A stretch of 64,000 nucleotides of DNA from Curtobacterium sp. MCBD17_032 (GTDB lineage: Bacteria > Actinomycetota > Actinomycetes > Actinomycetales > Microbacteriaceae): NCBI RefSeq assembly GCF_003234855.1, contig NZ_QKTO01000010.1, positions 1 to 64,000 on the forward strand, written 5' to 3'. The notes beneath the pieces were generated by a model. It did no database searches and was not told where the DNA came from. It was given only the letters and a program-made list of their open reading frames with translations. This document shows positions 1-64,000 of this stretch, in pieces (within the stretch, counting starts at the first letter, position 1; each line of letters begins with the position of its first letter). Position numbers and translations under genes: made by a program.

Positions 1-80
1 TTCAATCCAAAAGGAATTGCTTCATGACCCGACCGGAAAAAACCGACCAGGCACGAGGTCAATAAAATTGGCATTGACAA

Positions 81-104
81 TGTGCACGCTGTTGAGTTCT
101 CAAG
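81..104 (-). promoter_or_regulatory. rRNA operon leader element (boxA-like antitermination region)
   Basis: Read on the minus strand this is CTTGAGAACTCAACAGCGTG followed by CACA, a conserved leader element that actinobacterial rRNA operons carry a short way upstream of 16S rRNA. The adjoining leftward stretch to base 1 is unusually AT-rich for this window and ends with CTTTTGGATTGAA, the kind of sequence that directly precedes 16S. The 16S gene itself is not in the window. The element is taken as the antitermination and processing leader by family resemblance. Confidence 0.8.
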
Positions 105-253
105 GACCAGACGCACTCCCCACTCCACACCACCAGGATGCTTCGCCAGAGAGGCTGTCGCTCTCGATCCCACCGATGTCGTCGAACCCGCCAACACAAC
201 CGTGCAGTCAGATCCAGTGGCTCATCCCGAAGGAGAGAACCGGTGGAGTAGTC

Positions 254-282
254 ATCCTAAGCGTCGAAGCGACCCAGCACAA
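254..282 (-). promoter_or_regulatory. Probable rRNA operon promoter (proximal)
   Basis: On the minus strand TTGTGC (282-277) and TAGGAT (259-254) are separated by 17 bases, a standard housekeeping sigma spacing. It points toward the rRNA leader at 81-104 and no protein gene intervenes, so it most likely drives the rRNA operon left of the window. Confidence 0.6.
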
Positions 283-385
283 GGCCAGATCTGAACTCCA
301 GTGGAGGATGGTCCCGCTTGAGGGCCGACGTGCTCTGGGCTTCCGCTCCAGCCGCTCCGCCGCACCTTTGGGGTGACGAGGGATT

Positions 386-415
386 ACTTTACGCAGCCCC
401 CACACCCACCACCAA
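386..415 (-). promoter_or_regulatory. Possible second (distal) rRNA operon promoter
   Basis: On the minus strand TTGGTG (415-410) and TAAAGT (391-386) are 18 bases apart. Tandem promoters are usual ahead of rRNA operons, and this pair lies between the tyrS terminator and the proximal promoter. The boxes are only moderately good, so this is tentative. The rest of 105-477 holds no credible gene. Confidence 0.35.
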
Positions 416-477
416 CCCACCCCACATCCCGGGCGTGTCGCACCATGCAACACCGGTGCCGCTCCCCGAGACGCCGA

Positions 478-505
478 ACGCCCGGCCCCTCTCGGGACCG
501 GGCGT
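478..505 (-). terminator. Hairpin downstream of tyrS
   Basis: ACGCCCGG and CCGGGCGT form the outer stem, with CCC/GGG continuing it around a short loop. It lies 25 bases past the tyrS stop codon. There is no U-tract, which is common for actinobacterial terminators. Confidence 0.6.
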
Positions 506-529
506 CGGGACTGGTCGGGACCGGCTGCG

Positions 530-1843
530 TCAGCCGAGCGTGACGCCGGCCAGCGTCTTCTTCCCGCGACGGAGGACGAGCACGCCACCCGGCATGGCGA
601 GGGACGCCAGCGTCGCGGCCGCGTCCTCGGCACGCTCGTTGTTGACGTACACGCCACCCTGGTCGATCGCACGCCGTGCTTCACCGAGGGACTTGACGAG
701 TCCGGTCTCCACGAGGGCTCGCGCGACATCGGCATCCCCGCCCAGCGACACCGTCCCGGGCAGTTCGGCGATCGCGGCGCGCAGGGTGTCGGCGTCGAGC
801 GCGGTCAGGTCGCCGTTCCCGAACAGCGCTGCCGACGCGTCGATCGCGGCCTGTGTCGCGGCCTCCCCGTGGACCAGTGCGGTGACCTCGAAGGCCAGGG
901 TGCGCTGGGCCTCCCGGCGGAACGGCTCGTCGGCGACGGCCTGCTCGAGGCGCTCCACCTCGGCGCGCGACAGGAACGTGAACTCGCGCAGGCGCGCGAC
1001 CACGTCGGCGTCCGCCGTGTTGAGCCAGAACTGGTAGAACGCGTACGGCGACGTCATCTCCGGGTCGAGCCAGATCGCGTTGCCCTCGCTCTTGCCGAAC
1101 TTCGTGCCGTCGGAGTTCGTGATGAGCGGCGTCCCCAGCGCGTGCGCGGACACGCCCTCGGTCCGACGGATGAGTTCCGTGCCCGAGGTGAGGTTGCCCC
1201 ACTGATCGGAGCCACCGGTCTGCAGCGTGCACCCGTACTGGCGGTAGAGCTCGCGGAAGTCCAGGCCCTGCAGGATCTGGTAGCTGAACTCGGTGTAGCT
1301 GATGCCGGCGTCCGAGTTCAGCCGGGCGGCGACGGCGTCCTTCTTGAGCATCGAGTTGACGCGGAAGTACTTGCCGATGTCACGCAGGAAGTCGATCGCG
1401 GACAGCGGCGCGGTCCAGTCCAGGTTGTTCACCAGCCGGACGCCGTTGTCACCGTCGGCGCTGAGGAACCGGGACACCTGGCCCTGCAGCCGTCCCACCC
1501 ACTCCTCGACGGTCTCGCGGGTGTTGAGCGTGCGCTCGGCCGTGGGGCGCGGGTCCCCGATGAGACCGGTCGATCCGCCGACGAGCGCGAGTGGCTTGTG
1601 CCCAGCCAGCTGCAGTCGACGCATGGTCAGCAGCTGGAGCAGGTTCCCGCAGTGCAGCGACGGGGCGGTCGGGTCGAACCCGCAGTAGTAGGTCACCGGT
1701 CCGGCGTCGAGGGCCTCTTGCAGCGCGGTCTCGTCGGTGGAGACGTGCACCAGACCACGCCAGCGCAGTTCGTCCCACACCGAGGCGAAGGTGGGGTCGT
1801 TCTGCTGGCGCGTCAGGACGTCGGGATCGGTATCACTGGACAC
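530..1843 (-). CDS. tyrS: Tyrosyl-tRNA synthetase
   Basis: Class I aminoacyl-tRNA synthetase that charges tRNA-Tyr with tyrosine in the cytoplasm. The 437-residue protein has the HIGH-type motif HCGN at residues 64-67, the tyrosine-binding GSDQWGN at 211-217 and the KMSKS-type loop KFGKS at 248-252. A C-terminal S4-like RNA-binding tail (RRAIDQGGVYVNNE) follows, so both halves of a bacterial TyrRS are present. The chosen start is GTG 1843 (VSSDTDP); the frame is open far upstream only because the DNA is GC-rich. It is the last protein gene of the leftward block before the rRNA operon and lies 32 bases after the glycosylase gene. Confidence 0.95.
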   Translation of the reverse strand: MSSDTDPDVLTRQQNDPTFASVWDELRWRGLVHVSTDETALQEALDAGPVTYYCGFDPTAPSLHCGNLLQLLTMRRLQLAGHKPLALVGGSTGLIGDPRPTAERTLNTRETVEEWVGRLQGQVSRFLSADGDNGVRLVNNLDWTAPLSAIDFLRDIGKYFRVNSMLKKDAVAARLNSDAGISYTEFSYQILQGLDFRELYRQYGCTLQTGGSDQWGNLTSGTELIRRTEGVSAHALGTPLITNSDGTKFGKSEGNAIWLDPEMTSPYAFYQFWLNTADADVVARLREFTFLSRAEVERLEQAVADEPFRREAQRTLAFEVTALVHGEAATQAAIDASAALFGNGDLTALDADTLRAAIAELPGTVSLGGDADVARALVETGLVKSLGEARRAIDQGGVYVNNERAEDAAATLASLAMPGGVLVLRRGKKTLAGVTLG

Positions 1844-1875
1844 CCCGTCATCGTACCGGCGCGCTCGGTACCGCC

Positions 1876-2556
1876 TCAGCCGATCGCACCCTTGTGCCGG
1901 CGGTACGCCGAGACGGTCGGGTCTCCCGCCAGCCAGTACCGCCACGGGAACGCTGCTCCCCCGGCGACGCCACCCACGCCGGTCCGCGGACCGCGGGCGA
2001 CCAGGCCGCCGGACAGGAGTTCGTCGACGACCCGCGCCACCGGGGCGGAGGTGAGCCGCGCCTCCAGGCCGGGGTCCAACCGGAGTGTGTACGGACCGGA
2101 ACCGTCGAGGACTGAGGTGCCGTCGTCCGCGCCGAGGACCGCGCCGAGCGCGACGCCGAGGTTCCCCGGCCCGCGCGCGAGGGCGACGTCGGCCACCATG
2201 GGCCCGCGACGATCGCGGGCGACGTCGGTTCCTGCCACCACCGCAGCCCCGCGGAGCAGGGACCCGGACGACTGGCCGACGGGGCCACTCACGACGTTCA
2301 CGCACGTGTGGATGCCGTACGACCGGTAGGCGTACAGCGTCCCGGGCGGACCGAAGAGGTGCCGGTTGCGCGGCGTCACGCCGCGGTGCCCGTGCGAGCC
2401 CGGGTCGACCTCGCCGGAGTACGCCTCGACCTCGGTGATCCGGAGCGCCACGCCCTTGCCCGTGAGCGTCGCACCGAGGAGCGCGGGCGCGCACACCGGT
2501 GCCGGCTCACGCAGGAGCGCGAGCAGTGCTTCCGCGGCGGTCCCGTCAGTGGACAC
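1876..2556 (-). CDS. 3-methyladenine DNA glycosylase, AAG/MPG family
   Basis: Base-excision repair enzyme predicted to remove alkylated purines from DNA. The 226-residue protein matches the compact AAG fold: ITEVEAYSGE at 40-49 holds the presumed catalytic Glu, followed by the family's HGHRGVTPRN segment (55-64) and a PGTLYAYRSYGIH block (about 71-83) that shapes the nucleotide pocket. The length is normal for a bacterial member. It begins 3 bases after the argH stop and is probably cotranscribed with argH and tyrS; an argH-mpg-tyrS order is familiar in actinobacteria. Confidence 0.9.
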   Translation of the reverse strand: MSTDGTAAEALLALLREPAPVCAPALLGATLTGKGVALRITEVEAYSGEVDPGSHGHRGVTPRNRHLFGPPGTLYAYRSYGIHTCVNVVSGPVGQSSGSLLRGAAVVAGTDVARDRRGPMVADVALARGPGNLGVALGAVLGADDGTSVLDGSGPYTLRLDPGLEARLTSAPVARVVDELLSGGLVARGPRTGVGGVAGGAAFPWRYWLAGDPTVSAYRRHKGAIG

Positions 2557-2559
2557 GGG

Positions 2560-5401
<2,842 letters not shown>

Positions 5402-5428
5402 GGGTTCTCTCCTGTGTGGTGGTGGTTG

Positions 5429-6424
5429 TCAGTTGCCGGGGGTCGCCAGGTGTGCGGCGGCCGCCCCGTCTGCGGCGGTCGCCCCGTCTGCGGCGGTCGG
5501 GGCGTTGGCGGCGAGGAGCCAGGCGAGCAGGGCCTTCTGGGCGTGCAGGCGGTTCTCCGCCTCGTCCCAGATGATGCTGCGCGGTCCGTCGATGACCTCG
5601 GCGGTGACCTCGTAGCCGCGGTCGGCGGGCAGGCAGTGCATGAACACGGCGTCGTCCGCGGCGTGCGCGAGCAGGTCGTCGTCGACGCGGTACCCGGCGA
5701 AGGTGGCGAGCCGCTGCTGCTTCTCGTCCTCCTTGCCCATCGAGACCCAGGTGTCGGTCACGACGACGTCGGCACCGGCCACCGCGGCGACCGGGTCGGT
5801 CACGACGAGCACGGACCCGCCGGTCTCGGCTGCGCGGTGCTCCGCGTCCGTCACGACCTGCGGTGCGGGCGAGAACTCGACCGGCGACGCGACGCGCACG
5901 TGCATGCCCGCGGTCGCGCAGGCGAGCAGGTACGACTGCGCCATGTTGCTCGCGCCGTCGCCGACGAACGCGATGGTCTGCCCGGCCAACGCGCCGCGGT
6001 GCTCGCGGATGGTGAGCAGGTCGGCGAGGAGCTGGCACGGGTGGAAGTCGTCGGACAGCGCGTTGACGACCGGCACCGTGGTACTCGCGGCCATCTCCTC
6101 GAGCCCGGCCTGGCCGTACGTGCGCCAGACGATCGCCGAGACCATGCGCTCGAGCACGCGGGCGGTGTCGGTCGGGGTCTCCTTGCCGCCGAGCTGGCTG
6201 TTCGCGGTCGAGATGATGAGCGGGCTACCGCCGAGGTCGCTGATGCCGACGTGGAAGGACACCCGGGTGCGGGTGGACGACTTGTCGAAGATCACGGCGA
6301 CGCTCTGCGGACCGGCGAGGGGCTTGGCGCCCCACCGGTCGCGCTTCATCTCGACGGCGAGGTCGAGGATCGCGGACTGCTCGGCCTGGGTCAGGTCGTC
6401 GTCCCGGAGGAAGTGGCGGGTCAT
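5429..6424 (-). CDS. argF: Ornithine carbamoyltransferase
   Basis: Transfers the carbamoyl group from carbamoyl phosphate to ornithine, giving citrulline. The 331 residues include the carbamoyl-phosphate loop SSTRTR (49-54), the HPCQ motif and the ornithine-binding MHCLPADRG near the C-terminus. The ATG overlaps the argD stop by four bases (ATGA), implying translational coupling. The last 25 or so residues are a low-complexity Ala/Thr/Asp/Gly tail encoded by near-perfect GCCCCGTCTGCGGCGGTC repeats, beyond the end of the normal fold. Confidence 0.95.
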   Translation of the reverse strand: MTRHFLRDDDLTQAEQSAILDLAVEMKRDRWGAKPLAGPQSVAVIFDKSSTRTRVSFHVGISDLGGSPLIISTANSQLGGKETPTDTARVLERMVSAIVWRTYGQAGLEEMAASTTVPVVNALSDDFHPCQLLADLLTIREHRGALAGQTIAFVGDGASNMAQSYLLACATAGMHVRVASPVEFSPAPQVVTDAEHRAAETGGSVLVVTDPVAAVAGADVVVTDTWVSMGKEDEKQQRLATFAGYRVDDDLLAHAADDAVFMHCLPADRGYEVTAEVIDGPRSIIWDEAENRLHAQKALLAWLLAANAPTAADGATAADGAAAAHLATPGN

Positions 6425-7647
6425 GCGGGGGTCTCCTGGTCGGCGCCCTCGACGGCCGCCATGCTCTGGGCGAGGATCGCGAGGAACGCGTCGATCTCGG
6501 TGTCGGACACGATGAGCGGCGGCGCGATGCGCAGGCTCGACTCGTTCGGGGCGTTGATGATGAGGCCGCGCTCGAGCGCTGCGGCCGAGACCGCGGCGGC
6601 GACCGGACGGCGGAGACCGACACCGATGAGCAGGCCGCTCCCGCGGACCTCCGCCACCAGGTCGGAGCCGAGCGCGGTGATGCCGGCGCGGATGCGCTCG
6701 CCCTTGACGACGGCACCGGCCACCAGGTCGGCACGCTCGATCTCGGCGAGCACCGCGTTCGCGACGCGGGTGCCGAGCGGGTTGCCGCCGAAGGTGGAGC
6801 CGTGCTGACCCGCTGAGAACAGGTCGGACGCCCATCCGAAGGTCACGAGCGCCCCGATCGGGAAGCCGCCGGCGATCCCCTTGGCGACCGTGATCGCGTC
6901 CGGGACGACGCCGGTGTTCTGGAAGGCGAACCAGGCGCCGGTGCGGCCGATGCCGGTCTGGATCTCGTCCAGGATGAGCAGGGCGCCGTGCCGCTCGGTC
7001 AGGGCCCGCGCGGCCTGCAGGAAGCCCTCGGGCAGGTCGACGACGCCGGCCTCGCCCTTGATCGGCTCGAGGATGAGCGCCGCGACGGTGTCGTCGATCG
7101 AGCGCTCGAGGGCCTCGATCGACGTCTCGATGTGCTCGACGCCCGGGATCATCGGCAGGAAGTCCTGCTGCAGGGCGGGCTTGCCGGTGAGCGCGAGCGC
7201 GCCCATGGTGCGGCCGTGGAACGCCTGCTGCAGCGCGAGGATCGTCGTCTTGCGCCCGTCCGCGCCGCGGTTCAGCCGAGCCAGCTTGAACGCCGCCTCG
7301 TTGGCCTCTGCGCCGGAGTTGCCGAAGTACACGCGGCCGGCGTCGCCCGCGCCGGAGATGCGCTTGAGGCGCTCCGCGAGCTCGAGCTGCGGCGGCGTCG
7401 CGAAGTAGTTCGACACGTGCACGAGCTTCGCTGCCTGGTCGCTGATCGCCTCGACGAGCGCCGGGTGGGCGTGGCCGAGCGAGTTCACCGCGATGCCGGC
7501 GAGGAAGTCGAGGTACTCGTTGCCGTCGACGTCCCACACCCGGCAGCCCTCGCCGCGCTCGAGCATGATCTTCGGCGGGGTCAGGGATCGCATGAGCGAC
7601 GCCCCGAACCGGTCGTTCCAGGTCTCGGTCTGCGTCTCGGTGCTCAC
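6421..7647 (-). CDS. argD: Acetylornithine aminotransferase
   Basis: PLP-dependent class III aminotransferase that makes N-acetylornithine from N-acetylglutamate semialdehyde. The 408-residue protein has the class III signature around LILDEIQTGIGRTG and the Schiff-base lysine in VAKGIAGGFPIGA. The GTG at 7647 overlaps the argB stop (GTGA), and its own stop overlaps argF. The coupled arrangement and the position between argB and argF support ArgD rather than another omega-aminotransferase. Confidence 0.93.
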   Translation of the reverse strand: MSTETQTETWNDRFGASLMRSLTPPKIMLERGEGCRVWDVDGNEYLDFLAGIAVNSLGHAHPALVEAISDQAAKLVHVSNYFATPPQLELAERLKRISGAGDAGRVYFGNSGAEANEAAFKLARLNRGADGRKTTILALQQAFHGRTMGALALTGKPALQQDFLPMIPGVEHIETSIEALERSIDDTVAALILEPIKGEAGVVDLPEGFLQAARALTERHGALLILDEIQTGIGRTGAWFAFQNTGVVPDAITVAKGIAGGFPIGALVTFGWASDLFSAGQHGSTFGGNPLGTRVANAVLAEIERADLVAGAVVKGERIRAGITALGSDLVAEVRGSGLLIGVGLRRPVAAAVSAAALERGLIINAPNESSLRIAPPLIVSDTEIDAFLAILAQSMAAVEGADQETPA

Positions 7648-8720
7648 CGTGCTGTGCCCTTCTCGTCGTCGTGCGGAGTCGTGGAGTCGTCGTCGCGTCG
7701 GGCGACGTGCTGGCCGCCCGGGGTGTCGTCGTGGCCGCTGCCCGGGGCGTGGACCGCCGCGCGTCGGCCGATCTCGGCGTGGGTGTTCTGGTTCTCGGTC
7801 CGCCGGCTCGGGTCCGGGATGACCTCGGTGCCGGCGCCGCGGAGCGTGAAGACCTCGAGCAGGATCGAGTGTGGGATGCGGCCGTCGATGATGGTCGCGC
7901 CGCCGACCCCGCCGACCACGGCGTCGAGGCACGCGGTCATCTTCGGGATCATCCCGGACTCGAGCGACGGCAGCAGCTGACGGAGTTCCTCGACCGCGAT
8001 GAGGTCGATGATCGAGTCGCGGTCCGGCCAGTTGCGGTACAGCCCGGGCACGTCCGTCAGCATCATCAGCTTCGACGCGTTCAGCGCGATCGCGAGTGCG
8101 GCCGCCGCGGCGTCCGCGTTCACGTTGAGCGCCTGGTCCGGGTGTGCGTCGTCGATCGCGATGCTCGACACGACCGGGATGCGGTCGGCACGGATCGCGG
8201 CGAGGACCCCGGACGGGTCGACGTGGGTGATGTCGCCGACGTGGCCGAGGTCGAAGTGCTCGCCGTCCACGACGACGCCCTTCTTCTCGCCGGTGAACAG
8301 CGATCCGCCGTCGCCGAACACCCCGACGCCGAGGCCGTCGCCGTGCTCGTCGATGAGATCGACGATCTCACGGTTCACCTCGCCGGCCAGGACGTCGCGG
8401 ACGACCGTGATCGCCTCGGTCGTCGTGACGCGGTAGCCGCCGCGGAACTCGGACTGGATGCCCTGCTCCTTCAGCGCCGCGGAGATCTGCGGACCGCCGC
8501 CGTGCACGACGACCGGGTGCAGGCCGGCGTACCGGAGGTAGACCATGTCCTCGGCGAACGCCCGCTTGAGGTCGTCGTTCACCATCGCGTTGCCGCCGAA
8601 CTTGACGACGACGATCTTGCCCGAGAACCGCTTCAACCACGGCAGGGACTCGATGAGGGTCGCGGCCTTGACGGTCGCGAGCTCGTGCTCTTCTTCCTTC
8701 GAGAGGTCCGCGTCGCTCAT
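7644..8720 (-). CDS. argB: Acetylglutamate kinase with a C-terminal extension
   Basis: Phosphorylates N-acetylglutamate, the second arginine step and usually the arginine-inhibited one. The kinase core is complete: VVKFGGNAM (38-46), HGGGPQIS (73-80), LNVNADAAAAALA (198-210) and the closing HSILLEVFTLRGAGTEV. The usual fold ends near residue 303. A further 55 residues rich in Asp, His, Arg and Thr follow in the same frame up to the argD overlap. The ATG overlaps the argJ stop by one base (TGATG). The extension is unlikely to be needed for catalysis, and its origin is unclear. Confidence 0.95.
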   Translation of the reverse strand: MSDADLSKEEEHELATVKAATLIESLPWLKRFSGKIVVVKFGGNAMVNDDLKRAFAEDMVYLRYAGLHPVVVHGGGPQISAALKEQGIQSEFRGGYRVTTTEAITVVRDVLAGEVNREIVDLIDEHGDGLGVGVFGDGGSLFTGEKKGVVVDGEHFDLGHVGDITHVDPSGVLAAIRADRIPVVSSIAIDDAHPDQALNVNADAAAAALAIALNASKLMMLTDVPGLYRNWPDRDSIIDLIAVEELRQLLPSLESGMIPKMTACLDAVVGGVGGATIIDGRIPHSILLEVFTLRGAGTEVIPDPSRRTENQNTHAEIGRRAAVHAPGSGHDDTPGGQHVARRDDDSTTPHDDEKGTAR

Positions 8721-9940
8721 CAGCTGGAGTACGCGCTGTTCTCGTGGACGTAGTCGTGCGTCAGGTCGTTCGTCAGGATCGTCGCCGCGGCCGTGCCGAC
8801 CCCGAGGTCGATGAGCACGTGCGTGTCCCGCGGGGTGAGGTCGACGTCGTCGCTCGGCTGGTCCGGGGCACCGGCGTGGCACACCCGCACCCCGTTCATC
8901 GACACGTCGACCGCGTACGGGTCGAACTCGGCGTCGGTCGTCCCGATCGCGGCGAGCACCCGCCCCCAGTTGGGGTCGTTGCCGAAGACCGCCGCCTTGA
9001 AGAGGTTGTTGCGGGCGACGCTCCGGCCGACCGTCACGGCCTCGTCCTCGCTGACCGCGCCGACGACCTCGATCGTGATGTCGTGCGCTGCGCCCTCGGC
9101 GTCCTGCTGGAGCTGGCGGGCGAGGTCGGCGCAGACGCCGGTCAGGGCCTGTTGGAAGGTCTCGGCGTCGGGGGTCGCGCCCGAAGCACCGGAGGCCATG
9201 AGCACGACGGTGTCGTTCGTGGACATGCACCCGTCGGAGTCCACGCGGTCGAAGGTCACGCGGGTCGCCGCGCGCAGGGCCCGGTCGAGCTCGTCCGCGG
9301 GCAGTGCCGCGTCGGTGGTGATCACCACGAGCATCGTCGCGAGGCCGGGTGCGAGCATGCCCGCGCCCTTCGCCATCCCGCCGACCGTCCAGCCGTCGAC
9401 CGAGACGACGGACTGCTTGGGCTTCGTGTCGGTGGTCATGATCGCGGCCGCGGCGGCCGGTCCACCGTCGTCCGCCAGGGCGTCGGCCGCCAGGGTCACA
9501 CCCCGGAGCACGCCGTCGCGGAAGGTCTGGTCACCGACGCCGATGAGGCCGGTCGAGCAGACGACGACGTCAGCCGCTCCGATGCCCAGCGCCTCGCCCA
9601 CCGCCTCCGCGGTGAGGTGGGTCGTCTGGAAGCCGAAGGGACCCGTGAAGCAGTTCGCGCCTCCCGAGTTGAGGACGACGGCACGCGCGATGCCGTCGCC
9701 GACCACCTGGCGGGACCAGATGACCGGGTGTGCCTGCGCACGGTTCGTGGTGAAGACGGCCGCCACGGCGTCCGAGGGGCCGTCGTTGACGACCAGCGCC
9801 ACGTCCGGCTTGCCGGTCGTCTTCAGGCCGGCGGTGACGCCGGCGGCACGGAAGCCGGCGGCGGCGGTGACACCCTGCAGCGCACCGTCGGTCGCCGGGA
9901 GGCCCGTGGTCGCGTCGGCGCTGTCGTTGCGGTCGGTCAC
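8720..9940 (-). CDS. argJ: Bifunctional ornithine acetyltransferase / N-acetylglutamate synthase
   Basis: Moves the acetyl group from acetylornithine to glutamate, closing the acetyl cycle; it may also acetylate glutamate with acetyl-CoA. ArgJ precursors cut themselves before a Thr nucleophile, and the site is present as APGLATML with Ala201-Thr202. The 406-residue length is normal. The GTG start overlaps the argC stop (GTGA). Whether it is mono- or bifunctional cannot be read from sequence by eye. Confidence 0.95.
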
Positions 9941-11034
9941 GGGGCGACTCCGTCCACGCTGAGGCCCAGGGTCTCGGGGAGCCCGAGCGCGATGTTCGCG
10001 GACTGCACGGCGGCACCGCCGGTCCCCTTGGCGAGGTTGTCGAGTGCGGAGACGGCGACCACCCGGCCGGCGGCCTCGTCGACCGCGATGCCCACCAGAG
10101 CGGTGTTCGCCCCGATGGTGTCGGCCACCCGGGGGAAGACGCCCTCGGGCAGCAGGTGCACGAAGGGCTCGTCGGCGTAGGCCTGCTCCCAGGCGAGCCG
10201 GACGTCGTGCGCGGTCACCCCGGGGGCGAGCCGAGCGGACGTGGTCGCGAGGATGCCGCGGGCCATCGGCACGAGGACGGGCGTGAACGAGACCCGGACG
10301 TCCGACGCACCGGCCACGCGGAGGTTCTGCTGGATCTCCGGCACGTGGCGGTGCTTCCCGCCCACGGCGTACGCGCTGGCGGACCCCATGATCTCCGCCG
10401 CCAGGTAGGTGGACTCGAGCTTCTTGCCGGCACCGCTCGGTCCGACGCTGAGGACCGAGACGATGTCGTCCGACTCGACGAGGCCGGCCTGCACCCCTGG
10501 CTGGATGCCGAGCGTGACCGCGGTGACGTTGCACCCGGGGACGGCGATCCGCTTGGTGGCCGCCAGTTCGGTGCGCTGCCGGCCCTGCGGCACGATGTCG
10601 TCGACGTCCCGCCACTCCTCGGCCGCTCCCGGGGCGGGCGGCGCGTGCAGGAGCTCGGGCAGCCCGTAGGTCCAGGCGCCGTGGTACTCGCCGCCGTAGA
10701 ACGCGGCCCACGCGGCCTCGTCCGTCAGCCGGTGGTCAGCGCCGCAGTCCACGACGAGCGTGTCCGCGTCGAGCTCCGCCGTGATCGCGCCGGACTGACC
10801 GTGCGGCAGGGCGAGGAACACCACGTCGTGCCCACGGAGGTTCTCCGGGGTCGTCTCCACGAGGGTCAGGTGCGCGAGCGACCGCAGGTGCGGCTGCGTC
10901 GCGATGAGCGGCTGTCCGGCGTTCGAGAACGCCGTCACCGTCCGCACGTCGAACTCGGGATGAGCGGAGAGGATGCGCAGCAACTCGCTACCCGCGTAGC
11001 CGCTGGCACCAGCCACGGCGACGGATACGGACAT
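9937..11034 (-). CDS. argC: N-acetyl-gamma-glutamyl-phosphate reductase
   Basis: NADPH-dependent reduction of N-acetylglutamyl phosphate to the semialdehyde. The 365 residues start with a Rossmann loop ([12 protein letters not shown], 9-20) and carry the active-site Cys168 in VPGCNVT. This is the first gene of the arginine cluster. The ATG at 11034 follows AGGTGG. Only 73 bases separate it from the pheT stop and no recognisable AT-rich ARG box was seen there, so regulation by ArgR is not evident from this sequence. Confidence 0.95.
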
Positions 11035-11107
11035 GGGTTCCACCTTTGGTCGGACTGTTCGTCGAGGGAGTCGGAGGCGGCGACCCCGGGCGGTGATCCG
11101 TCGTGGA

Positions 11108-13600
11108 TCAGTCGCGCAGGGTCGCCCCGAATCGCTCGCCGGCACGTCGGACAGCGCCGTCACGGGCCTCGGAGGCCTCGGCAGCGGTCAGCGTGCGGTC
11201 CGTGGCGCGGAACCGCAGCGCGAACGTCAGGGACTTCTGTCCCTCGTCCAGGCCGGCGCCGCGGTAGTCGTCCACGAGCCGAGCATACTCCAACAGCTCC
11301 CCGGCACCAGCGCGCACCTCGGCGAGGACGTCACCGGCCGGGGTCGCGACGTCGACCACGAGGGAGAGGTCCTGCGTCGCCGCCGGGTAGGAGACGATCG
11401 CCGCGACCTCGACCACGTCCGGCGCCGCGCCCACGAGGGCGTCGAGGTCGAGTTCGACGACCGCGACCACCCGGGGCAGGTCGGCGTCCGCCGCCAGCTC
11501 CGGGAGCAGCTCGCCGGCGACCCCGACGACCGTGTCCCCGACCAGGAGCGACGCCGCACGACCGGGGTGCAACGAGGGGTGGGTCGTCTGCGCCACGGTG
11601 AGCTCGACACCGACGGCCCAGGCGACGGTCCGCGCGGCGTCGAGGGCGTCGGCGATGCCGAACGGCTCCGCGACCACACCCGGCTGCTTGACGACCGCGT
11701 TGCCGAGCAGGAGCGCGCTCAGGTGGAAGGGCTGTGCGGGGAGGGCCGCGTCGAGCGCGGCGAGGGTCTCGGGCGTCGGACGCTGTGCGCCGACCGGGAC
11801 GTCGGCGGTCCCGAGCGCGACACCCTGCGCTGGCAGGAAGACCCGGGACGTCTCGTACACGGCGACGTCGACGAGCCCGCGCGACACGTTGCGACGCGCC
11901 ACGTCGACGAGGGCCGGCACTCCGCTGCGGCGGAGGTGGTCCTGCGCGCTGTCGAGCGCGTTCGCGAGCACGACGCTCGGTCCGCCGTCGGCGTCGATGC
12001 CCGGGTAGGCGGCAGCGGTCGCGGCGGAGACGAACGGAGCGGTCACGACCTCGGTCAGCCCGGCGGCGGCGAGTGCTGCCGAGACCCGACGACGGGCCTG
12101 CTGGTGCAGCGTGAGACCACGGCCGGGAGGCGCGACGGGCAGCACGCTCGGGATGCGGTCGTAGCCGACGATGCGCGCGATCTCCTCGACGAGGGAGACG
12201 TCGTCCACCAGGTCGGGGCGCCAGGTCGGCGGGGTGACGGTGAGCACGTCGCCGCCGACCTCCACCGTCGCGCCGATCGCCCGGAGCGTCTCGAGGACCT
12301 CGGCGTCGGTGTACCCGACACCGATGAGCTCTGCGGCCCGGCCGGCGCGCATCCGGACGGTCGGACGGGGGCGGTCGTCGACCAGGGTGGATCCGAGCGG
12401 GTCCGGCGTGCCACCGGCGAGGTCGACGAGGAGCTCGACGGCACGGTTCGCCGCGGCCTCGGCGACGAGCGGGTCGACGCCGCGCTCGAACCGGCGGGAG
12501 GCCTCGCTCGGGAGCTTGTGGCGCCGGGCGGACCGGGCGATCGACACCTGGTCGAAGCCGGCGGCCTCGATGAGGACGTCGGTGGTCGCCGACGTGATCT
12601 CGGTCCGGGCACCGCCCATGACGCCGGCGAGACCGACGGCACCGGCGTCGTCCGCGATGACCAGGTCCTCGGCGTGGAGCGCACGGTCGACGTCGTCGAG
12701 GGTGGTCAGGCGCTCCCCGACGGTGGCGCGGCGGACCGTCAGCCCGCCCTGCAGCGCCGCGAGGTCGTACCCGTGCAGCGGCTGCCCGAGTTCGAACATG
12801 ACGTAGTTCGTGATGTCGACGGGCAGCGAGATGGAGCGCACCCCGGCCAGGGTCAGGCGGGCGACCATCCACGCCGGGGTCGGCCGGGACGCGTCGATGC
12901 CGCGGACGACCCGGGTGACGAACGTGTGCGCGCCGACACGACCGCGGATCGGGGCGGCGTCGTCGACGGTCACCGGGAAGCCGTCGCCGGTGCGCGGCAG
13001 GACCCGGTCGGCCGGGTCGGAGAACGTGGCGCCGGTGGCGTGCGCGTACTCGCGGGCGACGCCGCGCATGCTCATGGCGTAGCCGCGGTCCGGCGTCACG
13101 TTGATCTCCACCGCGGCGTCGTCGAGGCCGAGCAGCGCGATCGCGTCCGCACCGACCTCGGGCTCCATGCCGAGGTCGGCGAAGCGCAGGATGCCGTCGT
13201 GCTCGTCACCGAGGCCGAGCTCCCGCGCGGAGGCGATCATGCCGTCCGACACGTGGCCGTACGTCTTCCGCGCCGCGATCGGGAACGGGCCGGGGAGCAC
13301 CGCACCGGGCAGGGTCACGACGACGAGGTCACCGACGTCGAAGTTGTGGGCGCCGCAGACGATGCCGCGCGGCTCGGGCTCGCCGACGTCCACCTGGCAC
13401 CAGTTGATGGTCTTGCCGTTCTTCTGCGGCTCGGGCACGCGCTCGAGCACCCGACCGACCACGACGGGCCCGGTCAGGTCGAAGGTGTGCACGGACTCTT
13501 CCTCGAACCCGACCGACACCAGGGCGGCGTGGACGTGCTCGAGGGAGACGTCGTCGGGCAGGTCGACGGACTCGCCGAGCCAGCGGAGTGGGACGCGCAT
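11108..13600 (-). CDS. pheT: Phenylalanyl-tRNA synthetase beta subunit
   Basis: Large subunit of the alpha2-beta2 enzyme that charges tRNA-Phe; it binds tRNA and carries the editing site. The 830-residue length is normal. An EMAP/OB-like tRNA-binding region comes first ([20 protein letters not shown], about residues 50-69), then the B3/B4 editing region ([20 protein letters not shown], about 255-275), B5 and a C-terminal anticodon-binding domain ending near RFGATLRD. The ATG overlaps the pheS stop by one base, so the two are translated from one message. Confidence 0.97.
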
Positions 13601-14640
13601 CAGACCACCGTTCCGAACTGCTGCGAGAAGCGGAGGTCGCCCTCGAGGAAGTCACGCATGTCGTTCAGGCCGTTGCGGAACTGGAGCGTCCGCTCGATGC
13701 CCATGCCGAAGGCGAAGCCCTGGTACTCGTCCGGGTCGATGCCGGCGGCGCGCAGGACGTTCGGGTTGACCATGCCGCACCCGCCCCACTCGACCCACCG
13801 CGGGCCGCCCTTTGCGTTGGGCTGCCAGACGTCCATCTCGGCGCTCGGCTCGGTGAACGGGAAGTAGTTCGGGCGGAGACGGATCTGTGCCTCGGTGCCG
13901 AACACCTGGCGTGCGAAGTGCTCGAGCGTGCCGCGCAGGTGCGCCATCGTCAGGCCCTTGTCGATCGCGATGCCCTCGACCTGGGTGAAGACCGGCAGGT
14001 GTGTGGCGTCGAGCTCGTCGGCCCGGTACACGCGGCCCGGTGCGATGACGTAGAGCGGGAGCTCCCGCGTGAGCAGCGAGCGGATCTGCACCGGCGACGT
14101 GTGCGTCCGCATGAGCAGGTGCCGGTCGACCGGCTCGACGAAGACCGTGTCGGCCATCGCCCGCGCCGGGTGGTCCTGGTCGAAGTTCAGGGCGTCGAAG
14201 TTGAACCACTCGTGCTCGAGCTCGGGGCCCTCCGCGACCTCCCAGCCCATGCCGATGAAGACGTCGGCCACGGTCTCGTTGAGGAGCGAGAGCGGGTGGC
14301 GGGACCCGGGGGTGCGCCGGGACGGCAGGGCGGTCACGTCGACGCGCTCCGACTCGAGGCGTGCGCGTTCCTCGGCCTCGGCGAGCACGGCCTCCTGCGC
14401 TGCGATCACCTGGTTCACCTGCGCGCGGGCCTGTCCGACGAGCTTGCCCGCGGCGGCCTTCTGCTCGGGCGGGACGCTGCGCATCGACGCGTTCATCCGG
14501 GCGAGCGTCGACTGCTCACCGGTGTGCTCGGCGCGGGCCTGCTTCAGCTCCGCGACGGTGGTCGTGGCGCGGACGGCGGCGAGGGCCGCGTCCACGGCGT
14601 CGGCGACCGCCGATCCGCTGATCTCGAGAGGTTCTGACAC
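13600..14640 (-). CDS. pheS: Phenylalanyl-tRNA synthetase alpha subunit
   Basis: Catalytic class II subunit of phenylalanyl-tRNA synthetase. An N-terminal coiled-coil segment (about residues 10-85) precedes the catalytic core; MRTHTSPVQIRSL is class II motif 2 territory and GMGIERTLQFRNG near the C-terminus is motif 3. The GTG at 14640 gives 346 residues (VSEPLEISG). A TTG nine bases further upstream is an alternative, closer to a GGTAGG that could serve as ribosome-binding site. It is coupled to pheT by a one-base overlap. Confidence 0.95.
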   Translation of the reverse strand: MSEPLEISGSAVADAVDAALAAVRATTTVAELKQARAEHTGEQSTLARMNASMRSVPPEQKAAAGKLVGQARAQVNQVIAAQEAVLAEAEERARLESERVDVTALPSRRTPGSRHPLSLLNETVADVFIGMGWEVAEGPELEHEWFNFDALNFDQDHPARAMADTVFVEPVDRHLLMRTHTSPVQIRSLLTRELPLYVIAPGRVYRADELDATHLPVFTQVEGIAIDKGLTMAHLRGTLEHFARQVFGTEAQIRLRPNYFPFTEPSAEMDVWQPNAKGGPRWVEWGGCGMVNPNVLRAAGIDPDEYQGFAFGMGIERTLQFRNGLNDMRDFLEGDLRFSQQFGTVV

Positions 14641-14707
14641 GAGGACCAAGCCTACCGGCCGATGGGATACCGCCGTCCTGCACCGGACGGACGGTGTCCG
14701 ACCGCGG

Positions 14708-15565
14708 TCAGTCCGCCGCCGGAGCGGACCGGCTCCGCTGCGCGAACGCGCTCTCGTACAGGCACACCGAAGCCGCGGTCGCGAGGTTCATCGACTCCGC
14801 CCGGCCGTAGATCGGAACCTTCACCGCGCGGTCGACGAGCGCCAGGTCCTCCGCCGTCAGTCCGCGCGCCTCGTTGCCGAACACCCACACGGTCGGTCCG
14901 TCGAGCATGCCGTCGGCGCGGACGTCCGGCAGGTCGTCACCGGACACGTCGGCGGCCAGGATCGTGTAACCGAGCCCCCGGGCGCGTTCGATCGCGTCGG
15001 CCAGGGACACCCCGACCGAGACCGGCACGTGGAACAGCGACCCCGTGGTCGAGCGGACCACCTTCGGGTTGTACGGGTCGACGCTCCGACCGGTCAGCAC
15101 CACCGCGTCGGCCCCGGCGGAGTCGGCGGCCCGGATGATCGTGCCGGCGTTCCCCGGGTCACGGACCTCCTCGAGGACCGCGACCAGTCCGGGCAGGGCG
15201 TCCGAGGCGTCGGCGTCGACGCGGGTTTCCGCGCGGGCGTCGGGGAAGACGTCCTTCACCGACGTCGGGAACTGCTGGCACACGGCGATCACGCCCTGCG
15301 GCGTGACGGTGTCCGCCATCGCGTCGAGCACCTGCTCGGTGACGAACCACGTGTCCACGGGGGCGTCGTCCAGCCCGTGGCGCGCTGCAGCGGTCGGGGT
15401 GACGTACAGCTCGCGGAGGAGCTCGGGGCGGTACTCGATCGCCTCGCGCACGGCCTGCGGCCCCTCGAGCAGGAACAGCCCGGTCTCGGCGCGGACGTCC
15501 TTCTTGGCCAGGGCGGCAACGGCCTTGACACGGCCGGCACGGGGGTTCTCGAGGAGATCGCTCAC
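14708..15565 (-). CDS. SpoU/TrmH-family RNA 2'-O-methyltransferase
   Basis: Predicted AdoMet-dependent 2'-O-ribose methyltransferase acting on rRNA or tRNA. The 285 residues have an N-terminal SpoU substrate-binding domain and then the three knotted SPOUT motifs: LEEVRDPGNAGTIIRAA, WVFGNEARGL and a C-terminal YGRAESMNLATAASVCLYE. The start is GTG. It sits between rplT and pheS, a common actinobacterial arrangement. The modified nucleotide cannot be named from sequence alone. Confidence 0.9.
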   Translation of the reverse strand: MSDLLENPRAGRVKAVAALAKKDVRAETGLFLLEGPQAVREAIEYRPELLRELYVTPTAAARHGLDDAPVDTWFVTEQVLDAMADTVTPQGVIAVCQQFPTSVKDVFPDARAETRVDADASDALPGLVAVLEEVRDPGNAGTIIRAADSAGADAVVLTGRSVDPYNPKVVRSTTGSLFHVPVSVGVSLADAIERARGLGYTILAADVSGDDLPDVRADGMLDGPTVWVFGNEARGLTAEDLALVDRAVKVPIYGRAESMNLATAASVCLYESAFAQRSRSAPAAD

Positions 15566-15620
15566 GTGCTCAGTCTAGGAACGACCCGTCCACGGGGACG
15601 ACGCGGACCCCGGGGACGAC

Positions 15621-15652
15621 GGGACCCCCACTCCGTTCGGAGTGGGGGTCCC
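15621..15652 (-). terminator. Terminator hairpin after rplT
   Basis: A perfect inverted repeat, GGGACCCCCACTCCG with CGGAGTGGGGGTCCC and a two-base loop, starts 19 bases past the rplT stop. It separates the infC-rpmI-rplT message from the methyltransferase gene. There is no U-tract. Confidence 0.75.
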
Positions 15653-15670
15653 GGTGCACGGTGACGTGGC

Positions 15671-16054
15671 TCAGGCTGCCTTCGGCGCCGAGGTGTCGGC
15701 CGGCAGGGCCTTCTTGGCGGTCTCGACGAGCGCCGCGAACGTCTCGGCGTTGTTCACCGCGAGGTCCGCGAGGATGCGACGGTCGACCTCGACGCCGGCC
15801 AGGTTGAGACCCTGGATGAGGCGGTTGTAGGTCAGGCCGTTCGCACGCGACGCGGCGTTGATGCGCTGGATCCACAGGCGACGGAACTCGCCCTTCTTCG
15901 CGTGACGGTCCCGGTACGCGTAGACGAGGGAGTGGGTGACCTGCTCCTTCGCCTTGCGGTACAGGCGCGAACGCTGGCCGCGGTAGCCCTCGGCGCGCTC
16001 GAGGATGACGCGGCGCTTCTTGGCGGCGTTGACCGCTCTCTTCACTCTTGCCAT
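15671..16054 (-). CDS. rplT: 50S ribosomal protein L20
   Basis: Early-assembly 23S-binding protein of the large subunit. The 127 residues begin [15 protein letters not shown] and contain the family's conserved [16 protein letters not shown] block and the [18 protein letters not shown] region. A short Ala/Lys tail closes it. It follows rpmI by 29 bases in the standard infC-rpmI-rplT operon; in other bacteria L20 represses this operon. Confidence 0.98.
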
Positions 16055-16083
16055 TGATCTGTTCCTTTACGTTCCGGGACGGC

Positions 16084-16278
16084 TCAGTGGCCGAGGAGCT
16101 TCTTGACGTTCTTGGCGTCGGCCTTCGAGAGGACCTGGTCCTCGTTGAGGCGGGCCTTGCGCTTGGCGGACTTGACCTCGAGGTTGTGGCGCATACCGGC
16201 CTGCTGCTTCATGATCTTGCCGCTGCCGGTGACCTTGAAGCGCTTCTTCGACCCAGAGTGGGTCTTCTGCTTGGGCAT
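16084..16278 (-). CDS. rpmI: 50S ribosomal protein L35
   Basis: Small basic large-subunit protein of 64 residues. It starts [20 protein letters not shown] and ends [15 protein letters not shown], both typical of L35. It is the middle gene of infC-rpmI-rplT and ATG 16278 is preceded by GGAAAGGCAC. Confidence 0.98.
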
Positions 16279-16338
16279 CGTGTGCCTTTCCGTGGGGTGG
16301 ATGGGGGCCGCGCGAGCGCGGGATCGGTCTGGGAGGAC

Positions 16339-16995
<657 letters not shown>

Positions 16996-17289
16996 GCGGA
17001 GCTCCTTCAATCAGGTGGTGGCCGTCCGGGGCGTGTGCCCGGGACGACGGCACGAGAGAGGAGATCTGACGCACGGATCGCAGACCCGTTCGGCAGCCGC
17101 CCGACGCCGACCCTTGCGGTCCGGCCGACCGGACCCACGTCGTGGGCTCCGGCGGAGCGGTGGTGACCCGGTAGCCTTGGTGCAGCCACGGGTGGGAGGA
17201 ACTCCTCTTTCGTGACACCGTCCTGACTCCCGGAAGGCTCCGGGCGCGCGGACAGCGTCTGCCGTCGGCGAGTCTAGCAGAGGAGCACC
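16996..17289 (-). promoter_or_regulatory. infC leader and upstream region with extended -10 promoter
   Basis: The minus strand carries TGCTAGACT at 17279-17271, an extended -10 box, without a convincing -35. Transcription from it would give infC a leader of about 265 bases. The leader contains a small hairpin, CCCGGA with TCCGGG (near 17230-17245), and other short inverted repeats. Long leaders ahead of infC-rpmI-rplT bind L20 in other bacteria. No known riboswitch or leader family was recognised here. Confidence 0.5.
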
Positions 17290-17667
17290 GTGACCGACAC
17301 CCCGAGCACCCCCACCCCCTTCGACGAGGACGGGTTCGACGGCGCGGACGCCGCCGCCCGGGACATCTCCGAGGTCCCCGCGATCGAGCTCGTCAACACC
17401 GTGGCCGTCCACCTGCTCAGCGCCGCCGCCGTCAAGGTCGGCCTGGCGGACGACCCCGAGCGCCAGACCGACCTGGACGAGGCGCGCAAGCTCATCACCT
17501 CGCTCGCCGGCCTGGTCACCGCCGCGGCCACCGAGATCGGCGACCAGCACGCCCGCCCGCTGCGCGACGGGCTGCGCTCCGTGCAGCTGGCGTTCCGCGA
17601 GGCCTCGGCCATCCCGGACGCGCCGGGCAAGGGACCGGGCGAGAAGTACACCGGTCCGGTCAACTAG
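17290..17667 (+). CDS. DUF1844 family protein
   Basis: A 125-residue soluble protein of unknown function. The core (about residues 32-110, EVPAIELVNTVAVHLLSAAAVKVGLADDPE through RPLRDGLRSVQLAFREA) matches the helical DUF1844 family, which is widespread in actinobacteria and typically sits beside infC as here. The N-terminus is acidic and proline-rich, with no signal peptide. GTG 17290 follows GAGGAG. It is divergent from infC, and its 5' end overlaps the infC promoter region, so the two may be regulated together. Confidence 0.8.
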   Translation: MTDTPSTPTPFDEDGFDGADAAARDISEVPAIELVNTVAVHLLSAAAVKVGLADDPERQTDLDEARKLITSLAGLVTAAATEIGDQHARPLRDGLRSVQLAFREASAIPDAPGKGPGEKYTGPVN

Positions 17668-17668
17668 A

Positions 17669-17699
17669 CCCACCCCGACCCCGTCGGACGGGGTGGGGA
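17669..17699. terminator. Hairpin just after the DUF1844 gene
   Basis: CCACCCCGACCCCGT and ACGGGGTGGGG form an imperfect stem immediately 3' of the stop codon. It is followed directly by the larger hairpin at 17701-17742, so the convergent pair of genes here is separated by two stacked stem-loops. Confidence 0.55.
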
Positions 17700-17700
17700 C

Positions 17701-17742
17701 GGACGGGAGGCCCGTGGCGGAGTCGCCACGGGCCTCCCGTCC
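17701..17742. terminator. Bidirectional terminator hairpin, GACGGGAGGCCCG family
   Basis: A perfect 19-base stem (GGACGGGAGGCCCGTGGCG with its complement) around GAGT, lying between convergent genes (DUF1844 and the maltokinase-like gene). It is one of several hairpins in the window built on the same core. Confidence 0.75.
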
Positions 17743-17752
17743 GTCGGTCGCG

Positions 17753-19072
17753 TCAGCCCGCCGAGCGGGCGACCAGGCGCTCGACGGCCGCGACCGGGAT
17801 GCCGACCCAGGTCGGACGGTTGCGCGCTTCGTACACGACCTCGTACACGGCCTTGTCGAGCTCGAACGCGTCGAGCAGTGCCCGGTGCGCGCGCAGGTCG
17901 GCACCGCTGCCCCGCGCGTAGCCGTCGAGGAACGCGTTCCGCGCCTCCTGCGCCCAGTCCCCGGTGTCCACGGGATCGTCGTCGTGTGCGAGCGCACCCG
18001 CGACGTAGTCGAACGAGCGCAGCATGCCGGCGACGTCCCGGAGCGCGACGTCCGGACGCGAGCGTTCGGGCATCGGGCGGAGCGGCTCGCCCTCGAAGTC
18101 GAGGAACACCCAGCCGCGGGGCTCCGGGGCCGACAGGACCTGCCCGAGGTGCAGGTCACCGTGGATGCGCTGCATGGTCGGCCACGGCACGGACGCCGCA
18201 CGGTCGTACACGCGGGCGACGGCGGCGGCGTGGTCGGCGACCTGCGGCACCTCGGCCGCGGCGGTCTCGAGTCGGCGGCGCATGGTCGCGACGGCCTCGT
18301 CCACCTGCTCCGGGCCGGCGGTCGCGGTCGGCATGGCGTCGGCGAGGACGGTGTGCACCTCGGCGAGGGCCGCACCGAGGCGGTCCGCGGCGCTCGCGAA
18401 GGACTCGCCGCCACGGGCCGCGGCCAGGGCCACGCGCCAGGCGTCCTCGAGGCCGGGCAGGAACTCCTGCGCGAAGGCGAGGTGGCCGTGTGCGGTGCCG
18501 CCCGGCTGCCCGTCGTCCGGCCACTCCCCGGCGAGCGCACCGAAGGTCCGGGGCACGCGCTCGGAGCCGGCCGCCGAGAGCGCCCGCTGCGTGGTCACGT
18601 CGGGGTTGGCGCCGTCGTGCAGCACACGGAAGACCTTCGTGATGACCTGGCCGCTCTCCTCGGTCCCGCAGATCACCGAGGTGTTCGACTGCTCGCCGCT
18701 GAGCACACGGGCGTCGGTGACGGGGCCGATGGGGTCGCCGTCGGCCTCGATGCGTCCGAGCAACCAGCGTGCGTAGGCGACGTCGTGCGGGCCGTCGTAG
18801 ACGTGTGCGCCGTCGACCTCGGCCACAAGGGCGTGCGCGAGCTCGGGGACGGGCGTCTGCCGGATCGTGAGCGGCACCTGGTACAGCACCGCTCCGGTCG
18901 GGGCGTCGTCGAGCACGTAGAGGGTGCGGATGCGGGCGTCGGCGGTGTCGTCGCTGTCCTCGGCGAGGACGCGGACCCGCGGGGTCCCGCCCTTCGCCGC
19001 GTACCAGCGTTGGTCGGCCATCCAGCCGGCGACGGCTGTCTCGAGGGGGTCGGCGTGCACGGCGTCGGTCAT
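17753..19072 (-). CDS. Maltokinase-like phosphotransferase
   Basis: Predicted to phosphorylate a sugar, probably maltose to maltose 1-phosphate, for alpha-glucan or trehalose metabolism. The 439 residues have an N-terminal cap (ADQRWYAAKGG at 19-29), an ATP-site lysine in ITKVFR (146), the aminoglycoside-phosphotransferase-like catalytic loop HGDLHLGQ (304-311) and DFEGEPLRP (325-333), a combination typical of actinobacterial maltokinases. In most genomes this gene is fused to or next to treS; no treS or glgE is in this window. It is therefore named as maltokinase-like and the substrate is left open. ATG 19072 lies seven bases from a TACCGT box, suggesting a leaderless message. Confidence 0.8.
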   Translation of the reverse strand: MTDAVHADPLETAVAGWMADQRWYAAKGGTPRVRVLAEDSDDTADARIRTLYVLDDAPTGAVLYQVPLTIRQTPVPELAHALVAEVDGAHVYDGPHDVAYARWLLGRIEADGDPIGPVTDARVLSGEQSNTSVICGTEESGQVITKVFRVLHDGANPDVTTQRALSAAGSERVPRTFGALAGEWPDDGQPGGTAHGHLAFAQEFLPGLEDAWRVALAAARGGESFASAADRLGAALAEVHTVLADAMPTATAGPEQVDEAVATMRRRLETAAAEVPQVADHAAAVARVYDRAASVPWPTMQRIHGDLHLGQVLSAPEPRGWVFLDFEGEPLRPMPERSRPDVALRDVAGMLRSFDYVAGALAHDDDPVDTGDWAQEARNAFLDGYARGSGADLRAHRALLDAFELDKAVYEVVYEARNRPTWVGIPVAAVERLVARSAG

Positions 19073-19079
19073 GTCGGGG

Positions 19080-19085
19080 ACGGTA
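19080..19085 (-). promoter_or_regulatory. Leaderless -10 box for the maltokinase-like gene
   Basis: TACCGT on the minus strand ends seven bases before the ATG at 19072, the spacing expected if transcription starts at or next to the start codon. Confidence 0.45.
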
Positions 19086-19176
19086 CCCGTCGCGGCTGCA
19101 CCGGTCCGGGGGTTCGGCCACTCCGTGCCGTCCGCCCGCCACTCCCGGGCGCTGTCCGGTCTGCCGACACCGCCTT

Positions 19177-19188
19177 TACATCGATGTA
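19177..19188. promoter_or_regulatory. LacI-type operator palindrome before the GH2 gene
   Basis: TACATCGATGTA is a perfect 12-base palindrome inside TTTACATCGATGTACC, 21 bases before the start codon at 19210. Sites of this form with a central CG are typical for LacI-family sugar repressors in actinobacteria. No LacI-family gene lies in the window, so the regulator would be encoded elsewhere. Confidence 0.65.
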
Positions 19189-19209
19189 CCGCACGACCAG
19201 CATGGAGCC

Positions 19210-21072
19210 ATGAACGCGTACCCCGGCAACGACGCCGCACCCGCACTCCCCGTCGCGACCCGCCAGGACGGCGAGTACCCGCGGCCGCAGATGATGCGGT
19301 CCCACTGGGCGGACCTCGACGGCACCTGGTCGTTCCGGAACTCCGGCGACGACCCCGCGTGGCGGGCCGGCTTCCCGGACGCCCGGGACATCGTCGTCCC
19401 GTTCCCGCCGGAGTCCGTCGCGTCCGGGATCGACGAGCCGGGGTTCCACCCGGTGGTCTGGTACGCGCGGACGATCACCGCCGCCGACCTCGCGGCCGCC
19501 GGCCACGGCGCCGACGCCCCGCGCCTCCTCCTGCACTTCGGCGCCGTGGACCACCGCGCCCGGGTGTGGGTCGACGGCGCCTTCATCGGCGGGCACGAGG
19601 GCGGCCACACCCCCTTCACCCTCGACGTCACGGAGGCCCTGACCGGCGACGGCACGGGCACCGGCACCGGCACCGGCGCCGGGCACACGCTCGTCGTCCG
19701 CGCCGAGGACGACCCGCACGACCTCACCCAGCCCCGCGGCAAGCAGGACTGGCACGAGCAGCCGCACGACATCTGGTACCGCCGCACCACCGGGATCTGG
19801 CAGACCGTCTGGCTCGAGGCCGTGCCGACGACGTCCGTCCGGTCCCTGCGGTGGACGAACGTCGACCACGAGACGATGCGGCTCACCGTCCGGCTGGCCG
19901 GCCCGCACCCGGCCGGGACGCGGCTCCGGGTCGAGGCGCACTGGACGGAGCACGACGAGCACCTCGCCACGGTCGAGGTCGCCGTCCAGCCGACCGCGCA
20001 CGAGGTCGACCTCGTCGTGCCGATCGCGCGGCAGGCGAACGGGCAGGCCGAGCAGGAGCTGCAGTGGAGCCCGGACGCACCGCACCTCGTCGACGCGGTG
20101 GTGTCGCTGGTGTCGGCCGACGGCGCGCCGCTCGACGCCGTGAGCTCGTACTTCGGCATCCGCACCACCGCGGTCGGCAGCGGCCGGTTCCTGCTCAACG
20201 ACCGCAGCATCGACGTGCGCAGCGTGCTGAACCAGGGCTACTGGCCGGAGTCGCACCTGACAGCACCGACCCGGCAGGCCCTCCGCCGCGAGGTCGAGCT
20301 CATCAAGGAGCTCGGCTTCAACGCGGCGCGGAACCACCAGAAGATCGAGGACCCGCGCTTCCTGTACTGGGCGGATCGCCTCGGGCTCATGGTGTGGGGT
20401 GAGGCGCCCGGTGCCTACGCCTTCTCCCCGACGGCCGTGCAACGCCTCATGCGCGAGTGGATGGACGCCGTGGAGCGGGACGCCTCGCACCCCTCGGTCG
20501 TCACGTGGGTCCCGGCGAACGAGAGCTGGGGTGTGCAGCACATCGCCACGGACCCGGCGCAGCAGGCGTACGCCCGTGCCCTCGCGGACGTCACGCGGGC
20601 GCTCGACCCGACCCGACCGGTGATCTCGAACGACGGGTGGGAGCACCCCGACTCGGACATCCTGTCGGTGCACGACTACGAGGGCGACGGGGAGCGGCTC
20701 GCCCGCACGTACGCCGACGACACCGCGCGGGCCCGGCTGCTCGCCGGGATCGGTCCGGCGGACCGTCCGATCCTGGTCGGTGGGGCGGTGGACCGCGGCC
20801 AGCCGGTGATGCTGACCGAGTTCGGCGGCGTGAACCACCAGCCGGGCGCGCAGCGCGACGACGCCTGGGGGTACACGACCGCGGCCGACGGCGACGACTG
20901 GATCGCCAGGATCACCGCCCTCTACGACGCGGTGCGCGCGAGCTCGTTCCTCGCCGGCAGCTGCTGGACCCAACTCACCGACACGATGCAGGAGACGAAC
21001 GGACTGCTCAACGCGGACCGGTCCCCGAAGGAGCCGATCGAGCGGATCCGCCGGGCCGTGCTCGGCCGCTGA
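19210..21072 (+). CDS. Glycoside hydrolase family 2 protein
   Basis: Predicted retaining exo-glycosidase. The 620-residue protein has the three GH2 domains in order: an N-terminal jelly-roll (WYARTITAADL and the RVWVDGAFIGGHEGGHTPF segment), an immunoglobulin-like domain (about 200-300) and a TIM barrel. The acid/base Glu438 lies in WVPANESWG and the nucleophile Glu537 in VMLTEFGG. The NHQKIEDPRFLYWADRLGLM segment is also typical. Substrate (beta-galactoside, beta-mannoside or beta-glucuronide) is not clear. There is no signal peptide, so it is likely cytoplasmic. A short GTGTGTGTG repeat (about residue 146) sits in a loop. A LacI-type palindrome upstream suggests induction by a sugar. Confidence 0.88.
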   Translation: MNAYPGNDAAPALPVATRQDGEYPRPQMMRSHWADLDGTWSFRNSGDDPAWRAGFPDARDIVVPFPPESVASGIDEPGFHPVVWYARTITAADLAAAGHGADAPRLLLHFGAVDHRARVWVDGAFIGGHEGGHTPFTLDVTEALTGDGTGTGTGTGAGHTLVVRAEDDPHDLTQPRGKQDWHEQPHDIWYRRTTGIWQTVWLEAVPTTSVRSLRWTNVDHETMRLTVRLAGPHPAGTRLRVEAHWTEHDEHLATVEVAVQPTAHEVDLVVPIARQANGQAEQELQWSPDAPHLVDAVVSLVSADGAPLDAVSSYFGIRTTAVGSGRFLLNDRSIDVRSVLNQGYWPESHLTAPTRQALRREVELIKELGFNAARNHQKIEDPRFLYWADRLGLMVWGEAPGAYAFSPTAVQRLMREWMDAVERDASHPSVVTWVPANESWGVQHIATDPAQQAYARALADVTRALDPTRPVISNDGWEHPDSDILSVHDYEGDGERLARTYADDTARARLLAGIGPADRPILVGGAVDRGQPVMLTEFGGVNHQPGAQRDDAWGYTTAADGDDWIARITALYDAVRASSFLAGSCWTQLTDTMQETNGLLNADRSPKEPIERIRRAVLGR

Positions 21073-21119
21073 CCGCGGCTGTCCGCCGAACGGGAGGCGG
21101 AACCGACGGGTGGCGCAAT

Positions 21120-21161
21120 GGCCGGGAGGCCCGGGACCAGTCGGTCACGGGCCTCCCGGCC
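21120..21161. terminator. Bidirectional terminator hairpin, GGGAGGCCCG family
   Basis: GGCCGGGAGGCCCG and CGGGCCTCCCGGCC form a 14-base stem with a 14-base loop between two convergent genes, GH2 and the alpha/beta hydrolase. A further single copy of the word CGGGAGGC lies at about 21091. Confidence 0.7.
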
Positions 21162-21193
21162 GTCTGCCGGCACCGCGGCGCCGACGGACGCGC

Positions 21194-22045
21194 CTACCCC
21201 GCGAGGAAGCGGAGCACCGCCTCGTTCCACTCGTCGCGGTGCGACGCGAGCACGCCGTGCGGACCGCCCTCGATGACGTGCAGTTGCGCGTTCGGGATCG
21301 CCTCGGCGGTCCGCTTGCCGGACACCTCGAACGGCACGATGCCGTCGGCGTCGCCGTGGATGACGAGCGTCGGGACGTCGACCTTCGTCAGGTCGTCGCG
21401 GAAGTCCGTCGTCGCGAACGCCGCCGTGCAGTCGAGCGTGCCCTTCGGCGAGGCCAGCTCGGCGATCGCGAGGTCGTAGGCGCGCTGGTCCTCGCTCACG
21501 AGCGGCTTGTGGGTCAGCGAGACCTTGCCGCCCGCGGTGTAGAACATGTCGACGAACTCGTGCAGGAACGCCGGACGGTCGCCCGTGATGCCGTTCGCGA
21601 ACCAGTCGGCGAGGTCCTGGTCGACGCCGCCCTCGGGGTTGTCGTCGGACTTCCACAGGTAGGGCGGGACGGCGCTGGCGAAGACGAGCTTCGCGACCTT
21701 GCCCGTGCCGTAGGTCGAGACGTAGCGGGCGAGCTCGCCGCCGCCCATCGAGAACCCGATGAGGGTCACGTCCGTCAGGCCGAGCTCGGTGATCAGCTTG
21801 TCGAGGTCCGCGGCGAACGTGTCGTAGTCGTAGCCGTTCCAGGGCTGCGAGGACTGCCCGAACCCGCGGCGGTCGTAGGCGATGACGCGGTGCCCGGCGG
21901 CGACGAGGGCCGGGACCTGGCCCTCCCACGAGCGGCCGGACAGCGGCCAGCCGTGGATGAGCACGACCGGGTTGCCCGTGCCGAAGTCGTCGTAGTGCAG
22001 GTCGATGTCGTGCCCGTTCTCGGCGCCGACGGTGATGAACGGCAT
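21194..22045 (-). CDS. Alpha/beta hydrolase, non-heme chloroperoxidase/esterase-like
   Basis: Predicted serine esterase or perhydrolase of the kind often annotated as non-heme chloroperoxidase. The 283 residues have the oxyanion loop VLIHGWPLSGRSW (28-40), nucleophile Ser99 in GFSMGGGE, an Asp in VIHGDADGIVPF and a His in EGGPHGV near the C-terminus, so the triad is complete. There is no signal peptide. The ATG at 22045 is preceded by GGAGGCA. It is divergent from the PIG-V-like gene, sharing a 115-base intergenic region. Confidence 0.85.
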   Translation of the reverse strand: MPFITVGAENGHDIDLHYDDFGTGNPVVLIHGWPLSGRSWEGQVPALVAAGHRVIAYDRRGFGQSSQPWNGYDYDTFAADLDKLITELGLTDVTLIGFSMGGGELARYVSTYGTGKVAKLVFASAVPPYLWKSDDNPEGGVDQDLADWFANGITGDRPAFLHEFVDMFYTAGGKVSLTHKPLVSEDQRAYDLAIAELASPKGTLDCTAAFATTDFRDDLTKVDVPTLVIHGDADGIVPFEVSGKRTAEAIPNAQLHVIEGGPHGVLASHRDEWNEAVLRFLAG

Positions 22046-22160
22046 GCTGCCTCCATGGTTGGTGGTTTCCAGGGAACGACGGCGATGCAACGCCCGGCCT
22101 CTGGACGCGACCTGGCCGGTGCGGCGAACGGACAGGGTGCGGTCTGCCAGGATCGGGCAG

Positions 22161-23414
22161 GTGACGGACCCCGCGGGAACGACCCGAGCCTCCCGGCGGG
22201 CCCGCCTGCGGCGGACGGTGACGGCCGTCCTGGAGGCACGCTCCAGCGGGTGGACCACGCCCCTCCTCCTGTGGCTGGCGTCGCGCGTCGTCAGCACGGT
22301 GCTCCTCGGCACCGTCTACTGGCTCGCGACGGCGAACGGGTGGCCCTTCGCGTCGTACCGGCGTGACCCGTCGTTCGCCACGTTCTCCGGCTCGTGGGAC
22401 GCGTCCTTCTACCGGACCATCACCGAGCACGGGTACCCGCGCGAGCTGCCCACCGACGACGAGGGGCACGTCGTCCCGAACCCGTGGGCGTTCCTGCCGC
22501 TGTTCCCGGGCGTCGTCCGGGTCCTCATGGCACTGACGGGGTCGTCCTTCTGGACGGCGGGGCTCGTCGTCGCCACCCTGTGCGGTGCCGGGGCGTGCGT
22601 GGTCCTGTTCCGACTGGTCCTCGCGGTGGCGGACGCCCGCCGTGCGCGATGGGCGACCGCGTTCTTCGCCTTCGGAGCGACGGGCTTCCTGCTGCAGGTC
22701 TCGTACGCCGAGGGCATGTTCCTGCTCCTGCTGTTCGGCGGACTGCTCGCACTCGTGCGTCGGCGGTACCCGATCGTCGCGCTCCTGGGGGTGCTCGCGG
22801 CGTTCACCCGCCCGGGGGTGCTGGCGCTCGCGGTCGCCCTGGCCGTGCACCTCGTCGTGCGCTGGGTGGCGGCGCGGCGTGCTGCGGGCGGTCGACCCGG
22901 AGCGGAGGCGTTCCCGTGGCGGGAGCGCGCGGCGGTCGTCGTCGCCGGGCTCGTCGTGGCAGCGGCGGGGCTCGCCTGGCCGGTGGTCGCGACCGCGGTG
23001 ACCGGGCGGCCGGACGCGTACCTCGACACGGAGCTGTCGTGGTGGGTGGGGTTCGTCGGTCGGCAGCACTTCGCTCCGCTGACGCCGTGGTTCCTCATGG
23101 CGGGGACGTGGCTCGGGCCGGCGGGCATCGTGCTCGTGGTGCTCGTGCTCGCAGGGGCGGCGTGGTTCCTCCGCCGACGGGACGTCCGTGCGCTCGGGCC
23201 CGAGGTCTCCGGCTTCGCGGTCGCCTACGTGGCGTACCTGGTGGCGGTGTTCCTGCCGCAGCAGAGCCTCCCCCGCCTGCTCATGCCGGTCGCGCCGCTG
23301 CTCGCCGCCGACACCTTCACCGCCACCCGGAGGCGGGCGACCGGGTGGCTCGTGGCCGGCGTCTGCCTGCAGGCGGTCGCAGTGGTGCTGCTCTGGTTCC
23401 TCGGCTTCCCGTGA
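22161..23414 (+). CDS. PIG-V-like mannosyltransferase-family membrane protein
   Basis: An integral membrane protein of 417 residues with about nine to eleven predicted helices. An N-terminal cytoplasmic segment rich in Arg (ending RARLRRTV) precedes the first helix. SWDASFYRTITEHGYP (about 75-90), WAFLPLFPGVVR and the SYAEGMFLLLLFGG loop resemble the acidic first loop of dolichol-phosphate-sugar-dependent PIG-V mannosyltransferases and their bacterial relatives. A role in transferring a lipid-linked sugar to a cell-surface acceptor is inferred. The GTG at 22161 gives an N-terminus containing TRASRR, again coded by the GCCTCCCGG word. Confidence 0.7.
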   Translation: MTDPAGTTRASRRARLRRTVTAVLEARSSGWTTPLLLWLASRVVSTVLLGTVYWLATANGWPFASYRRDPSFATFSGSWDASFYRTITEHGYPRELPTDDEGHVVPNPWAFLPLFPGVVRVLMALTGSSFWTAGLVVATLCGAGACVVLFRLVLAVADARRARWATAFFAFGATGFLLQVSYAEGMFLLLLFGGLLALVRRRYPIVALLGVLAAFTRPGVLALAVALAVHLVVRWVAARRAAGGRPGAEAFPWRERAAVVVAGLVVAAAGLAWPVVATAVTGRPDAYLDTELSWWVGFVGRQHFAPLTPWFLMAGTWLGPAGIVLVVLVLAGAAWFLRRRDVRALGPEVSGFAVAYVAYLVAVFLPQQSLPRLLMPVAPLLAADTFTATRRRATGWLVAGVCLQAVAVVLLWFLGFP

Positions 23415-23438
23415 GGCCGGGCTCGGCGCGGTCCGGCG

Positions 23439-24251
23439 TCAGGCGCCGCGCGCGGTCCCGGCCCCGCGGCCCGCGGCCGGGGTGCGGAGCGCGACCACGA
23501 AGCCGATGACGGCAGCGACCGCCACCGTCAGGGTGCACACCACGTTGAGGAGGAACGGCATGCCGTCCACGGTCTGGCTGCGGAACCCGAGGAACGCGTC
23601 GTACAGCAGGTGGACCAGCACCGCACCGAGGACCGACCCGGTGACCCGACGAGCCAGGTAGCAGGCCGAGCCGAGCAGGAACGTCGTCAGGACCTGGAAC
23701 GCGGTGCCGTCGGCGTTGAGCGCGTGCGCGAGGGCGAACGCCGCGGTCGACACGAGCCACACCACCCACTCGGGTGCGAGCCGGCGGAACCCCACCACGA
23801 GGACCCCGCGGAACACGAGCTCCTCGACGAGGGCCACCGCGATCAGGCCGACGACGAGCGCGCCGAGGTAGCTGCCCGCGTCCGACCGCACGGGTGTCGT
23901 GAACGAGACCAGCGTGGCCACGGTGAAGACGACGAGTACGCCGATCCCCCACCACGACCGTGCGCGCGCCGGCTCGGCGAGGACGGACCGCCACCCGCCG
24001 AGCACGGACACCACCACGACGAGGACCACCAGCACGACGCCGTCGCCCAGGGCCTGGCGGAGCAGTGCGGCCGAGGAGCCGAGCGGGTTGCCGCCGGACC
24101 CGCCGAGCAACAGGCCGGCGACGAGCAGCAGGACCGGCAGGAGCACCGCCACCGCCGCGCTCACCGCGGCGGCGGCGACGTCCGACCGGATGCGGGCGGG
24201 GAAGACCGAGCCGGCGGTGCCGACGGTGTCACGGGGCGCAGGTGTGGGCAT
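23439..24251 (-). CDS. CPBP family intramembrane metalloprotease
   Basis: Predicted membrane-embedded protease of the CAAX/Abi (CPBP) family. The 270 residues contain about seven or eight hydrophobic helices. The family motifs are all visible: EELVFRG (about 140), FALAHALN (about 175) and VHLLYDAFLGF (about 218), supplying the Glu and His residues of the site. The biological substrate is unknown; some relatives give bacteriocin immunity. It ends 24 bases from the convergent PIG-V-like gene. Confidence 0.85.
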   Translation of the reverse strand: MPTPAPRDTVGTAGSVFPARIRSDVAAAAVSAAVAVLLPVLLLVAGLLLGGSGGNPLGSSAALLRQALGDGVVLVVLVVVVSVLGGWRSVLAEPARARSWWGIGVLVVFTVATLVSFTTPVRSDAGSYLGALVVGLIAVALVEELVFRGVLVVGFRRLAPEWVVWLVSTAAFALAHALNADGTAFQVLTTFLLGSACYLARRVTGSVLGAVLVHLLYDAFLGFRSQTVDGMPFLLNVVCTLTVAVAAVIGFVVALRTPAAGRGAGTARGA

Positions 24252-24307
24252 CGTGTTCCCTCTCGTCGCGGTACGAGGACACCGCGATGGTACCGAGGCG
24301 CCCGGTG

Positions 24308-25357
24308 CTACGCGTCGATCGTGTGGAACCAGGCGGTCCCGCCCGGGTGCTGCACGGTGATCATCTCGTCGAGGTCGCGGTACGGGCCGTCCTGGTTGTG
24401 GCTGGCCGACTTGATGCGGATCGTACCGTCGGCCTCGGTGAACACCTCGGACACGATGGTCGTGTGGTCCGGCGACCCGTTGCCGTTCCAGTCGAACATG
24501 ACGATGTCGCCGACCCGGACGTGCTCGCGTTCGTCCGAGGTCCGGCGGGTGAGCCCGAACGCGGCCGCGTTCTGGTCGAGCCACGGGTCCATCGCCGGGC
24601 AGTAGGTCCACGTCGGGGAGTGCTCCGCGCCGCCGGCCCGGTTGTACCAGTCGGCGCGCTGCTCCCAGCCGCGGGCCTCGAGCGTCTGGTTGACGTAGTT
24701 CGCGCAGTCGCCGCCGATCGGGTTCATCGTCCCGTACTCCACGGTGTTGTAGTCCGCCCAGTGGCGCATCGCGTACTCGAGCTGCCGGTCGACCGGGGTC
24801 TGGGCAGCGTAGGAGACCGTCGTGGTGGCGACGGCGGTGCTCGCGTCCGGGGTCGGTGCAGCGGTGGGGGTCGGCGTGCTCGCAGCACCGTCCTGCGTGG
24901 CACCCACCTGGCCGTCGTTCGCCTGGCTGCCGTTGCCGTCCGAGGTCTGGTTCGCCGAGGGCACCGGTTCCACGGGCTCGGCGAAGAGCGCGACGTCGGC
25001 CGACCCGGCGGTGTACATCGCCTGGTGCGGCGCGGTGAAGGTGACCTTCCCGGCCCCGGCGACCACGTCCCGGGCAGCGACGCCGCCGACCGTGACGCCG
25101 GACACGGCGGACAGGCCCGTCCCGGTGACGGTCACGGTGACGCCGCCGGCGAGGGGCAGCTCGGCGGGCTCGATCCCGGTGGCGGACGGCCGCTCGGCAG
25201 CCGCTCCCCCGGTGGCGGACCCCGTCGCTCCGGATGATCCCGGCTCCGTGGAGGACCGCGCGCCCGGTTCGTCCGCGGAACAGGCCGCGGCGACGAGCCC
25301 GACCCCGGTGATGCCGGCGAGGGACAGGAGGGTGCGACGCGTGATCGGAGCAGTCAT
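24308..25357 (-). CDS. Tat-type lipoprotein with IPT-like and amidase-like domains
   Basis: A secreted or lipid-anchored protein of 349 residues. The N-terminus has a twin-arginine pattern (TRRTLLSLAG) and a lipobox at VAAACS (Cys about 26). Residues about 60-110 resemble an IPT/TIG beta-sandwich (LPLAGGVTVTVTGTGLS). After a Ser/Thr/Pro linker, the C-terminal 160 residues match the bacterial putative amidase domain, with GGDCANYVNQTL, a His in SPDHTTIVSEV and an Asn/Asp-rich loop, giving a Cys-His protease/amidase arrangement. A cell-wall target is inferred. A TAGCCT box lies about nine bases upstream of the ATG. Confidence 0.75.
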   Translation of the reverse strand: MTAPITRRTLLSLAGITGVGLVAAACSADEPGARSSTEPGSSGATGSATGGAAAERPSATGIEPAELPLAGGVTVTVTGTGLSAVSGVTVGGVAARDVVAGAGKVTFTAPHQAMYTAGSADVALFAEPVEPVPSANQTSDGNGSQANDGQVGATQDGAASTPTPTAAPTPDASTAVATTTVSYAAQTPVDRQLEYAMRHWADYNTVEYGTMNPIGGDCANYVNQTLEARGWEQRADWYNRAGGAEHSPTWTYCPAMDPWLDQNAAAFGLTRRTSDEREHVRVGDIVMFDWNGNGSPDHTTIVSEVFTEADGTIRIKSASHNQDGPYRDLDEMITVQHPGGTAWFHTIDA

Positions 25358-25418
25358 GACCCGACCAGGCTATGCGACGTGGTCCCCGGATCCCCCGACC
25401 GCACCGCCGGGAGCCCGC

Positions 25419-25454
25419 GCGGTGTCGGCGCCCCGTGCGGTGTCGGCGCCCCGT
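25419..25454. repeat. Two exact tandem copies of an 18-base unit
   Basis: GCGGTGTCGGCGCCCCGT occurs twice in tandem just downstream of the VOC gene. The unit contains GGCGCC. No function is assigned; it may be replication slippage in an intergenic spacer. Confidence 0.6.
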
Positions 25455-25460
25455 GCGACG

Positions 25461-25883
25461 TCAGGCAGCGGCGGCGCTGACGTTGACGAGCCAGGTGATC
25501 CCGAACCGGTCGGTGACCATGCCGAACTCGTCGCCCCACGGCGCCTGCGTGAGCGGTTCGAGGACCTTCCCCCCGACGGACAGTGCCGCGAAGTACCCGC
25601 GCAGGTCCTCGGCGTCGTCGGCGTCCCCGGAGACGGACAGGGAGATGTTGTTCGTCTCGGACCGCCCCATCGACAAGGGCGTGTCCGACGCCATGAGCAC
25701 GTACCCCCGCGCCGTCTCGAGCTGCCCGTGCATGACCTTGTCGGCGTCGGCGGGGTCGCCGTCCGCGCCCATCTCGGCGAAGGTGCCGATCCGCAGGTCA
25801 CCGCCGAACACCGACTGGTAGAACTCAAGCGCCTGTCGGGCGTCGTCGCGGAAACCGAGGTAGGGGTTGAGTCGTGAGGTCAT
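25461..25883 (-). CDS. VOC family protein, PhnB/glyoxalase-like
   Basis: A 140-residue protein of the vicinal oxygen chelate fold. It begins with NPYLGFRDDARQALEFYQSVFGG, the usual start of PhnB-like proteins, and ends with DRFGITWLVNVSAA. Metal-binding positions of true glyoxalases are only partly kept, as is usual for this subgroup, so no reaction is assigned. ATG 25883 is preceded by AAGGAGCCC. Confidence 0.85.
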   Translation of the reverse strand: MTSRLNPYLGFRDDARQALEFYQSVFGGDLRIGTFAEMGADGDPADADKVMHGQLETARGYVLMASDTPLSMGRSETNNISLSVSGDADDAEDLRGYFAALSVGGKVLEPLTQAPWGDEFGMVTDRFGITWLVNVSAAAA

Positions 25884-25995
25884 GATGGGCTCCTTCGTCC
25901 GTCGCCTCATCGTGACAGCCGGCCTGGAGCCCTGCAAGACGCCGGGCCCGGACGACGCCGGGCCCGGCGGAGGACGGGCACCTGCCGCAGGAACG

Positions 25996-26029
25996 ACGAA
26001 GGCCCGGGTCGTGGGACCCGGGCCTTCGT
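25996..26029 (-). terminator. Terminator hairpin downstream of tRNA-Ala
   Basis: ACGAAGGCCCGGGTC and GACCCGGGCCTTCGT form a perfect 15-base stem with a four-base loop just past the tRNA 3' end. It is likely the tRNA terminator. Confidence 0.7.
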
Positions 26030-26033
26030 GCTG

Positions 26034-26109
26034 TGGTGGAGCTAAGGGGATTCGAACCCCTGACCTTCTCATTGCGAACGAGACGCGCTACCAACTGCGC
26101 CATAGCCCC
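26034..26109 (-). tRNA. tRNA-Ala, anticodon CGC
   Basis: On the minus strand a full cloverleaf is visible: acceptor GGGGCTA pairing with TAGCTCC, D arm GCGC-AGTTGGTA-GCGC, anticodon arm TCTCG-TTCGCAA-TGAGA with CGC at positions 34-36, and T loop GGTTCGAATCC. The discriminator A is followed by an encoded CCA, making 76 bases. CGC reads GCG alanine codons, frequent in this GC-rich genome. Confidence 0.95.
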
Positions 26110-26183
26110 AAGTGCTCGACAACGATAGCACCGGGGGGCAGTGATCCGGAAATCGGGGCGTGGCAGTCGGGCGTGCCGTCTGG

Positions 26184-27293
26184 TCAGACCGCCCGACGGC
26201 GACGCATGATCGCATCGAGGTCCGTCTGTCCGTAGGCGTCGTCACCGATCACGCCCATGCCGGCCCACCGGCTCGGCGCGGCGGGGGGCTCGGGGGCGGC
26301 GGGCGCGCTGGTGGCCGGAGCGACGACGTCGGTCGCGGTCGTCGGCTCCGTCGTGGCAGCGCGGAGACCGAGCCGCTCGGCGAGCCGCCCCTGGTCGTGC
26401 GAGGACAGGGCCGACGCGGCTTCCTCGACATCGGCGCGCATCCGCGACACACGCGCGAGCGACGGGTCCGCCTCTGCGGCCCGCACGGCGGCGGCTTCCG
26501 CGTCCGCTTCGGCCTTCGCCTGGGCCACGCGGTCGCGCAGCCGGGCGGCGAGTTCGGCAGACGACTCCGGCGAGGGCTGGGACCGCGTGGGCGTCTGCAC
26601 GTAGAGCGGCTTCGGGATCGGGCCCGGCGTCCAGGTCCGGTCCGCGGGTGCGGCCGGCGACTGGTCGGTCGAGAGCGGCGGCGCCGGGTCGGTCCACGCG
26701 GTGGCCGGCCGGGAGGCCCGTGTCTGCTCCGTCGCACCGGCTGCGGCCCGTCGACGTCGGGCGGTCGCGACCTGGTGCAGCTGCGCGAGGACGGCCGCGG
26801 AACCACCGGCGGCGACGAGGCCGGCCACCGCGAGGAGCCAGGCGCCGGGGGCGACGACGAGGACGACCACCGCGAGCACGAGCCCGAGCGTGCCGAGCGT
26901 CGTGGCACCGAGGCGCGAGCGACGCATCCGCATCGCGGTCAGGGCGGGCACCGAGGAGACCTTCTCGAGCACGGGGGCCTGGGCGGCGAGACGACGGGTG
27001 ATCTCCCGTTGGCGCGCTGCCTCGTGGGCGCGGACGATCGCGGCGCGCTTGGCCTCCTCCGACCGTGCGACGCGCTGCGCCTCGGCCAGGGACTTCGCGT
27101 TCAACTCGACGCGCACCTCGTCCGGCAGCTCGGCGGTCTGCGCGAGGATGCGGAGGGTCTGCTGCAGTCGGATCGCGTTCCGCTCGGTGGCGAGGTACTG
27201 CCGCCGGGCCGCCCACGCGGGCATCAGGTACACGACCCAGAGCACGGCCGCCACGAGCAGCACGACGCCGCCGCCCCAGGTCCCGATTCCCAT
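26184..27293 (-). CDS. Uncharacterised membrane protein with three hydrophobic helices
   Basis: A 369-residue protein of unknown function. An N-terminal helix (GGVVLLVAAVLWVVYLMPAW) is followed by an Arg/Glu/Ala-rich cytoplasmic segment likely to be coiled coil (about 25-100), two further helices (LGTLGLVLAVVVLVVAPGAW and the next 20 residues) and a long Pro/Ala/Thr-rich region. The C-terminus reads GDDAYGQTDLDAIMRRRRAV. The linker contains TRASRPAT, encoded by GGGAGGC. ATG 27293 was chosen over the longer frame because hydrophobic homology begins there. It lies between the tRNA-Ala gene and the acetyltransferase. Confidence 0.7.
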   Translation of the reverse strand: MGIGTWGGGVVLLVAAVLWVVYLMPAWAARRQYLATERNAIRLQQTLRILAQTAELPDEVRVELNAKSLAEAQRVARSEEAKRAAIVRAHEAARQREITRRLAAQAPVLEKVSSVPALTAMRMRRSRLGATTLGTLGLVLAVVVLVVAPGAWLLAVAGLVAAGGSAAVLAQLHQVATARRRRAAAGATEQTRASRPATAWTDPAPPLSTDQSPAAPADRTWTPGPIPKPLYVQTPTRSQPSPESSAELAARLRDRVAQAKAEADAEAAAVRAAEADPSLARVSRMRADVEEAASALSSHDQGRLAERLGLRAATTEPTTATDVVAPATSAPAAPEPPAAPSRWAGMGVIGDDAYGQTDLDAIMRRRRAV

Positions 27294-27413
27294 GGGGCAA
27301 CGGTAGGGGGCAGGTGCGCTGGGACGGCCCATTGCCGGGAGCGTGTCGAGCGAGTCGCGGCGGATCCGTCGGACGTGCTGCGGGCCTCCCGGCCGGTGCG
27401 CCCGCGGGCCGCG

Positions 27414-28073
27414 TCAGCCGCGCGGGGAGGTCGGCAGCGGCACCGCCGCCTCGTCCCAGGCCTCCTGCGGCACGCGGCCGGCGTCGTGCGGCACCTGCCC
27501 GCGGACCCAGCGGTCCAGGACGCCTTCGCGGATCTCCTCCGCGACCAGGCCGAAGCAGAAGTGGTCCCGCCAGTCGCCGTTGATGTGGATGTACCGGCGG
27601 CGGAGGCCCTCGTACCGGAACCCGAGCTTCTCGACGACCCGGAGGCTCGGGGCGTTCTCGGGCCGGATGCAGATCTCGAGCCGGTGGATGCCGACGGAGC
27701 GGAAGCAGTGGTCGGTCGCGAGCGCGACCGCGGTCGGCGTCACGTTGTGCCCGGCGGCGTCCTGCACCACCCAGTAGCCGATGGAGGCGCTCGCGAGCGA
27801 CCCGTACGTGATGCCGGACACGTTGAGCTGGCCGACGAAGCGCCCGTCGAGTTCCATCGCGAACGGGAGGCCCAACCCGGCCCGGGCGTTCGCCTGCAGG
27901 GCTCGGATGCTCCCGCGGACGTCCGCGGACACGAGTCCGGAGGGGTTCGTCGCCTCCCACGTGCGCAGCCAGGAGCGGTTGCCGGCCAGCGCGAGGTCGA
28001 GCTCGCGGGAGTCGCGGACCCGGAGGGGGCGGATGGTGACCCGCCCGTGGGTGAGGGTCGGGATCGTCGTCAT
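27414..28073 (-). CDS. GNAT family N-acetyltransferase, RimJ-like
   Basis: Predicted acetyl-CoA-dependent N-acetyltransferase, 219 residues, resembling the RimJ/RimL branch that acetylates protein N-termini or ribosomal proteins. IGYWVVQDAAGHNVTPTAVA (about 92-111) is the acetyl-CoA binding motif A region and RPENAPSLRVVEKLGFRYEG (about 133-152) is the characteristic motif B/C stretch. It is 90 bases downstream of galU on the same strand. The true substrate is unknown. Confidence 0.85.
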   Translation of the reverse strand: MTTIPTLTHGRVTIRPLRVRDSRELDLALAGNRSWLRTWEATNPSGLVSADVRGSIRALQANARAGLGLPFAMELDGRFVGQLNVSGITYGSLASASIGYWVVQDAAGHNVTPTAVALATDHCFRSVGIHRLEICIRPENAPSLRVVEKLGFRYEGLRRRYIHINGDWRDHFCFGLVAEEIREGVLDRWVRGQVPHDAGRVPQEAWDEAAVPLPTSPRG

Positions 28074-28162
28074 CGCTTCTGGTTCCTCCGGGGCCCCGCG
28101 CTCGGCGGGACGGGTGTCCCGCTCGGGTCCGGGATCACCGGACCCGAGCGGGATGGGTCGAC

Positions 28163-29053
28163 TCATTCGCCCGCGTTGAACTCCTTGAGCCAGGACTTGA
28201 GGTCCGGGCCGAGGTCCTCGCGGTCCGAGGCGAGCTGCACGATCGCCTTGATGTAGTCGAGTTTGTCACCGGTGTCGTAGCGACGTCCACGGAACACGAC
28301 GCCGTACACGCCTCCTGTCCATTCCTCCGCGCTGGCCATCTTCATGAGCGCGTCGGTGAGCTGGATCTCGCCGCCCTTGCCGGGCTCCTGCTTCTCGAGG
28401 ACGTCGAAGACCTCGGGGCGGATGACGTAACGGCCGATGATGGCCAGGTTCGACGGAGCCTCGCCCTGCGCCGGCTTCTCGACCAGGCCGGTGATCTTCA
28501 CGACGTCGTCGGTGTCGGTCTCCTCGACGGTCGCGATGCCGTAGAGGTGCGTCTGCGACGCCGGGACCTCGAGCAGGGCGACGACCGTGGCCTTCTTCTC
28601 GCCCTGGACCTCGATCATGCGCTTGAGCAGCGGGTCGCGGGCGTCGATGATGTCGTCGCCGAGGAGCACGGCGAACGGCTCGCGCCCGACGTGCATCTTC
28701 GCGCGGAGGACCGCGTGCCCGAGGCCGAGCGGGTCACCCTGTCGCACGTAGTGCATGTCGGCCAGGTCCGTCGACTGGTTGACCTTCTGCAGCTTCTCGT
28801 GGTCGCCCTTCTTCTTGAGGGTCTCCTCGAGCTCCGAGACGTGGTCGAAGTGGTTCTCGAGCGCGTTCTTGTTGCGCCCGGTGATCATCAGCACGTCGGT
28901 GAGGCCGGCGTCGACCGCCTCTTCCACGACGTACTGGATCGCCGGCTTGTCGACGACGGGGAGCATCTCCTTCGGCATCGCCTTGGTCGCGGGGAGGAAG
29001 CGCGTGCCCAGCCCTGCGGCGGGGATCACTGCCTTCGAAATCTGGAAGCCCAT
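28163..29053 (-). CDS. galU: UTP-glucose-1-phosphate uridylyltransferase
   Basis: Makes UDP-glucose from glucose 1-phosphate and UTP for cell-envelope sugars. The 296 residues begin with the nucleotidyltransferase signature GLGTRFLPATKAMPKEM (14-30), followed by VDKPAIQYVVEEAVDAG, the LLGDDII metal-binding region and GLVEKPAQGEAPS. Length and motifs match bacterial GalU. A minus-strand TTGACA at 29094-29089 lies upstream, with a weak TCAGAT 18 bases later. Confidence 0.95.
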   Translation of the reverse strand: MGFQISKAVIPAAGLGTRFLPATKAMPKEMLPVVDKPAIQYVVEEAVDAGLTDVLMITGRNKNALENHFDHVSELEETLKKKGDHEKLQKVNQSTDLADMHYVRQGDPLGLGHAVLRAKMHVGREPFAVLLGDDIIDARDPLLKRMIEVQGEKKATVVALLEVPASQTHLYGIATVEETDTDDVVKITGLVEKPAQGEAPSNLAIIGRYVIRPEVFDVLEKQEPGKGGEIQLTDALMKMASAEEWTGGVYGVVFRGRRYDTGDKLDYIKAIVQLASDREDLGPDLKSWLKEFNAGE

Positions 29054-29064
29054 GGACCGACCGT

Positions 29065-29094
29065 ATCTGAAAGCCTTTTCCGGGGCATGTCAAC
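29065..29094 (-). promoter_or_regulatory. Possible galU promoter
   Basis: On the minus strand a perfect TTGACA (29094-29089) is followed after 18 bases by TCAGAT (29070-29065), 12 bases before the galU ATG. The -35 is strong and the -10 poor. Confidence 0.4.
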
Positions 29095-29143
29095 CGATAG
29101 GAGGACAGGAAGATCGGCGGGAAGCCGCATTCCCGGCGCTCGC

Positions 29144-29149
29144 TACACT
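29144..29149 (+). promoter_or_regulatory. Leaderless -10 box for the cyclo-ligase gene
   Basis: TACACT ends seven bases before the ATG at 29157, with no ribosome-binding site between, so the message is probably leaderless. Confidence 0.5.
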
Positions 29150-29156
29150 CGTCGCC

Positions 29157-29741
29157 ATGACCGCCGATCTCGGGAACGAGAAGCGTGCCCTCCGAGCCGA
29201 CCTCCGGCAGCGGCGACGCAGCCGGACCTCGACCGTCCGCGACGCCGACTCCCTCGCCCTGACCGCCACGCTGCAGCGATTCGTCGAGGAACGGCAGGTC
29301 AGCTCGGTCGCCCTCTACCTGTCGGCACCCGACGAACCCGACGTGCGCCCCTTCCTGGCCTGGGCGTTCGAGCGGGGGATCCGCGTGCTCCTGCCGATCA
29401 CCCGCGAGGACGGCCTGCTCGACTGGGCGGTCGGCGACGGCTCCTCGGAGCGGGAAGGCCCGTTCGGCATGCCAGAGGTCGTCGGCGAGGTGCTCTCCCC
29501 GCTCGCGATCAACGACGTCGACGTGATCATCACGCCGGCCGCCGCCGTGGGGCACGACGGCGTCCGGATGGGCTGGGGCCGCGGCTACTACGACAAGACC
29601 CTCGGGTCCATGGCGAACCGCCCGCCCGTCTATGCTGTGGTGTTCGACACGGAGTACCTCGACGAGGTCCCGCGCGAACCCCACGACGAACCCGTCGACG
29701 GCATCATCACGCCGTCGCGCATCATCACGTTCCGGAGCTGA
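29157..29741 (+). CDS. 5-formyltetrahydrofolate cyclo-ligase
   Basis: ATP-dependent conversion of 5-formyltetrahydrofolate to 5,10-methenyltetrahydrofolate. The 194-residue protein has a basic N-terminus (EKRALRADLRQRRR) that positions ATP and the family signature GHDGVRMGWGRGYYDKTL (about 138-155), where RMGWGRGYYD is the Mg-ATP binding strand and loop. GIITPSRII closes it. The next gene begins one base after its stop codon, so the two are cotranscribed. Confidence 0.92.
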   Translation: MTADLGNEKRALRADLRQRRRSRTSTVRDADSLALTATLQRFVEERQVSSVALYLSAPDEPDVRPFLAWAFERGIRVLLPITREDGLLDWAVGDGSSEREGPFGMPEVVGEVLSPLAINDVDVIITPAAAVGHDGVRMGWGRGYYDKTLGSMANRPPVYAVVFDTEYLDEVPREPHDEPVDGIITPSRIITFRS

Positions 29742-29742
29742 C

Positions 29743-30087
29743 GTGCCCACCTACTCGTACCGCTGCACCGAGTGCGGCAACGCGTTCGACATCAAGCAGG
29801 CCTTCTCCGACGCCACGCTCACCGAGTGCCCGGTCTGCGGCGGGGTCCTGCGGAAGGTGTTCTCGCCTGTCGGGGTGACCTTCAACGGCGGTGGCTTCTA
29901 CCGGACGGACTCGCGCACGACGCCGTCGGGCGGCGGCTCGTCGTCGGGCTCCGGCTCGTCGTCCGGCTCGGGCTCGTCGTCCGGGTCCGGTTCGTCGTCC
30001 GGGTCCGGCGCCTCGTCGTCGTCGGGGTCCGGCTCGTCGTCCGGGTCTGGATCGTCGTCGGGGTCCGGCTCGTCGTCCTCGTCCTGA
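29743..30087 (+). CDS. FmdB family zinc ribbon protein with Ser/Gly tail
   Basis: A 114-residue protein whose first 55 residues form a zinc ribbon: Cys8-x2-Cys11 and Cys29-x2-Cys32 in PTYSYRCTECG and TECPVCGG. FmdB-type proteins are putative regulators of unknown role. From about residue 62 to the end the protein consists only of Ser and Gly with one Ala, encoded by imperfect repeats of TCGTCGTCCGGGTCCGGC type. Such tails vary in length among relatives. GTG 29743 is one base after the preceding stop codon. Confidence 0.88.
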   Translation: MPTYSYRCTECGNAFDIKQAFSDATLTECPVCGGVLRKVFSPVGVTFNGGGFYRTDSRTTPSGGGSSSGSGSSSGSGSSSGSGSSSGSGASSSSGSGSSSGSGSSSGSGSSSSS

Positions 30088-30160
30088 CCCGGCCCGCGCC
30101 TCCTCGGTAGGTTGGAGCGGGCCACCGCGCGGTGGCCGTCCACGACAGAAGGGGGCTCGC

Positions 30161-30667
30161 GTGAAGGGCTTCAGGGAGTTCCTGCTCCGCGGGAACGTCA
30201 TCGACCTCGCGGTGGCCGTCGTCATCGGCGCCGCGTTCACCGCCATCGTCACCGCGGTCGTCACGGCGTTGATCAACCCGCTCATCGGTGCGGTCTTCAA
30301 CGCCTCCAGCCTGGACAAGGCCCTGATCGTGTCGTTCCCGACCGTGTCCGGCGGCCACACCGAGCTGCTGTTCGGCAAGGTGATCGGCGCGGTCCTCAAC
30401 TTCGTGATCGTGGCCGCGGTCGTGTACTTCGCACTCGTCGTGCCGGTGAACCACCTCAAGAAGGTCGCGTTCGACCGGACGAAGCGCCACGAGGAGCAGC
30501 CGCCGGCGGACGTCCCACCGACGGACGTCGAGGTGCTCCTCGAGATCCGCGACCTGCTCCGCGCGCAGCAGCAGGGCGGCGACGCCGGTGCGGGCGGCCA
30601 CGGGGCACACGTCGCTCCCGCGGACGCGCCAGAGGGCGCCGGCGTCGCCGGCACCACGAAGCTGTAG
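30161..30667 (+). CDS. mscL: Large-conductance mechanosensitive channel MscL
   Basis: Pentameric tension-gated channel that releases solutes on osmotic downshock. The 168-residue protein begins VKGFREFLLRGNVIDLAVAVVIGAAF, with N-terminal amphipathic segment and first helix as in MscL. The second helix is about residues 68-92 (VLNFVIVAAVVYFALVV), followed by a cytoplasmic bundle (EVLLEIRDLLRAQQ). The C-terminal 30 residues are an Ala/Gly/Pro extension. GTG 30161 follows GAAGGGGG. Confidence 0.95.
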   Translation: MKGFREFLLRGNVIDLAVAVVIGAAFTAIVTAVVTALINPLIGAVFNASSLDKALIVSFPTVSGGHTELLFGKVIGAVLNFVIVAAVVYFALVVPVNHLKKVAFDRTKRHEEQPPADVPPTDVEVLLEIRDLLRAQQQGGDAGAGGHGAHVAPADAPEGAGVAGTTKL

Positions 30668-30706
30668 GCGATCGGGGGCGTCCGGGAGGTGCGCCGCCGG
30701 GCTGGT

Positions 30707-31294
30707 CTACGCCGGCGCGCGCTGCGCCCGGTGCTTCCGGGACATCTCGCCGGCGTACTGCATCCCGGCCAGGACGTGCCCGACCGTCCCGAGCCAGACG
30801 AACACGAGACCGACGTCCCGGACCCAGGAGTGGTCGGCGGCGACCGACGTCGACGAGAACAGCAGCACCGGGAGCCCGACGAACAGCAGCGCGGACCGGA
30901 CCTTGCCCGTCCACGTCACGCGGAGGTCCGGGTTGCCGCGGAACCACGCGCTCGAGAGCGCCAGGAGGGCGAGGTCGACGGCCACCACGACGACGACCAC
31001 GATCCACGGCAGCAGGCCGACCAGCACGAGCGACAGCACGATCGCGACGATCGCCAGCCGGTCCGCGATCGGGTCGAGCGCCTTCCCGAGCTGGGACTCC
31101 TGGTGCAGGCGTCGCGCCAGGAACCCGTCGGCCCAGTCGCTCACGCCGAGGACGACCAGGGAGGCCAGCGCCCATCCCGGGTGTCCGGCGACGACCAGGC
31201 CGACGTAGACCGGGATGAGGGCGAAGCGCACCAGCGTGATGAGGTTCGGCAGCGTCTGCCAGTCGGGCCGGGTCCGCCGGGAGGGCTCCGTCAT
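30707..31294 (-). CDS. CDP-alcohol phosphatidyltransferase
   Basis: Predicted membrane enzyme joining a CDP-diacylglycerol-type donor to an alcohol, of the PgsA type. The 195 residues hold the complete family signature: Asp53, Asp56-Gly57, Ala60-Arg61, Gly70, Asp74 and Asp78 in SDWADGFLARR...LGKALDPIADR. Four or five hydrophobic helices follow. Whether it makes phosphatidylglycerophosphate, cardiolipin or another lipid is not clear. The ATG at 31294 was preferred to a frame 22 residues longer because the family usually begins shortly before TLPNLITLVR. Confidence 0.88.
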   Translation of the reverse strand: MTEPSRRTRPDWQTLPNLITLVRFALIPVYVGLVVAGHPGWALASLVVLGVSDWADGFLARRLHQESQLGKALDPIADRLAIVAIVLSLVLVGLLPWIVVVVVVAVDLALLALSSAWFRGNPDLRVTWTGKVRSALLFVGLPVLLFSSTSVAADHSWVRDVGLVFVWLGTVGHVLAGMQYAGEMSRKHRAQRAPA

Positions 31295-31400
31295 CACACG
31301 CTTCCGTTCGAGGTGGGTCACTGCAAGGGTACCGGTCCGACCCGTGGACTCGTCGGTCACGCCCGACCGTCGGGACGCCGCACCCCCGTGCGCCGGACGG

Positions 31401-31766
31401 TCACTGCCAGTGCGGCGGTCGGTCGCGGAGGAGCCGGTCGTCGTTCTCGCCGGCCGCGTGCCGCGCCGGCTCGGGTGCCGGAGTCGGGTCGCTGCCGGGG
31501 ACCGGGCGGGTCGTGACGCGCCTGCCGGAGCGGATCGCGCCTCCCGGCCTGGTCGACGACGGGACGACGTCCGGCGGCGTCACGGGACCGGTGGTCGGCG
31601 TCTCCGCGGCGGACCGCGCGGGGACGGGAGGCCCGTCACCAGCCGGCGACGCGCCTCCCGTCCGCACGGCGGTCGCGTCCGGTGCCCACGTCCCCGTCAG
31701 GTGGTCCGTGGTCGGGGTCACCGGGCCAGCCTGCCGCGAGGCGCGGCGGGGAACCCTGGCGGTCAT
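31401..31766 (-). CDS. Small proline/threonine-rich protein of unknown function
   Basis: A 121-residue reading frame whose ATG overlaps the stop codon of the helicase-like gene by four bases (ATGA). The composition is disordered (Pro, Thr, Ala, Arg). The C-terminus ENDDRLLRDRPPHWQ is more ordered and looks like a conserved tail. One copy of the repeat hairpin core lies within it (31622-31663), which is why PRRASRQ- and GGASPAGD-type segments occur. It is probably a real coupled gene, but a non-coding 3' region cannot be excluded. Confidence 0.5.
   Translation of the reverse strand: MTARVPRRASRQAGPVTPTTDHLTGTWAPDATAVRTGGASPAGDGPPVPARSAAETPTTGPVTPPDVVPSSTRPGGAIRSGRRVTTRPVPGSDPTPAPEPARHAAGENDDRLLRDRPPHWQ
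31622..31663. repeat. Imperfect copy of the GACGGGAGGC hairpin
   Basis: GGACGGGAGGC and GCCTCCCGTCC form an 11-base stem around a 20-base loop that has diverged from the other copies. It lies within the small open reading frame downstream of the helicase-like gene. Confidence 0.6.
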
Positions 31767-34700
31767 CGGCGTGCGGGTACCGGCGGGATCGAGATCTCCT
31801 GGGTGGCACCGCGGTCGACCCCGAGCACCTGCGCGACCGTGTCCGCGACGCGGTCCGGGTCGGAGAACAGCTGGAACGCGTGCACGCGGACGTAGTGCCA
31901 GCCGAGACGGCGGAGCACTTCGGGACGGAGCCGCAGCGACTCGCGGAGCGATCCCTTCACGAGCGACGCGTCCGTCTCGATGGTGACGCAGACGCCGCCG
32001 TGCGCGGCGACCAGGCCGAGCTTGCCGCGGTGACCGAGGGCGACCGGGATGCCGCGCATCTCGAGGCGCCGCGCCAGGTCGACGAGCAGCGGGTCGGAGT
32101 CGTCCGGCACGTACTCGGCGGTGGTGCGGGCACGGACCTCGGCCAGGATCTCGGCGAGGGCGACGGTGCCGTGGCCCATCCGCTCGGCCTCGATGTCCGA
32201 CGGCTGGAAGCAGGTGACGATGACCATGGAACGCCGGGCACGGGTCATCGCGACCGCGAGCAGGCGCTCCCCACCCGGCTTGCCGAGCGGACCGAAGTCG
32301 CGGAGGACCCGCCCGTGCGGCGTGCGTCCGTAGCCGATCGAGAACACGACGCGGTCGCGGCTCTGCGCCACGGACTGCTCGAGCGTGGCGACGATGAACG
32401 GCTCGGGACGGTCACCGATGACGAACTCGGTGAGGTCCTTGTGGCCCTGCGCCGCCGCGAGCACGGCCTGCTCGACGCGGACGGCGTGCTTCGCCGACGC
32501 GGTGATGACCATGAGCGACTCGGTCGGACGGGTGCGGGCGTGCTCGATGACGTGCCGGACCACCCGGTCGACCTCGGCGTCCACGCTCTCCACGGCACCG
32601 GACTCGGGGTCCGGCACGGCCTTGCCGTCGCTGACGTAGTCGAGCGCGATCGACCCGTGGCCGAGGAACGAACCGGCCCACGGCAGCGACTCGATCCGCC
32701 CGCCGTAGAAGCGGCGGTTGACGAGCTCCGCCAGGTCCTCGCCGCCGGCGCGGTACGAGCGCGTGAGCGAGAGGGTCGGCAGGAGCGTGGACAGCTTCGC
32801 GAGCGCGGAGTCGGCGTGCAGGGCGTCCAGCGTCTCCTCGTCCACCTGCAGCGCGCGGTGGTCGGGGTCGACGGCGATCCGGAACGGCGACGGCGTCTGC
32901 GTGACCGGGTCGCCGAACACGACGGTCTGCCGCGCACGACGGACCGCGCCGACGGTCTCGGCGATCGTCACGGCTCCGGCGTCGACCAGGATCACGGTGT
33001 CGAACGGCATCGTGTCGGCGATCTGCGGGACCTCGTACGGCGATGCGAGCCAGACCGGGGCGATGGCGCGGGACAGGTGCGGCGCGGAGTCGTGGAGCAG
33101 ACGCGAGGTGATCGCGCCCTCCTTGAGCTGCGTCTTCAGTGCAGAGGACTCCTCCGGCCAGTCGACGAGTCCGACCTTCCAGTTCTCGGCGAGCTGCCAC
33201 GCGAGGCCCTGGGAGACGCCGGCCGCGTGTGCGTCGTCGACGAGCCGGAAGTCGGCCTCGACCCGGTCGAGCATGTCGGTGTTCGCGCCGAGCAGGGCCC
33301 GGTCGGACTCGAGCATCGTCTCGAGCGCGGACTGCCACCACGCGAGTTCCAGCTCGGCGGGCACCTGCACGTCGGGCACGTGGCGGTTCGCCAGGTCGGT
33401 GAGGAGCGGCTCGAGCTGCAGGTCGCGGAGGGTCTGCATGAGCTCGGTGCGCTCCTGCAGGTTGTGCAGCACGTCGGACTCGGCGGCGAGTTCGGCGATC
33501 GTCGGGACGAGCTGGTCGATCGGCAGGTTCGCGAGCTGCTGGTCGCGGCTGGTGCGGCCGAGCGGCTCGTCCAGTCGGGCCAGGTCCTCGACGACGTTCG
33601 AGAACAGCACCTGGACGTCGGCGATGCCGGTCGGCACCTCGGGGTTCACGCCCGCGGCCACGTAGCGCTGCCAGAGGACCCGCTGCTGCTGGACGCGGGT
33701 GAGGGCCTCGTGCAGGTCGGACACGTGCACGCCGGGACGGACGTACTCGCGGGCGAGCTTCTTGAGCCGACGGCGGTTCGTGCTCGACATCGGCGCGCCC
33801 TCGCCCCGGGGAGCGGTCGCGGCGACGAGTTCGGACACCGAGCGGTCGAACACGACCGGCAGGAAGCGGTCCAGGGTGTCGCGGATCTCGGTGAGCAGGC
33901 GGAGGTAGATGCCGAGCTCGTTGATCGTCGTGAACTGCCGCATGTGCGTCGACGCGACGAGGTCGTGTGCCCGCTGCAGGAGGGTCGGCAGCGATGCGCC
34001 GTCGAGCTCCCGCGCGGTCGCGTGGGCGCGCTGGGCACCGTCGCTCGTGCTGAACTTCGCGCCGTACCAGGGCGAGTCGTCCGGGCCGTAGCGGAACTCG
34101 CCGAGGTTCGCGGCGCTGACCATCGTCTCGGCGACGCGGGCGCGACCGGTGACCATCGACACGACGGACTGCTTCGAGAGCCGTGCCGTCGTCGACGGGG
34201 CGACCGGCAGCAGGGACAGGCGGGAGAGCTCGACGAGGCAGTCGAGCACGCTGACGCCGAAGTCGGGATCGGTGCGGGTGAGGGCACCGCGGTAGTCGGT
34301 GAGGACCTTGCGGAGGCGCACCAGGGCGTCGTCGACCTCGCGGAGGTTCGGCCGGCTCGCCTTCTCGTTCCGGGCGATGGCACGGACGACGTCGCGGCGG
34401 AGGGTGCCCGGCGTGACGGCGACACCCGGCAGGTGCACCTCGCCGAAGCGGGCCGCGATGCCGCGGAGCGTGGCGCGCCGGGGGCTCACGACGAGGACGC
34501 GCTTGTTCGCCGCGACCAGACCGCCGAGGGCGTTCACGATCGTCTGCGTGCCGCCGGTGCCGGGCAGCGTCTTCACGACGATGGAGTTGCCGGCCGTGAT
34601 CTGCGCGATCACGTTCTCCTGCTCGTCGTCGGCGTCGAGCAGCAGGGTGTCCGTCTCCGGGCTGCGCTCGTCCGACGGGGTCTGCTCGACCGGGTGGTAG

Positions 34701-35554
34701 GACTGCTCGACCTGCCACTTCGCGCTCGGGTTGCCGGCGAGGGCGTCGAGCACCGGGTGGGCGAGGTCCTCGGTGTCCTCGACGAGGCCGGTGGCGACCT
34801 CGGCGAACGTCGACACGACGAGCCGGGCGTGCACCGAGAAGCCGGGGATGTGTGCGGTCAGCCCGCGGAGCCGGTCGATCACCGGGTTCGGGGTGAAGGA
34901 CCCGTCCTGCTGGGCGAGGGCGACGAACGACTGCGCGTCGAGGGTGATGCCGAACTGCTCGCGGAGCGCGTCGGCGAGACCGGGGTTCAGCACGGGTTCG
35001 CCGAGCAGTCGGACCTCGAAGTCGCGGCCGTGCCGACGGATCGCCAGCGGGCGGAGCAGGACCGGGCCGCGGTGGTGCTCGTCGCCGTGCTGCCAGTCGG
35101 CGATGCCGATGCCGAGCTTGACGGCGTCGATCCCGCGGACCGTGGCGAGCTCGGTGCCCTTCGCCTCGACGTGACCGGCGGCGACGCGGGCAGCGCGCAG
35201 GGCGACCTCGTCGCGGATCAGGCTGGACAGCAGCGTGGTCTTGCCGGTGATGAACTGTGCGAGGCCGCCCGGGTGCGTCGTGGAGAGCTCGATGCGCGCA
35301 CGGGGGTGGTCGGCGAAGTGCACGAGCGGACTCGTCCCGCCGACACCGGCGAGCTGCTCACGCCAGGCGTCCCACGCGGGCTCGGCTGCGTTGCCCGCGG
35401 TCAGGCGCGGGTCACCGAGGCTGATCGCGTGTGGGCTCGTGACCTGGAGCTCGGGACGCAGCGGGGACTGCTCGTCGGGCAGGTCGGTGCCCTCGACGGG
35501 GGCGTCGTCGTTCACGTCGTCCTCATCGTCGGTCGCCCTGTCCACTCTCCACAC
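31763..35554 (-). CDS. Large SF1 helicase-like protein with lost Walker A lysine and C-terminal nuclease-like domain
   Basis: A 1263-residue protein built like the large superfamily 1 DNA helicases with a terminal endonuclease fold. The ATPase motif reads LPGTGGTQTIVNALGG: the codon that should encode the invariant Walker A lysine is GGC (Gly) at 34550-34552. The Walker B region reads DTVILVDAGAVT rather than the usual DEA box, and motif III is GDPVTQTPSPF. The C-terminal helicase motifs are better kept (SVAQSRDRVVFSIGYGRTPHG and VAMTRARRSMVIV). The last 80 residues (VCVTIETDASLVKG to RPEVLRRLGWHYVRVHAF) resemble the MTES_1575-type nuclease domain. The frame is intact throughout, so it is maintained, probably as a non-ATP-hydrolysing protein. 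Start GTG 35554 lies six bases after TACAGT; GTG 35545 is an alternative. Confidence 0.8.
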   Translation of the reverse strand: MWRVDRATDDEDDVNDDAPVEGTDLPDEQSPLRPELQVTSPHAISLGDPRLTAGNAAEPAWDAWREQLAGVGGTSPLVHFADHPRARIELSTTHPGGLAQFITGKTTLLSSLIRDEVALRAARVAAGHVEAKGTELATVRGIDAVKLGIGIADWQHGDEHHRGPVLLRPLAIRRHGRDFEVRLLGEPVLNPGLADALREQFGITLDAQSFVALAQQDGSFTPNPVIDRLRGLTAHIPGFSVHARLVVSTFAEVATGLVEDTEDLAHPVLDALAGNPSAKWQVEQSYHPVEQTPSDERSPETDTLLLDADDEQENVIAQITAGNSIVVKTLPGTGGTQTIVNALGGLVAANKRVLVVSPRRATLRGIAARFGEVHLPGVAVTPGTLRRDVVRAIARNEKASRPNLREVDDALVRLRKVLTDYRGALTRTDPDFGVSVLDCLVELSRLSLLPVAPSTTARLSKQSVVSMVTGRARVAETMVSAANLGEFRYGPDDSPWYGAKFSTSDGAQRAHATARELDGASLPTLLQRAHDLVASTHMRQFTTINELGIYLRLLTEIRDTLDRFLPVVFDRSVSELVAATAPRGEGAPMSSTNRRRLKKLAREYVRPGVHVSDLHEALTRVQQQRVLWQRYVAAGVNPEVPTGIADVQVLFSNVVEDLARLDEPLGRTSRDQQLANLPIDQLVPTIAELAAESDVLHNLQERTELMQTLRDLQLEPLLTDLANRHVPDVQVPAELELAWWQSALETMLESDRALLGANTDMLDRVEADFRLVDDAHAAGVSQGLAWQLAENWKVGLVDWPEESSALKTQLKEGAITSRLLHDSAPHLSRAIAPVWLASPYEVPQIADTMPFDTVILVDAGAVTIAETVGAVRRARQTVVFGDPVTQTPSPFRIAVDPDHRALQVDEETLDALHADSALAKLSTLLPTLSLTRSYRAGGEDLAELVNRRFYGGRIESLPWAGSFLGHGSIALDYVSDGKAVPDPESGAVESVDAEVDRVVRHVIEHARTRPTESLMVITASAKHAVRVEQAVLAAAQGHKDLTEFVIGDRPEPFIVATLEQSVAQSRDRVVFSIGYGRTPHGRVLRDFGPLGKPGGERLLAVAMTRARRSMVIVTCFQPSDIEAERMGHGTVALAEILAEVRARTTAEYVPDDSDPLLVDLARRLEMRGIPVALGHRGKLGLVAAHGGVCVTIETDASLVKGSLRESLRLRPEVLRRLGWHYVRVHAFQLFSDPDRVADTVAQVLGVDRGATQEISIPPVPARR

Positions 35555-35560
35555 CCGCCC

Positions 35561-35566
35561 ACTGTA
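35561..35566 (-). promoter_or_regulatory. Leaderless -10 box for the helicase-like gene
   Basis: TACAGT on the minus strand ends six bases before GTG 35554. This placement is the main reason for choosing that start over the longer frame. Confidence 0.5.
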
Positions 35567-35720
35567 GGCGGAAGCGCCGGGGCACTCCGGCAATGACCGC
35601 GCTGTTTCGGCGTTTCACCCCGGCCGGTCACGCGGCGCGGTCCCGCTGTACGCGGCCACGGGCGTCCGGTCGCGGGTGCCGCGCCGGGGTCGGGAGCGCC
35701 CGGTGTGGTACCAACGGTGC

Positions 35721-36593
35721 ATGGCCACCGACGACCGTCCTGCTCCGCCCACCCCTGCCGTCTCCCGGCGTCGATCGGTCCCCGCCGAGATCTCGCGCTC
35801 CTGGCTCCTCGTCGCCGGCACCGCGGCCGAGCGGTTCGACCGGGCCACCCGTTCCCGAGCCGACCAGGTGATCCTGGACATCGAGGACGCCGTCGACCCG
35901 GCCGCCAAGCCGTCCGCCCGCACCACCGTCGCCGCCTGGTTGGCCGGTGGCGGGGAGGCCTGGGTGCGGATCAACGACGTCACGACCGAGTTCTGGGCGG
36001 ACGACGTCGAGGAGCTCCGCGGCCTGCCCGGGCTGCAGGGCGTGATGCTCGCGAAGACGGAGTCCCCCGCGCAGGTCACGGACACCTGGCACCGGCTCGG
36101 CGGGCAGACCCCCGTGATCGCCCTGGTCGAGTCGGCGCTCGGCATCGAGGAGTCCGTCGCGATCGCCCGCGCACAGGGCGCGTTCCGTCTGGCCTTCGGG
36201 AGTGGCGACTACCGCCGGGACACCGGCACGAGCGCGGACACCCTCGCGATGGCGTACCCGCGGTCACGGCTGGTGGTGGCGTCCCGGGTCGGTGACCTGC
36301 CCGGACCGATCGACGGCCCGACGGTCGGGTCCTCGCACCCGATCCTCCGCGAGCAGTCGCAGGTCGCGGTGTCGCTCGGCCTGACCGGCAAGCTCTGCCT
36401 CGACACCGAGCAACTCCCCGTCATCAACGAGGTCATCTCACCGACGCCGACCGACGTCGCATGGGCGCAGGACTTCCTCGACGACTTCGAGGCACGCGGG
36501 CGGGTCATCCGCGACGGGTCCGACCTGCCGCGACTCGGGCGGGCGCAGAAGATCCAGCGGCTCGCCCAGGCGTTCGGGGTGGAGCCGCGGTAG
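35721..36593 (+). CDS. HpcH/HpaI aldolase or citrate-lyase beta-like protein
   Basis: A 290-residue TIM-barrel lyase of the CitE-like group, which act on acyl-CoA thioesters such as malyl-CoA or citramalyl-CoA. VILDIEDAVDP (about 50-60) carries the conserved Glu and Asp that bind Mg; VRINDV follows, and VIALVESALGIEESVAIA (about 132-149) is the second acidic strand. LAFGSGDYRRDTGT (about 155-168) is also characteristic. The gene stands alone without citrate-lyase subunits, so the substrate is not assigned. Confidence 0.85.
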   Translation: MATDDRPAPPTPAVSRRRSVPAEISRSWLLVAGTAAERFDRATRSRADQVILDIEDAVDPAAKPSARTTVAAWLAGGGEAWVRINDVTTEFWADDVEELRGLPGLQGVMLAKTESPAQVTDTWHRLGGQTPVIALVESALGIEESVAIARAQGAFRLAFGSGDYRRDTGTSADTLAMAYPRSRLVVASRVGDLPGPIDGPTVGSSHPILREQSQVAVSLGLTGKLCLDTEQLPVINEVISPTPTDVAWAQDFLDDFEARGRVIRDGSDLPRLGRAQKIQRLAQAFGVEPR

Positions 36594-36603
36594 GAACGGT
36601 GCC

Positions 36604-37098
36604 ATGACCTGGTCGAACGTCCCCGGATCCGGACCCCGGCAGCACCCGGACCCCCGGCAGCACAGCGAGGCCGAGCGCGTCGCGTGGGAGCAGGGCGCGT
36701 CGTCGCTGTTCCCCCCGGCGAAGATCGCGGACCGGGTGTCCACCGTGCTGCTCCTGGCGGCCGGTGCGGTCCTCACCACGATCGCCGCCGTCGCGGGCGT
36801 CGTCGCCGTCGCCTCCACGACGACGTCCTGCGGTGCCGCGGGTGACTGCTCCCCCGGCGGGGCCATCGCGGGCGCTGCGCTCGCCGTCGGCGGAGCGTTC
36901 GTCGTCGGGGTCGTCACGCTCGTGTTCGCGATCCGCGCGTGGATCCGGCGACGGACCTCGTGGTGGATCGCCGGGATCGGCTTCGTCCTGACCGTCGCCG
37001 TCGTCACGTCGGGGACGGTGCTCTTCGTGCGGACGCTCGACGAGCAGGGCGTCCGCTCGGGTCGCGGGTTCGACACCGCCCGGTTCCCCGTGCCCTGA
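36604..37098 (+). CDS. Uncharacterised three-helix membrane protein
   Basis: A 164-residue protein of unknown function. After a hydrophilic N-terminus rich in His, Gln and Pro (about 40 residues) come three hydrophobic segments, about 43-70, 87-110 and 120-142, with a short loop containing two cysteines (TTTSCGAAGDCSPGG) between the first two. It follows the CitE-like gene by 10 bases on the same strand and is probably cotranscribed with it. Confidence 0.75.
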   Translation: MTWSNVPGSGPRQHPDPRQHSEAERVAWEQGASSLFPPAKIADRVSTVLLLAAGAVLTTIAAVAGVVAVASTTTSCGAAGDCSPGGAIAGAALAVGGAFVVGVVTLVFAIRAWIRRRTSWWIAGIGFVLTVAVVTSGTVLFVRTLDEQGVRSGRGFDTARFPVP

Positions 37099-37159
37099 GT
37101 CGGACCGCGTCGCACCGGCGGCTGGACGCCCGCTGACCGGTGCGGCGCATGCTGGGCCC

Positions 37160-38041
37160 ATGAAGCAACGAGTCATCGGAGACACGTCCGTCAGCGCGAT
37201 CGGACTCGGCGGCATGCCGATGTCCATCGAGGGGCGACCGGACGAAGCGCGCTCCGTCGCCACGATCCACGCCGCCCTCGAAGCCGGCGTCACCCTCATC
37301 GACACCGCCGACGCGTACCACCTGGCCGCGCATGACGAGGTGGGCCACAACGAAGAGCTCATCGCCCGGGCCGTGCGCGAGTACGGCGGGGACACGTCGG
37401 CGGTGTTCATCGCCACGAAGGGCGGGCACCTGCGGCCGGAGCCCGGGGCTTGGGCACAGAACGGCGACCCGGCGTACCTCAAGGAGGCCGCGAAGGCCTC
37501 CGCGAAGCGTCTCGGCGTCGAGGCGATCGGCCTGTACCAGTTCCACCGCCCGGACCCGGCGGTCCCCTACGCGGACTCGATCGGTGCGCTCGCCGAGCTG
37601 CTCGACGACGGTGTCATCCGGATGGCGGGCATCTCGAACGCCTCGGTCGACCAGATCCGGCAGGCGAACGAGGTCCTCGGTGGACGCCTCGCCTCGGTGC
37701 AGAACCGGTTCTCCCCCGTCTTCCGGTCCAGCGAGCCGGAACTCGAGCTCTGCGACGAGCTCGGCATCGCGTTCCTGCCGTGGAGCCCGCTCGGCGGCAT
37801 CGCCGGCGCAGCCGATCTCGGCACCACCGCGGAGGACTTCGCCGTCCTCGCCCAGGAGCGGGACGTCACCCCGCAGGTCATCGCGCTCGCGTGGGAGCTC
37901 GCGAAGAGCGACGTCGTCATCCCGATCCCGGGAGCGTCCCGTCCGCAGTCGATCCTCGACTCCGTCACGGCGGCGACGGTGAAGCTCCGTCCCGAGGAGG
38001 TCGAGCGCCTCGACGCGTCGCGGCCGGAGCAGGCCGCGTAG
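37160..38041 (+). CDS. Aldo/keto reductase
   Basis: NADPH-dependent oxidoreductase of the AKR superfamily, 293 residues in a TIM barrel. The catalytic tetrad is visible: Asp48 and Tyr53 in LIDTADAYH, Lys87 in ATKGGH and His129 in YQFHRPDP. The C-terminal cofactor loop reads VVIPIPGASRPQSI. The substrate is unknown. A hairpin of the repeat family lies just downstream, between this gene and the convergent lipoprotein gene. Confidence 0.93.
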   Translation: MKQRVIGDTSVSAIGLGGMPMSIEGRPDEARSVATIHAALEAGVTLIDTADAYHLAAHDEVGHNEELIARAVREYGGDTSAVFIATKGGHLRPEPGAWAQNGDPAYLKEAAKASAKRLGVEAIGLYQFHRPDPAVPYADSIGALAELLDDGVIRMAGISNASVDQIRQANEVLGGRLASVQNRFSPVFRSSEPELELCDELGIAFLPWSPLGGIAGAADLGTTAEDFAVLAQERDVTPQVIALAWELAKSDVVIPIPGASRPQSILDSVTAATVKLRPEEVERLDASRPEQAA

Positions 38042-38075
38042 GTCCACCGCGCGCCGCGGCGAGCCGACCGGATCG

Positions 38076-38120
38076 CGCACCACGGGCCTCCCGTCCGGAT
38101 GACGGGAGGCCCGTGGTGCG
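38076..38120. terminator. Bidirectional terminator hairpin, GACGGGAGGCCCG family
   Basis: A perfect 20-base stem: CGCACCACGGGCCTCCCGTC, loop CGGAT, then the exact complement. It lies between the convergent aldo/keto reductase and lipoprotein genes. Confidence 0.75.
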
Positions 38121-38141
38121 TCCGTCAGCGGACGGCGCCGC

Positions 38142-38645
38142 TCAGGACGCGCAGGTCGAGTCGAAGTCGGTCCCGGCGGTCTGGACGGCCGTGGCCGAGT
38201 CCTGGAACGCACCGAGGTCGGCGGACTGCGGGTCGTTCGTGATCGCCTCGAGCCGCGTGACCATGTCGCCGTAGGCGCTCTGGAACGCCTCGGCCTTGCC
38301 CTTGACCTCGGAGTTCGTGACCGAGGCGACGCCCTCGTCGATGCTGGCGTCGAGTTCCTTGAGCTTCGCGACCGCGGCGTCGGGGTCGGACTGCAGCTTC
38401 GTGGCCTCGGACTGCAGCCCCTCGGCCGCGGATCGGACCTTGCTCTCGAACGCAGCGCACGCGTCGGCCTTGGACTGCGACCCCGACTGCTCCTCGGCGG
38501 CCTTCGCCGGCGCGCTCGAGGAACCGCTCGTGGCGCCCTGGCCCTGCGTCCCCTCGGCCGTGGTGCTGCCGCCCGACGAGCAACCGGCGAGCAGGACCGC
38601 GGCGAGCGCTGCGGTCGCGAGGACGGAGACGTGCTTCGTGGACAT
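38142..38645 (-). CDS. Small lipoprotein of unknown function
   Basis: A 167-residue exported lipoprotein. The signal peptide ends in a lipobox VLLAGC with Cys22, followed by a Gly/Ser/Thr/Gln-rich linker (about 23-55). The rest (ACAAFESKVRSAAEGLQSEATKLQ onward) is helical with regular hydrophobic spacing. Two cysteines, one at about 62 and one in DSTCAS at the end, could form a disulfide. No domain was recognised. The ATG at 38645 is preceded by AGGGGGGAAC. Confidence 0.8.
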   Translation of the reverse strand: MSTKHVSVLATAALAAVLLAGCSSGGSTTAEGTQGQGATSGSSSAPAKAAEEQSGSQSKADACAAFESKVRSAAEGLQSEATKLQSDPDAAVAKLKELDASIDEGVASVTNSEVKGKAEAFQSAYGDMVTRLEAITNDPQSADLGAFQDSATAVQTAGTDFDSTCAS

Positions 38646-38771
38646 GGGTTCCCCCCTGGTTCGCGACGGGCCGCTGATCGCAGGCCCGTTCCGGCCCGAC
38701 AGTACTGATCGGATGCTCAGGGAGTACGGGACGGCCGCGACGGTCCACGCCGAGCCGACCGGGGACGCGCG

Positions 38772-38777
38772 TACGGT
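38772..38777 (+). promoter_or_regulatory. Leaderless -10 box for the quinone oxidoreductase gene
   Basis: TACGGT ends six bases before the ATG at 38784, leaving no room for a usable ribosome-binding site. Confidence 0.5.
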
Positions 38778-38783
38778 CGAGGG

Positions 38784-39761
38784 ATGCGTGCCATCACCAT
38801 CTCCCAGCCCGGCGACGTCGACGTCATGTCCCTCGGCGAGCTCCCCGACCCGGTGCCCGGCGACGGCGAGGTCCTCGTCGAGGTCGCGGCGGCCGGCGTC
38901 AACAACGCGGACCTGCAGCAGCGCCAGGGGAACTACCCGCCGCCGCCCGGAGCGTCCGACGTGCTCGGGCTCGAGGTGTCCGGGACGATCCGTGCGCTCG
39001 GCGACGGCGTGACGGGCTGGTCCGTCGGAGACCGCGTGTGCGCGCTCCTCAGCGGCGGTGGGTACGCGTCGCTCGCCGTGGTGCCGGTGGCACAGCTCCT
39101 GCCGGTGCCGGACGGGCTGGACCTGGTGTCCGCCGCCGCGCTCCCCGAAGCGGCCTGCACGGTGTACTCGAACATCGGGATGCTCGCCGGACTCCGGCCG
39201 GGGCAGACCCTGCTCGTCCACGGTGGGACCGGGGGCATGGGGTCGCACGCCGTCCTCTGGGCGAAGGCCCTCGGAGCCCGGGTCATCGCGACGAGCGGCG
39301 GCGCCCGCAAGGTCGCGGCCTCCCGCGAGCTCGGCGCGGACCTGGTCGTCGACCACCGCGAGGAGGACTTCGTCGAGCGTGCCCTGGCCTTCACGGACGG
39401 TGTCGGCGTGGACGTCGTCCTCGACGTGGTCGGTCCCTCGTACCTGCACCGCAACCTCGAGGTCCTCGCATCGAACGGGCACCTCGCGATCATCGCCACC
39501 GGGTCCGGGCCGGACGCGACCCTGCCGATCGGGCAGCTCATGCGCAAGCGTGCCTCGGTCAGCGGGACGACCCTGCGGGCACGACCGGCTGCCGAGAAGG
39601 CCGAGATCGTCGCCGCCGTGCGCCGGGACGTCTGGCCGTTCGTCGAGGACGGTCGGGTGCGTCCGGTCGTCGACACCGTGCTGCCACTCGCCGACGCAGC
39701 CGAGGCGCACCGACGCCTGGCATCCGGCGACGTCGTCGGGAAGCTGCTGCTCGCCGTGTAG
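38784..39761 (+). CDS. NAD(P)H-quinone oxidoreductase, zinc-independent MDR family
   Basis: A 325-residue medium-chain reductase of the PIG3/quinone-oxidoreductase type, predicted to reduce quinones or enones with NADPH. A GroES-like domain (ITISQPGDVDVMSLGELPDP; AGVNNADLQQRQGNYPPPPG) is followed by the nucleotide-binding domain with HGGTGGMGSHAV (about 141-152). The cysteines and histidine of zinc-type alcohol dehydrogenases are missing, as expected. It stands alone, divergent from the lipoprotein gene. Confidence 0.9.
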   Translation: MRAITISQPGDVDVMSLGELPDPVPGDGEVLVEVAAAGVNNADLQQRQGNYPPPPGASDVLGLEVSGTIRALGDGVTGWSVGDRVCALLSGGGYASLAVVPVAQLLPVPDGLDLVSAAALPEAACTVYSNIGMLAGLRPGQTLLVHGGTGGMGSHAVLWAKALGARVIATSGGARKVAASRELGADLVVDHREEDFVERALAFTDGVGVDVVLDVVGPSYLHRNLEVLASNGHLAIIATGSGPDATLPIGQLMRKRASVSGTTLRARPAAEKAEIVAAVRRDVWPFVEDGRVRPVVDTVLPLADAAEAHRRLASGDVVGKLLLAV

Positions 39762-39789
39762 CGGGTACCGCGCGGCGGCCGCGCCGGCG

Positions 39790-40536
39790 TCAGGCGTGCA
39801 CGCGCGCCAGGAACGCCCGGAGCGCCGGGTGCTGCGGAGTGTCGAGGACGGCCGCGGGAGCGCCCTGCTCGACGACCTCACCCTCGTGCAGGAAGACGAT
39901 CCGGTCGGCGACGTTCCGGGCGAAGTGCATCTCGTGCGTCGTCATGAGGATCGTCGACCCCTGCTGCTTGAGCTCGGTCACGAGGTCGAGCACCTCGCCG
40001 ACGAGCTGCGGGTCGAGTGCGCTCGTCACCTCGTCGAGCAGGAGCAGCTCCGGGTCCGACGCGACGGCCCGGACGATCGCGACGCGCTGCTGCTGGCCAC
40101 CCGACAGACGGTCCGGGTACGAGCCGGCGAAGTCGCCGAGCCCGATCCGGTCGAGCAGGCGCCGAGCGGTCGCCTCGGCGTCCGACCGGGAGGCCCGGTG
40201 CACCTTGCGCGACGCGAGGGTCACGTTGTCGAGGACGCTCATGTGCGGGAACAGGTTGAACTGCTGGAAGACGACGCCGATCCGCGCGCGGGTGGCGTCG
40301 ACGTCGACGCGGGGGTCCGAGACGTCCTCGCCCTGCAGGAGGACCTGCCCGTCGTCGATGCCCTCGAGCAGGTTCACGGTCTTGAGCAGCGTCGACTTGC
40401 CCGACCCGGAGGCTCCGATGACGCAGATGACCTCGTGTCGGTGCACGGTCAGGTCGATCCCGCGCAGGACGGGGCGGTCACCGAAGGACTTGCGCAACCC
40501 GCGCAGCTCGAGGACGGGAGCGGTCTGCTCGGTCAC
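39790..40536 (-). CDS. Amino-acid ABC transporter, ATP-binding protein
   Basis: ATPase of a polar amino-acid importer, 248 residues. Walker A is GASGSGKST (41-49), the Q-loop is FQQFNLFPHMSV, the signature is LSGGQQQR (about 149-156), Walker B is LLLLDEVTSALDP and the H-loop is TTHEMHF, all intact. The close match to GlnQ/HisP-type subunits and the two upstream genes define a complete three-part transporter. The GTG start overlaps the permease stop (GTGA). A stretch HRASRSDA is coded through the recurring GGGAGGC word. Confidence 0.95.
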   Translation of the reverse strand: MTEQTAPVLELRGLRKSFGDRPVLRGIDLTVHRHEVICVIGASGSGKSTLLKTVNLLEGIDDGQVLLQGEDVSDPRVDVDATRARIGVVFQQFNLFPHMSVLDNVTLASRKVHRASRSDAEATARRLLDRIGLGDFAGSYPDRLSGGQQQRVAIVRAVASDPELLLLDEVTSALDPQLVGEVLDLVTELKQQGSTILMTTHEMHFARNVADRIVFLHEGEVVEQGAPAAVLDTPQHPALRAFLARVHA

Positions 40537-41429
40537 ACCGTGCCTCCGATCTGTTCACGCTGCTGCTGCTTCCGGGCGATGGCGTCCGTGACCCGGATGA
40601 GCGGCAGGCTGATGAGGACGAAGAGCAGGCCGGCGACCAGGTACGGAGTGAAGTTCGTCTGCTCGGCCTGGGCGATCTGCGCGCTGCGGACGGCGTCGAC
40701 CGCGCCGAGGATCGAGACGAGTCCGACGTCCTTCTGCATCGACACGAAGTCGTTCATGAGCGCCGGCGTGACCTTGCGGATCGCCTGCGGCAGCACGACG
40801 AGCCGCAGCGTCTGCGCGTGGGACAGGCCGAGCGACCGGGCGGCCAGGCGCTGGGACGGGTGCACCGCCTCCATGCCGGCGCGGAGCACCTCGGCGACGT
40901 ACGACGAGTAGGTCAGCACGATCGCGATGGTGCCCCAGAACTCCGGCGCCAGGCGCGGGAAGACCCCGAGCCCGGGCAGGCCGAACCCGACCAGGTACAG
41001 CACGATGATGAGCGGCAGGCCGCGGAACAGGTCCGTGTACCCGGTCGCGAGCATCCGGAGCGGGAAGAACACCGGGCTCCGCAGGCCGCGGACGACCGCG
41101 ATCAGGGTGCCGAGCACGGCGACGCCGACGCTCGCGAAGAACAGGATCCGGACGTTCAACCAGAGCCCGAGCAGGATGTCGGGCAGCGTCTCCCACGCCA
41201 CCTGCGGGTCGAAGAACGACCGCTGCACGGCGGCCCACCCGGGGGTGTTGACGACGCCGATCCAGACGAGCGCGACGACCACGACCGTCGAGACGACGGA
41301 CACCGCGACGGACCGACGGCCGCGCTGCTGTCGGTAGAGCTGCCGTTCGCGCTCGACCTGGCTGGGCGCCGGCACGCCGACGGGGGTGCCGACACCCGCG
41401 GGGCCACCCGCGCCTGCGGGCAGGGTCAT
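40533..41429 (-). CDS. Amino-acid ABC transporter, permease
   Basis: Inner-membrane channel subunit of the His/Glu/Gln/Arg (HEAT) group, 298 residues. A cytoplasmic N-terminus of about 40 residues leads into the first helix (VAVSVVSTVVVVALVWIGVV). The EAA loop is recognisable in AGMEAVHPSQRLAARSLGLSHAQTLRLVVLP. It is downstream of the binding-protein gene by seven bases and coupled to the ATPase. The same protein occupying both permease positions is normal for this family. Confidence 0.93.
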   Translation of the reverse strand: MTLPAGAGGPAGVGTPVGVPAPSQVERERQLYRQQRGRRSVAVSVVSTVVVVALVWIGVVNTPGWAAVQRSFFDPQVAWETLPDILLGLWLNVRILFFASVGVAVLGTLIAVVRGLRSPVFFPLRMLATGYTDLFRGLPLIIVLYLVGFGLPGLGVFPRLAPEFWGTIAIVLTYSSYVAEVLRAGMEAVHPSQRLAARSLGLSHAQTLRLVVLPQAIRKVTPALMNDFVSMQKDVGLVSILGAVDAVRSAQIAQAEQTNFTPYLVAGLLFVLISLPLIRVTDAIARKQQQREQIGGTV

Positions 41430-41436
41430 GCCTGGG

Positions 41437-42261
41437 TCACCCCAGGACCGGGGTGTTCGTCTCGGACGACAGCCACTTCGTCTGCAGGTCCTCGAGCGTG
41501 CCGTCCTCGTCCAGGGACTCGAGCGCGTCGTCCACCTTGCTCGTCAGTTCCGAGTCCTTCGGCAGGACGATGCCGAACTGGTCGCCCTTCCCGTCCGCCG
41601 GGAACTGCGCCGAGACCGTGCCGTCGTCCACCTGCGAAGCGGCGATGAAGAACGCGGTCGGCAGGTCGGTGACGATCGCGTCGATCTGCCCGGACTGCAG
41701 GGCGAGGACGGCGTCGTCGTTCGAGTTGAACACCTGCGGCGTGACGCCGAGGACGTCCTTGACGCTCTGGATGCTCGTCGACCCCGCGGCGACACCGATC
41801 GGGTCCTGCTTGAGCGCGGCGACGGTGGTGTCACCGGCGGCGTCGGACTTCCCGGACGTCACGACCGCCTGCGTCGTCGTGTAGTACGGGGTCGACATGT
41901 CGACGGCCTTCTTGCGCTTGGCGTCGATGGAGAACTGCTGGAGGTTGAGGTCCCAGTCCTTCGCGCCCGGTGCGATCGCGCTGTCGAAGGTGCTGCGCTT
42001 CCAGACGACGTCGTCCTTGTCGTACCCCATCTCCTCGGCCACGGCGTAGGCGAGCGCGGCCTCGAAGCCCTTGCCGGATGCCGGGTCGTCGTCCTCGACC
42101 CACGGGGAGTACGCGGGCTGGCCGGTGGCGATGGTGAGCTTGCCGTCGGTGACGGTGCCCTCCGCGTTGTCGCTGCCGCCATCCGCGGAGCAGGCAGCGA
42201 GGGCGAACGCGGCGACGGCGGTGGTCGCGACGGCGATGGTCAGGCGGAGGGGACGGGTCAC
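41437..42261 (-). CDS. Amino-acid ABC transporter, substrate-binding lipoprotein
   Basis: A family 3 solute-binding protein of 274 residues with lipobox FALAACS (Cys24). The core begins KLTIATGQPAYSPW and includes FEAALAYAVAEEMGY, MSTPYYTTTQAVV and VGVTPQVFNSNDDAVLALQSGQIDAIVTDLP, as in polar amino-acid binding proteins. The exact ligand cannot be stated. The GTG start at 42261 is the first gene of the transporter operon. Confidence 0.93.
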   Translation of the reverse strand: MTRPLRLTIAVATTAVAAFALAACSADGGSDNAEGTVTDGKLTIATGQPAYSPWVEDDDPASGKGFEAALAYAVAEEMGYDKDDVVWKRSTFDSAIAPGAKDWDLNLQQFSIDAKRKKAVDMSTPYYTTTQAVVTSGKSDAAGDTTVAALKQDPIGVAAGSTSIQSVKDVLGVTPQVFNSNDDAVLALQSGQIDAIVTDLPTAFFIAASQVDDGTVSAQFPADGKGDQFGIVLPKDSELTSKVDDALESLDEDGTLEDLQTKWLSSETNTPVLG

Positions 42262-42366
42262 GGTCTGGCCTTCGTCAGGGGAACAGGGCAGGAACCGAGT
42301 CTACCGGGCCGTGGGATACCAGGGACCGGTCGACGCGGGTCCTGCCCTGCCGACGCTCGGCTGGCG

Positions 42367-42579
42367 TCAGCGACGCTGGTGCGCGTCGATCGCCGCGCCG
42401 GTGTACAGGATCGCCAGGAACAACGCCCCACTCGCCGCAAGCCCCGCGGCGAGACGACTGGACACCAGCGGAACGGTCATGACGGCGACACTGACCGCGA
42501 CCAACCCCGCACTCACCGGGAGCGCGACCGGAAGCCGGAGCAGGAGGCCGACGAAGCCGCGCGTAGGGAGTCGTGCCAC
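42367..42579 (-). CDS. Short two-helix membrane protein
   Basis: A 70-residue protein with two hydrophobic segments (about 10-30 and 38-60) and a short basic end (DAHQRR). GTG 42579 follows GGAAGGA at a proper spacing, and a good promoter lies just upstream (42626-42654). Together these favour this start over the longer frame beginning at 42654. No homologous family was recognised. Confidence 0.6.
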   Translation of the reverse strand: MARLPTRGFVGLLLRLPVALPVSAGLVAVSVAVMTVPLVSSRLAAGLAASGALFLAILYTGAAIDAHQRR

Positions 42580-42625
42580 GGGCGGTTCCTTCCGGAGCGA
42601 TCCCGGCCGGACGGCCAGTGACGTC

Positions 42626-42654
42626 ACCCTAGGACCGCGTACTTCATGGGTCAA
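42626..42654 (-). promoter_or_regulatory. Promoter of the small membrane protein gene
   Basis: On the minus strand TTGACC (42654-42649), 17 bases, then TAGGGT (42631-42626), followed 40 bases later by a ribosome-binding site and GTG 42579. This is among the best housekeeping-type promoters in the window. Confidence 0.65.
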
Positions 42655-42664
42655 GTACGGTATG

Positions 42665-43162
42665 TCAGTCCGCCATCGTGAAGTCCTCGAACGAGAACCC
42701 GGGCGACACCAGGCAGCTGAGGAGCACCTCGCCGTCTCCCGGGATCGTCCGCTGCCACACGCCGCCGCGGACGAACGCCTGCGCGTCGTTCACGCGGTCA
42801 CGACCGGCGTCCGGACCGAGGGTGATCCGTGCGCCGGGCTCCGGCTGGTCGCCCGACCCGCCGAGTTCGAGCTCGACCGTGTCCGGCCCGTGCCACATCC
42901 AGATCTCGTCGCTCGTCACGCGGTGCCAGGCGGAGGCTTCGCCCGGCGGCAGGAGGAAGTGGATGAGCGTGGCGGCCGGGCGTTCGCCGGCAGGCGTGGT
43001 CACGGTCGCGGGCGACGTCCACGTGCGGACGTACCAGCCGCCCTCGGGGTGCGGTTCCATGCCGAGGGCGGCGGCGCGCTGCGGGACGTCGAGCCACTCG
43101 ACGACGTCGCCGGAGACGGTGCGTCGGGCGACCATGCCGGGGCGGGGTGCGGTGTCGGTCAT
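42665..43162 (-). CDS. DUF985 cupin family protein
   Basis: A 165-residue single-domain cupin. The hallmarks of the DUF985 (cupin_5) group are visible: HPEGGWYVRTWTSP (about 38-51), IHFLLPPGEASAWHRVTSDEIWMWHGPD (about 68-95) and VSPGFSFEDFTMAD at the end. The family has a sugar/nucleotide-binding-like pocket but no established reaction. Its ATG overlaps the amidohydrolase stop by four bases, so it is the last gene of the S-adenosylhomocysteinase-like unit. Confidence 0.88.
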   Translation of the reverse strand: MTDTAPRPGMVARRTVSGDVVEWLDVPQRAAALGMEPHPEGGWYVRTWTSPATVTTPAGERPAATLIHFLLPPGEASAWHRVTSDEIWMWHGPDTVELELGGSGDQPEPGARITLGPDAGRDRVNDAQAFVRGGVWQRTIPGDGEVLLSCLVSPGFSFEDFTMAD

Positions 43163-44550
43163 CGGGTCTCCTTGACGGGGTCGGGGATCGTGGGGGCGGA
43201 CGGGATCGAGGGGACGCGGGCGCTGTCGGCGGTCCGGACCTCCCCGCGGACCACGGTGGCGACGGCACGCCCGGCGCCGTCCTCGACGAGTTCGGCGAGC
43301 GCGTCCGGCACGGTCCGGGCGTCGACGTCGAACACCGCGAGGTCCGCACGGGCGCCGACCGCCAGGTGCCCGATCCGGTCCGGTCCGACCGCGAGTCCCA
43401 TCGCGTGCGCGCCGCCGAGGGTGACCGCGGCGAGCAACCGCTCGTGCAGGTCCCGCCCGCGGTAGCCCTGGGCGCGGGCGATGCGGTACAGCGCGGTGAC
43501 GTCGGCCATCGGGTCGAGGGACGGTGAGGACGACAGCGAGTCGGTGCCCACCGCGATCGGGCTCCCCTCGCGCAGGTAGTCGGCGACCGGCGGCGGGTCG
43601 AGCCCGATGACGGCGTTCGAGCGGGGGCAGAGTGCGACCGCGGTGCCCCGTGCCCGGAGCAGTGCCCGGTCGGCCGCGGTCATGTACACGCCGTGCGCGA
43701 CGTGGCAGTCCGGTCCGAGGACGCCGAGGCGGTCCACGAACGAGGTCGCACTCGCGCCGAAGCCGAGCGCGCGCATCGCCCGGAAGGACGGCACGTTCGC
43801 CAGGTGCCAGTCCGTACCGTGGCCGACGCCGACGACGCCCTCGAGCCCGGGGACCGGTTCGATGGCGGTGCGCTCGCCCTCGAAGGCCGCTTCGCCGAGG
43901 TGCAGGTGGAGGCGGAGCCCGCGCTGTCGGACGATGTCGGGGAGTTCGAGCAGCGGCGCGACGTCGAGCGAGTACGGCGCGTGCGGGGAGAGTCCGGCGC
44001 CGGGGGTGGTCGGGATCCGCTCGAGTTCGGCGAGGACCTGGGCGCGCCCGTGCTCCTGCCAGGCGGCGTTCTCCCAGTCCATCACCTCCCAGTACGCGAT
44101 GCCTCCGAGCCCGGCGTCCTCGAGCGCCGTCGCGGCCTCGATGTCGGTCACCACGTCGGCGATGCTCGTGACGCCGGCCGCGATCGACTGCGCCGCTCCG
44201 GTCGCGGCCTCGGCCCGCCAGTCGTGCGGCTGCGCGTAGACGTCGTTGAACGCGGCGGCCCAGTCCTCGAACCCGGCGTACTGCACGCGCCCAACACTGC
44301 CCATGCCGGTGTACTGCAGATGCGTGTGCGCGTTGACGAGCCCCGGCAGGAGGGCGCCGCGCCACCGCCGCTCGGTCACCGGCACCCCGTCGAGCTGGTC
44401 CACGACCCAGGAGCGCTCGCCGACGTGCAGGATCCGGCCGTCGCGCACCGCCACGGCACCGTCGGCGATCGGCGGCGCGGTCATCGGCACGACGATCCGC
44501 GCGGAGTGCACCGTCGTCGGCGTGGGGGTCGTCGGCAACCGACCGGTCAC
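43159..44550 (-). CDS. Amidohydrolase, nucleoside-deaminase-like
   Basis: A 463-residue metal-dependent amidohydrolase. The metal ligands are visible as His75 and His77 in NAHTHLQ, a His in LHLHLGEAAFEGE, a His in VAHGVYMT and an Asp in AVGTDSLSSSPSLD. The overall pattern (LSPHAPYSLD; ALCPRSNAVIGLDPPPVADYLREG) is that of the deaminases acting on methylthioadenosine, S-adenosylhomocysteine or aminodeoxyfutalosine, which are adenosine-like compounds. The gene is coupled on both sides: GTG overlaps the upstream SahH-like stop and the stop overlaps the cupin start. Deamination of an adenosyl thioether is inferred; simple cytosine or guanine deaminase activity is an alternative. Confidence 0.82.
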   Translation of the reverse strand: MTGRLPTTPTPTTVHSARIVVPMTAPPIADGAVAVRDGRILHVGERSWVVDQLDGVPVTERRWRGALLPGLVNAHTHLQYTGMGSVGRVQYAGFEDWAAAFNDVYAQPHDWRAEAATGAAQSIAAGVTSIADVVTDIEAATALEDAGLGGIAYWEVMDWENAAWQEHGRAQVLAELERIPTTPGAGLSPHAPYSLDVAPLLELPDIVRQRGLRLHLHLGEAAFEGERTAIEPVPGLEGVVGVGHGTDWHLANVPSFRAMRALGFGASATSFVDRLGVLGPDCHVAHGVYMTAADRALLRARGTAVALCPRSNAVIGLDPPPVADYLREGSPIAVGTDSLSSSPSLDPMADVTALYRIARAQGYRGRDLHERLLAAVTLGGAHAMGLAVGPDRIGHLAVGARADLAVFDVDARTVPDALAELVEDGAGRAVATVVRGEVRTADSARVPSIPSAPTIPDPVKETR

Positions 44551-46286
44551 GACGGGTCCCCGAAGCGTCGGGTCCGGACGTCCGGCTCGCGGTCCGCGGG
44601 CTGCGCAGCGAGCGTCGCAGCGGACGTCCCGTCCGCGTCGGCGCCACCGCCGGGAGGCCCAGCGAGCGCCCCGAACGCGGCGAGCGCCACACGGGCGGTC
44701 GCCTCGTCCACCTCCGGGTCGATCGGCACGACGGCACGGTCCAGCTCGTCACCCCGCTCGACGAGCATCCGCACCGCACCGAGCTGCGCCGCGAAGGACA
44801 GGTCCATGACCTCGATCGGGTTGCCCTCCGCCGCGGTGATGTTGATGCAGCCGCCGCCGTCGAGCAGCAGCACGGCGGGACCGTCCGGGAGCGTCAGGCG
44901 CTCGACCCGACGGCCGACGGTCGCCCGCTCCGCCCCGGCCGCGTCGGCGCCCTCGACCGCGATCTCCTGGTCCACCCCGCCCGCGACCGACAGCACCGCT
45001 CCGGGAGCGCACGCGCGGAGCACCGTCAGGCTGATCGTGTCCGGCACCCCGGTCGCACTCAGCACCAGGTCGGCGGTCCGCACGGCCTCGACCAGCGGCG
45101 CGACCGCGTACCCGGCGAACACGGCCTGCAGCGCCCGGACCGGGTCGGTGTCGGCGACGGTGACCCGGAACCCGAGCGCCCGGAGGACCAGGGCGACCCC
45201 CTCCCCCACGTGACCGAACCCGGCGACCACTGCCGAGCCTCCTGTCAGGTCGGGCCGCACGCCGGGGTCCAGCGCGTCGACCAGGTCGAGCGTCGCGAAG
45301 ACCGCGGACTGCCCGGTGCCGTACCGGTTGTCGAAGAACGTCTTGGTGCGGGCGTCGTTCACCGCGACGACCGGGATCCCGAGCTGCCCGCGGGCAGCCA
45401 TGACCCGCAGCGGGCGGAGGCCGCTCGTGGTCTCCTCGGCGGCTCCGAGCATGGTCGGCAGCAGGTCGGGGCGTTCCTGGTGCACGAGCCGGATGACGTG
45501 CGACCCGTCGTCGACGAGGACGTGCGGCCTCGTGTCGAGCATCGCGAGCGCGAGCGCACGCTGTTCCGCCACGGTCGCGGTGCTGCTCGCGTGCACGGGG
45601 ACGCCGACCCGGCGGAGGACCGCGGCGACGGCGTCGTCGGTCTCGTCGGCATGCGCGTAGCCGACCACCTCGGCGCCGGCGTCCTGCAGCAGGAGCGAGA
45701 GCACGGCGGTCTTCGGCTCGAGGAACAGACTCACCCCGACGCGGGTGCCCCGGAGGAGCCCGCCCCGCCGGAGCTCGTCGGCGACGGCGCGGGACATCGG
45801 CATGGAGCGGCGGGCCCAGCGGATGCGGGCCTCGGCGGCGGGGTCGTCCTCGGGCTCGCGGCCGGTGGACACGAGGAACACGTCGTCGGAGAGCGTGGGC
45901 ACGGCCAGGACGCCCGGCCGTGCCGGGGTCGTCGGGCCGAAGGCGTCCTCGTCGACGGCGGGGACGTGGCGGCCGGCGTCCACGACGAGGAGCATCGCCC
46001 CGCGGAGCCGACCGGCCGTGGCCGCCTCGACCGCCGCGCTGCTCTGCTCGGGCGTGCCGAGACACCAGAGCTGGTCGACGGCCGCGTGGACGTCGGTGTC
46101 GGCCGGTCGGGAGCCGAGTCCGACGAGCATCGCGTGCAAGGCGGCGGTGTCGCGGGGGTCACCGCCGACGATGCGGAAACGCCGGGCCGCGAGCAGCATG
46201 TTCGTCACCCGGGCGGTGTGCCGCACGGCAGCGGATGCCCAGGCGAGCGTCGCGGCATCGGCGCGGGTCGGGTCGGCGCGCGGCAT
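44547..46286 (-). CDS. Divergent S-adenosylhomocysteine hydrolase homologue
   Basis: A 579-residue protein with the two-domain SahH fold. Conserved positions include Asp in VDDGSH (SahH Asp131), Glu in EETTSG (Glu156), Lys and Asp in NDARTKTFFDN (Lys186, Asp190), the NAD loop GFGHVGEGVA, and INITAAEGNPIEVMDLSF. The substrate side differs: where canonical enzymes have HxTxKTAVL with the catalytic His55, this protein has LFLEPKTAVL, and the STQDD-type loop is HADETDD. A 150-residue N-terminal region and an Asp/Gly/Ala-rich tail are extra. It is probably not the housekeeping SahH but an enzyme for a related thioether nucleoside. The ATG is six bases after a TACGAT box. Confidence 0.75.
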   Translation of the reverse strand: MPRADPTRADAATLAWASAAVRHTARVTNMLLAARRFRIVGGDPRDTAALHAMLVGLGSRPADTDVHAAVDQLWCLGTPEQSSAAVEAATAGRLRGAMLLVVDAGRHVPAVDEDAFGPTTPARPGVLAVPTLSDDVFLVSTGREPEDDPAAEARIRWARRSMPMSRAVADELRRGGLLRGTRVGVSLFLEPKTAVLSLLLQDAGAEVVGYAHADETDDAVAAVLRRVGVPVHASSTATVAEQRALALAMLDTRPHVLVDDGSHVIRLVHQERPDLLPTMLGAAEETTSGLRPLRVMAARGQLGIPVVAVNDARTKTFFDNRYGTGQSAVFATLDLVDALDPGVRPDLTGGSAVVAGFGHVGEGVALVLRALGFRVTVADTDPVRALQAVFAGYAVAPLVEAVRTADLVLSATGVPDTISLTVLRACAPGAVLSVAGGVDQEIAVEGADAAGAERATVGRRVERLTLPDGPAVLLLDGGGCINITAAEGNPIEVMDLSFAAQLGAVRMLVERGDELDRAVVPIDPEVDEATARVALAAFGALAGPPGGGADADGTSAATLAAQPADREPDVRTRRFGDPS

Positions 46287-46292
46287 GCGCCC

Positions 46293-46298
46293 ATCGTA
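46293..46298 (-). promoter_or_regulatory. Leaderless -10 box for the SahH-like operon
   Basis: TACGAT on the minus strand ends six bases before ATG 46286. It would drive the three coupled genes down to the cupin. Confidence 0.45.
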
Positions 46299-46343
46299 GG
46301 GCGGACGGGTGCCCCGGCCGTGCCGCCCGTCGCAGCGCCGGGG

Positions 46344-47357
46344 TCAGAGCACGTGCGGCGGCGGCGTCCGGTGCCAGACCTGCTCGGCCCCGTCGTCGGG
46401 GACGCCCCACGGACCGGCGGGCACCTGCCACGAGCCGACGGCCGCCACCTGCTGCGCCTCGATCTGCCGCGTCCGCCGTCGGTGGTGCAGGAGCACCCCG
46501 ACGAGGACGGCGACGCCGATCACCGACACCACGGCGAGCCCGGCGACGTACAGCGTCGTCACGACGCCGCCGAGCGCGGGCGGCACGGTCCCGTCCTGCG
46601 CTGCCGAGAACGGGGTGCCGGTGAGCACGAACGCGAGCAGGGTCGAGATCGTCGAGTTCGAGTCCCACAGCCCGTGCAGGACCGACACGACGACGTAGGC
46701 GACCAGCACCGACCACGTCCACCGGAACCGCGGACGACCGTGCGCCGCCCCGAACAGCACCGCGCCGAGGATCGCCGTCCAGAGCACGTGCCCGACCGGT
46801 GAGAGCACGGCGCGGACCACCTCGGTCTGCAGCAGCGACACCAGGTCGATGCCGCGGGTGGTGATCGCGGCGTTGAACGCGTACCCGGCGGACTCGAACG
46901 CCGAGAAGCCCGCCCCCACGGTCGCCCCGAGGAGCGCGCCCTGCCGAGCCGTCTTCGGGCGGACCCGCCACCCGACGACGACCAGCAGCAGGCCCTTGAC
47001 GAGTTCCTCGGCGAACCCGACGAGCAGGTACAGGGTCGCTCCGGGGCGCAGGTCGGACTCGAGCAGTGAGGCGCCGAGCACCCCGAGCACCCCGCCGACG
47101 AAGAACGCGGTGACCAACTGCATCGTGCTGACCGTCCCGGTCACCCGTTCGATGACGAACAGCACCACGGTGAAGGGCACGAGGAAGCTGCCGAGCAGGA
47201 TGATCGTCGGCACGAGGTTCGTGTTCTGCGTGGCGACGGTGACGACGATCGTCACGACCCAGAGCAGGAACCCGCTGAGGAGGGTCTTCCACCACCAGCC
47301 GTGCCGGTGGTGGGGGTGGGCGCCGCCGTGCGCGGTCTCGAGCGTCATGGTCCTCAT
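46344..47357 (-). CDS. PrsW-like intramembrane metalloprotease
   Basis: A 337-residue polytopic protein resembling PrsW, the protease that starts anti-sigma factor degradation in Bacillus. The hydrophobic core has eight or nine helices. Likely catalytic residues occur in FAEELVKG (about 130), AGFSAFESAGYAF (about 163-175), SPVGHVLWTA and VLHGLWDSNS. A His-rich N-terminus (GGAHPHHRHGWWW) precedes the first helix and a 45-residue cytoplasmic tail follows the last. The start is ATG 47357, with GGAG five bases upstream; ATG 47348 is close behind. Confidence 0.85.
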   Translation of the reverse strand: MRTMTLETAHGGAHPHHRHGWWWKTLLSGFLLWVVTIVVTVATQNTNLVPTIILLGSFLVPFTVVLFVIERVTGTVSTMQLVTAFFVGGVLGVLGASLLESDLRPGATLYLLVGFAEELVKGLLLVVVGWRVRPKTARQGALLGATVGAGFSAFESAGYAFNAAITTRGIDLVSLLQTEVVRAVLSPVGHVLWTAILGAVLFGAAHGRPRFRWTWSVLVAYVVVSVLHGLWDSNSTISTLLAFVLTGTPFSAAQDGTVPPALGGVVTTLYVAGLAVVSVIGVAVLVGVLLHHRRRTRQIEAQQVAAVGSWQVPAGPWGVPDDGAEQVWHRTPPPHVL

Positions 47358-47423
47358 CGTGCTCCGCCGTGCGCGGCGAGGGTCTCCGGGAATACGGAAG
47401 ACGCGGTCCGCGTAGTCCTCCAC

Positions 47424-47687
47424 ATGACCGATGAGACGTTCGACAAGGTGACGATGTTCGGCGCGGACTGGTGCCGCGACTGCCGCCGTTCCAAGGCGTT
47501 GCTGGACCGACTGGGCGTGGACTACGAGTACGTGGACGTCGAGGCCGACCTGTCCGCGGCCGACCGCGCGCAGGCGATCAGCGGCCGGAAGAACATCCCG
47601 GTCGTGGTGCTGCCGGACGGGAAGCACTTCGTCGAGCCGTCCGACGCCGAGCTGCAGTCCGCGCTGGAGTCCTCGGGGGCGGTCTGA
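47424..47687 (+). CDS. Glutaredoxin-like protein (mycoredoxin type)
   Basis: An 87-residue thioredoxin-fold oxidoreductase with the active site WCRDC (Cys17, Cys20) and cis-proline region NIPVVVLPDG. Actinobacterial proteins of this kind use mycothiol as reductant, so a mycoredoxin role is inferred. It is divergent from the PrsW-like gene, with 66 bases between the two starts. A TAGTCC box lies just upstream. Confidence 0.85.
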   Translation: MTDETFDKVTMFGADWCRDCRRSKALLDRLGVDYEYVDVEADLSAADRAQAISGRKNIPVVVLPDGKHFVEPSDAELQSALESSGAV

Positions 47688-47804
47688 CCGTCCGCCCGGT
47701 GCACCTGGGAACGCGCTGAGCCGGAGGCGTGTTCACTCGGGCGTCGGCCCTGAGCTCGGTGCACCGCCGAGGCCTCGGACCGGCCGTAGAACAAGGAGGA
47801 CACC

Positions 47805-48083
47805 GTGATCGGTCTCATCATCAGCCTCATCATCGTCGGGCTCATCGCCGGCGCCCTCGCCCGCCTCATCATCCCCGGCAAGCAGCACATGTCCATCCTG
47901 ATGACCATCGTCCTCGGGATCGTCGGCTCGTTCGTCGGTGGTCTGCTCGGGTTCCTGATCTTCCAGCACGACCCGCAGGACGGCTTCTTCCAGCCGGCCG
48001 GCATCATCGGCTCGATCATCGGTGCCGTCATCGTGCTGTTCCTCTACACGCGCTTCGCGGGTCGGGGTGCCAACCGTCGCTGA
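47805..48083 (+). CDS. GlsB/YeaQ/YmgE family membrane protein
   Basis: A 92-residue protein of three hydrophobic helices with the family's Gly-rich pattern: LIISLIIVGLIAGALARLI, then IVLGIVGSFVGGLLGFLIF and IIGSIIGAVIVLFLY. Members are often induced by stress, but the function is unknown. GTG 47805 follows a perfect AAGGAGGA, one of the strongest ribosome-binding sites in the window, suggesting high expression. Confidence 0.92.
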   Translation: MIGLIISLIIVGLIAGALARLIIPGKQHMSILMTIVLGIVGSFVGGLLGFLIFQHDPQDGFFQPAGIIGSIIGAVIVLFLYTRFAGRGANRR

Positions 48084-48112
48084 CGGCGCACCTCGCGACG
48101 CGCTGACCACGC

Positions 48113-48152
48113 GACGGGAGGCCCGGTACCAACTGGTACCGGGCCTCCTGTC
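48113..48152. terminator. Terminator hairpin, GACGGGAGGCCCG family
   Basis: GACGGGAGGCCCGGTACCA and TGGTACCGGGCCTCCTGTC form a 19-base stem with one mismatch and a two-base loop. It lies 30 bases past the GlsB-like gene. Confidence 0.75.
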
Positions 48153-48195
48153 CGTCTGTGCCCCGGAAGTCGGAGCCGCGCGCAGGCGCCCGGCG

Positions 48196-48201
48196 TACGG
48201 T
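48196..48201 (+). promoter_or_regulatory. Leaderless -10 box for the 130-residue gene
   Basis: TACGGT ends seven bases before ATG 48209, with no ribosome-binding site in between. Confidence 0.45.
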
Positions 48202-48208
48202 CCAGGCC

Positions 48209-48601
48209 ATGACTGATGCGAACGACACCCGTCGCCCGGAGCAGGACGCAGCGAAGCTCGGCCTCGTCGTGGTCGGCGAGGCCGCCGCCCTCCAGTCCGG
48301 AGACGAGGCCGCGATGGACGCCAGCGAGGCGAACATCCGCGAGACCGTCGACGAACTCGTCGACGTGCCCCTGACCGACCGTCAGGAAGAGGTCATGGAG
48401 CGACTCGCGCAGGCCGGCGGCACCCTCACGGCAGGGCTGAGCGGCGCGCTCGCCGCCCGCACCGGCACCAGCGTCGACGACGTCCTCGAGGGCGCTGCCC
48501 GCAGCATCGTCTGGCAGGAGCGCCTCACCGAGGAGCGCGAGGACGCCGGCCCCTCGGACATCGGTCGTCAGGACGACCAGGACGGCCAGCAACCCGCCTG
48601 A
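48209..48601 (+). CDS. Acidic soluble protein of unknown function
   Basis: A 130-residue protein, acidic and predicted largely helical, with no signal peptide or membrane segment. The middle (VDELVDVPLTDRQEEVMERLAQAGGTLTAGLSGALAA) looks ordered and the last 25 residues are polar and probably disordered. No known family was recognised. The gene is framed by two hairpins of the repeat family, one on each side. Confidence 0.65.
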   Translation: MTDANDTRRPEQDAAKLGLVVVGEAAALQSGDEAAMDASEANIRETVDELVDVPLTDRQEEVMERLAQAGGTLTAGLSGALAARTGTSVDDVLEGAARSIVWQERLTEEREDAGPSDIGRQDDQDGQQPA

Positions 48602-48614
48602 CGCGCGGGTCCAC

Positions 48615-48662
48615 GACACACGGGAGGCCCGTCACCAGCTGGTGACGGGCCTCCCGTGTGTC
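48615..48662. terminator. Bidirectional terminator, perfect 48-base palindrome
   Basis: A 24-base arm (GACACACGGGAGGCCCGTCA then CCAG) is followed directly by its exact complement, with no loop bases. It lies between the convergent 130-residue gene and nadE and is the longest perfect member of the GGGAGGCCCG family here. Confidence 0.8.
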
Positions 48663-48684
48663 TCCGGTCGGTCTGGTGCCTCTG

Positions 48685-49506
48685 TCAGCGACGCCACCAC
48701 GTGTCGAACGGCGACGCGGGCACCTGGCGCTTGTGCTCGGTCGCGCGGTACCGGGCCTCGATGGCCTCGGCGACCTCGTCCGGGACGTCGTGCCCCTGCA
48801 GGTAGGCGTCGAGCTCGGCGTAGGTGAGGCCGAGGTTCGCCTCGTCGGTCTGGCCGGGCAGGTCGTCGAGCAGGTCCGCGGTCGGCGCCTTCTCGTAGAG
48901 GCGGGCCGGCGCACCGAGGTGTTCGAGCAGCTGCCGCCCCTGGCTCTTCGTCAGACCGGTCAGCGGCGTGAGGTCGACCCCGCCGTCGCCGTACTTCGTG
49001 AAGAAGCCGGTCACGGCCTCGGCCGCGTGGTCGGTGCCGATCACCAGGAGCCCGCGCTGCCCGGCGACGGCGTACTGCGCGACCATGCGCATGCGGGCCT
49101 TCACGTTGCCCTTCACGAAGTCACTCAGGGCGACGCCGGCTTGCGCGGTGTCCTGCACCACGCCGTCCACCCCGTGCTCGATGTTCACGACGATGCCGGG
49201 GTCCGCGGCGATGAACTGCAGGGCGAGCTGCGCGTCGTCCTCGTCGGCCTGCACCCGGTAGGGCATCCGCACGGTGACGAACTCGGCGGCGTGCCCCTCG
49301 GAGCGGAGCGACTCGACCGCGAGCTGCGTCAGGCGGCCGGCGAGCGTGGAGTCCTGCCCTCCGCTGACGGCCAGGACGTAGCCGTTCGCGCCGGTGGTCA
49401 GCAGGTAGTCACGCAGGAAGCCCACGCGTCGGGCGATCTCCTGCTCCGGGTCGATGGTCGGCTGGACGTTGAGGTCCGCGGCGATGGCGGCTTGGAGTTC
49501 TCGCAC
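48685..49506 (-). CDS. nadE: NH3-dependent NAD+ synthetase
   Basis: Last step of NAD synthesis: amidation of deamido-NAD with ammonia and ATP. The 273 residues include the PP-loop VSGGQDST (47-54), [23 protein letters not shown] (about 170-192), [13 protein letters not shown] and [19 protein letters not shown]. There is no glutaminase domain, so the enzyme is ammonia-dependent. GTG 49506 lies six bases after GATACT, supporting this start over a longer frame. Confidence 0.95.
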
Positions 49507-49512
49507 GTCCCC

Positions 49513-49518
49513 AGTATC
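49513..49518 (-). promoter_or_regulatory. Leaderless -10 box for nadE
   Basis: GATACT on the minus strand ends six bases before GTG 49506. There is no ribosome-binding site between, matching the leaderless pattern of the window. Confidence 0.4.
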
Positions 49519-49623
49519 CGCCCGAGCCGCGCCGGGCGCACGGGACACGACCCGGTGTGCTCGCTAGAGTGGCGCGCACACCCGGCGAGCGCCCTCCCGT
49601 GCCGCCGACGACGGAGGGTGATC

Positions 49624-50565
49624 GTGACGGACGCGCACCGGACCGGTCTGCTCGCGATCACCGTCACCTCGCTGCTCTGGGGCACCACCGGCACCGCGGC
49701 GACGTTCGCCCCCGACGTCGGCCCGCTCGCGATCGGTGCCGCGGCGCTCGGCATCGGCGGCCTCCTGCAGGCGGTCGTCGGCGCACGGTCCCTCCGGACG
49801 AGTGCTCCGGTGCTCGCGCGGAACCGCGCGCTCGTCCTCGTCGGGGCGGTCGCCGTCGCGGTCTACCCGCTCGCGTTCTACGGCTCCATGCACATCGCCG
49901 GGGTCGCCGTCGGGTCCGTGGTGTCGTTGGCGTCCGCGCCCCTGGCCGCCGGGGTCCTGGAACGGATCGTGGACCGGCGGCCGCTCGGCCGGCGCTGGAC
50001 GGTCGCCGCAGCGCTCGGCGTCCTCGGGAGCGTGCTGCTCTGCCTGTCCGGCGTGGCAGCGTCGGACGGTCCGTCCGGCGTCGGGACGTCGGGGGCGACG
50101 GTGCTCGGCGTCGTGCTCGGTCTCGTGGCCGGGGCGACGTACGCGGTGTACTCGTGGGCGTCCCGGCGGCTCATGGTCGACGGCGTCCCGCGTGCGGCCG
50201 CGATGGGCGCCGTGTTCGGCGGCGGTGGGTTGCTCCTCATGCCGGTGCTCGCCGTCACCGGAACGCCCCTGCTCGCGTCGCCGCAGAACGCCGCGGTCGG
50301 GGTGTACATGGCGCTCGTGCCGATGTTCCTCGGGTACCTGCTCTTCGGGTACGGCCTGTCACGTGTGCCCGCGAGCACCGCCACCACCGTGACGCTCACC
50401 GAGCCGGCGGTCGCGGCCGTGCTCGCGGTGGTGGTGGTCGGCGAGCGACTGACCGCGGTCGGCTGGGCCGGACTGGGCGTGATCGCGGTGGTGCTCGTCG
50501 TCCTGGCGGTGGCGCCGGCCGACGGAGCGGACCGAGCGCGCTCCGGAGAGCGGGGGGCACGGTGA
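49624..50565 (+). CDS. EamA/DMT family transporter
   Basis: A 313-residue membrane protein with ten predicted helices in two repeated EamA halves, as in drug/metabolite exporters. TSLLWGTTGTAATFAP opens the first repeat and GLVAGATYAVYSWASRRLM the second; LTEPAVAAVLAVVVVGERLTAVGWAGLGVI is the characteristic end. The substrate is unknown. GTG 49624 follows GGAGGGTGATC. Confidence 0.9.
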   Translation: MTDAHRTGLLAITVTSLLWGTTGTAATFAPDVGPLAIGAAALGIGGLLQAVVGARSLRTSAPVLARNRALVLVGAVAVAVYPLAFYGSMHIAGVAVGSVVSLASAPLAAGVLERIVDRRPLGRRWTVAAALGVLGSVLLCLSGVAASDGPSGVGTSGATVLGVVLGLVAGATYAVYSWASRRLMVDGVPRAAAMGAVFGGGGLLLMPVLAVTGTPLLASPQNAAVGVYMALVPMFLGYLLFGYGLSRVPASTATTVTLTEPAVAAVLAVVVVGERLTAVGWAGLGVIAVVLVVLAVAPADGADRARSGERGAR

Positions 50566-50769
50566 CGTCCGCTGTCGAGCAGTCGGTCTTCGTGTCGGCT
50601 CCTGAGCGAACTCGCCAGCGCTGATCGGCCGGCGCGAACAGCTCGGGTGAGGACGAAGGAGCGAGCACGACCATCAGTCCACGACGAGCGGTGCAGCGCG
50701 GCTCCTGGCCCCGATCGCCGCTGTTGAGTATGGTTCTCAGGAGTTGTGATGAGCCGGAGGAGGACCCAC

Positions 50770-50934
50770 ATGACCACTGGATCGGCATTCGATCGAGCAA
50801 GCCGAGCGCGACCAGCGGGCTGGCATGAGGACCCCGAGGACCCCGGCCGACAGCGCTGGTTCGACGGATCGACGTGGACGGACATCACTCGTCGGCCACC
50901 TGGGAAACGGCGCGCATCCTGCCGGTGCTGCTGA
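50770..50934 (+). CDS. DUF2510 fragment protein
   Basis: A 54-residue reading frame containing a DUF2510 module: PAGWHEDPEDPGRQRWFDGSTWTD (about 19-42), a Trp-rich motif that in full-length actinobacterial proteins is followed by membrane helices. Here the frame ends soon after in GKRRASCRCC. ATG 50770 follows GGAGGA. It is either a very short DUF2510 protein or the 5' remnant of a longer gene cut off when the neighbouring metal-efflux cassette arrived. The 200 bases before it hold nothing recognisable. Confidence 0.5.
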   Translation: MTTGSAFDRASRARPAGWHEDPEDPGRQRWFDGSTWTDITRRPPGKRRASCRCC

Positions 50935-50990
50935 TGCAGCCGATCGCACCACCCGGCTCCCGCGAGCGTGCGGTCGTCCGCTCCGGAGTG

Positions 50991-51019
50991 TCGACTCAGG
51001 TCAGTGCGCGATGTACAGT
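50991..51019 (+). promoter_or_regulatory. Promoter of the ArsR-cation efflux operon
   Basis: TCGACT (50991-50996), 17 bases, then TACAGT (51014-51019), six bases before GTG 51026. It gives a leaderless message. Confidence 0.6.
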
Positions 51020-51033
51020 CAGCGGGTGCTGAC
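51018..51033. promoter_or_regulatory. Likely operator of the ArsR-family repressor
   Basis: GTCAGC-GGGT-GCTGAC is a perfect 6+4+6 inverted repeat that covers the expected transcription start and the first codons. Binding there would block initiation, as expected for self-repression by an ArsR/SmtB protein. Confidence 0.5.
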
Positions 51034-51409
51034 TCTTGCTTCTCGCCTCGACGTGATGAACCGGCTGGGGCGGGCTCTGTCCGATCCGACCCGGTCGCGC
51101 ATCCTGCTCCGCCTGTTGGACGAGCCCGGGTACCCGGCCGCGCTGGCGGACGAACTGGACCTGACGCGGACGAACGTGTCGAACCACCTCGCGTGCCTCC
51201 GCGGCTGTGGCATCGTCGTCGCGGTCCCGGAAGGGCGGCGCACCCGGTACGAGATCGCGGACCGACACCTGACCCGAGCGCTCGACGCACTCGTCGACGT
51301 GGTCCTCGCGGTCGACGACGGGGAGACGCCGCCCAGACTGCTCGAGCAGTCTGGCGGCGAGCTCGCGACCGCCGGCGAGTGCGCCGCCGACTGTGCGGCG
51401 GACCGGTGA
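51026..51409 (+). CDS. CmtR-like ArsR family metal-sensing repressor
   Basis: A 127-residue winged-helix repressor expected to leave DNA on binding Cd(II), Pb(II) or a related ion. LGRALSDPTRSRILLRLLDEPGYPAALADEL and DLTRTNVSNHLACLRGCGIV match M. tuberculosis CmtR closely. With GTG 51026 as start, the two metal-binding cysteines fall at Cys57 and Cys61, the same numbers as in CmtR, which supports this start. CmtR's third ligand Cys102 is Pro here, but two cysteines occur in the C-terminal tail (119 and 123, GECAADC). The stop overlaps the efflux gene start, so repressor and pump are coupled. Confidence 0.88.
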   Translation: MLTLASRLDVMNRLGRALSDPTRSRILLRLLDEPGYPAALADELDLTRTNVSNHLACLRGCGIVVAVPEGRRTRYEIADRHLTRALDALVDVVLAVDDGETPPRLLEQSGGELATAGECAADCAADR

Positions 51410-52086
51410 CGGCGACAACGCTCGACGGCGCGCTGTCGACCTCGCGACGAAGCATCCTGCAGCGGCGCATCAGGTGGATCGTCGCCGCGACCATCGCCTA
51501 CAACGTCGTCGAGGCCGTCATCGCCCTCGCTGCCGGGACGGTCGCCTCGTCCACCGCGCTCATCGGTTTCGGGCTCGACTCCATCGTCGAGGTCCTCTCC
51601 GCCGCGGCGGTGGCATGGCAGTTCGCCGGCCGTGACCCGGAAGCGCGGGAACGTACCGCGCTGAAGGTCATCGCAGTGTCGTTCTTCGGTCTGGCGCTCT
51701 ACGTCACCGCCGACGCCGCGCTCACCTTCGCTGGCCTCCGCGAACCCGAGCACAGCACCGTCGGGATCGTCCTCGCAGCGGTCAGCCTCGCCGTCATGCC
51801 CTTCCTCAGCCTGCTCGAGCGCCGCACCGGGAAGGAACTCGGTTCGGCGTCAGCCGTCGCCGATTCGAAGCAGACGCTCGTGTGCAGCTACCTGTCGGCG
51901 GCGGTCCTGCTCGGGCTGCTGTGCAACACCCTCTTCGGCTGGACATGGGCCGATCCGATCGCGGGCCTCGTGGTCGTCGTCTTCGCCGTCCGTGAAGGAC
52001 TCGAAGCCTGGCGCGGCGACGCGTGCAAGCAGCCCGTCACAGCGCTCACGGGCGAGCGCGAGGTCGACACCTGCGACTGTTGCTGA
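51406..52086 (+). CDS. Cation diffusion facilitator family transporter
   Basis: A 226-residue membrane protein, predicted six helices, of the CDF efflux family. TALIGFGLDSIVEVLSAAAVAWQF (about 46-70) carries the metal-site Asp in helix 2, and AVADSKQTLVCSYLSAAVLLGLLCN (about 145-170) the helix 5 region. It lacks the usual C-terminal cytoplasmic domain but ends in VDTCDCC, a cysteine cluster that could bind soft metals. Coupling to a CmtR-like repressor suggests export of Cd, Pb or Zn. GTG 51406 overlaps the repressor stop (GTGA). Confidence 0.88.
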   Translation: MTATTLDGALSTSRRSILQRRIRWIVAATIAYNVVEAVIALAAGTVASSTALIGFGLDSIVEVLSAAAVAWQFAGRDPEARERTALKVIAVSFFGLALYVTADAALTFAGLREPEHSTVGIVLAAVSLAVMPFLSLLERRTGKELGSASAVADSKQTLVCSYLSAAVLLGLLCNTLFGWTWADPIAGLVVVVFAVREGLEAWRGDACKQPVTALTGEREVDTCDCC

Positions 52087-52173
52087 CGGGTCTCCGACGC
52101 AGAGTTCCCCCAGATGACGACGCCGTTCCCGTGGTCGGTCCGGGACGCGAGGGGTCGTGGCCGGTCGGATGTG

Positions 52174-52189
52174 GGGAGGACTCCCCCGC
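52174..52189 (-). terminator. Short hairpin downstream of tRNA-Arg
   Basis: GGGGAG and CTCCCC flank a three- to four-base loop about 20 bases past the tRNA 3' end. It is a possible tRNA terminator. Otherwise 52087-52206 holds nothing recognisable. Confidence 0.4.
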
Positions 52190-52206
52190 TGGAGAGCTCC
52201 CCGAGG

Positions 52207-52278
52207 TGCCCCTGGAGGGACTCGAACCCCCAACCCTTTCCTTAGGACGGAACTGCTCTTCCATTGAGCTACAGAGGC
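52207..52278 (-). tRNA. tRNA-Arg, anticodon CCT
   Basis: On the minus strand: acceptor GCCTCTG pairing with CAGGGGC, D arm GCTC-AATGGAA-GAGC, anticodon loop GTCCTAA with CCT at 34-36, and T arm GGGGGTTCGAGTCCCTC. Discriminator A is followed by CC but not a full CCA. It reads AGG codons. Its 3' end faces the metal-efflux cassette, the side on which islands integrate. Confidence 0.92.
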
Positions 52279-52308
52279 CGGCCCGTCCACTCTAGCGGGA
52301 GCCGGGAC

Positions 52309-52360
52309 GCGCCGGACGGGAGGCCCGGTGTCCGCACACCCCGGGCCTCCCGTCCGGCGC
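52309..52360. terminator. Terminator hairpin, GACGGGAGGCCCG family
   Basis: GCGCCGGACGGGAGGCCCGG and its exact complement form a 20-base stem with a 12-base loop. It lies 20 bases past the HNH endonuclease stop and 30 bases before the tRNA-Arg gene. Confidence 0.75.
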
Positions 52361-52379
52361 CTGCCGCGACCGGCGCCGC

Positions 52380-52874
52380 CTACGCGGCGACCAGGTACTC
52401 GTCCCAGTCCGGCTGCGGCCGCTCGATGCCGCGGACGACCCAGGCGGAGCCGTGCGGGGCCTTCGGCGGGAAGCGCAGCGTCCAGCCCATCTCGCGCGGG
52501 GTGCGGTCGCCCTTGGCGTTGTTGCACGCGAGGCAGCACGCGACGAGGTTCTCCCACGAGTCGCGACCACCGCGGGACTTCGGCTGGACGTGGTCGATCG
52601 TGGTCGCGTTCCGGCCGCAGTACGCGCACCGGTTGGCGTCCCGGCGGAGCACACCGCGCCGGGACACCGGGATCAGCCGGGACTGCGGGATCCGCACGTA
52701 CCGGGTCAGGATGATGACGGAGGGTCGGTCGTAGCTGACGGCGGCACCGGTGACGGGGTGCAGGGTGTCGGCGGCGACGACGGAGGCCTTCTGGTTCATG
52801 ACGAGGACCAGGGCTCGACGGAACGAGATCACCGCGAGGGGCTCGTAACCGGCGTTGAGGACGAGAGTGCGCAT
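52380..52874 (-). CDS. HNH endonuclease family protein
   Basis: A 164-residue protein with a C-terminal HNH nuclease fold. CAYCGRNATTIDHVQPKSRGG (about 84-104) holds the first zinc cysteines and the Asp-His pair, and SWENLVACCLACNNAKGDRTP (about 107-127) the Asn, second cysteine pair and final Asn. The N-terminal half (LVLNAGYEPLAVISFRRALVLVMNQKA) is typical of a widely conserved actinobacterial subgroup of unknown biological role. ATG 52874 follows GGAAGGGAACCC. Confidence 0.88.
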   Translation of the reverse strand: MRTLVLNAGYEPLAVISFRRALVLVMNQKASVVAADTLHPVTGAAVSYDRPSVIILTRYVRIPQSRLIPVSRRGVLRRDANRCAYCGRNATTIDHVQPKSRGGRDSWENLVACCLACNNAKGDRTPREMGWTLRFPPKAPHGSAWVVRGIERPQPDWDEYLVAA

Positions 52875-53230
52875 GGGTTCCCTTCCGACGTGCCTGGACG
52901 GCTTCCAGGCGGTGCGGGCACCGGGTCGGTCGGCGTCGAGCGGGTGGTCACGGCCTCCGGACCCGAGGGCGGGCCCGACCGGTCCGTCCCCGTCGAGCGG
53001 GCCGTCCTGCCGGAGCGGGGCGGTCCGACCGTCGTGGAGGGCCGGATACACGAAGAGCACCACCCGTCAGGGCAGTGCTCCGGTCAGTCGCGCGCGAGTT
53101 GCGGCTCGCAGGCTGTGGTCGTCCGTATGTCGACATGCGCGCGCCGACCCATGGTGCGGGTCGTGCGTGACGTCGACATGTGGTCTCCCGTTCGGGTCGA
53201 GTCGATCCGATGCGTGCAGGCTAACCCAGA
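52875..53230. other. Intergenic region with repeated GTCGACATG
   Basis: No convincing gene lies here. GTCGACATG occurs at 53129-53137, within the palindrome ATGTCGACAT, and again at 53172-53180. On the minus strand CTGACG is followed after 16 bases by TATCCG near 53050-53075, a weak candidate promoter for the HNH gene. Confidence 0.4.
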
Positions 53231-53263
53231 AACCGGCCCCGCACGAGGGGTGCGGGGCCGGTT
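53231..53263 (-). terminator. Terminator hairpin after the NlpC/P60 gene
   Basis: AACCGGCCCCGCA and TGCGGGGCCGGTT form a perfect 13-base stem with a seven-base loop, 45 bases past the stop codon. Confidence 0.75.
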
Positions 53264-53307
53264 CGGACGCTGTTCACATGCGCACCCTCGGAGTGACGTC
53301 CCCGAGG

Positions 53308-54402
53308 TCAGATCCCGAAGCGGACGATGTGGTAGCTGCTCGACCAGATCGGGCGGATGGACACGGAGCCGCCGGGCTTCGGCGCGTCCATGATCATGCC
53401 GTTGCCCATGTAGAAGCCGTCGTGCGAGCCGTCGTTGAACACGACGACGTCCCCCGGCTGCGCTTCCGACTCGGGGATCGTCGTGCCGGCCTGGTCCTGG
53501 AGCGTGACCGAGTGGGCGAGGCTGATGCCGTGCTGCGCGTAGACGTACATGACGTAGCCCGAGCAGTCGAACCCGGCGGGGGTGGCGCCGCCGAACACGT
53601 AAGGCGTCCCGATGTACTGCTTCGCCGTGGCGACGACGGCCGGCAGCGAGAACGGGGTGCCCGCGGCGGGAGCCGCACCCGTCGCGGCGGCGCCTGCTGC
53701 CGAGGCGGTCGTCGCGGAGTCGGCGGCGAGGTAGTCCTCCGCCGTCTTGCCGTCGTAGGCATACTCGGCCGCCTTCGCTGCACGGGCGGCCTCGACCTCG
53801 GCGGCCCGGTCGGCTGCGGCCTTCGCCGCTGCCTTCGCAGCGGCCTGCGCCTCGAGGGTCTCGGTGGAGGTGGCGCCGAATCCGTCGCGCGAGGTGTCGG
53901 CGGTGCCCGCGGCGGCGGAGACGTCGAACTCCTGCGTCTGGACCGGGGCTGCGGCGCGGGCGTCGGCCGCGGGCGTCGGCTGGGTGCTCGCGAAGGCGGC
54001 GGGGACGGCCATCGTGCCGAACATGCCGGCGGCGACCGCGAGCACGACGGGCGCCATGAACTTCCGCTTGCGCGAGGAGGTCGTCGGCGCTGCTGCCGAG
54101 CGGGTGGCGGCGGTGCGGGTGGCACCGAGGGCACTGCCGGTGCGGGCCGCCGTCGGGCGGGCCGCGGTGGTACGGGCGGGGGTGGACGCCGTGCGGGCGA
54201 GCGGTCGGCGCGTGGCACGCTCGGCTGCTTCGCGTACTGCCCTGCGGGTCAGGGGAGCTGCGGTGGCGTCACCGGAGGTCGTCGGGTTCGCGGTCGTCGA
54301 GTCGTCCGCGGCGGTACCGGTGTGGGTCAAGTGGGTCTCCGGCGTCTCATCGACACGCACCCGGTGGTCGACCGAGCGTGTGCAACCCCATCCGTTCGTC
54401 AT
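53308..54402 (-). CDS. NlpC/P60 family cell-wall peptidase
   Basis: Predicted secreted endopeptidase cutting peptidoglycan stem peptides. The 364-residue frame has an unusually long hydrophilic N-terminus (about 110 residues, Thr/Ala/Arg-rich), a hydrophobic signal or anchor helix (MAPVVLAVAAGMFGTMAVPAAFA), an Ala/Glu/Lys coiled-coil stretch (ETLEAQAAAKAAAKAAADRAAEVEA) and the catalytic domain. The active-site Cys is in TPAGFDCSGYVMYVY and the His in NDGSHDGFYMG. ATG 54402 is the most plausible start; a GTG about 50 bases downstream is possible. A promoter at 54483-54511 would give a leader of about 75 bases. Confidence 0.88.
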   Translation of the reverse strand: MTNGWGCTRSVDHRVRVDETPETHLTHTGTAADDSTTANPTTSGDATAAPLTRRAVREAAERATRRPLARTASTPARTTAARPTAARTGSALGATRTAATRSAAAPTTSSRKRKFMAPVVLAVAAGMFGTMAVPAAFASTQPTPAADARAAAPVQTQEFDVSAAAGTADTSRDGFGATSTETLEAQAAAKAAAKAAADRAAEVEAARAAKAAEYAYDGKTAEDYLAADSATTASAAGAAATGAAPAAGTPFSLPAVVATAKQYIGTPYVFGGATPAGFDCSGYVMYVYAQHGISLAHSVTLQDQAGTTIPESEAQPGDVVVFNDGSHDGFYMGNGMIMDAPKPGGSVSIRPIWSSSYHIVRFGI

Positions 54403-54482
54403 CGTTTCCGATCCAGGCAGGAGACGGGTCGTGAGACGTCCTGCCACGGGTCCCCGCGATCGCTGCTCCCGGAGACTCGTCG

Positions 54483-54511
54483 AGTGTACGGGCGCTCGGT
54501 CACACTGTCGA
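54483..54511 (-). promoter_or_regulatory. Promoter of the NlpC/P60 gene
   Basis: On the minus strand TCGACA (54511-54506), 17 bases, then TACACT (54488-54483). Both boxes match the consensus at five and four positions. Confidence 0.6.
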
Positions 54512-54614
54512 GATGAAACCGTGATCTGGTAACGAACAGGTGAAGAAGCCCTGGTCAGAGCGCTACTGACGGCGTCACACTGGTGCGTCCGGTTCTTGTA
54601 CGTCCGTAAAGGCG

Positions 54615-54643
54615 TTGTACCCCCGACGTGTACCCCCTATAGT
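54615..54643 (+). promoter_or_regulatory. Strong-looking promoter with no gene downstream
   Basis: TTGTAC (54615-54620), exactly 17 bases, then TATAGT (54638-54643) on the plus strand. The -35 and the spacer each carry TACCCCC, giving a direct repeat 13 bases apart. The genes to the right are all on the minus strand for 2.6 kb, so the transcript would be non-coding or antisense. The stretch 54650-54917 has no credible protein gene. Confidence 0.55.
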
Positions 54644-54917
54644 TCGCCCACCACGAGGACCAAGGCGCGAGCTCACCGCGGCGATCCCGGTCCACCGACG
54701 GACCCTCGTGCTGTGACGCCCGGCACCTGTACCGAGCGATCGCAGCGACAGCGCACGACCGACCGGCCGGTCCAGGACGGGTTGCGGAACGTCGACAGGG
54801 ACGGTCACGGGATCGCGGTGCACATGTGACGAGGACGGGATGCAGGTACCCCGGAGTGCGGGCTCCGGTGCACCCCCGACGCAGCGCCTGGCCCGGGCTG
54901 TGCCGGCGGGCGACAGG

Positions 54918-55457
54918 TCACTCGCCGGAGAGGTCCTCGGCGATGTCGTCGGCGGTGCCGGGGAAGCACAGCGAGACCGCCTGCACCGTGTGGTTCCCGG
55001 GGTACGCGTACGCGCTGATCGACGCGGTCTTCCCGCCACCGCTGCCGATGACCGCCGGACCGTCGCTCGACTCGCGGCGGACGACCTGCATCCCCTGGGA
55101 CTTCCAGTGCTCCTCCATGCGGGTGGCGTCCTCGTCGGGCGACCCCTCGAGCGTGCTCCCGGTCAGGTAGCGCCACTGCGCCCCTCGCGTGCCGTCCTCG
55201 AGTTCGCAGTCTTCCGGGTAGTCCGGGCCGGTGCGCGCCTTCCACTCCCCACCGAGTCGCTCGGTGGCGTCGTCGACGGCTTCGATCATCTGCTGCTTCG
55301 CGGTGTCGGCGTCCACGGTCGGCTCCGTCCGTCCTGGTGCTGCGGTGTCGGGTCCCCGCAGGACACAGCCTGCGAGCACGGTGGTGGTGGCCGTCATGAC
55401 GAGGACGCCCGCGACGGCGCGCCTCGCCGTGGTCCATCGTGCGGTGGTCGTCGTCAT
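54918..55457 (-). CDS. Lipoprotein of unknown function
   Basis: A 179-residue exported protein with a lipobox TVLAGC (Cys31) after a signal peptide starting MTTTTARW. The mature part begins with a Pro/Thr linker and has two further cysteines (PEDCELEDG and SLCFPG) that may form a disulfide. No domain was recognised. The ATG overlaps the stop of the DUF1023 hydrolase frame by four bases, so the two belong to one transcript. Confidence 0.8.
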   Translation of the reverse strand: MTTTTARWTTARRAVAGVLVMTATTTVLAGCVLRGPDTAAPGRTEPTVDADTAKQQMIEAVDDATERLGGEWKARTGPDYPEDCELEDGTRGAQWRYLTGSTLEGSPDEDATRMEEHWKSQGMQVVRRESSDGPAVIGSGGGKTASISAYAYPGNHTVQAVSLCFPGTADDIAEDLSGE

Positions 55458-56398
55458 CGTCCCGCCATCCACCAGGGCTTCCCGTCGATCAGGTCCTGGT
55501 CTCGCTTCGTCGGTGGTTCCGGGTGGTACGCGGTCGCATCGTCCTCGTGCCCCGTCGTGACCCGCCCCACGTTGTACACGGACTCGGTGTCGGCGTCCAG
55601 GTAGCCGGACCTGTCACGGGTGGGCGGGTCGTGGTCGAGGACCGGCTTCCGGTCCGCCGCGTCGGCGGGGTTCGAGTCCGTCCCGAAGACCGTCGCACCG
55701 AAGGCCTCTCGGGACGGATCCACGTGGTGCCCGGATGCCGTGCGTCCCAGCGCTGCGGGGTGGTCGCCCTGTCCGGCCTCGTCGGGGAGGACGTTCCGTG
55801 CCTGGCCGACGGAGACGTGCTCGGCGTGCACCTTGCCGGCCGAGTCGACCGCGTTCGGCAGGCCGGCGGACCCCAGCGCGACGAACCGGTCGACGTGCGC
55901 GTCCGTCGTCGAGAGCGCCTGTGCCGAGACGGTCGTGCCGTACGAGTGCGCGACGACGTTGGTCTCGGGCATCCGTCCGGCTCGCACGGCGCCGAGGCCG
56001 TTGATCGACGCGGCCAGCCGAGGCGCACCGGCTTCGGCCTTGCCCATCCCGAGGACGGTGGTGGCGTCAGGCGCCTCGTAACCGATCCAGGCGAGCACCG
56101 CTCGGTCCGGCGGGTTCCCACTCCGTCCCTGCTCGTCGTGGATGTTCTGCGCAGCCCGGGTCCAGTTGCTCATGTCGGCCGTGGTCGTGTCCATGCCCGG
56201 GACGGCCCAGGTCACATCGTCGGCGGTGTCGAGGTCGCCGATGGAGACCGACGCGAGCGGCGGGTGATCGTCGGTCAGGGAGATGAGCGACCGCGCTCTC
56301 TCGGCGTCCTTCGGCTTGGCCAGCTCCTCGCCGACGATGACCCGCGTCCGACGGGCGTCCAGGGATCGGACGGGGCACGCCCGGACAGGGCAGACCGT
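55454..56398 (-). pseudogene. DUF1023 alpha/beta hydrolase lacking its 5' part
   Basis: About 315 residues of an actinobacterial DUF1023 hydrolase. DLDTADDVTWAVPGMDTTTADM opens the fold, AWIGYEAPD follows, the nucleophile Ser is in NVVAHSYGTTVSAQAL, and VALGSAGLPNAVDSAGKVH continues it. Full-length members have another 100-250 residues before this domain; here the DtxR-type gene ends 33 bases upstream. No suitable start precedes the domain: the first in-frame candidates, GTG 56215 and ATG 56194, would remove its first strand. It is therefore most likely truncated at the 5' end, although coupling to the lipoprotein gene is intact. The 5' limit is approximate. Confidence 0.55.
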
Positions 56399-56430
56399 TC
56401 CTGCCCCTCGGTGCTGCGGGCGAGGAGACG

Positions 56431-57126
56431 TCAGTCGGTGCTGATGTAGACGTGCTGCGCGACCTCGGTCGGCAGTTCGATCCCGGCGTCCTCGCCGTCG
56501 ACGCGGACCGACACGTAGGCGCCCGCACGCTGCACGCTCGCCGTCCGCCCGGGCATGACCCCGGCACTCCGGAGCTGGTGCAGGAGCTCCGGTTCGAACT
56601 GCACCGGCTCGCCCAGGCGCCGGATGACGCCGGTCGCGACGGCGTCGGTGTCGTCGGTGGCCGCCACGATGTTCCGCACGCCGTCCAGGAAGCCCGGAGC
56701 GGTGGGACCGCCGATCTCCGCCAGGCCCGGGATCGGGTTGCCGTACGGCGACTCCGTCGGGTTGCCGAGCATCTCGAGCAGGCGGACCTCCACCTGCTCG
56801 CTCATCACGTGCTCCCACCGGCAGGCCTCGTCGTGGACGAACGCCCAGTCGAGGCCGATCACGTCGGCGAGCAGCCGCTCGGCGAGGCGGTGCTTGCGCA
56901 TCACGTGCGTGGCGCGGGACCGGCCGGTGTCGGTGAGTTCGAGGTGCCGGTCGCCCGAGACGACGACGAGTCCGTCGCGCTCCATGCGCGCGATGGTCTG
57001 CGAGACCGTCGGACCCGAGTGGCCGAGACGCTCCGAGATGCGGGCCCGTAGGGGGACGATGCCCTCTTCTTCGAGGTCGAGGATGGTGCGGAGGTACATC
57101 TCCGTGGTGTCGACGAGATCGGTCAC
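56431..57126 (-). CDS. DtxR/IdeR-family metal-dependent regulator
   Basis: A 231-residue iron- or manganese-responsive repressor. An N-terminal winged helix (LRARISERLGHSGPTVSQTIARMERDGLV, about 25-53) is followed by a dimerisation/metal domain with LTDTGRSRATHVMRKHRLAERLL, CRWEHVMSEQVEVRL (the Cys-x2-Glu-His metal ligands, about 102-106) and HP-type residues replaced by GNPTESPYGNPIP. A C-terminal SH3-like domain (about 160-231) completes the IdeR/DtxR form rather than the shorter MntR form. GTG 57126 is the start. Confidence 0.92.
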   Translation of the reverse strand: MTDLVDTTEMYLRTILDLEEEGIVPLRARISERLGHSGPTVSQTIARMERDGLVVVSGDRHLELTDTGRSRATHVMRKHRLAERLLADVIGLDWAFVHDEACRWEHVMSEQVEVRLLEMLGNPTESPYGNPIPGLAEIGGPTAPGFLDGVRNIVAATDDTDAVATGVIRRLGEPVQFEPELLHQLRSAGVMPGRTASVQRAGAYVSVRVDGEDAGIELPTEVAQHVYISTD

Positions 57127-57287
57127 GCCTCCGCCTCTCCTGATGTGGACCCAGCCCGACCCACACTACTTGCTGGTGCCGACGACCCGGGACCGACACC
57201 GTGCGCTCTGCGCGGACACCGGCCGGGAGGCCCGTCCCGGCCCCGCCCCGTCCGGCCGGTCCATCGGGGCGACGGCAGGGCCGTCGC

Positions 57288-57293
57288 TAGGAT
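57288..57293 (+). promoter_or_regulatory. Leaderless -10 box for serC
   Basis: TAGGAT ends six bases before ATG 57300. The 160 bases between this and the divergent DtxR gene include one single copy of CCGGGAGGCCCG at about 57221. Confidence 0.55.
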
Positions 57294-57299
57294 CGGCCC

Positions 57300-58418
57300 A
57301 TGGCAGACATCGTCATCCCAGCCGACCTCCTCCCCACCGACGGCCGCTTCGGATGCGGTCCGTCGAAGATCCGCGGAGCGCAGCTCGAGACCCTCGTCAC
57401 CCGCGGCGCCACCGTCCTGGGGACCTCGCACCGCCAGAAGCCCGTCAAGGACCTGGTCGGCTCCGTCCGCCAGGGCCTCGCCGACCTGTTCCAGGTGCCG
57501 GACGGCTACGAGGTCGTGCTCGGCAACGGCGGCTCGACCGCGTTCTGGGACGCTGCCGCCTTCGGGCTCATCGAGCGCCGGGCGGAGAACCTGTCCTTCG
57601 GTGAGTTCGGGTCGAAGTTCGCCAAGGCCGCCGCCGCCCCGTGGCTCGAGGCACCGCACGTCGTGGAGGCCCCGGGCGGGTCCCGCGCCGAGCTCGAGGT
57701 CGTCCAGGGTGTCGACGTCTACGCCTACCCGCACAACGAGACCTCGACCGGCGTCATGGCCCCGGTCGTCCGGGCCGCGGGCGACCCCGGCGCACTGACC
57801 GTCGTCGACGCCACGAGCGCTGCCGGTGGTGCCGCGTTCGACGTCGACCAGACCGACGTCTACTACTTCGCGCCGCAGAAGAACTTCGCCTCGGACGGCG
57901 GGCTCTGGCTCGCGCTGTTCTCCCCTGCTGCGATCGAGCGCGTCGAGCGGATCGCCGCTTCCGACCGGTACATTCCGGAGTTCCTGTCGCTCAAGAACGC
58001 CGTGGACAACTCCCGGTTGGACCAGACGCTGAACACCCCGGCGATCACGACCCTGCTGCTCCTCGACGACCAGGTGCGGTGGATGAACCAGTCCGGTGGT
58101 CTGGCGTGGGCCGACGGCCGCACGAAGACGTCGTCCTCCACGCTCTACGACTGGGCCGAGGCCTCCGACTACGCGACGCCGTTCGTCACCGACCCGGCGC
58201 ACCGGTCGCAGGTCGTCGTGACGATCGACCTCGACGACTCGATCGACGCCAAAGCCGTGGCCGCGACGCTCCGGCAGAACGGCATCGTCGACACCGAGCC
58301 GTACCGGAAGCTCGGCCGGAACCAACTCCGTGTCGCGACCTTCACGGCGATCGACCCCGACGACGTCACCAAGCTCACGCGGGCGATCGACCACGTGGTG
58401 GCTGCCCTGGCGAGCTGA
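57300..58418 (+). CDS. serC: Phosphoserine aminotransferase
   Basis: PLP enzyme converting 3-phosphohydroxypyruvate to phosphoserine in serine synthesis. The 372 residues correspond to the actinobacterial SerC type: RFGCGPSKIRGAQ (16-28), GTSHRQKPVKDLV (41-53), NGGSTAFWDAA (79-89), YPHNETSTGV (143-152), and the Schiff-base lysine in FAPQKNFASDGG (about 195-206). The C-terminal domain ends DHVVAALAS. The ATG is directly after a -10 box. Confidence 0.95.
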   Translation: MADIVIPADLLPTDGRFGCGPSKIRGAQLETLVTRGATVLGTSHRQKPVKDLVGSVRQGLADLFQVPDGYEVVLGNGGSTAFWDAAAFGLIERRAENLSFGEFGSKFAKAAAAPWLEAPHVVEAPGGSRAELEVVQGVDVYAYPHNETSTGVMAPVVRAAGDPGALTVVDATSAAGGAAFDVDQTDVYYFAPQKNFASDGGLWLALFSPAAIERVERIAASDRYIPEFLSLKNAVDNSRLDQTLNTPAITTLLLLDDQVRWMNQSGGLAWADGRTKTSSSTLYDWAEASDYATPFVTDPAHRSQVVVTIDLDDSIDAKAVAATLRQNGIVDTEPYRKLGRNQLRVATFTAIDPDDVTKLTRAIDHVVAALAS

Positions 58419-58438
58419 CCCCGCCGCCGCGAGACGCG

Positions 58439-58491
58439 ACGAGGGCGGTGTCACGCAACGGTGTTCCGTTGCAGGGCACCGCCCTCGTCGT
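58439..58491. terminator. Terminator hairpin downstream of serC
   Basis: GACGAGGGCGGTG and CACCGCCCTCGTC form the outer stem; inside it GCAACGG and CCGTTGC form a second stem. It lies between convergent serC and the DUF3027 gene and is unrelated in sequence to the GGGAGGCCCG family. Confidence 0.75.
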
Positions 58492-58540
58492 GTCGCATGG
58501 GTCGTCGCGTCGCGTGCGTCGACGTGTCGCGTGGGTCGGG

Positions 58541-58578
58541 CAGGACCTGACCGACGGGTCAGGACCTGACCGACGGGT
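58541..58578. repeat. Tandem 19-base repeat
   Basis: CAGGACCTGACCGACGGGT occurs twice exactly, followed by two degraded copies (58579-58616) that run across the stop codon of the DUF3027 gene. The tail of that protein may thus derive from repeat growth. Confidence 0.7.
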
Positions 58579-58596
58579 CAGGACCGGAGGGACCGG

Positions 58597-59231
<635 letters not shown>

Positions 59232-59235
<4 letters not shown>

Positions 59236-59609
59236 GCGTCCAACTGGTCGGCGACGTGTCGCAGGATGGTGGCGATCCGCTCACCGTTCTTCGGGTAGCG
59301 GCCCCGCTTGAGGTCACCGCTGATGCGGTCGAGTTCCTTCACCAGGTCCTCGACGATGACGGCCATGTCGTCGGCGGAGCGACGGGTCATCTTGGAGAGC
59401 GACGCCGGCGCTTCGAGGATCCGCACGGTCAGCGCCTGCGACCCCTTCTTGCCCTGCACCACGCCGTACTCGAGCTTGGTGCCGGCCTTCACCGTGGCCA
59501 CACCGTCGGGCAGGGAGGAGGCGTGCAGGAAGACCTGGTCGCCGTCGTCTCCGGTGATGAAGCCGAAGCCCTTCTGGTCGTCGTAGAACTTGACCTTGCC
59601 GGTGGGCAT
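59232..59609 (-). CDS. Cold-shock domain protein with C-terminal extension
   Basis: A 125-residue protein whose first 67 residues are a cold-shock domain: TGKVKFYDDQKGFGFIT with the RNP1 element KGFGFIT and VFLHASSL (RNP2). The usual protein would stop there; here 58 more residues follow, predicted helical (RRSADDMAVIVEDLVKELDRIS). It binds single-stranded RNA or DNA. It is coupled to the downstream DUF3027-type gene by a four-base overlap, an arrangement seen in other actinobacteria. Confidence 0.9.
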
Positions 59610-59651
59610 GCTGGGACTCCTCGTCACATGAACGGCCGCGGTGCGTCGGAC

Positions 59652-59657
59652 TATCCT
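59652..59657 (+). promoter_or_regulatory. Leaderless -10 box for the DUF2530 gene
   Basis: TATCCT ends six bases before ATG 59664, 55 bases from the divergent cold-shock gene. Confidence 0.5.
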
Positions 59658-59663
59658 GGGTGG

Positions 59664-59966
59664 ATGGCCAAGCCGACCCGATCCACCGGTGACCCCCGCA
59701 CTGCTGCGGAACCCCCGGCGACGCCCAATCGTACCGAACGCACACTCGCGTTCATGGTCGGTGGCATCGTCCTCCTCATCCTGGCGTGCTTCATCGTCAT
59801 GATCGCCGGGTGGCTGACCATGAAGCAGATCCCCGGGGACGGCATCTGGCCGGTCGCGCTCGGGGTCGTCTACTTCGGTCCGCCCGTCGCCTTCGTGCTC
59901 ATGATGGTGCTCCTGGTCACCACGTGGACCCGCAAGGCCCGGCAGCACCGCGCAGAGGCCCGCTGA
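59664..59966 (+). CDS. DUF2530 membrane protein
   Basis: A 100-residue protein of unknown function with two hydrophobic helices (about 30-52 and 60-86) after a Thr/Pro/Ala-rich cytoplasmic N-terminus. IVLLILACFIVMIAGWLTM and GIWPVALGVVYFGPPVAFVL match the DUF2530 family, which is restricted to actinobacteria. It lies 28 bases before the XPB partner gene. Confidence 0.75.
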   Translation: MAKPTRSTGDPRTAAEPPATPNRTERTLAFMVGGIVLLILACFIVMIAGWLTMKQIPGDGIWPVALGVVYFGPPVAFVLMMVLLVTTWTRKARQHRAEAR

Positions 59967-59994
59967 CGTCCGCCCCGGACGCCGGCCGAGGACG

Positions 59995-61779
59995 ATGACG
60001 ACCACGACGGACCTCGCCGCACGCCTGCGCGAGCTCCCAGACCAGGCACTCGAGCAGCTCGTGCTCGCCCGCGCCCTGCCCGCGGCCGCCCTCGGCGAGT
60101 CCGGCCCGCAGCACATCGCGGACTTCTTCGACCTCGCCGAGGCCCTCCGTACCGACGACGCGGTGGACGCCGCCGTCGAACGACTCCCGCGTCGCACGCT
60201 CGTCGCGCTCCGCGACGGCGGCCCCGCCGAGGACCTCGCCCCCGCCGTCGCACTCGGACTCGTCGGCGCGGACGGCGCAGTCGACGACGCGGTCACCGCC
60301 CGACTGGCGGCCCGCCCCGACCTCGTCCCGGACGGCCAGGGAGGCCCGGCTCCGGTCCGCCCCGCGCCCGCGGCCCGGCAGGACGCCGAGGGGGGCGCCG
60401 ACGACGGCCGCGCCCGCGCTGCCGGTGCCGAGCAGGCCTTCGAGACGCTCACCGTGCTCGCCGAACTCCTCCGCGCCGCCGACGACGGCGCCGTCCGCGA
60501 ACTGGCGAAGGGCGGCATCGGTGCGCCCCTCGCCCGGCAGCTCGCCGAGCGCGCGGGTGCCGACGCCGCCGTGGTCGCTGACCGTCTCGCCCTGCTCGAC
60601 CGGATCGGTGCCGCCCATCCCGTGGACGGCTCGTGGACGGTCTCGGACCACGGTCGGACCTGGCTCCGGTCGCCGTGGCCGGACCGCTGGTCCACGCTGG
60701 TGCGCGACTGGCGGGACGCCCTCGCCCCCGCCGTGGTCGAGGTCCTCACGCTCGCGGACGACGACCTCATCGACCTCGTGACCCTGGGGCGGTGGGCGTA
60801 CCCGGCCGGCGCGCGCTGGCTCGACGCCGCGCTGCTGGACGCCGCCGGTACCGCCGGGGTGCTCGGGCTCGCGGTCGCCGGGCACCTGACGTCCACCGGG
60901 CACGCACTGCTCGGTGACGACACCGACGCCGCCCGGGCCGCAGCGGACGCCGACCTGCCGGGCACCGTCGACGGCGTGTACCTCCAGCCGGACCTGACGG
61001 TCATCGCACCGGGTCCGCTGTCGCCGGCGGACGACGACGACCTCCGTGCCGTCGCCGACCTGGAGGCACCGGGATTGGCCGCCCGGTACCGGGTGTCCGA
61101 GGACTCGCTCCGTCGGGCGCTCCGTGCCGGCAGGACCCGCGACGAGGTGGTCGCGCTCTTCACGCGCCTCGGCGCCACCGAGGTGCCGCAGCCCCTCACC
61201 TACCTCATCGACCAGGTCGCGACCCGGGACGGCAGCGTCGTCGTCGGACGGGGCGAGGGCGACCTCGGGGCAACGGTGCACGGGACGCCCGAGCAGCTCG
61301 ACCTGATCGGGGTCGACGCCGAGCTCCGCCAGCTGGCGTGGGAGCGTCCCGACCTCACGACACTCGTGACGAAGTACCCGCCGCACGTCGTGGCCAGTGC
61401 CCTCGAGGACCAGCGCTACCCGGCCGTGCTCGCAGCCGACGCCCGCCCGGAGACGCGCTCCGGGCCTCCCGTCCGGCGGCGCACCCCGAGCCGCTCGCCC
61501 GAGCAGGCGGCCCGCGCCCTGGTGGAGCGTCTGCGCCTGACGACGGAACGCGGCGACGCGGAACCGGAGCAGGAGTGGCTGGCCCGCCAGATCGACATGG
61601 CCGTGCGCGGCCGCACGCCGATCCGGGTGACGGTCCGGATGCCGGACGGGTCCGAGAAGCCGTTCTCGATCGTCCCGACGTCGGTCGCCGCCGGGCGGGT
61701 GCGCGGGAAGGACACCGCGGTCGACGTCGAGCGGACCCTCCCGCTGTCCCTCGTCGTCGCGATCGAGAGCGACGCCTGA
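59995..61779 (+). CDS. Helicase-associated protein paired with XPB (helicase C3 family)
   Basis: A 594-residue protein homologous to the conserved partner encoded just before XPB in actinobacteria (the Rv0862c type). It has winged-helix-like segments in the N-terminal half (FETLTVLAELLRAADDGAVRELAKGG) and the family region GVYLQPDLTVIAPGPLSP (about 327-344) with YRVSEDSLRRALRAGRTRDEVVALFTRLG. It contains no ATPase motifs of its own. A Pro/Arg linker, SGPPVRRRTPSR (about 489-500), is coded through the recurring GGGCCTCCC word. It probably assists XPB in DNA repair or transcription-linked unwinding. Confidence 0.85.
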   Translation: MTTTTDLAARLRELPDQALEQLVLARALPAAALGESGPQHIADFFDLAEALRTDDAVDAAVERLPRRTLVALRDGGPAEDLAPAVALGLVGADGAVDDAVTARLAARPDLVPDGQGGPAPVRPAPAARQDAEGGADDGRARAAGAEQAFETLTVLAELLRAADDGAVRELAKGGIGAPLARQLAERAGADAAVVADRLALLDRIGAAHPVDGSWTVSDHGRTWLRSPWPDRWSTLVRDWRDALAPAVVEVLTLADDDLIDLVTLGRWAYPAGARWLDAALLDAAGTAGVLGLAVAGHLTSTGHALLGDDTDAARAAADADLPGTVDGVYLQPDLTVIAPGPLSPADDDDLRAVADLEAPGLAARYRVSEDSLRRALRAGRTRDEVVALFTRLGATEVPQPLTYLIDQVATRDGSVVVGRGEGDLGATVHGTPEQLDLIGVDAELRQLAWERPDLTTLVTKYPPHVVASALEDQRYPAVLAADARPETRSGPPVRRRTPSRSPEQAARALVERLRLTTERGDAEPEQEWLARQIDMAVRGRTPIRVTVRMPDGSEKPFSIVPTSVAAGRVRGKDTAVDVERTLPLSLVVAIESDA

Positions 61780-61823
61780 CGGACGCCCTGTGGACAACCG
61801 GGTGTCACACCAGCTGCGCCGCC

Positions 61824-61829
61824 TAGGCT
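61824..61829 (+). promoter_or_regulatory. Possible leaderless -10 box for the XPB gene
   Basis: TAGGCT ends eight bases before ATG 61838. The gene could therefore be transcribed separately from its upstream partner. Confidence 0.35.
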
Positions 61830-61837
61830 GATCCGTC

Positions 61838-63535
61838 ATGAACGGACCGCTGATCGTGCAGAGTGACCGCACCGTGCTGCTCGAGGTCGCGCACCCCGAC
61901 GCCGAGGACGCCCGGCACGCGCTCGCGGTGTTCGCCGAGCTCGAACGGGCACCCGAGCACGTGCACACGTACCGCATCACGCGGCTCGGCCTCTGGAACG
62001 CCCGGGCGGCCGGACACGACGCCTCGTCCATGGTCGACACCCTCGAACGGTTCGCCAAGTTCCCGGTGCCGCAGAGCGTCACGGTCGACATCGAGGACAC
62101 GGTCTCCCGGTACGGCCGTCTGGTGATCCGGCGCGAGGAGCGCGAGGACGCCCCGGTCGTCGCGAACTCCCCGACCGAGGAGCTCGAGCAGCAGCCCGCG
62201 CTCGTGCTGACGGCGTCGGACCCCGCGCTCCTGGCCGAGGTCACCCGATCCAAGCGCATCCAGCCGCTCCTCGGCGAGCGCCGCTCGGACACCGCCGTCG
62301 AGTTGCAGGCCTGGGCCCGCGGGCAGGTCAAGCAGGAGCTCGTGAAGATCGGCTGGCCCGCCGAGGACCTCGCCGGCTACACGCCCGGTCAGCCGCACGA
62401 CATCGACCTCGACACCGCGGACTGGGACCTCCGCCCGTACCAGCACGACGCCGTGGACAGCTTCTTCCAACAGGGGTCCGGCGTCGTCGTGCTGCCCTGT
62501 GGCGCCGGCAAGACCCTGGTCGGCGCCGGGGCGATGGCGACCGTCAAGGCGACGACGCTCATCCTCGTCACGAACACCGTCTCCGCCCGGCAGTGGCGGA
62601 CCGAGCTGCTCAAGCGGACGACCCTCACCGAGGACGAGATCGGCGAGTACTCCGGCAGCGTCAAGGAGATCCGGCCGGTCACGATCGCGACCTACCAGAT
62701 CCTCACCGCCCGTCGGAAGGGCGCGTACACGCACCTGTCGCTGCTCGACGCCCTCGACTGGGGGCTCGTGGTCTACGACGAGGTCCACCTGCTCCCCGCG
62801 CCGGTGTTCAAGCTGACCGCCGACCTCCAGGCACGTCGTCGCCTCGGGCTCACCGCGACGCTCGTGCGCGAGGACGGGCGCGAAGGGGACGTGTTCTCCC
62901 TGATCGGGCCGAAGCGGTACGACGCACCGTGGAAGGAGATCGAGGCGCAGGGCTACATCTCCCCCGCCGAGTGCTACGAGGTCCGCATCGACCTCGCGCA
63001 CGAGGACCGGCTGGAGTACGCGGCCTCGAGCGACGACGAGCGGTACCGGCTCGCGGCGACCTCACCGGCCAAGACCCCCGTGGTGCGGGACCTCATCGAG
63101 AAGCACCGCGGTGAGCAGATCCTCGTGATCGGCCAGTACATCGACCAGCTCGACGAGCTCGCGGCCTCGCTCGACGCCGCCGAGATCACGGGCGCGACGC
63201 CGGTCGACGAGCGGGAGCGGCTGTACCAGGCCTTCCGCGAGGGCACGATCGACGTGCTCGTCGTGTCGAAGGTCGCGAACTTCTCCGTCGACCTGCCGGA
63301 CGCGACCGTGGCGATCCAGGTGTCGGGCTCGTTCGGCTCCCGCCAGGAGGAAGCGCAGCGACTCGGTCGACTCCTGCGCCCGAACAAGGACGGCGTCCCG
63401 GCGTCGTTCTACACGCTCGTCACCCGCGACACGGTGGACCAGGACTTCGCGCAGAACCGGCAGCGGTTCCTCGCGGAGCAGGGGTACTCGTACACGATCC
63501 TCGACGCGGACCAGATCGCCCCGGCCGTGGCGTAG
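61838..63535 (+). CDS. XPB-type DNA repair helicase
   Basis: A 565-residue superfamily 2 helicase of the XPB/Ercc3 type found in actinobacteria. An N-terminal domain (about 1-200) precedes DLRPYQHDAVDSFF, the Q-motif region. Walker A is PCGAGKT (about 222-228), the DEAH-type box is YDEVHLLPA, motif III is LTATLVREDG, and the C-terminal half has VSKVANFSVDLPDATVAIQVSG and motif VI QEEAQRLGRLLRP. It unwinds DNA 3' to 5' in characterised relatives. The preceding gene is its usual partner. Confidence 0.93.
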   Translation: MNGPLIVQSDRTVLLEVAHPDAEDARHALAVFAELERAPEHVHTYRITRLGLWNARAAGHDASSMVDTLERFAKFPVPQSVTVDIEDTVSRYGRLVIRREEREDAPVVANSPTEELEQQPALVLTASDPALLAEVTRSKRIQPLLGERRSDTAVELQAWARGQVKQELVKIGWPAEDLAGYTPGQPHDIDLDTADWDLRPYQHDAVDSFFQQGSGVVVLPCGAGKTLVGAGAMATVKATTLILVTNTVSARQWRTELLKRTTLTEDEIGEYSGSVKEIRPVTIATYQILTARRKGAYTHLSLLDALDWGLVVYDEVHLLPAPVFKLTADLQARRRLGLTATLVREDGREGDVFSLIGPKRYDAPWKEIEAQGYISPAECYEVRIDLAHEDRLEYAASSDDERYRLAATSPAKTPVVRDLIEKHRGEQILVIGQYIDQLDELAASLDAAEITGATPVDERERLYQAFREGTIDVLVVSKVANFSVDLPDATVAIQVSGSFGSRQEEAQRLGRLLRPNKDGVPASFYTLVTRDTVDQDFAQNRQRFLAEQGYSYTILDADQIAPAVA

Positions 63536-63615
63536 TACCCGGACTCCAGACCACCTCTGGCCAACACACGAACTGCTCCCAGGAAGCAACCAGGGAACAG
63601 TCAGAGGATGGTCCC

Positions 63616-64000
63616 ATGACCGACGGACCCAAGATCCTCATCGTCGACGACGAGCCGAACATCCGCGATCTCCTCACGACCTCGCTGCGCTTCGCCGGAT
63701 TCGCGGTGCGTGCGGTGGGGAACGGCGCACAGGCGATCTCCGCCGTGCTCGAGGAGGAGCCGGACCTCATCATCCTCGACGTCATGCTCCCCGACATGAA
63801 CGGGTTCGGCGTGACCAAGCGCCTCCGCTCGTCGGGCTACACGTCGCCGATCCTCTTCCTCACGGCGAAGGACGACACCGAGGACAAGATCACGGGTCTC
63901 ACGGTCGGTGGTGACGACTACGTCACGAAGCCGTTCTCGCTCGACGAGATCGTCGCCCGCATCAAGGCGATCCTGCGTCGCACGATGAACGACGAGGAGG
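63616..64000 (+). CDS. OmpR-family response regulator (cut by window end)
   Basis: The first 128 residues of a two-component response regulator; the gene runs off the right edge. The receiver domain is complete: Asp11-Asp12 in LIVDDEPN, phospho-acceptor Asp55 in LIILDVMLPD, Thr/Lys in FLTAKD (about 82-86) and Lys105 in YVTKPFS. IVARIKAILRRT leads into the linker expected before an OmpR-type winged helix, which is outside the window. A sensor kinase is likely to follow. ATG 63616 has GAGG a suitable distance upstream. Confidence 0.9.
   Translation, partial: MTDGPKILIVDDEPNIRDLLTTSLRFAGFAVRAVGNGAQAISAVLEEEPDLIILDVMLPDMNGFGVTKRLRSSGYTSPILFLTAKDDTEDKITGLTVGGDDYVTKPFSLDEIVARIKAILRRTMNDEE

Follow-up and report, generated by a model that had tools for sequence, protein, structure and literature searches.

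The closest described systems are the anti-phage helicase-nucleases with a DUF4011 domain, namely Hhe and ProA, and the proteins covered by PDC-S37, a phage-defence candidate of PADLOC. Further precedents concern helicases that persist without catalysis. In the accessible part of the source (PMC4504706), the PriA of Deinococcus radiodurans is described as having an arginine for the Walker lysine and as binding DNA without hydrolyzing ATP; the same part states that in Escherichia coli PriA the change of lysine to arginine alone abolishes the ATPase activity. Likewise, the available text on Utp25, a eukaryotic pseudohelicase, reports that growth requires the protein and that its helicase motifs are dispensable (PMC9539457). 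In Pseudomonas aeruginosa, a large DUF4011 gene is, going by the accessible portion of the report, a chromosomal core gene with a small conserved neighbor (PMC10250203). A study of competence in Micrococcus deals, in its accessible part, with other genes (PMC8467076). Searches of the open literature on the helicase family considered here, PPHW, PDC-S37, ProA, degenerate helicases and inactive helicases of Microbacteriaceae turned up no paper on this family.

The window, i.e., the whole stretch of 64,000 nucleotides from Curtobacterium sp. MCBD17_032 analyzed here, encodes an SF1B helicase-like protein of the UPF1/Dna2-like type, which is coupled to a small downstream ORF and stands among these genes:
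28163..29053, minus strand: galU-like nucleotidyltransferase, present at 6 of 28 loci
29743..30087, plus strand: zinc-ribbon gene of FmdB type (start is the likely one; named from its sequence), a conserved neighbor at 22 of 28 loci
29891..30667, plus strand: gene for an MscL-like channel (bounds are those of the ORF; named from its sequence), a conserved neighbor at 19 of 28 loci
30707..31360, minus strand: CDP-alcohol phosphatidyltransferase, the next gene, outside the widely conserved neighbors
31401..31766, minus strand: small partner ORF of 121 aa, its ATG in a 4-bp overlap (ATGA) with the helicase stop
31407..31418, minus strand: conserved PPHW tail of the small partner
31763..35554, minus strand: pseudo-helicase/pseudo-nuclease coding sequence, 1263 aa, GTG start at 35554-35552 and TGA stop at 31765-31763

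As the initial annotation stated, the frame is open over its full 1263 residues; in-frame starts 5' of the GTG are possible, and a TTG in the ORF list would give 1276 aa. The gene has a single match in its own genome. Matches occur in all 59 genomes of the close set and in 196 of 198 genomes of the order (own genome included in both, and the latter a count of matches rather than of individually vetted orthologues). Even in genomes reduced to 0.8 and 0.9 Mb the frame is open throughout, at 1205 and 1221 aa respectively. Within the protein the following features can be placed:
34655..35404, minus strand: N-terminal region, DUF4011-like by homology (residues 51-300; pN/pS 0.139)
34619..34630, minus strand: Q-motif-like D309 to Q312, kept in 111/111 rows
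34541..34567, minus strand: degenerate Walker A, LPGTGGTQT (residues 330-338; lysine to G335; pN/pS 0.007)
33635..34279, minus strand: central helical insert (residues 426-640)
32969..33007, minus strand: degenerate motif II, or Walker B (residues 850-862; DE to V857 D858; pN/pS 0.016)
32891..32920, minus strand: altered motif III, VFGDPVTQTP (residues 879-888)
32747..32761, minus strand: motif IV, RSYRA (residues 932-936), Arg935 kept
32234..32251, minus strand: motif VI, AMTRAR (residues 1102-1107), kept
31805..32107, minus strand: PD-(D/E)XK/MTES_1575-like domain (residues 1150-1250)
32015..32017, minus strand: Gly1180, at the first catalytic Asp (IDLAV strand) of intact relatives

What had been read from the motor motifs at the outset was borne out. 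Codon reading gives Gly335 as GGC (34552-34550) at the Walker lysine position, in the local sequence T-L-P-G-T-G-G-T-Q-T, and a gap-free alignment with canonical orthologues places V857-D858 in the columns of the Walker B acidic pair (FDTVILVDAGA here vs FDVVIFDEASQ). A reading of the latter change as DE to DA was rejected, the alignment columns giving VD in place of DE. Motif III is altered as claimed, with GDPVTQTP in the window protein as against, e.g., GDERQLPPT in canonical rows of the wide alignment, and the AMTRAR of motif VI is indeed kept: R1105, along with D309, Q312 and T336, is identical across 111/111 rows, and R935 of motif IV across 92/92 distinct sequences. Set beside an active SF1B enzyme, the protein thus lacks the Walker lysine and the motif II DE, and has the motif VI arginine and the motor fold. 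The fold is UPF1/Dna2-like in a full-length model of low confidence (pLDDT 64, pTM 0.36), matching Ighmbp2 with Z 18.8 (rmsd 3.6, 225 aligned), Dna2 with Z 18.5 (rmsd 4.0, 230 aligned) and UPF1 with Z about 16. Ighmbp2 was also matched by sequence from an intact relative (E 4e-12); PDB sequence searches gave a best E of only 0.24 with the window protein and of 0.19 with the family profile, yeast UPF1 following at 0.23 in the latter.

The claim that a nuclease-like C-terminus is kept stands for the fold and for E1193 and D1195, but not for the acidic residue that opens the catalytic set, on the I-D-L-A strand of canonical proteins: this residue is D in 10/10 lysine-intact rows and Gly1180 here. 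An AF2 model of the domain (pLDDT 74.6) has the PD-(D/E)XK fold, with a middling Z of 8.2 to 3hrl (rmsd 3.3, 88 aligned), 7.6 to Hjc 4tkd (rmsd 3.3, 86 aligned) and 6.5 to I-Bth0305I (rmsd 3.5, 89 aligned), and a best Foldseek E of 4.4e-3. Upx (9wuf) was matched as well, at Z 5.3 and by the nuclease domain only. Because its first acidic residue has been lost, the nuclease of the window protein is probably dead as well as the motor; hence the suggestion of a nuclease scaffold is unsupported for this protein, its nuclease site being incomplete too.

Compared with the described systems, the window protein scores 311 bits against the PDC-S37 profile (for which no cut-off is shown), as against 804, 834 and 916 bits for three intact relatives, among them the syntenic orthologues L137 (family f5, 804) and L191 (family f18, 834), and 174-527 bits for four relatives lacking the lysine. 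It shares homology across both protein halves with PDC-S37 and with the orthologues of these two families; unlike them, it lacks the Walker lysine, the motif II DE and the nuclease Asp, and, unlike PDC-S37, it is a core gene at a fixed locus. Hhe and ProA align with it over their helicase halves and Vsr-like nuclease, but their models span 1797 and 1903 positions; the window protein, smaller and without its catalytic residues, stays far below the respective NCBIfam cut-offs, with 134 bits against 2000 and 306 against 1500. In Pfam, it has no match to DUF4011, and its MTES_1575 score of 23.3 bits lies below the cut-off of 38.2, whereas both domains exceed the gathering score in the intact relatives L137, L191 and L195. 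The PriA of D. radiodurans is likewise a helicase encoded by a core gene, its Walker A and B motifs degenerate, as far as the accessible part of its description goes (PMC4504706), but it belongs to another helicase family, and only the window protein has also lost a nuclease and has a small tail protein. Utp25, as portrayed in the available text, differs in its DEAD-box fold, its role in ribosome assembly and its eukaryotic provenance (PMC9539457). The P. aeruginosa gene comes from another phylum, and its likeness, in the portion of the report at hand, covers gene size, core status and the neighbor (PMC10250203).

In place of the lysine, 92/92 distinct close homologues have G, A or S; its loss, being common to all of them, is not chance. 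The check for fixation proposed in the initial annotation thus came out in its favor, and the case it had named against itself, close relatives with an intact GKT beside isolated decay here, is absent; isolated decay of the Curtobacterium copy is rejected on the same count. A mix-up of paralogues was likewise rejected, given the single match in the own genome, orthology by synteny, and the longer relatives (roughly 1700-2600 aa) branching outside in the tree. More broadly, the canonical lysine, DE and nuclease D-E-D occur together in 10 of 90 rows, eight of which belong to two families of the order (f5 and f18) whose orthologues occupy the same locus as those without the lysine, with FmdB and the PPHW tail in common. 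L195/L214 and L213, though intact, lie outside this synteny; they serve as intact relatives and not as evidence that the locus has intact orthologues. Among the 80 rows lacking the lysine, DE is kept in none, D-E-D in nine and the first motif VI arginine in 54; in rows where decay is strong, those of f3 and f4 among them, which letter falls in the Walker column varies with the alignment.

The wide alignment behind these comparisons comprises 103 of 195 loci (18 chosen from L001-L110, plus the full set of 85 in L111-L195). For the trees, 17 near-duplicates and the poorly aligned L175 were removed, the latter being left out also of the conservation, motif-state, second-tree and between-family identity analyses, and L201, L202, L213, L234 and nine longer relatives were added. 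In the gene trees, rows cluster mostly by family, and f5 and f18 are placed beside a single lysine-less clade of the other sampled families of the order, with 4 or 3 changes of the lysine needed in two analyses; the single loss for this large clade may be an effect of long branches. L174, L192, L190, L176 and L138 are long branches in the tree. That two families have canonical orthologues at this locus points to an active ancestor that lost its motor, with the gene staying in the core genome. The view that a pseudo-helicase has been retained, rather than being in decay, is well supported by these sequences: the gene combines descent from an active helicase and loss of catalytic residues with purifying selection in Curtobacterium, and has canonical orthologues in sister families.

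The small partner is the most informative lead of the analysis. It is of low complexity for most of its length and ends in a conserved 'DDRLLxERPPHW'-like tail, which occurs class-wide and mostly adjacent to the helicase gene. In the 195 loci, which include many from Curtobacterium and some genomes twice, the tail ORF is separate and downstream in 157 and fused to the helicase in 14 (six families); in 16 the tail is missing within reach and in 8 there is no room for it. It was not seen beside the helicase gene in the two most reduced genomes. A Pfam scan of three tail proteins, including the window partner, gave no match; the tail profile was built from 18 rows that include the window partner, whose own match is therefore by construction. 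The tail protein also occurs where the helicase is absent, and hence cannot serve only the helicase scaffold.

We consider it somewhat better than an even chance that the protein is a domesticated pseudo-helicase/pseudo-nuclease scaffold working with the PPHW-tail protein. Briefly, the gene would be the Curtobacterium orthologue of a core gene that the order has inherited vertically and whose ancestor was an active DUF4011, SF1B (UPF1/Dna2-like) helicase and MTES_1575-type nuclease, akin to PDC-S37, Hhe and ProA, at a fixed locus with the small PPHW-tail gene and, nearby, MscL, FmdB, 5-formyltetrahydrofolate cyclo-ligase and galU. The sequences show the loss of the Walker lysine and motif II on the stem leading to most families, and of the nuclease Asp as well in Microbacteriaceae, the frame, fold positions, central insert and partner being retained. 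Translocation and cutting by the protein would have been abandoned, and we infer a nucleic-acid-binding scaffold, docking or tethered by the PPHW-tail protein, with a possible housekeeping role in genome maintenance or a nucleic-acid transaction. A bolder reading, possible but less likely than not, is that this actinobacterial order took a defence-type helicase-nuclease into its core genome as partner to a PPHW/PPHH-tail protein that was older and class-wide. Loss of the motor and, in many families, of the nuclease would then have left a structural subunit that is indispensable in a nucleic-acid complex not yet described, where the PPHW tail might dock in trans (small protein) or in cis (fusions).

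Selection was measured within Curtobacterium, where the whole-gene pN/pS is 0.138 (42 Curtobacterium-level rows) as against 0.068 for galU, and the dead P-loop and motif II have the lowest values of all stretches measured. Since these stretches are strongly constrained, and the Q-motif, Thr336 and the arginines of motifs IV and VI are kept, a ligand may still bind at the dead P-loop. The invariant residues and the P-loop constraint would suit a nucleotide-binding switch, in which the altered P-loop binds a nucleotide or phosphate ligand without hydrolysis and thereby changes the conformation of the scaffold; yet the P-loop is unrecognisable in most rows of f3, f4, f9 and f14, so that a function common to the families cannot depend on it, and the fate of E. 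coli PriA upon the lysine-to-arginine change also speaks against a switch, which we regard as rather unlikely. Between families, the helicase motifs are 86% identical in intact rows and 37% in those without the lysine, the rest of the protein 45% and 31%, and the central insert 35% and 33% (the intact side of each comparison resting on 6 rows and 3 family pairs). On these alignments, motif conservation across families drops towards background, and the central insert is as conserved as in active forms.

The domesticated scaffold, rather than a working phage-defence protein, also fits the genomic setting better. As a defence protein, the dead enzyme would be a sensor, with its effector elsewhere; the homology to PDC-S37, Hhe and ProA is in line with this, but the single copy, mostly family-wise tree, fixed locus and near-universality are unlike a defence-island gene, and two genomes of 0.8-0.9 Mb have kept it, making this reading improbable. 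No mobile or defence-island context was found at the locus, with FmdB and MscL recurring beside it. The initial mention of defence thus holds for ancestry but not for the present context. We give still less credence to a non-canonical but active ATPase and/or nuclease, with catalysis restored by other residues: the nine D-E-D triads suggest that the nuclease may be active in f6, f7, f15 and f16, and the motif VI arginine often persists, but the lysine and DE are both gone from all 80 rows, and the motifs approach background conservation. Ordinary decay, with the gene a pseudogene on its way out, is at odds with the findings across the order and can be discounted, for against the lost catalytic residues, the single in-frame stops in a few matches (G055, G171, G140, G096, G369) and the several pieces in the incomplete genome G026 (65%) stand the pN/pS of the gene, structural residues near-invariant over 19 families, and the absence of internal stops from the great majority of the matches listed.

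The gene is a warning that homology-based defence annotation, as with PDC-S37, Hhe and ProA, may catch a housekeeping pseudoenzyme. It points to an uncharacterised core protein pair, whose conserved C-terminal tail occurs across actinobacteria. Finally, the locus offers a natural experiment in enzyme loss: its orthologues span canonical helicase-nucleases to motif-less proteins, and nearly all genomes of the order keep the gene, which makes it testable what part of a helicase-nuclease is still needed once catalysis has become dispensable.

In the window, the open reading frame of interest is that of a degenerate SF1B UPF1/Dna2-like helicase-nuclease, with which a small partner overlaps:

31763-35554, minus strand: helicase coding sequence, 1263 aa, GTG start at 35554, TGA stop at 31765-31763
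31401-31766: small partner ORF, 121 aa, overlapping the helicase stop by ATGA

By its nearest named record, Curtobacterium sp. MCJR17_055 at 99%, the window belongs to Curtobacterium or to a very close relative of it. The initial annotation had described an intact frame with a dismantled ATPase site, and this holds: the minus-strand frame is open from GTG to TGA; the Walker A lysine is replaced by Gly335 (codon GGC, 34552-34550); the motif II DE pair has become V857-D858, with FDTVILVDAGA aligning gap-free against FDVVIFDEASQ of canonical orthologues; and motif III is altered and motif VI kept, the arginines of motifs IV and VI being retained. Its proposed alignment check likewise finds the lysine loss fixed: G, A or S occupies the position in all 92 rows that are distinct over the core, from 111 close homologues (the window protein plus L001-L110) that are Microbacteriaceae by title nearly throughout, a few metagenome bins carrying other titles. 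Across 42 rows at Curtobacterium level, two of which bear just the title Microbacteriaceae bacterium, pN/pS is 0.138 over the whole gene; by region it is 0.007 (the nine codons of Walker A), 0.016 (motif II stretch), 0.045 (motifs V-VI) and 0.059 (nuclease domain). The neighbors galU (40 rows), HpcH/HpaI, aldo/keto reductase (33 rows) and CDP-alcohol phosphatidyltransferase give 0.068, 0.177, 0.244 and 0.399. The low values at Walker A and motif II therefore argue that the site is not undergoing random decay in Curtobacterium.

The ancestry of the protein shows in NCBIfam and PADLOC profiles. Pfam returned weak MTES_1575, AAA_11, AAA_12 and DEAD matches, each under its cut-off; NCBIfam gave ProA at 306 bits and Hhe at 134 and 120 bits, and PADLOC gave PDC-S37 at 311 bits, matches that indicate a ProA/Hhe/PDC-S37-type ancestry. 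MTES_1575 proper, from which the nuclease domain took its name, is another protein, found in Microbacterium testaceum and containing HEPN, according to an excerpt of the source (PMC3710099). The motor part of an AlphaFold model built from 36 sequences, of low overall confidence (pLDDT 64.3, pTM 0.36), resembles Ighmbp2 (Z 18.8), Dna2 (18.5), Sen1 (17.5), Aquarius (17.2) and UPF1 (~16). Modeled separately (pLDDT 74.6), the C-terminal domain adopts a PD-(D/E)XK arrangement whose near-top matches, at middling Z values, include 3hrl (8.2), Hjc (7.6) and I-Bth0305I (6.5); Foldseek gave it no match at E < 0.001.

Counting the window's genome in each set, helicase matches occur in 59/59 close-set genomes, in 196 of 198 genomes sampled from the order, as matches rather than individually established orthologues, and in 73 of 197 genomes drawn from the class, a figure that also counts members of the order and matches that are partial or paralogous. 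The two order genomes lacking a match, also with nearer queries (G102, G161), are fragmented drafts, 92% and 95% complete. Genomes of 0.8 and 0.9 Mb retain full helicase frames (1205 and 1221 aa), and the tail gene, that of the small partner, was not found adjoining them. A few matches carry single in-frame stops (G055, G171 (L116), G140, G096 and G369 (L148)), and in G026 (65% complete) the gene is in pieces; errors of sequencing or breaks confined to these copies may be the cause. Elsewhere in the genus, three genomes encode longer relatives with an intact Walker motif (L225 in G015, L226 in G019, L216 in G008), of 1756 aa and >2600 aa; no second helicase match was seen in the window's genome. 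In 28 loci fetched for the helicase (28/28), each 11-20 kb long and together covering many families, the neighbors are FmdB (22/28), MscL (19/28), 5-formyltetrahydrofolate cyclo-ligase (13/28), GNAT acetyltransferase (8/28) and galU (6/28), the MscL, FmdB and cyclo-ligase names being read from sequence without a Pfam call. In Pseudomonas aeruginosa, an excerpt of one report (PMC10250203) has a core DUF4011 gene, with a small conserved hypothetical gene next to it, flanking the defense hotspot cDHS1.

The lysine is present in 10 of 90 tree-selected rows, all ten of which also have DE and the nuclease D-E-D triad; DE is gone from every one of the 80 K-less rows, and D-E-D survives in nine (L125, L126, L127, L130 and L132 of family f6; L135 and L167 of f7; L185 of f15; L187 of f16), making the latter possible nuclease-only intermediates. 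Families f5 and f18 hold eight of the intact rows, which lie at the conserved locus accompanied by FmdB and a PPHW tail; a further f18 row, L190, no longer has the lysine. The remaining two intact rows (L195/L214 of f39 and L213 of f33) are without synteny. Intact relatives L137, L191 and L195 score 804, 834 and 916 bits against PDC-S37 and pass the Pfam cut-offs for DUF4011, AAA_11, AAA_12 and MTES_1575. In both trees (FastTree, 99 rows; an IQ-TREE mixture model, 48 rows, motif columns left out) rows cluster mostly by family, f3 being split, and f5 plus f18 stand beside a single K-less clade of the other sampled order families. The lysine state must change four times on a FastTree without motif columns and three times on the smaller, 48-row tree; long branches may hide further losses. 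Families differ in the residue that stands in for the lysine (Q, A, G, R, V, H, L, T and others), with R in f35 and f25; the same K to R change abolishes the ATPase activity of Escherichia coli PriA, as stated in the available part of the source (PMC4504706). In f35 (L141-L155), R in 9/9 tree rows and a swapped E-D motif II in 8/9 point to a separate route of motor loss. Taken at the level of sequence, an active ancestor of the helicase appears to have once resided at this locus.

Between-family identity at the 79 motif positions is 86% among intact rows versus 37% among K-less rows, as against 45% versus 31% for the rest of the protein, 48% versus 33% for the N-terminal region, 52% versus 35% for nuclease positions and 35% versus 33% for the central insert (residues 426-640), the base being six rows and three family pairs for the intact set and 97 rows and 171 family pairs for the K-less set. 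Many structural positions are near-invariant in those 97 K-less rows from 19 families, e.g., W154, P164, N190, W496, R594, H615, W628, D852, E994, G1129, G1218 and W1219. In the K-less helicases, constraint has shifted away from the motor.

The small partner is weakly constrained over most of its ORF (pN/pS 0.50) and more tightly over the final 16 codons to W (0.28), its C-terminal end being ENDDRLLRDRPPHWQ. Of 195 loci, 157 have the tail ORF downstream, 14 have it fused to the helicase C-terminus, 16 lack it and in eight it would lie past the fetched DNA. The fusions span six families (f6, f10, f14, f16, f18 and f19; L125, L126, L128, L130-L133, L140, L174, L175, L180, L183, L189 and L192), with two more f18 cases, L202 and L234, beyond the 195; in L140, L202 and L234 the PPHW-fused helicase is intact. 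In L227-L229 the tail ends in PPHY instead. The helicase and the tail protein are thus linked and in places fused; gene fusion together with adjacency is a classic sign of joint function, so the two probably share one. A 34-position profile from 18 tails matches 95/118 class genomes at E <= 0.1, a larger share than that of the helicase (73/197), and 74/118 at E <= 0.001, as counted from listed best E-values. Twenty class loci fetched for the tail match have FmdB nearby in 13 and MscL in ten, and a helicase orthologue only in G238, among the matches listed. A small protein with a PPHW/PPHH tail (including L255-L274), often with an upstream 'DDTDxGWGE'-like block and often without the helicase, occurs class-wide in actinobacteria. 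Pfam found no domain in the three tail proteins scanned.

RecC and AddB are precedents for pseudohelicases. The alignments and gene contexts show that the loss of two catalytic sites is fixed in the family, that purifying selection operates in the genus and that a single locus is occupied order-wide; we regard it as highly probable that this helicase-nuclease is a pseudoenzyme. As to its mode of action, we lean modestly towards a scaffold, which would bind nucleic acid via the retained RecA-like folds and the insert and act together with the tail protein. A switch that binds nucleotide is the main competing reading, since the dead P-loop is frozen in the window protein's family; its complete loss in other families speaks against this. 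Deinococcus radiodurans PriA and Utp25, described as pseudohelicases in the source text available, offer precedents. No paper on this helicase family was found in the literature searched, mostly outside subscription journals. Pseudohelicases as such are already known; the present one is a pseudohelicase derived from a defense-type helicase-nuclease.
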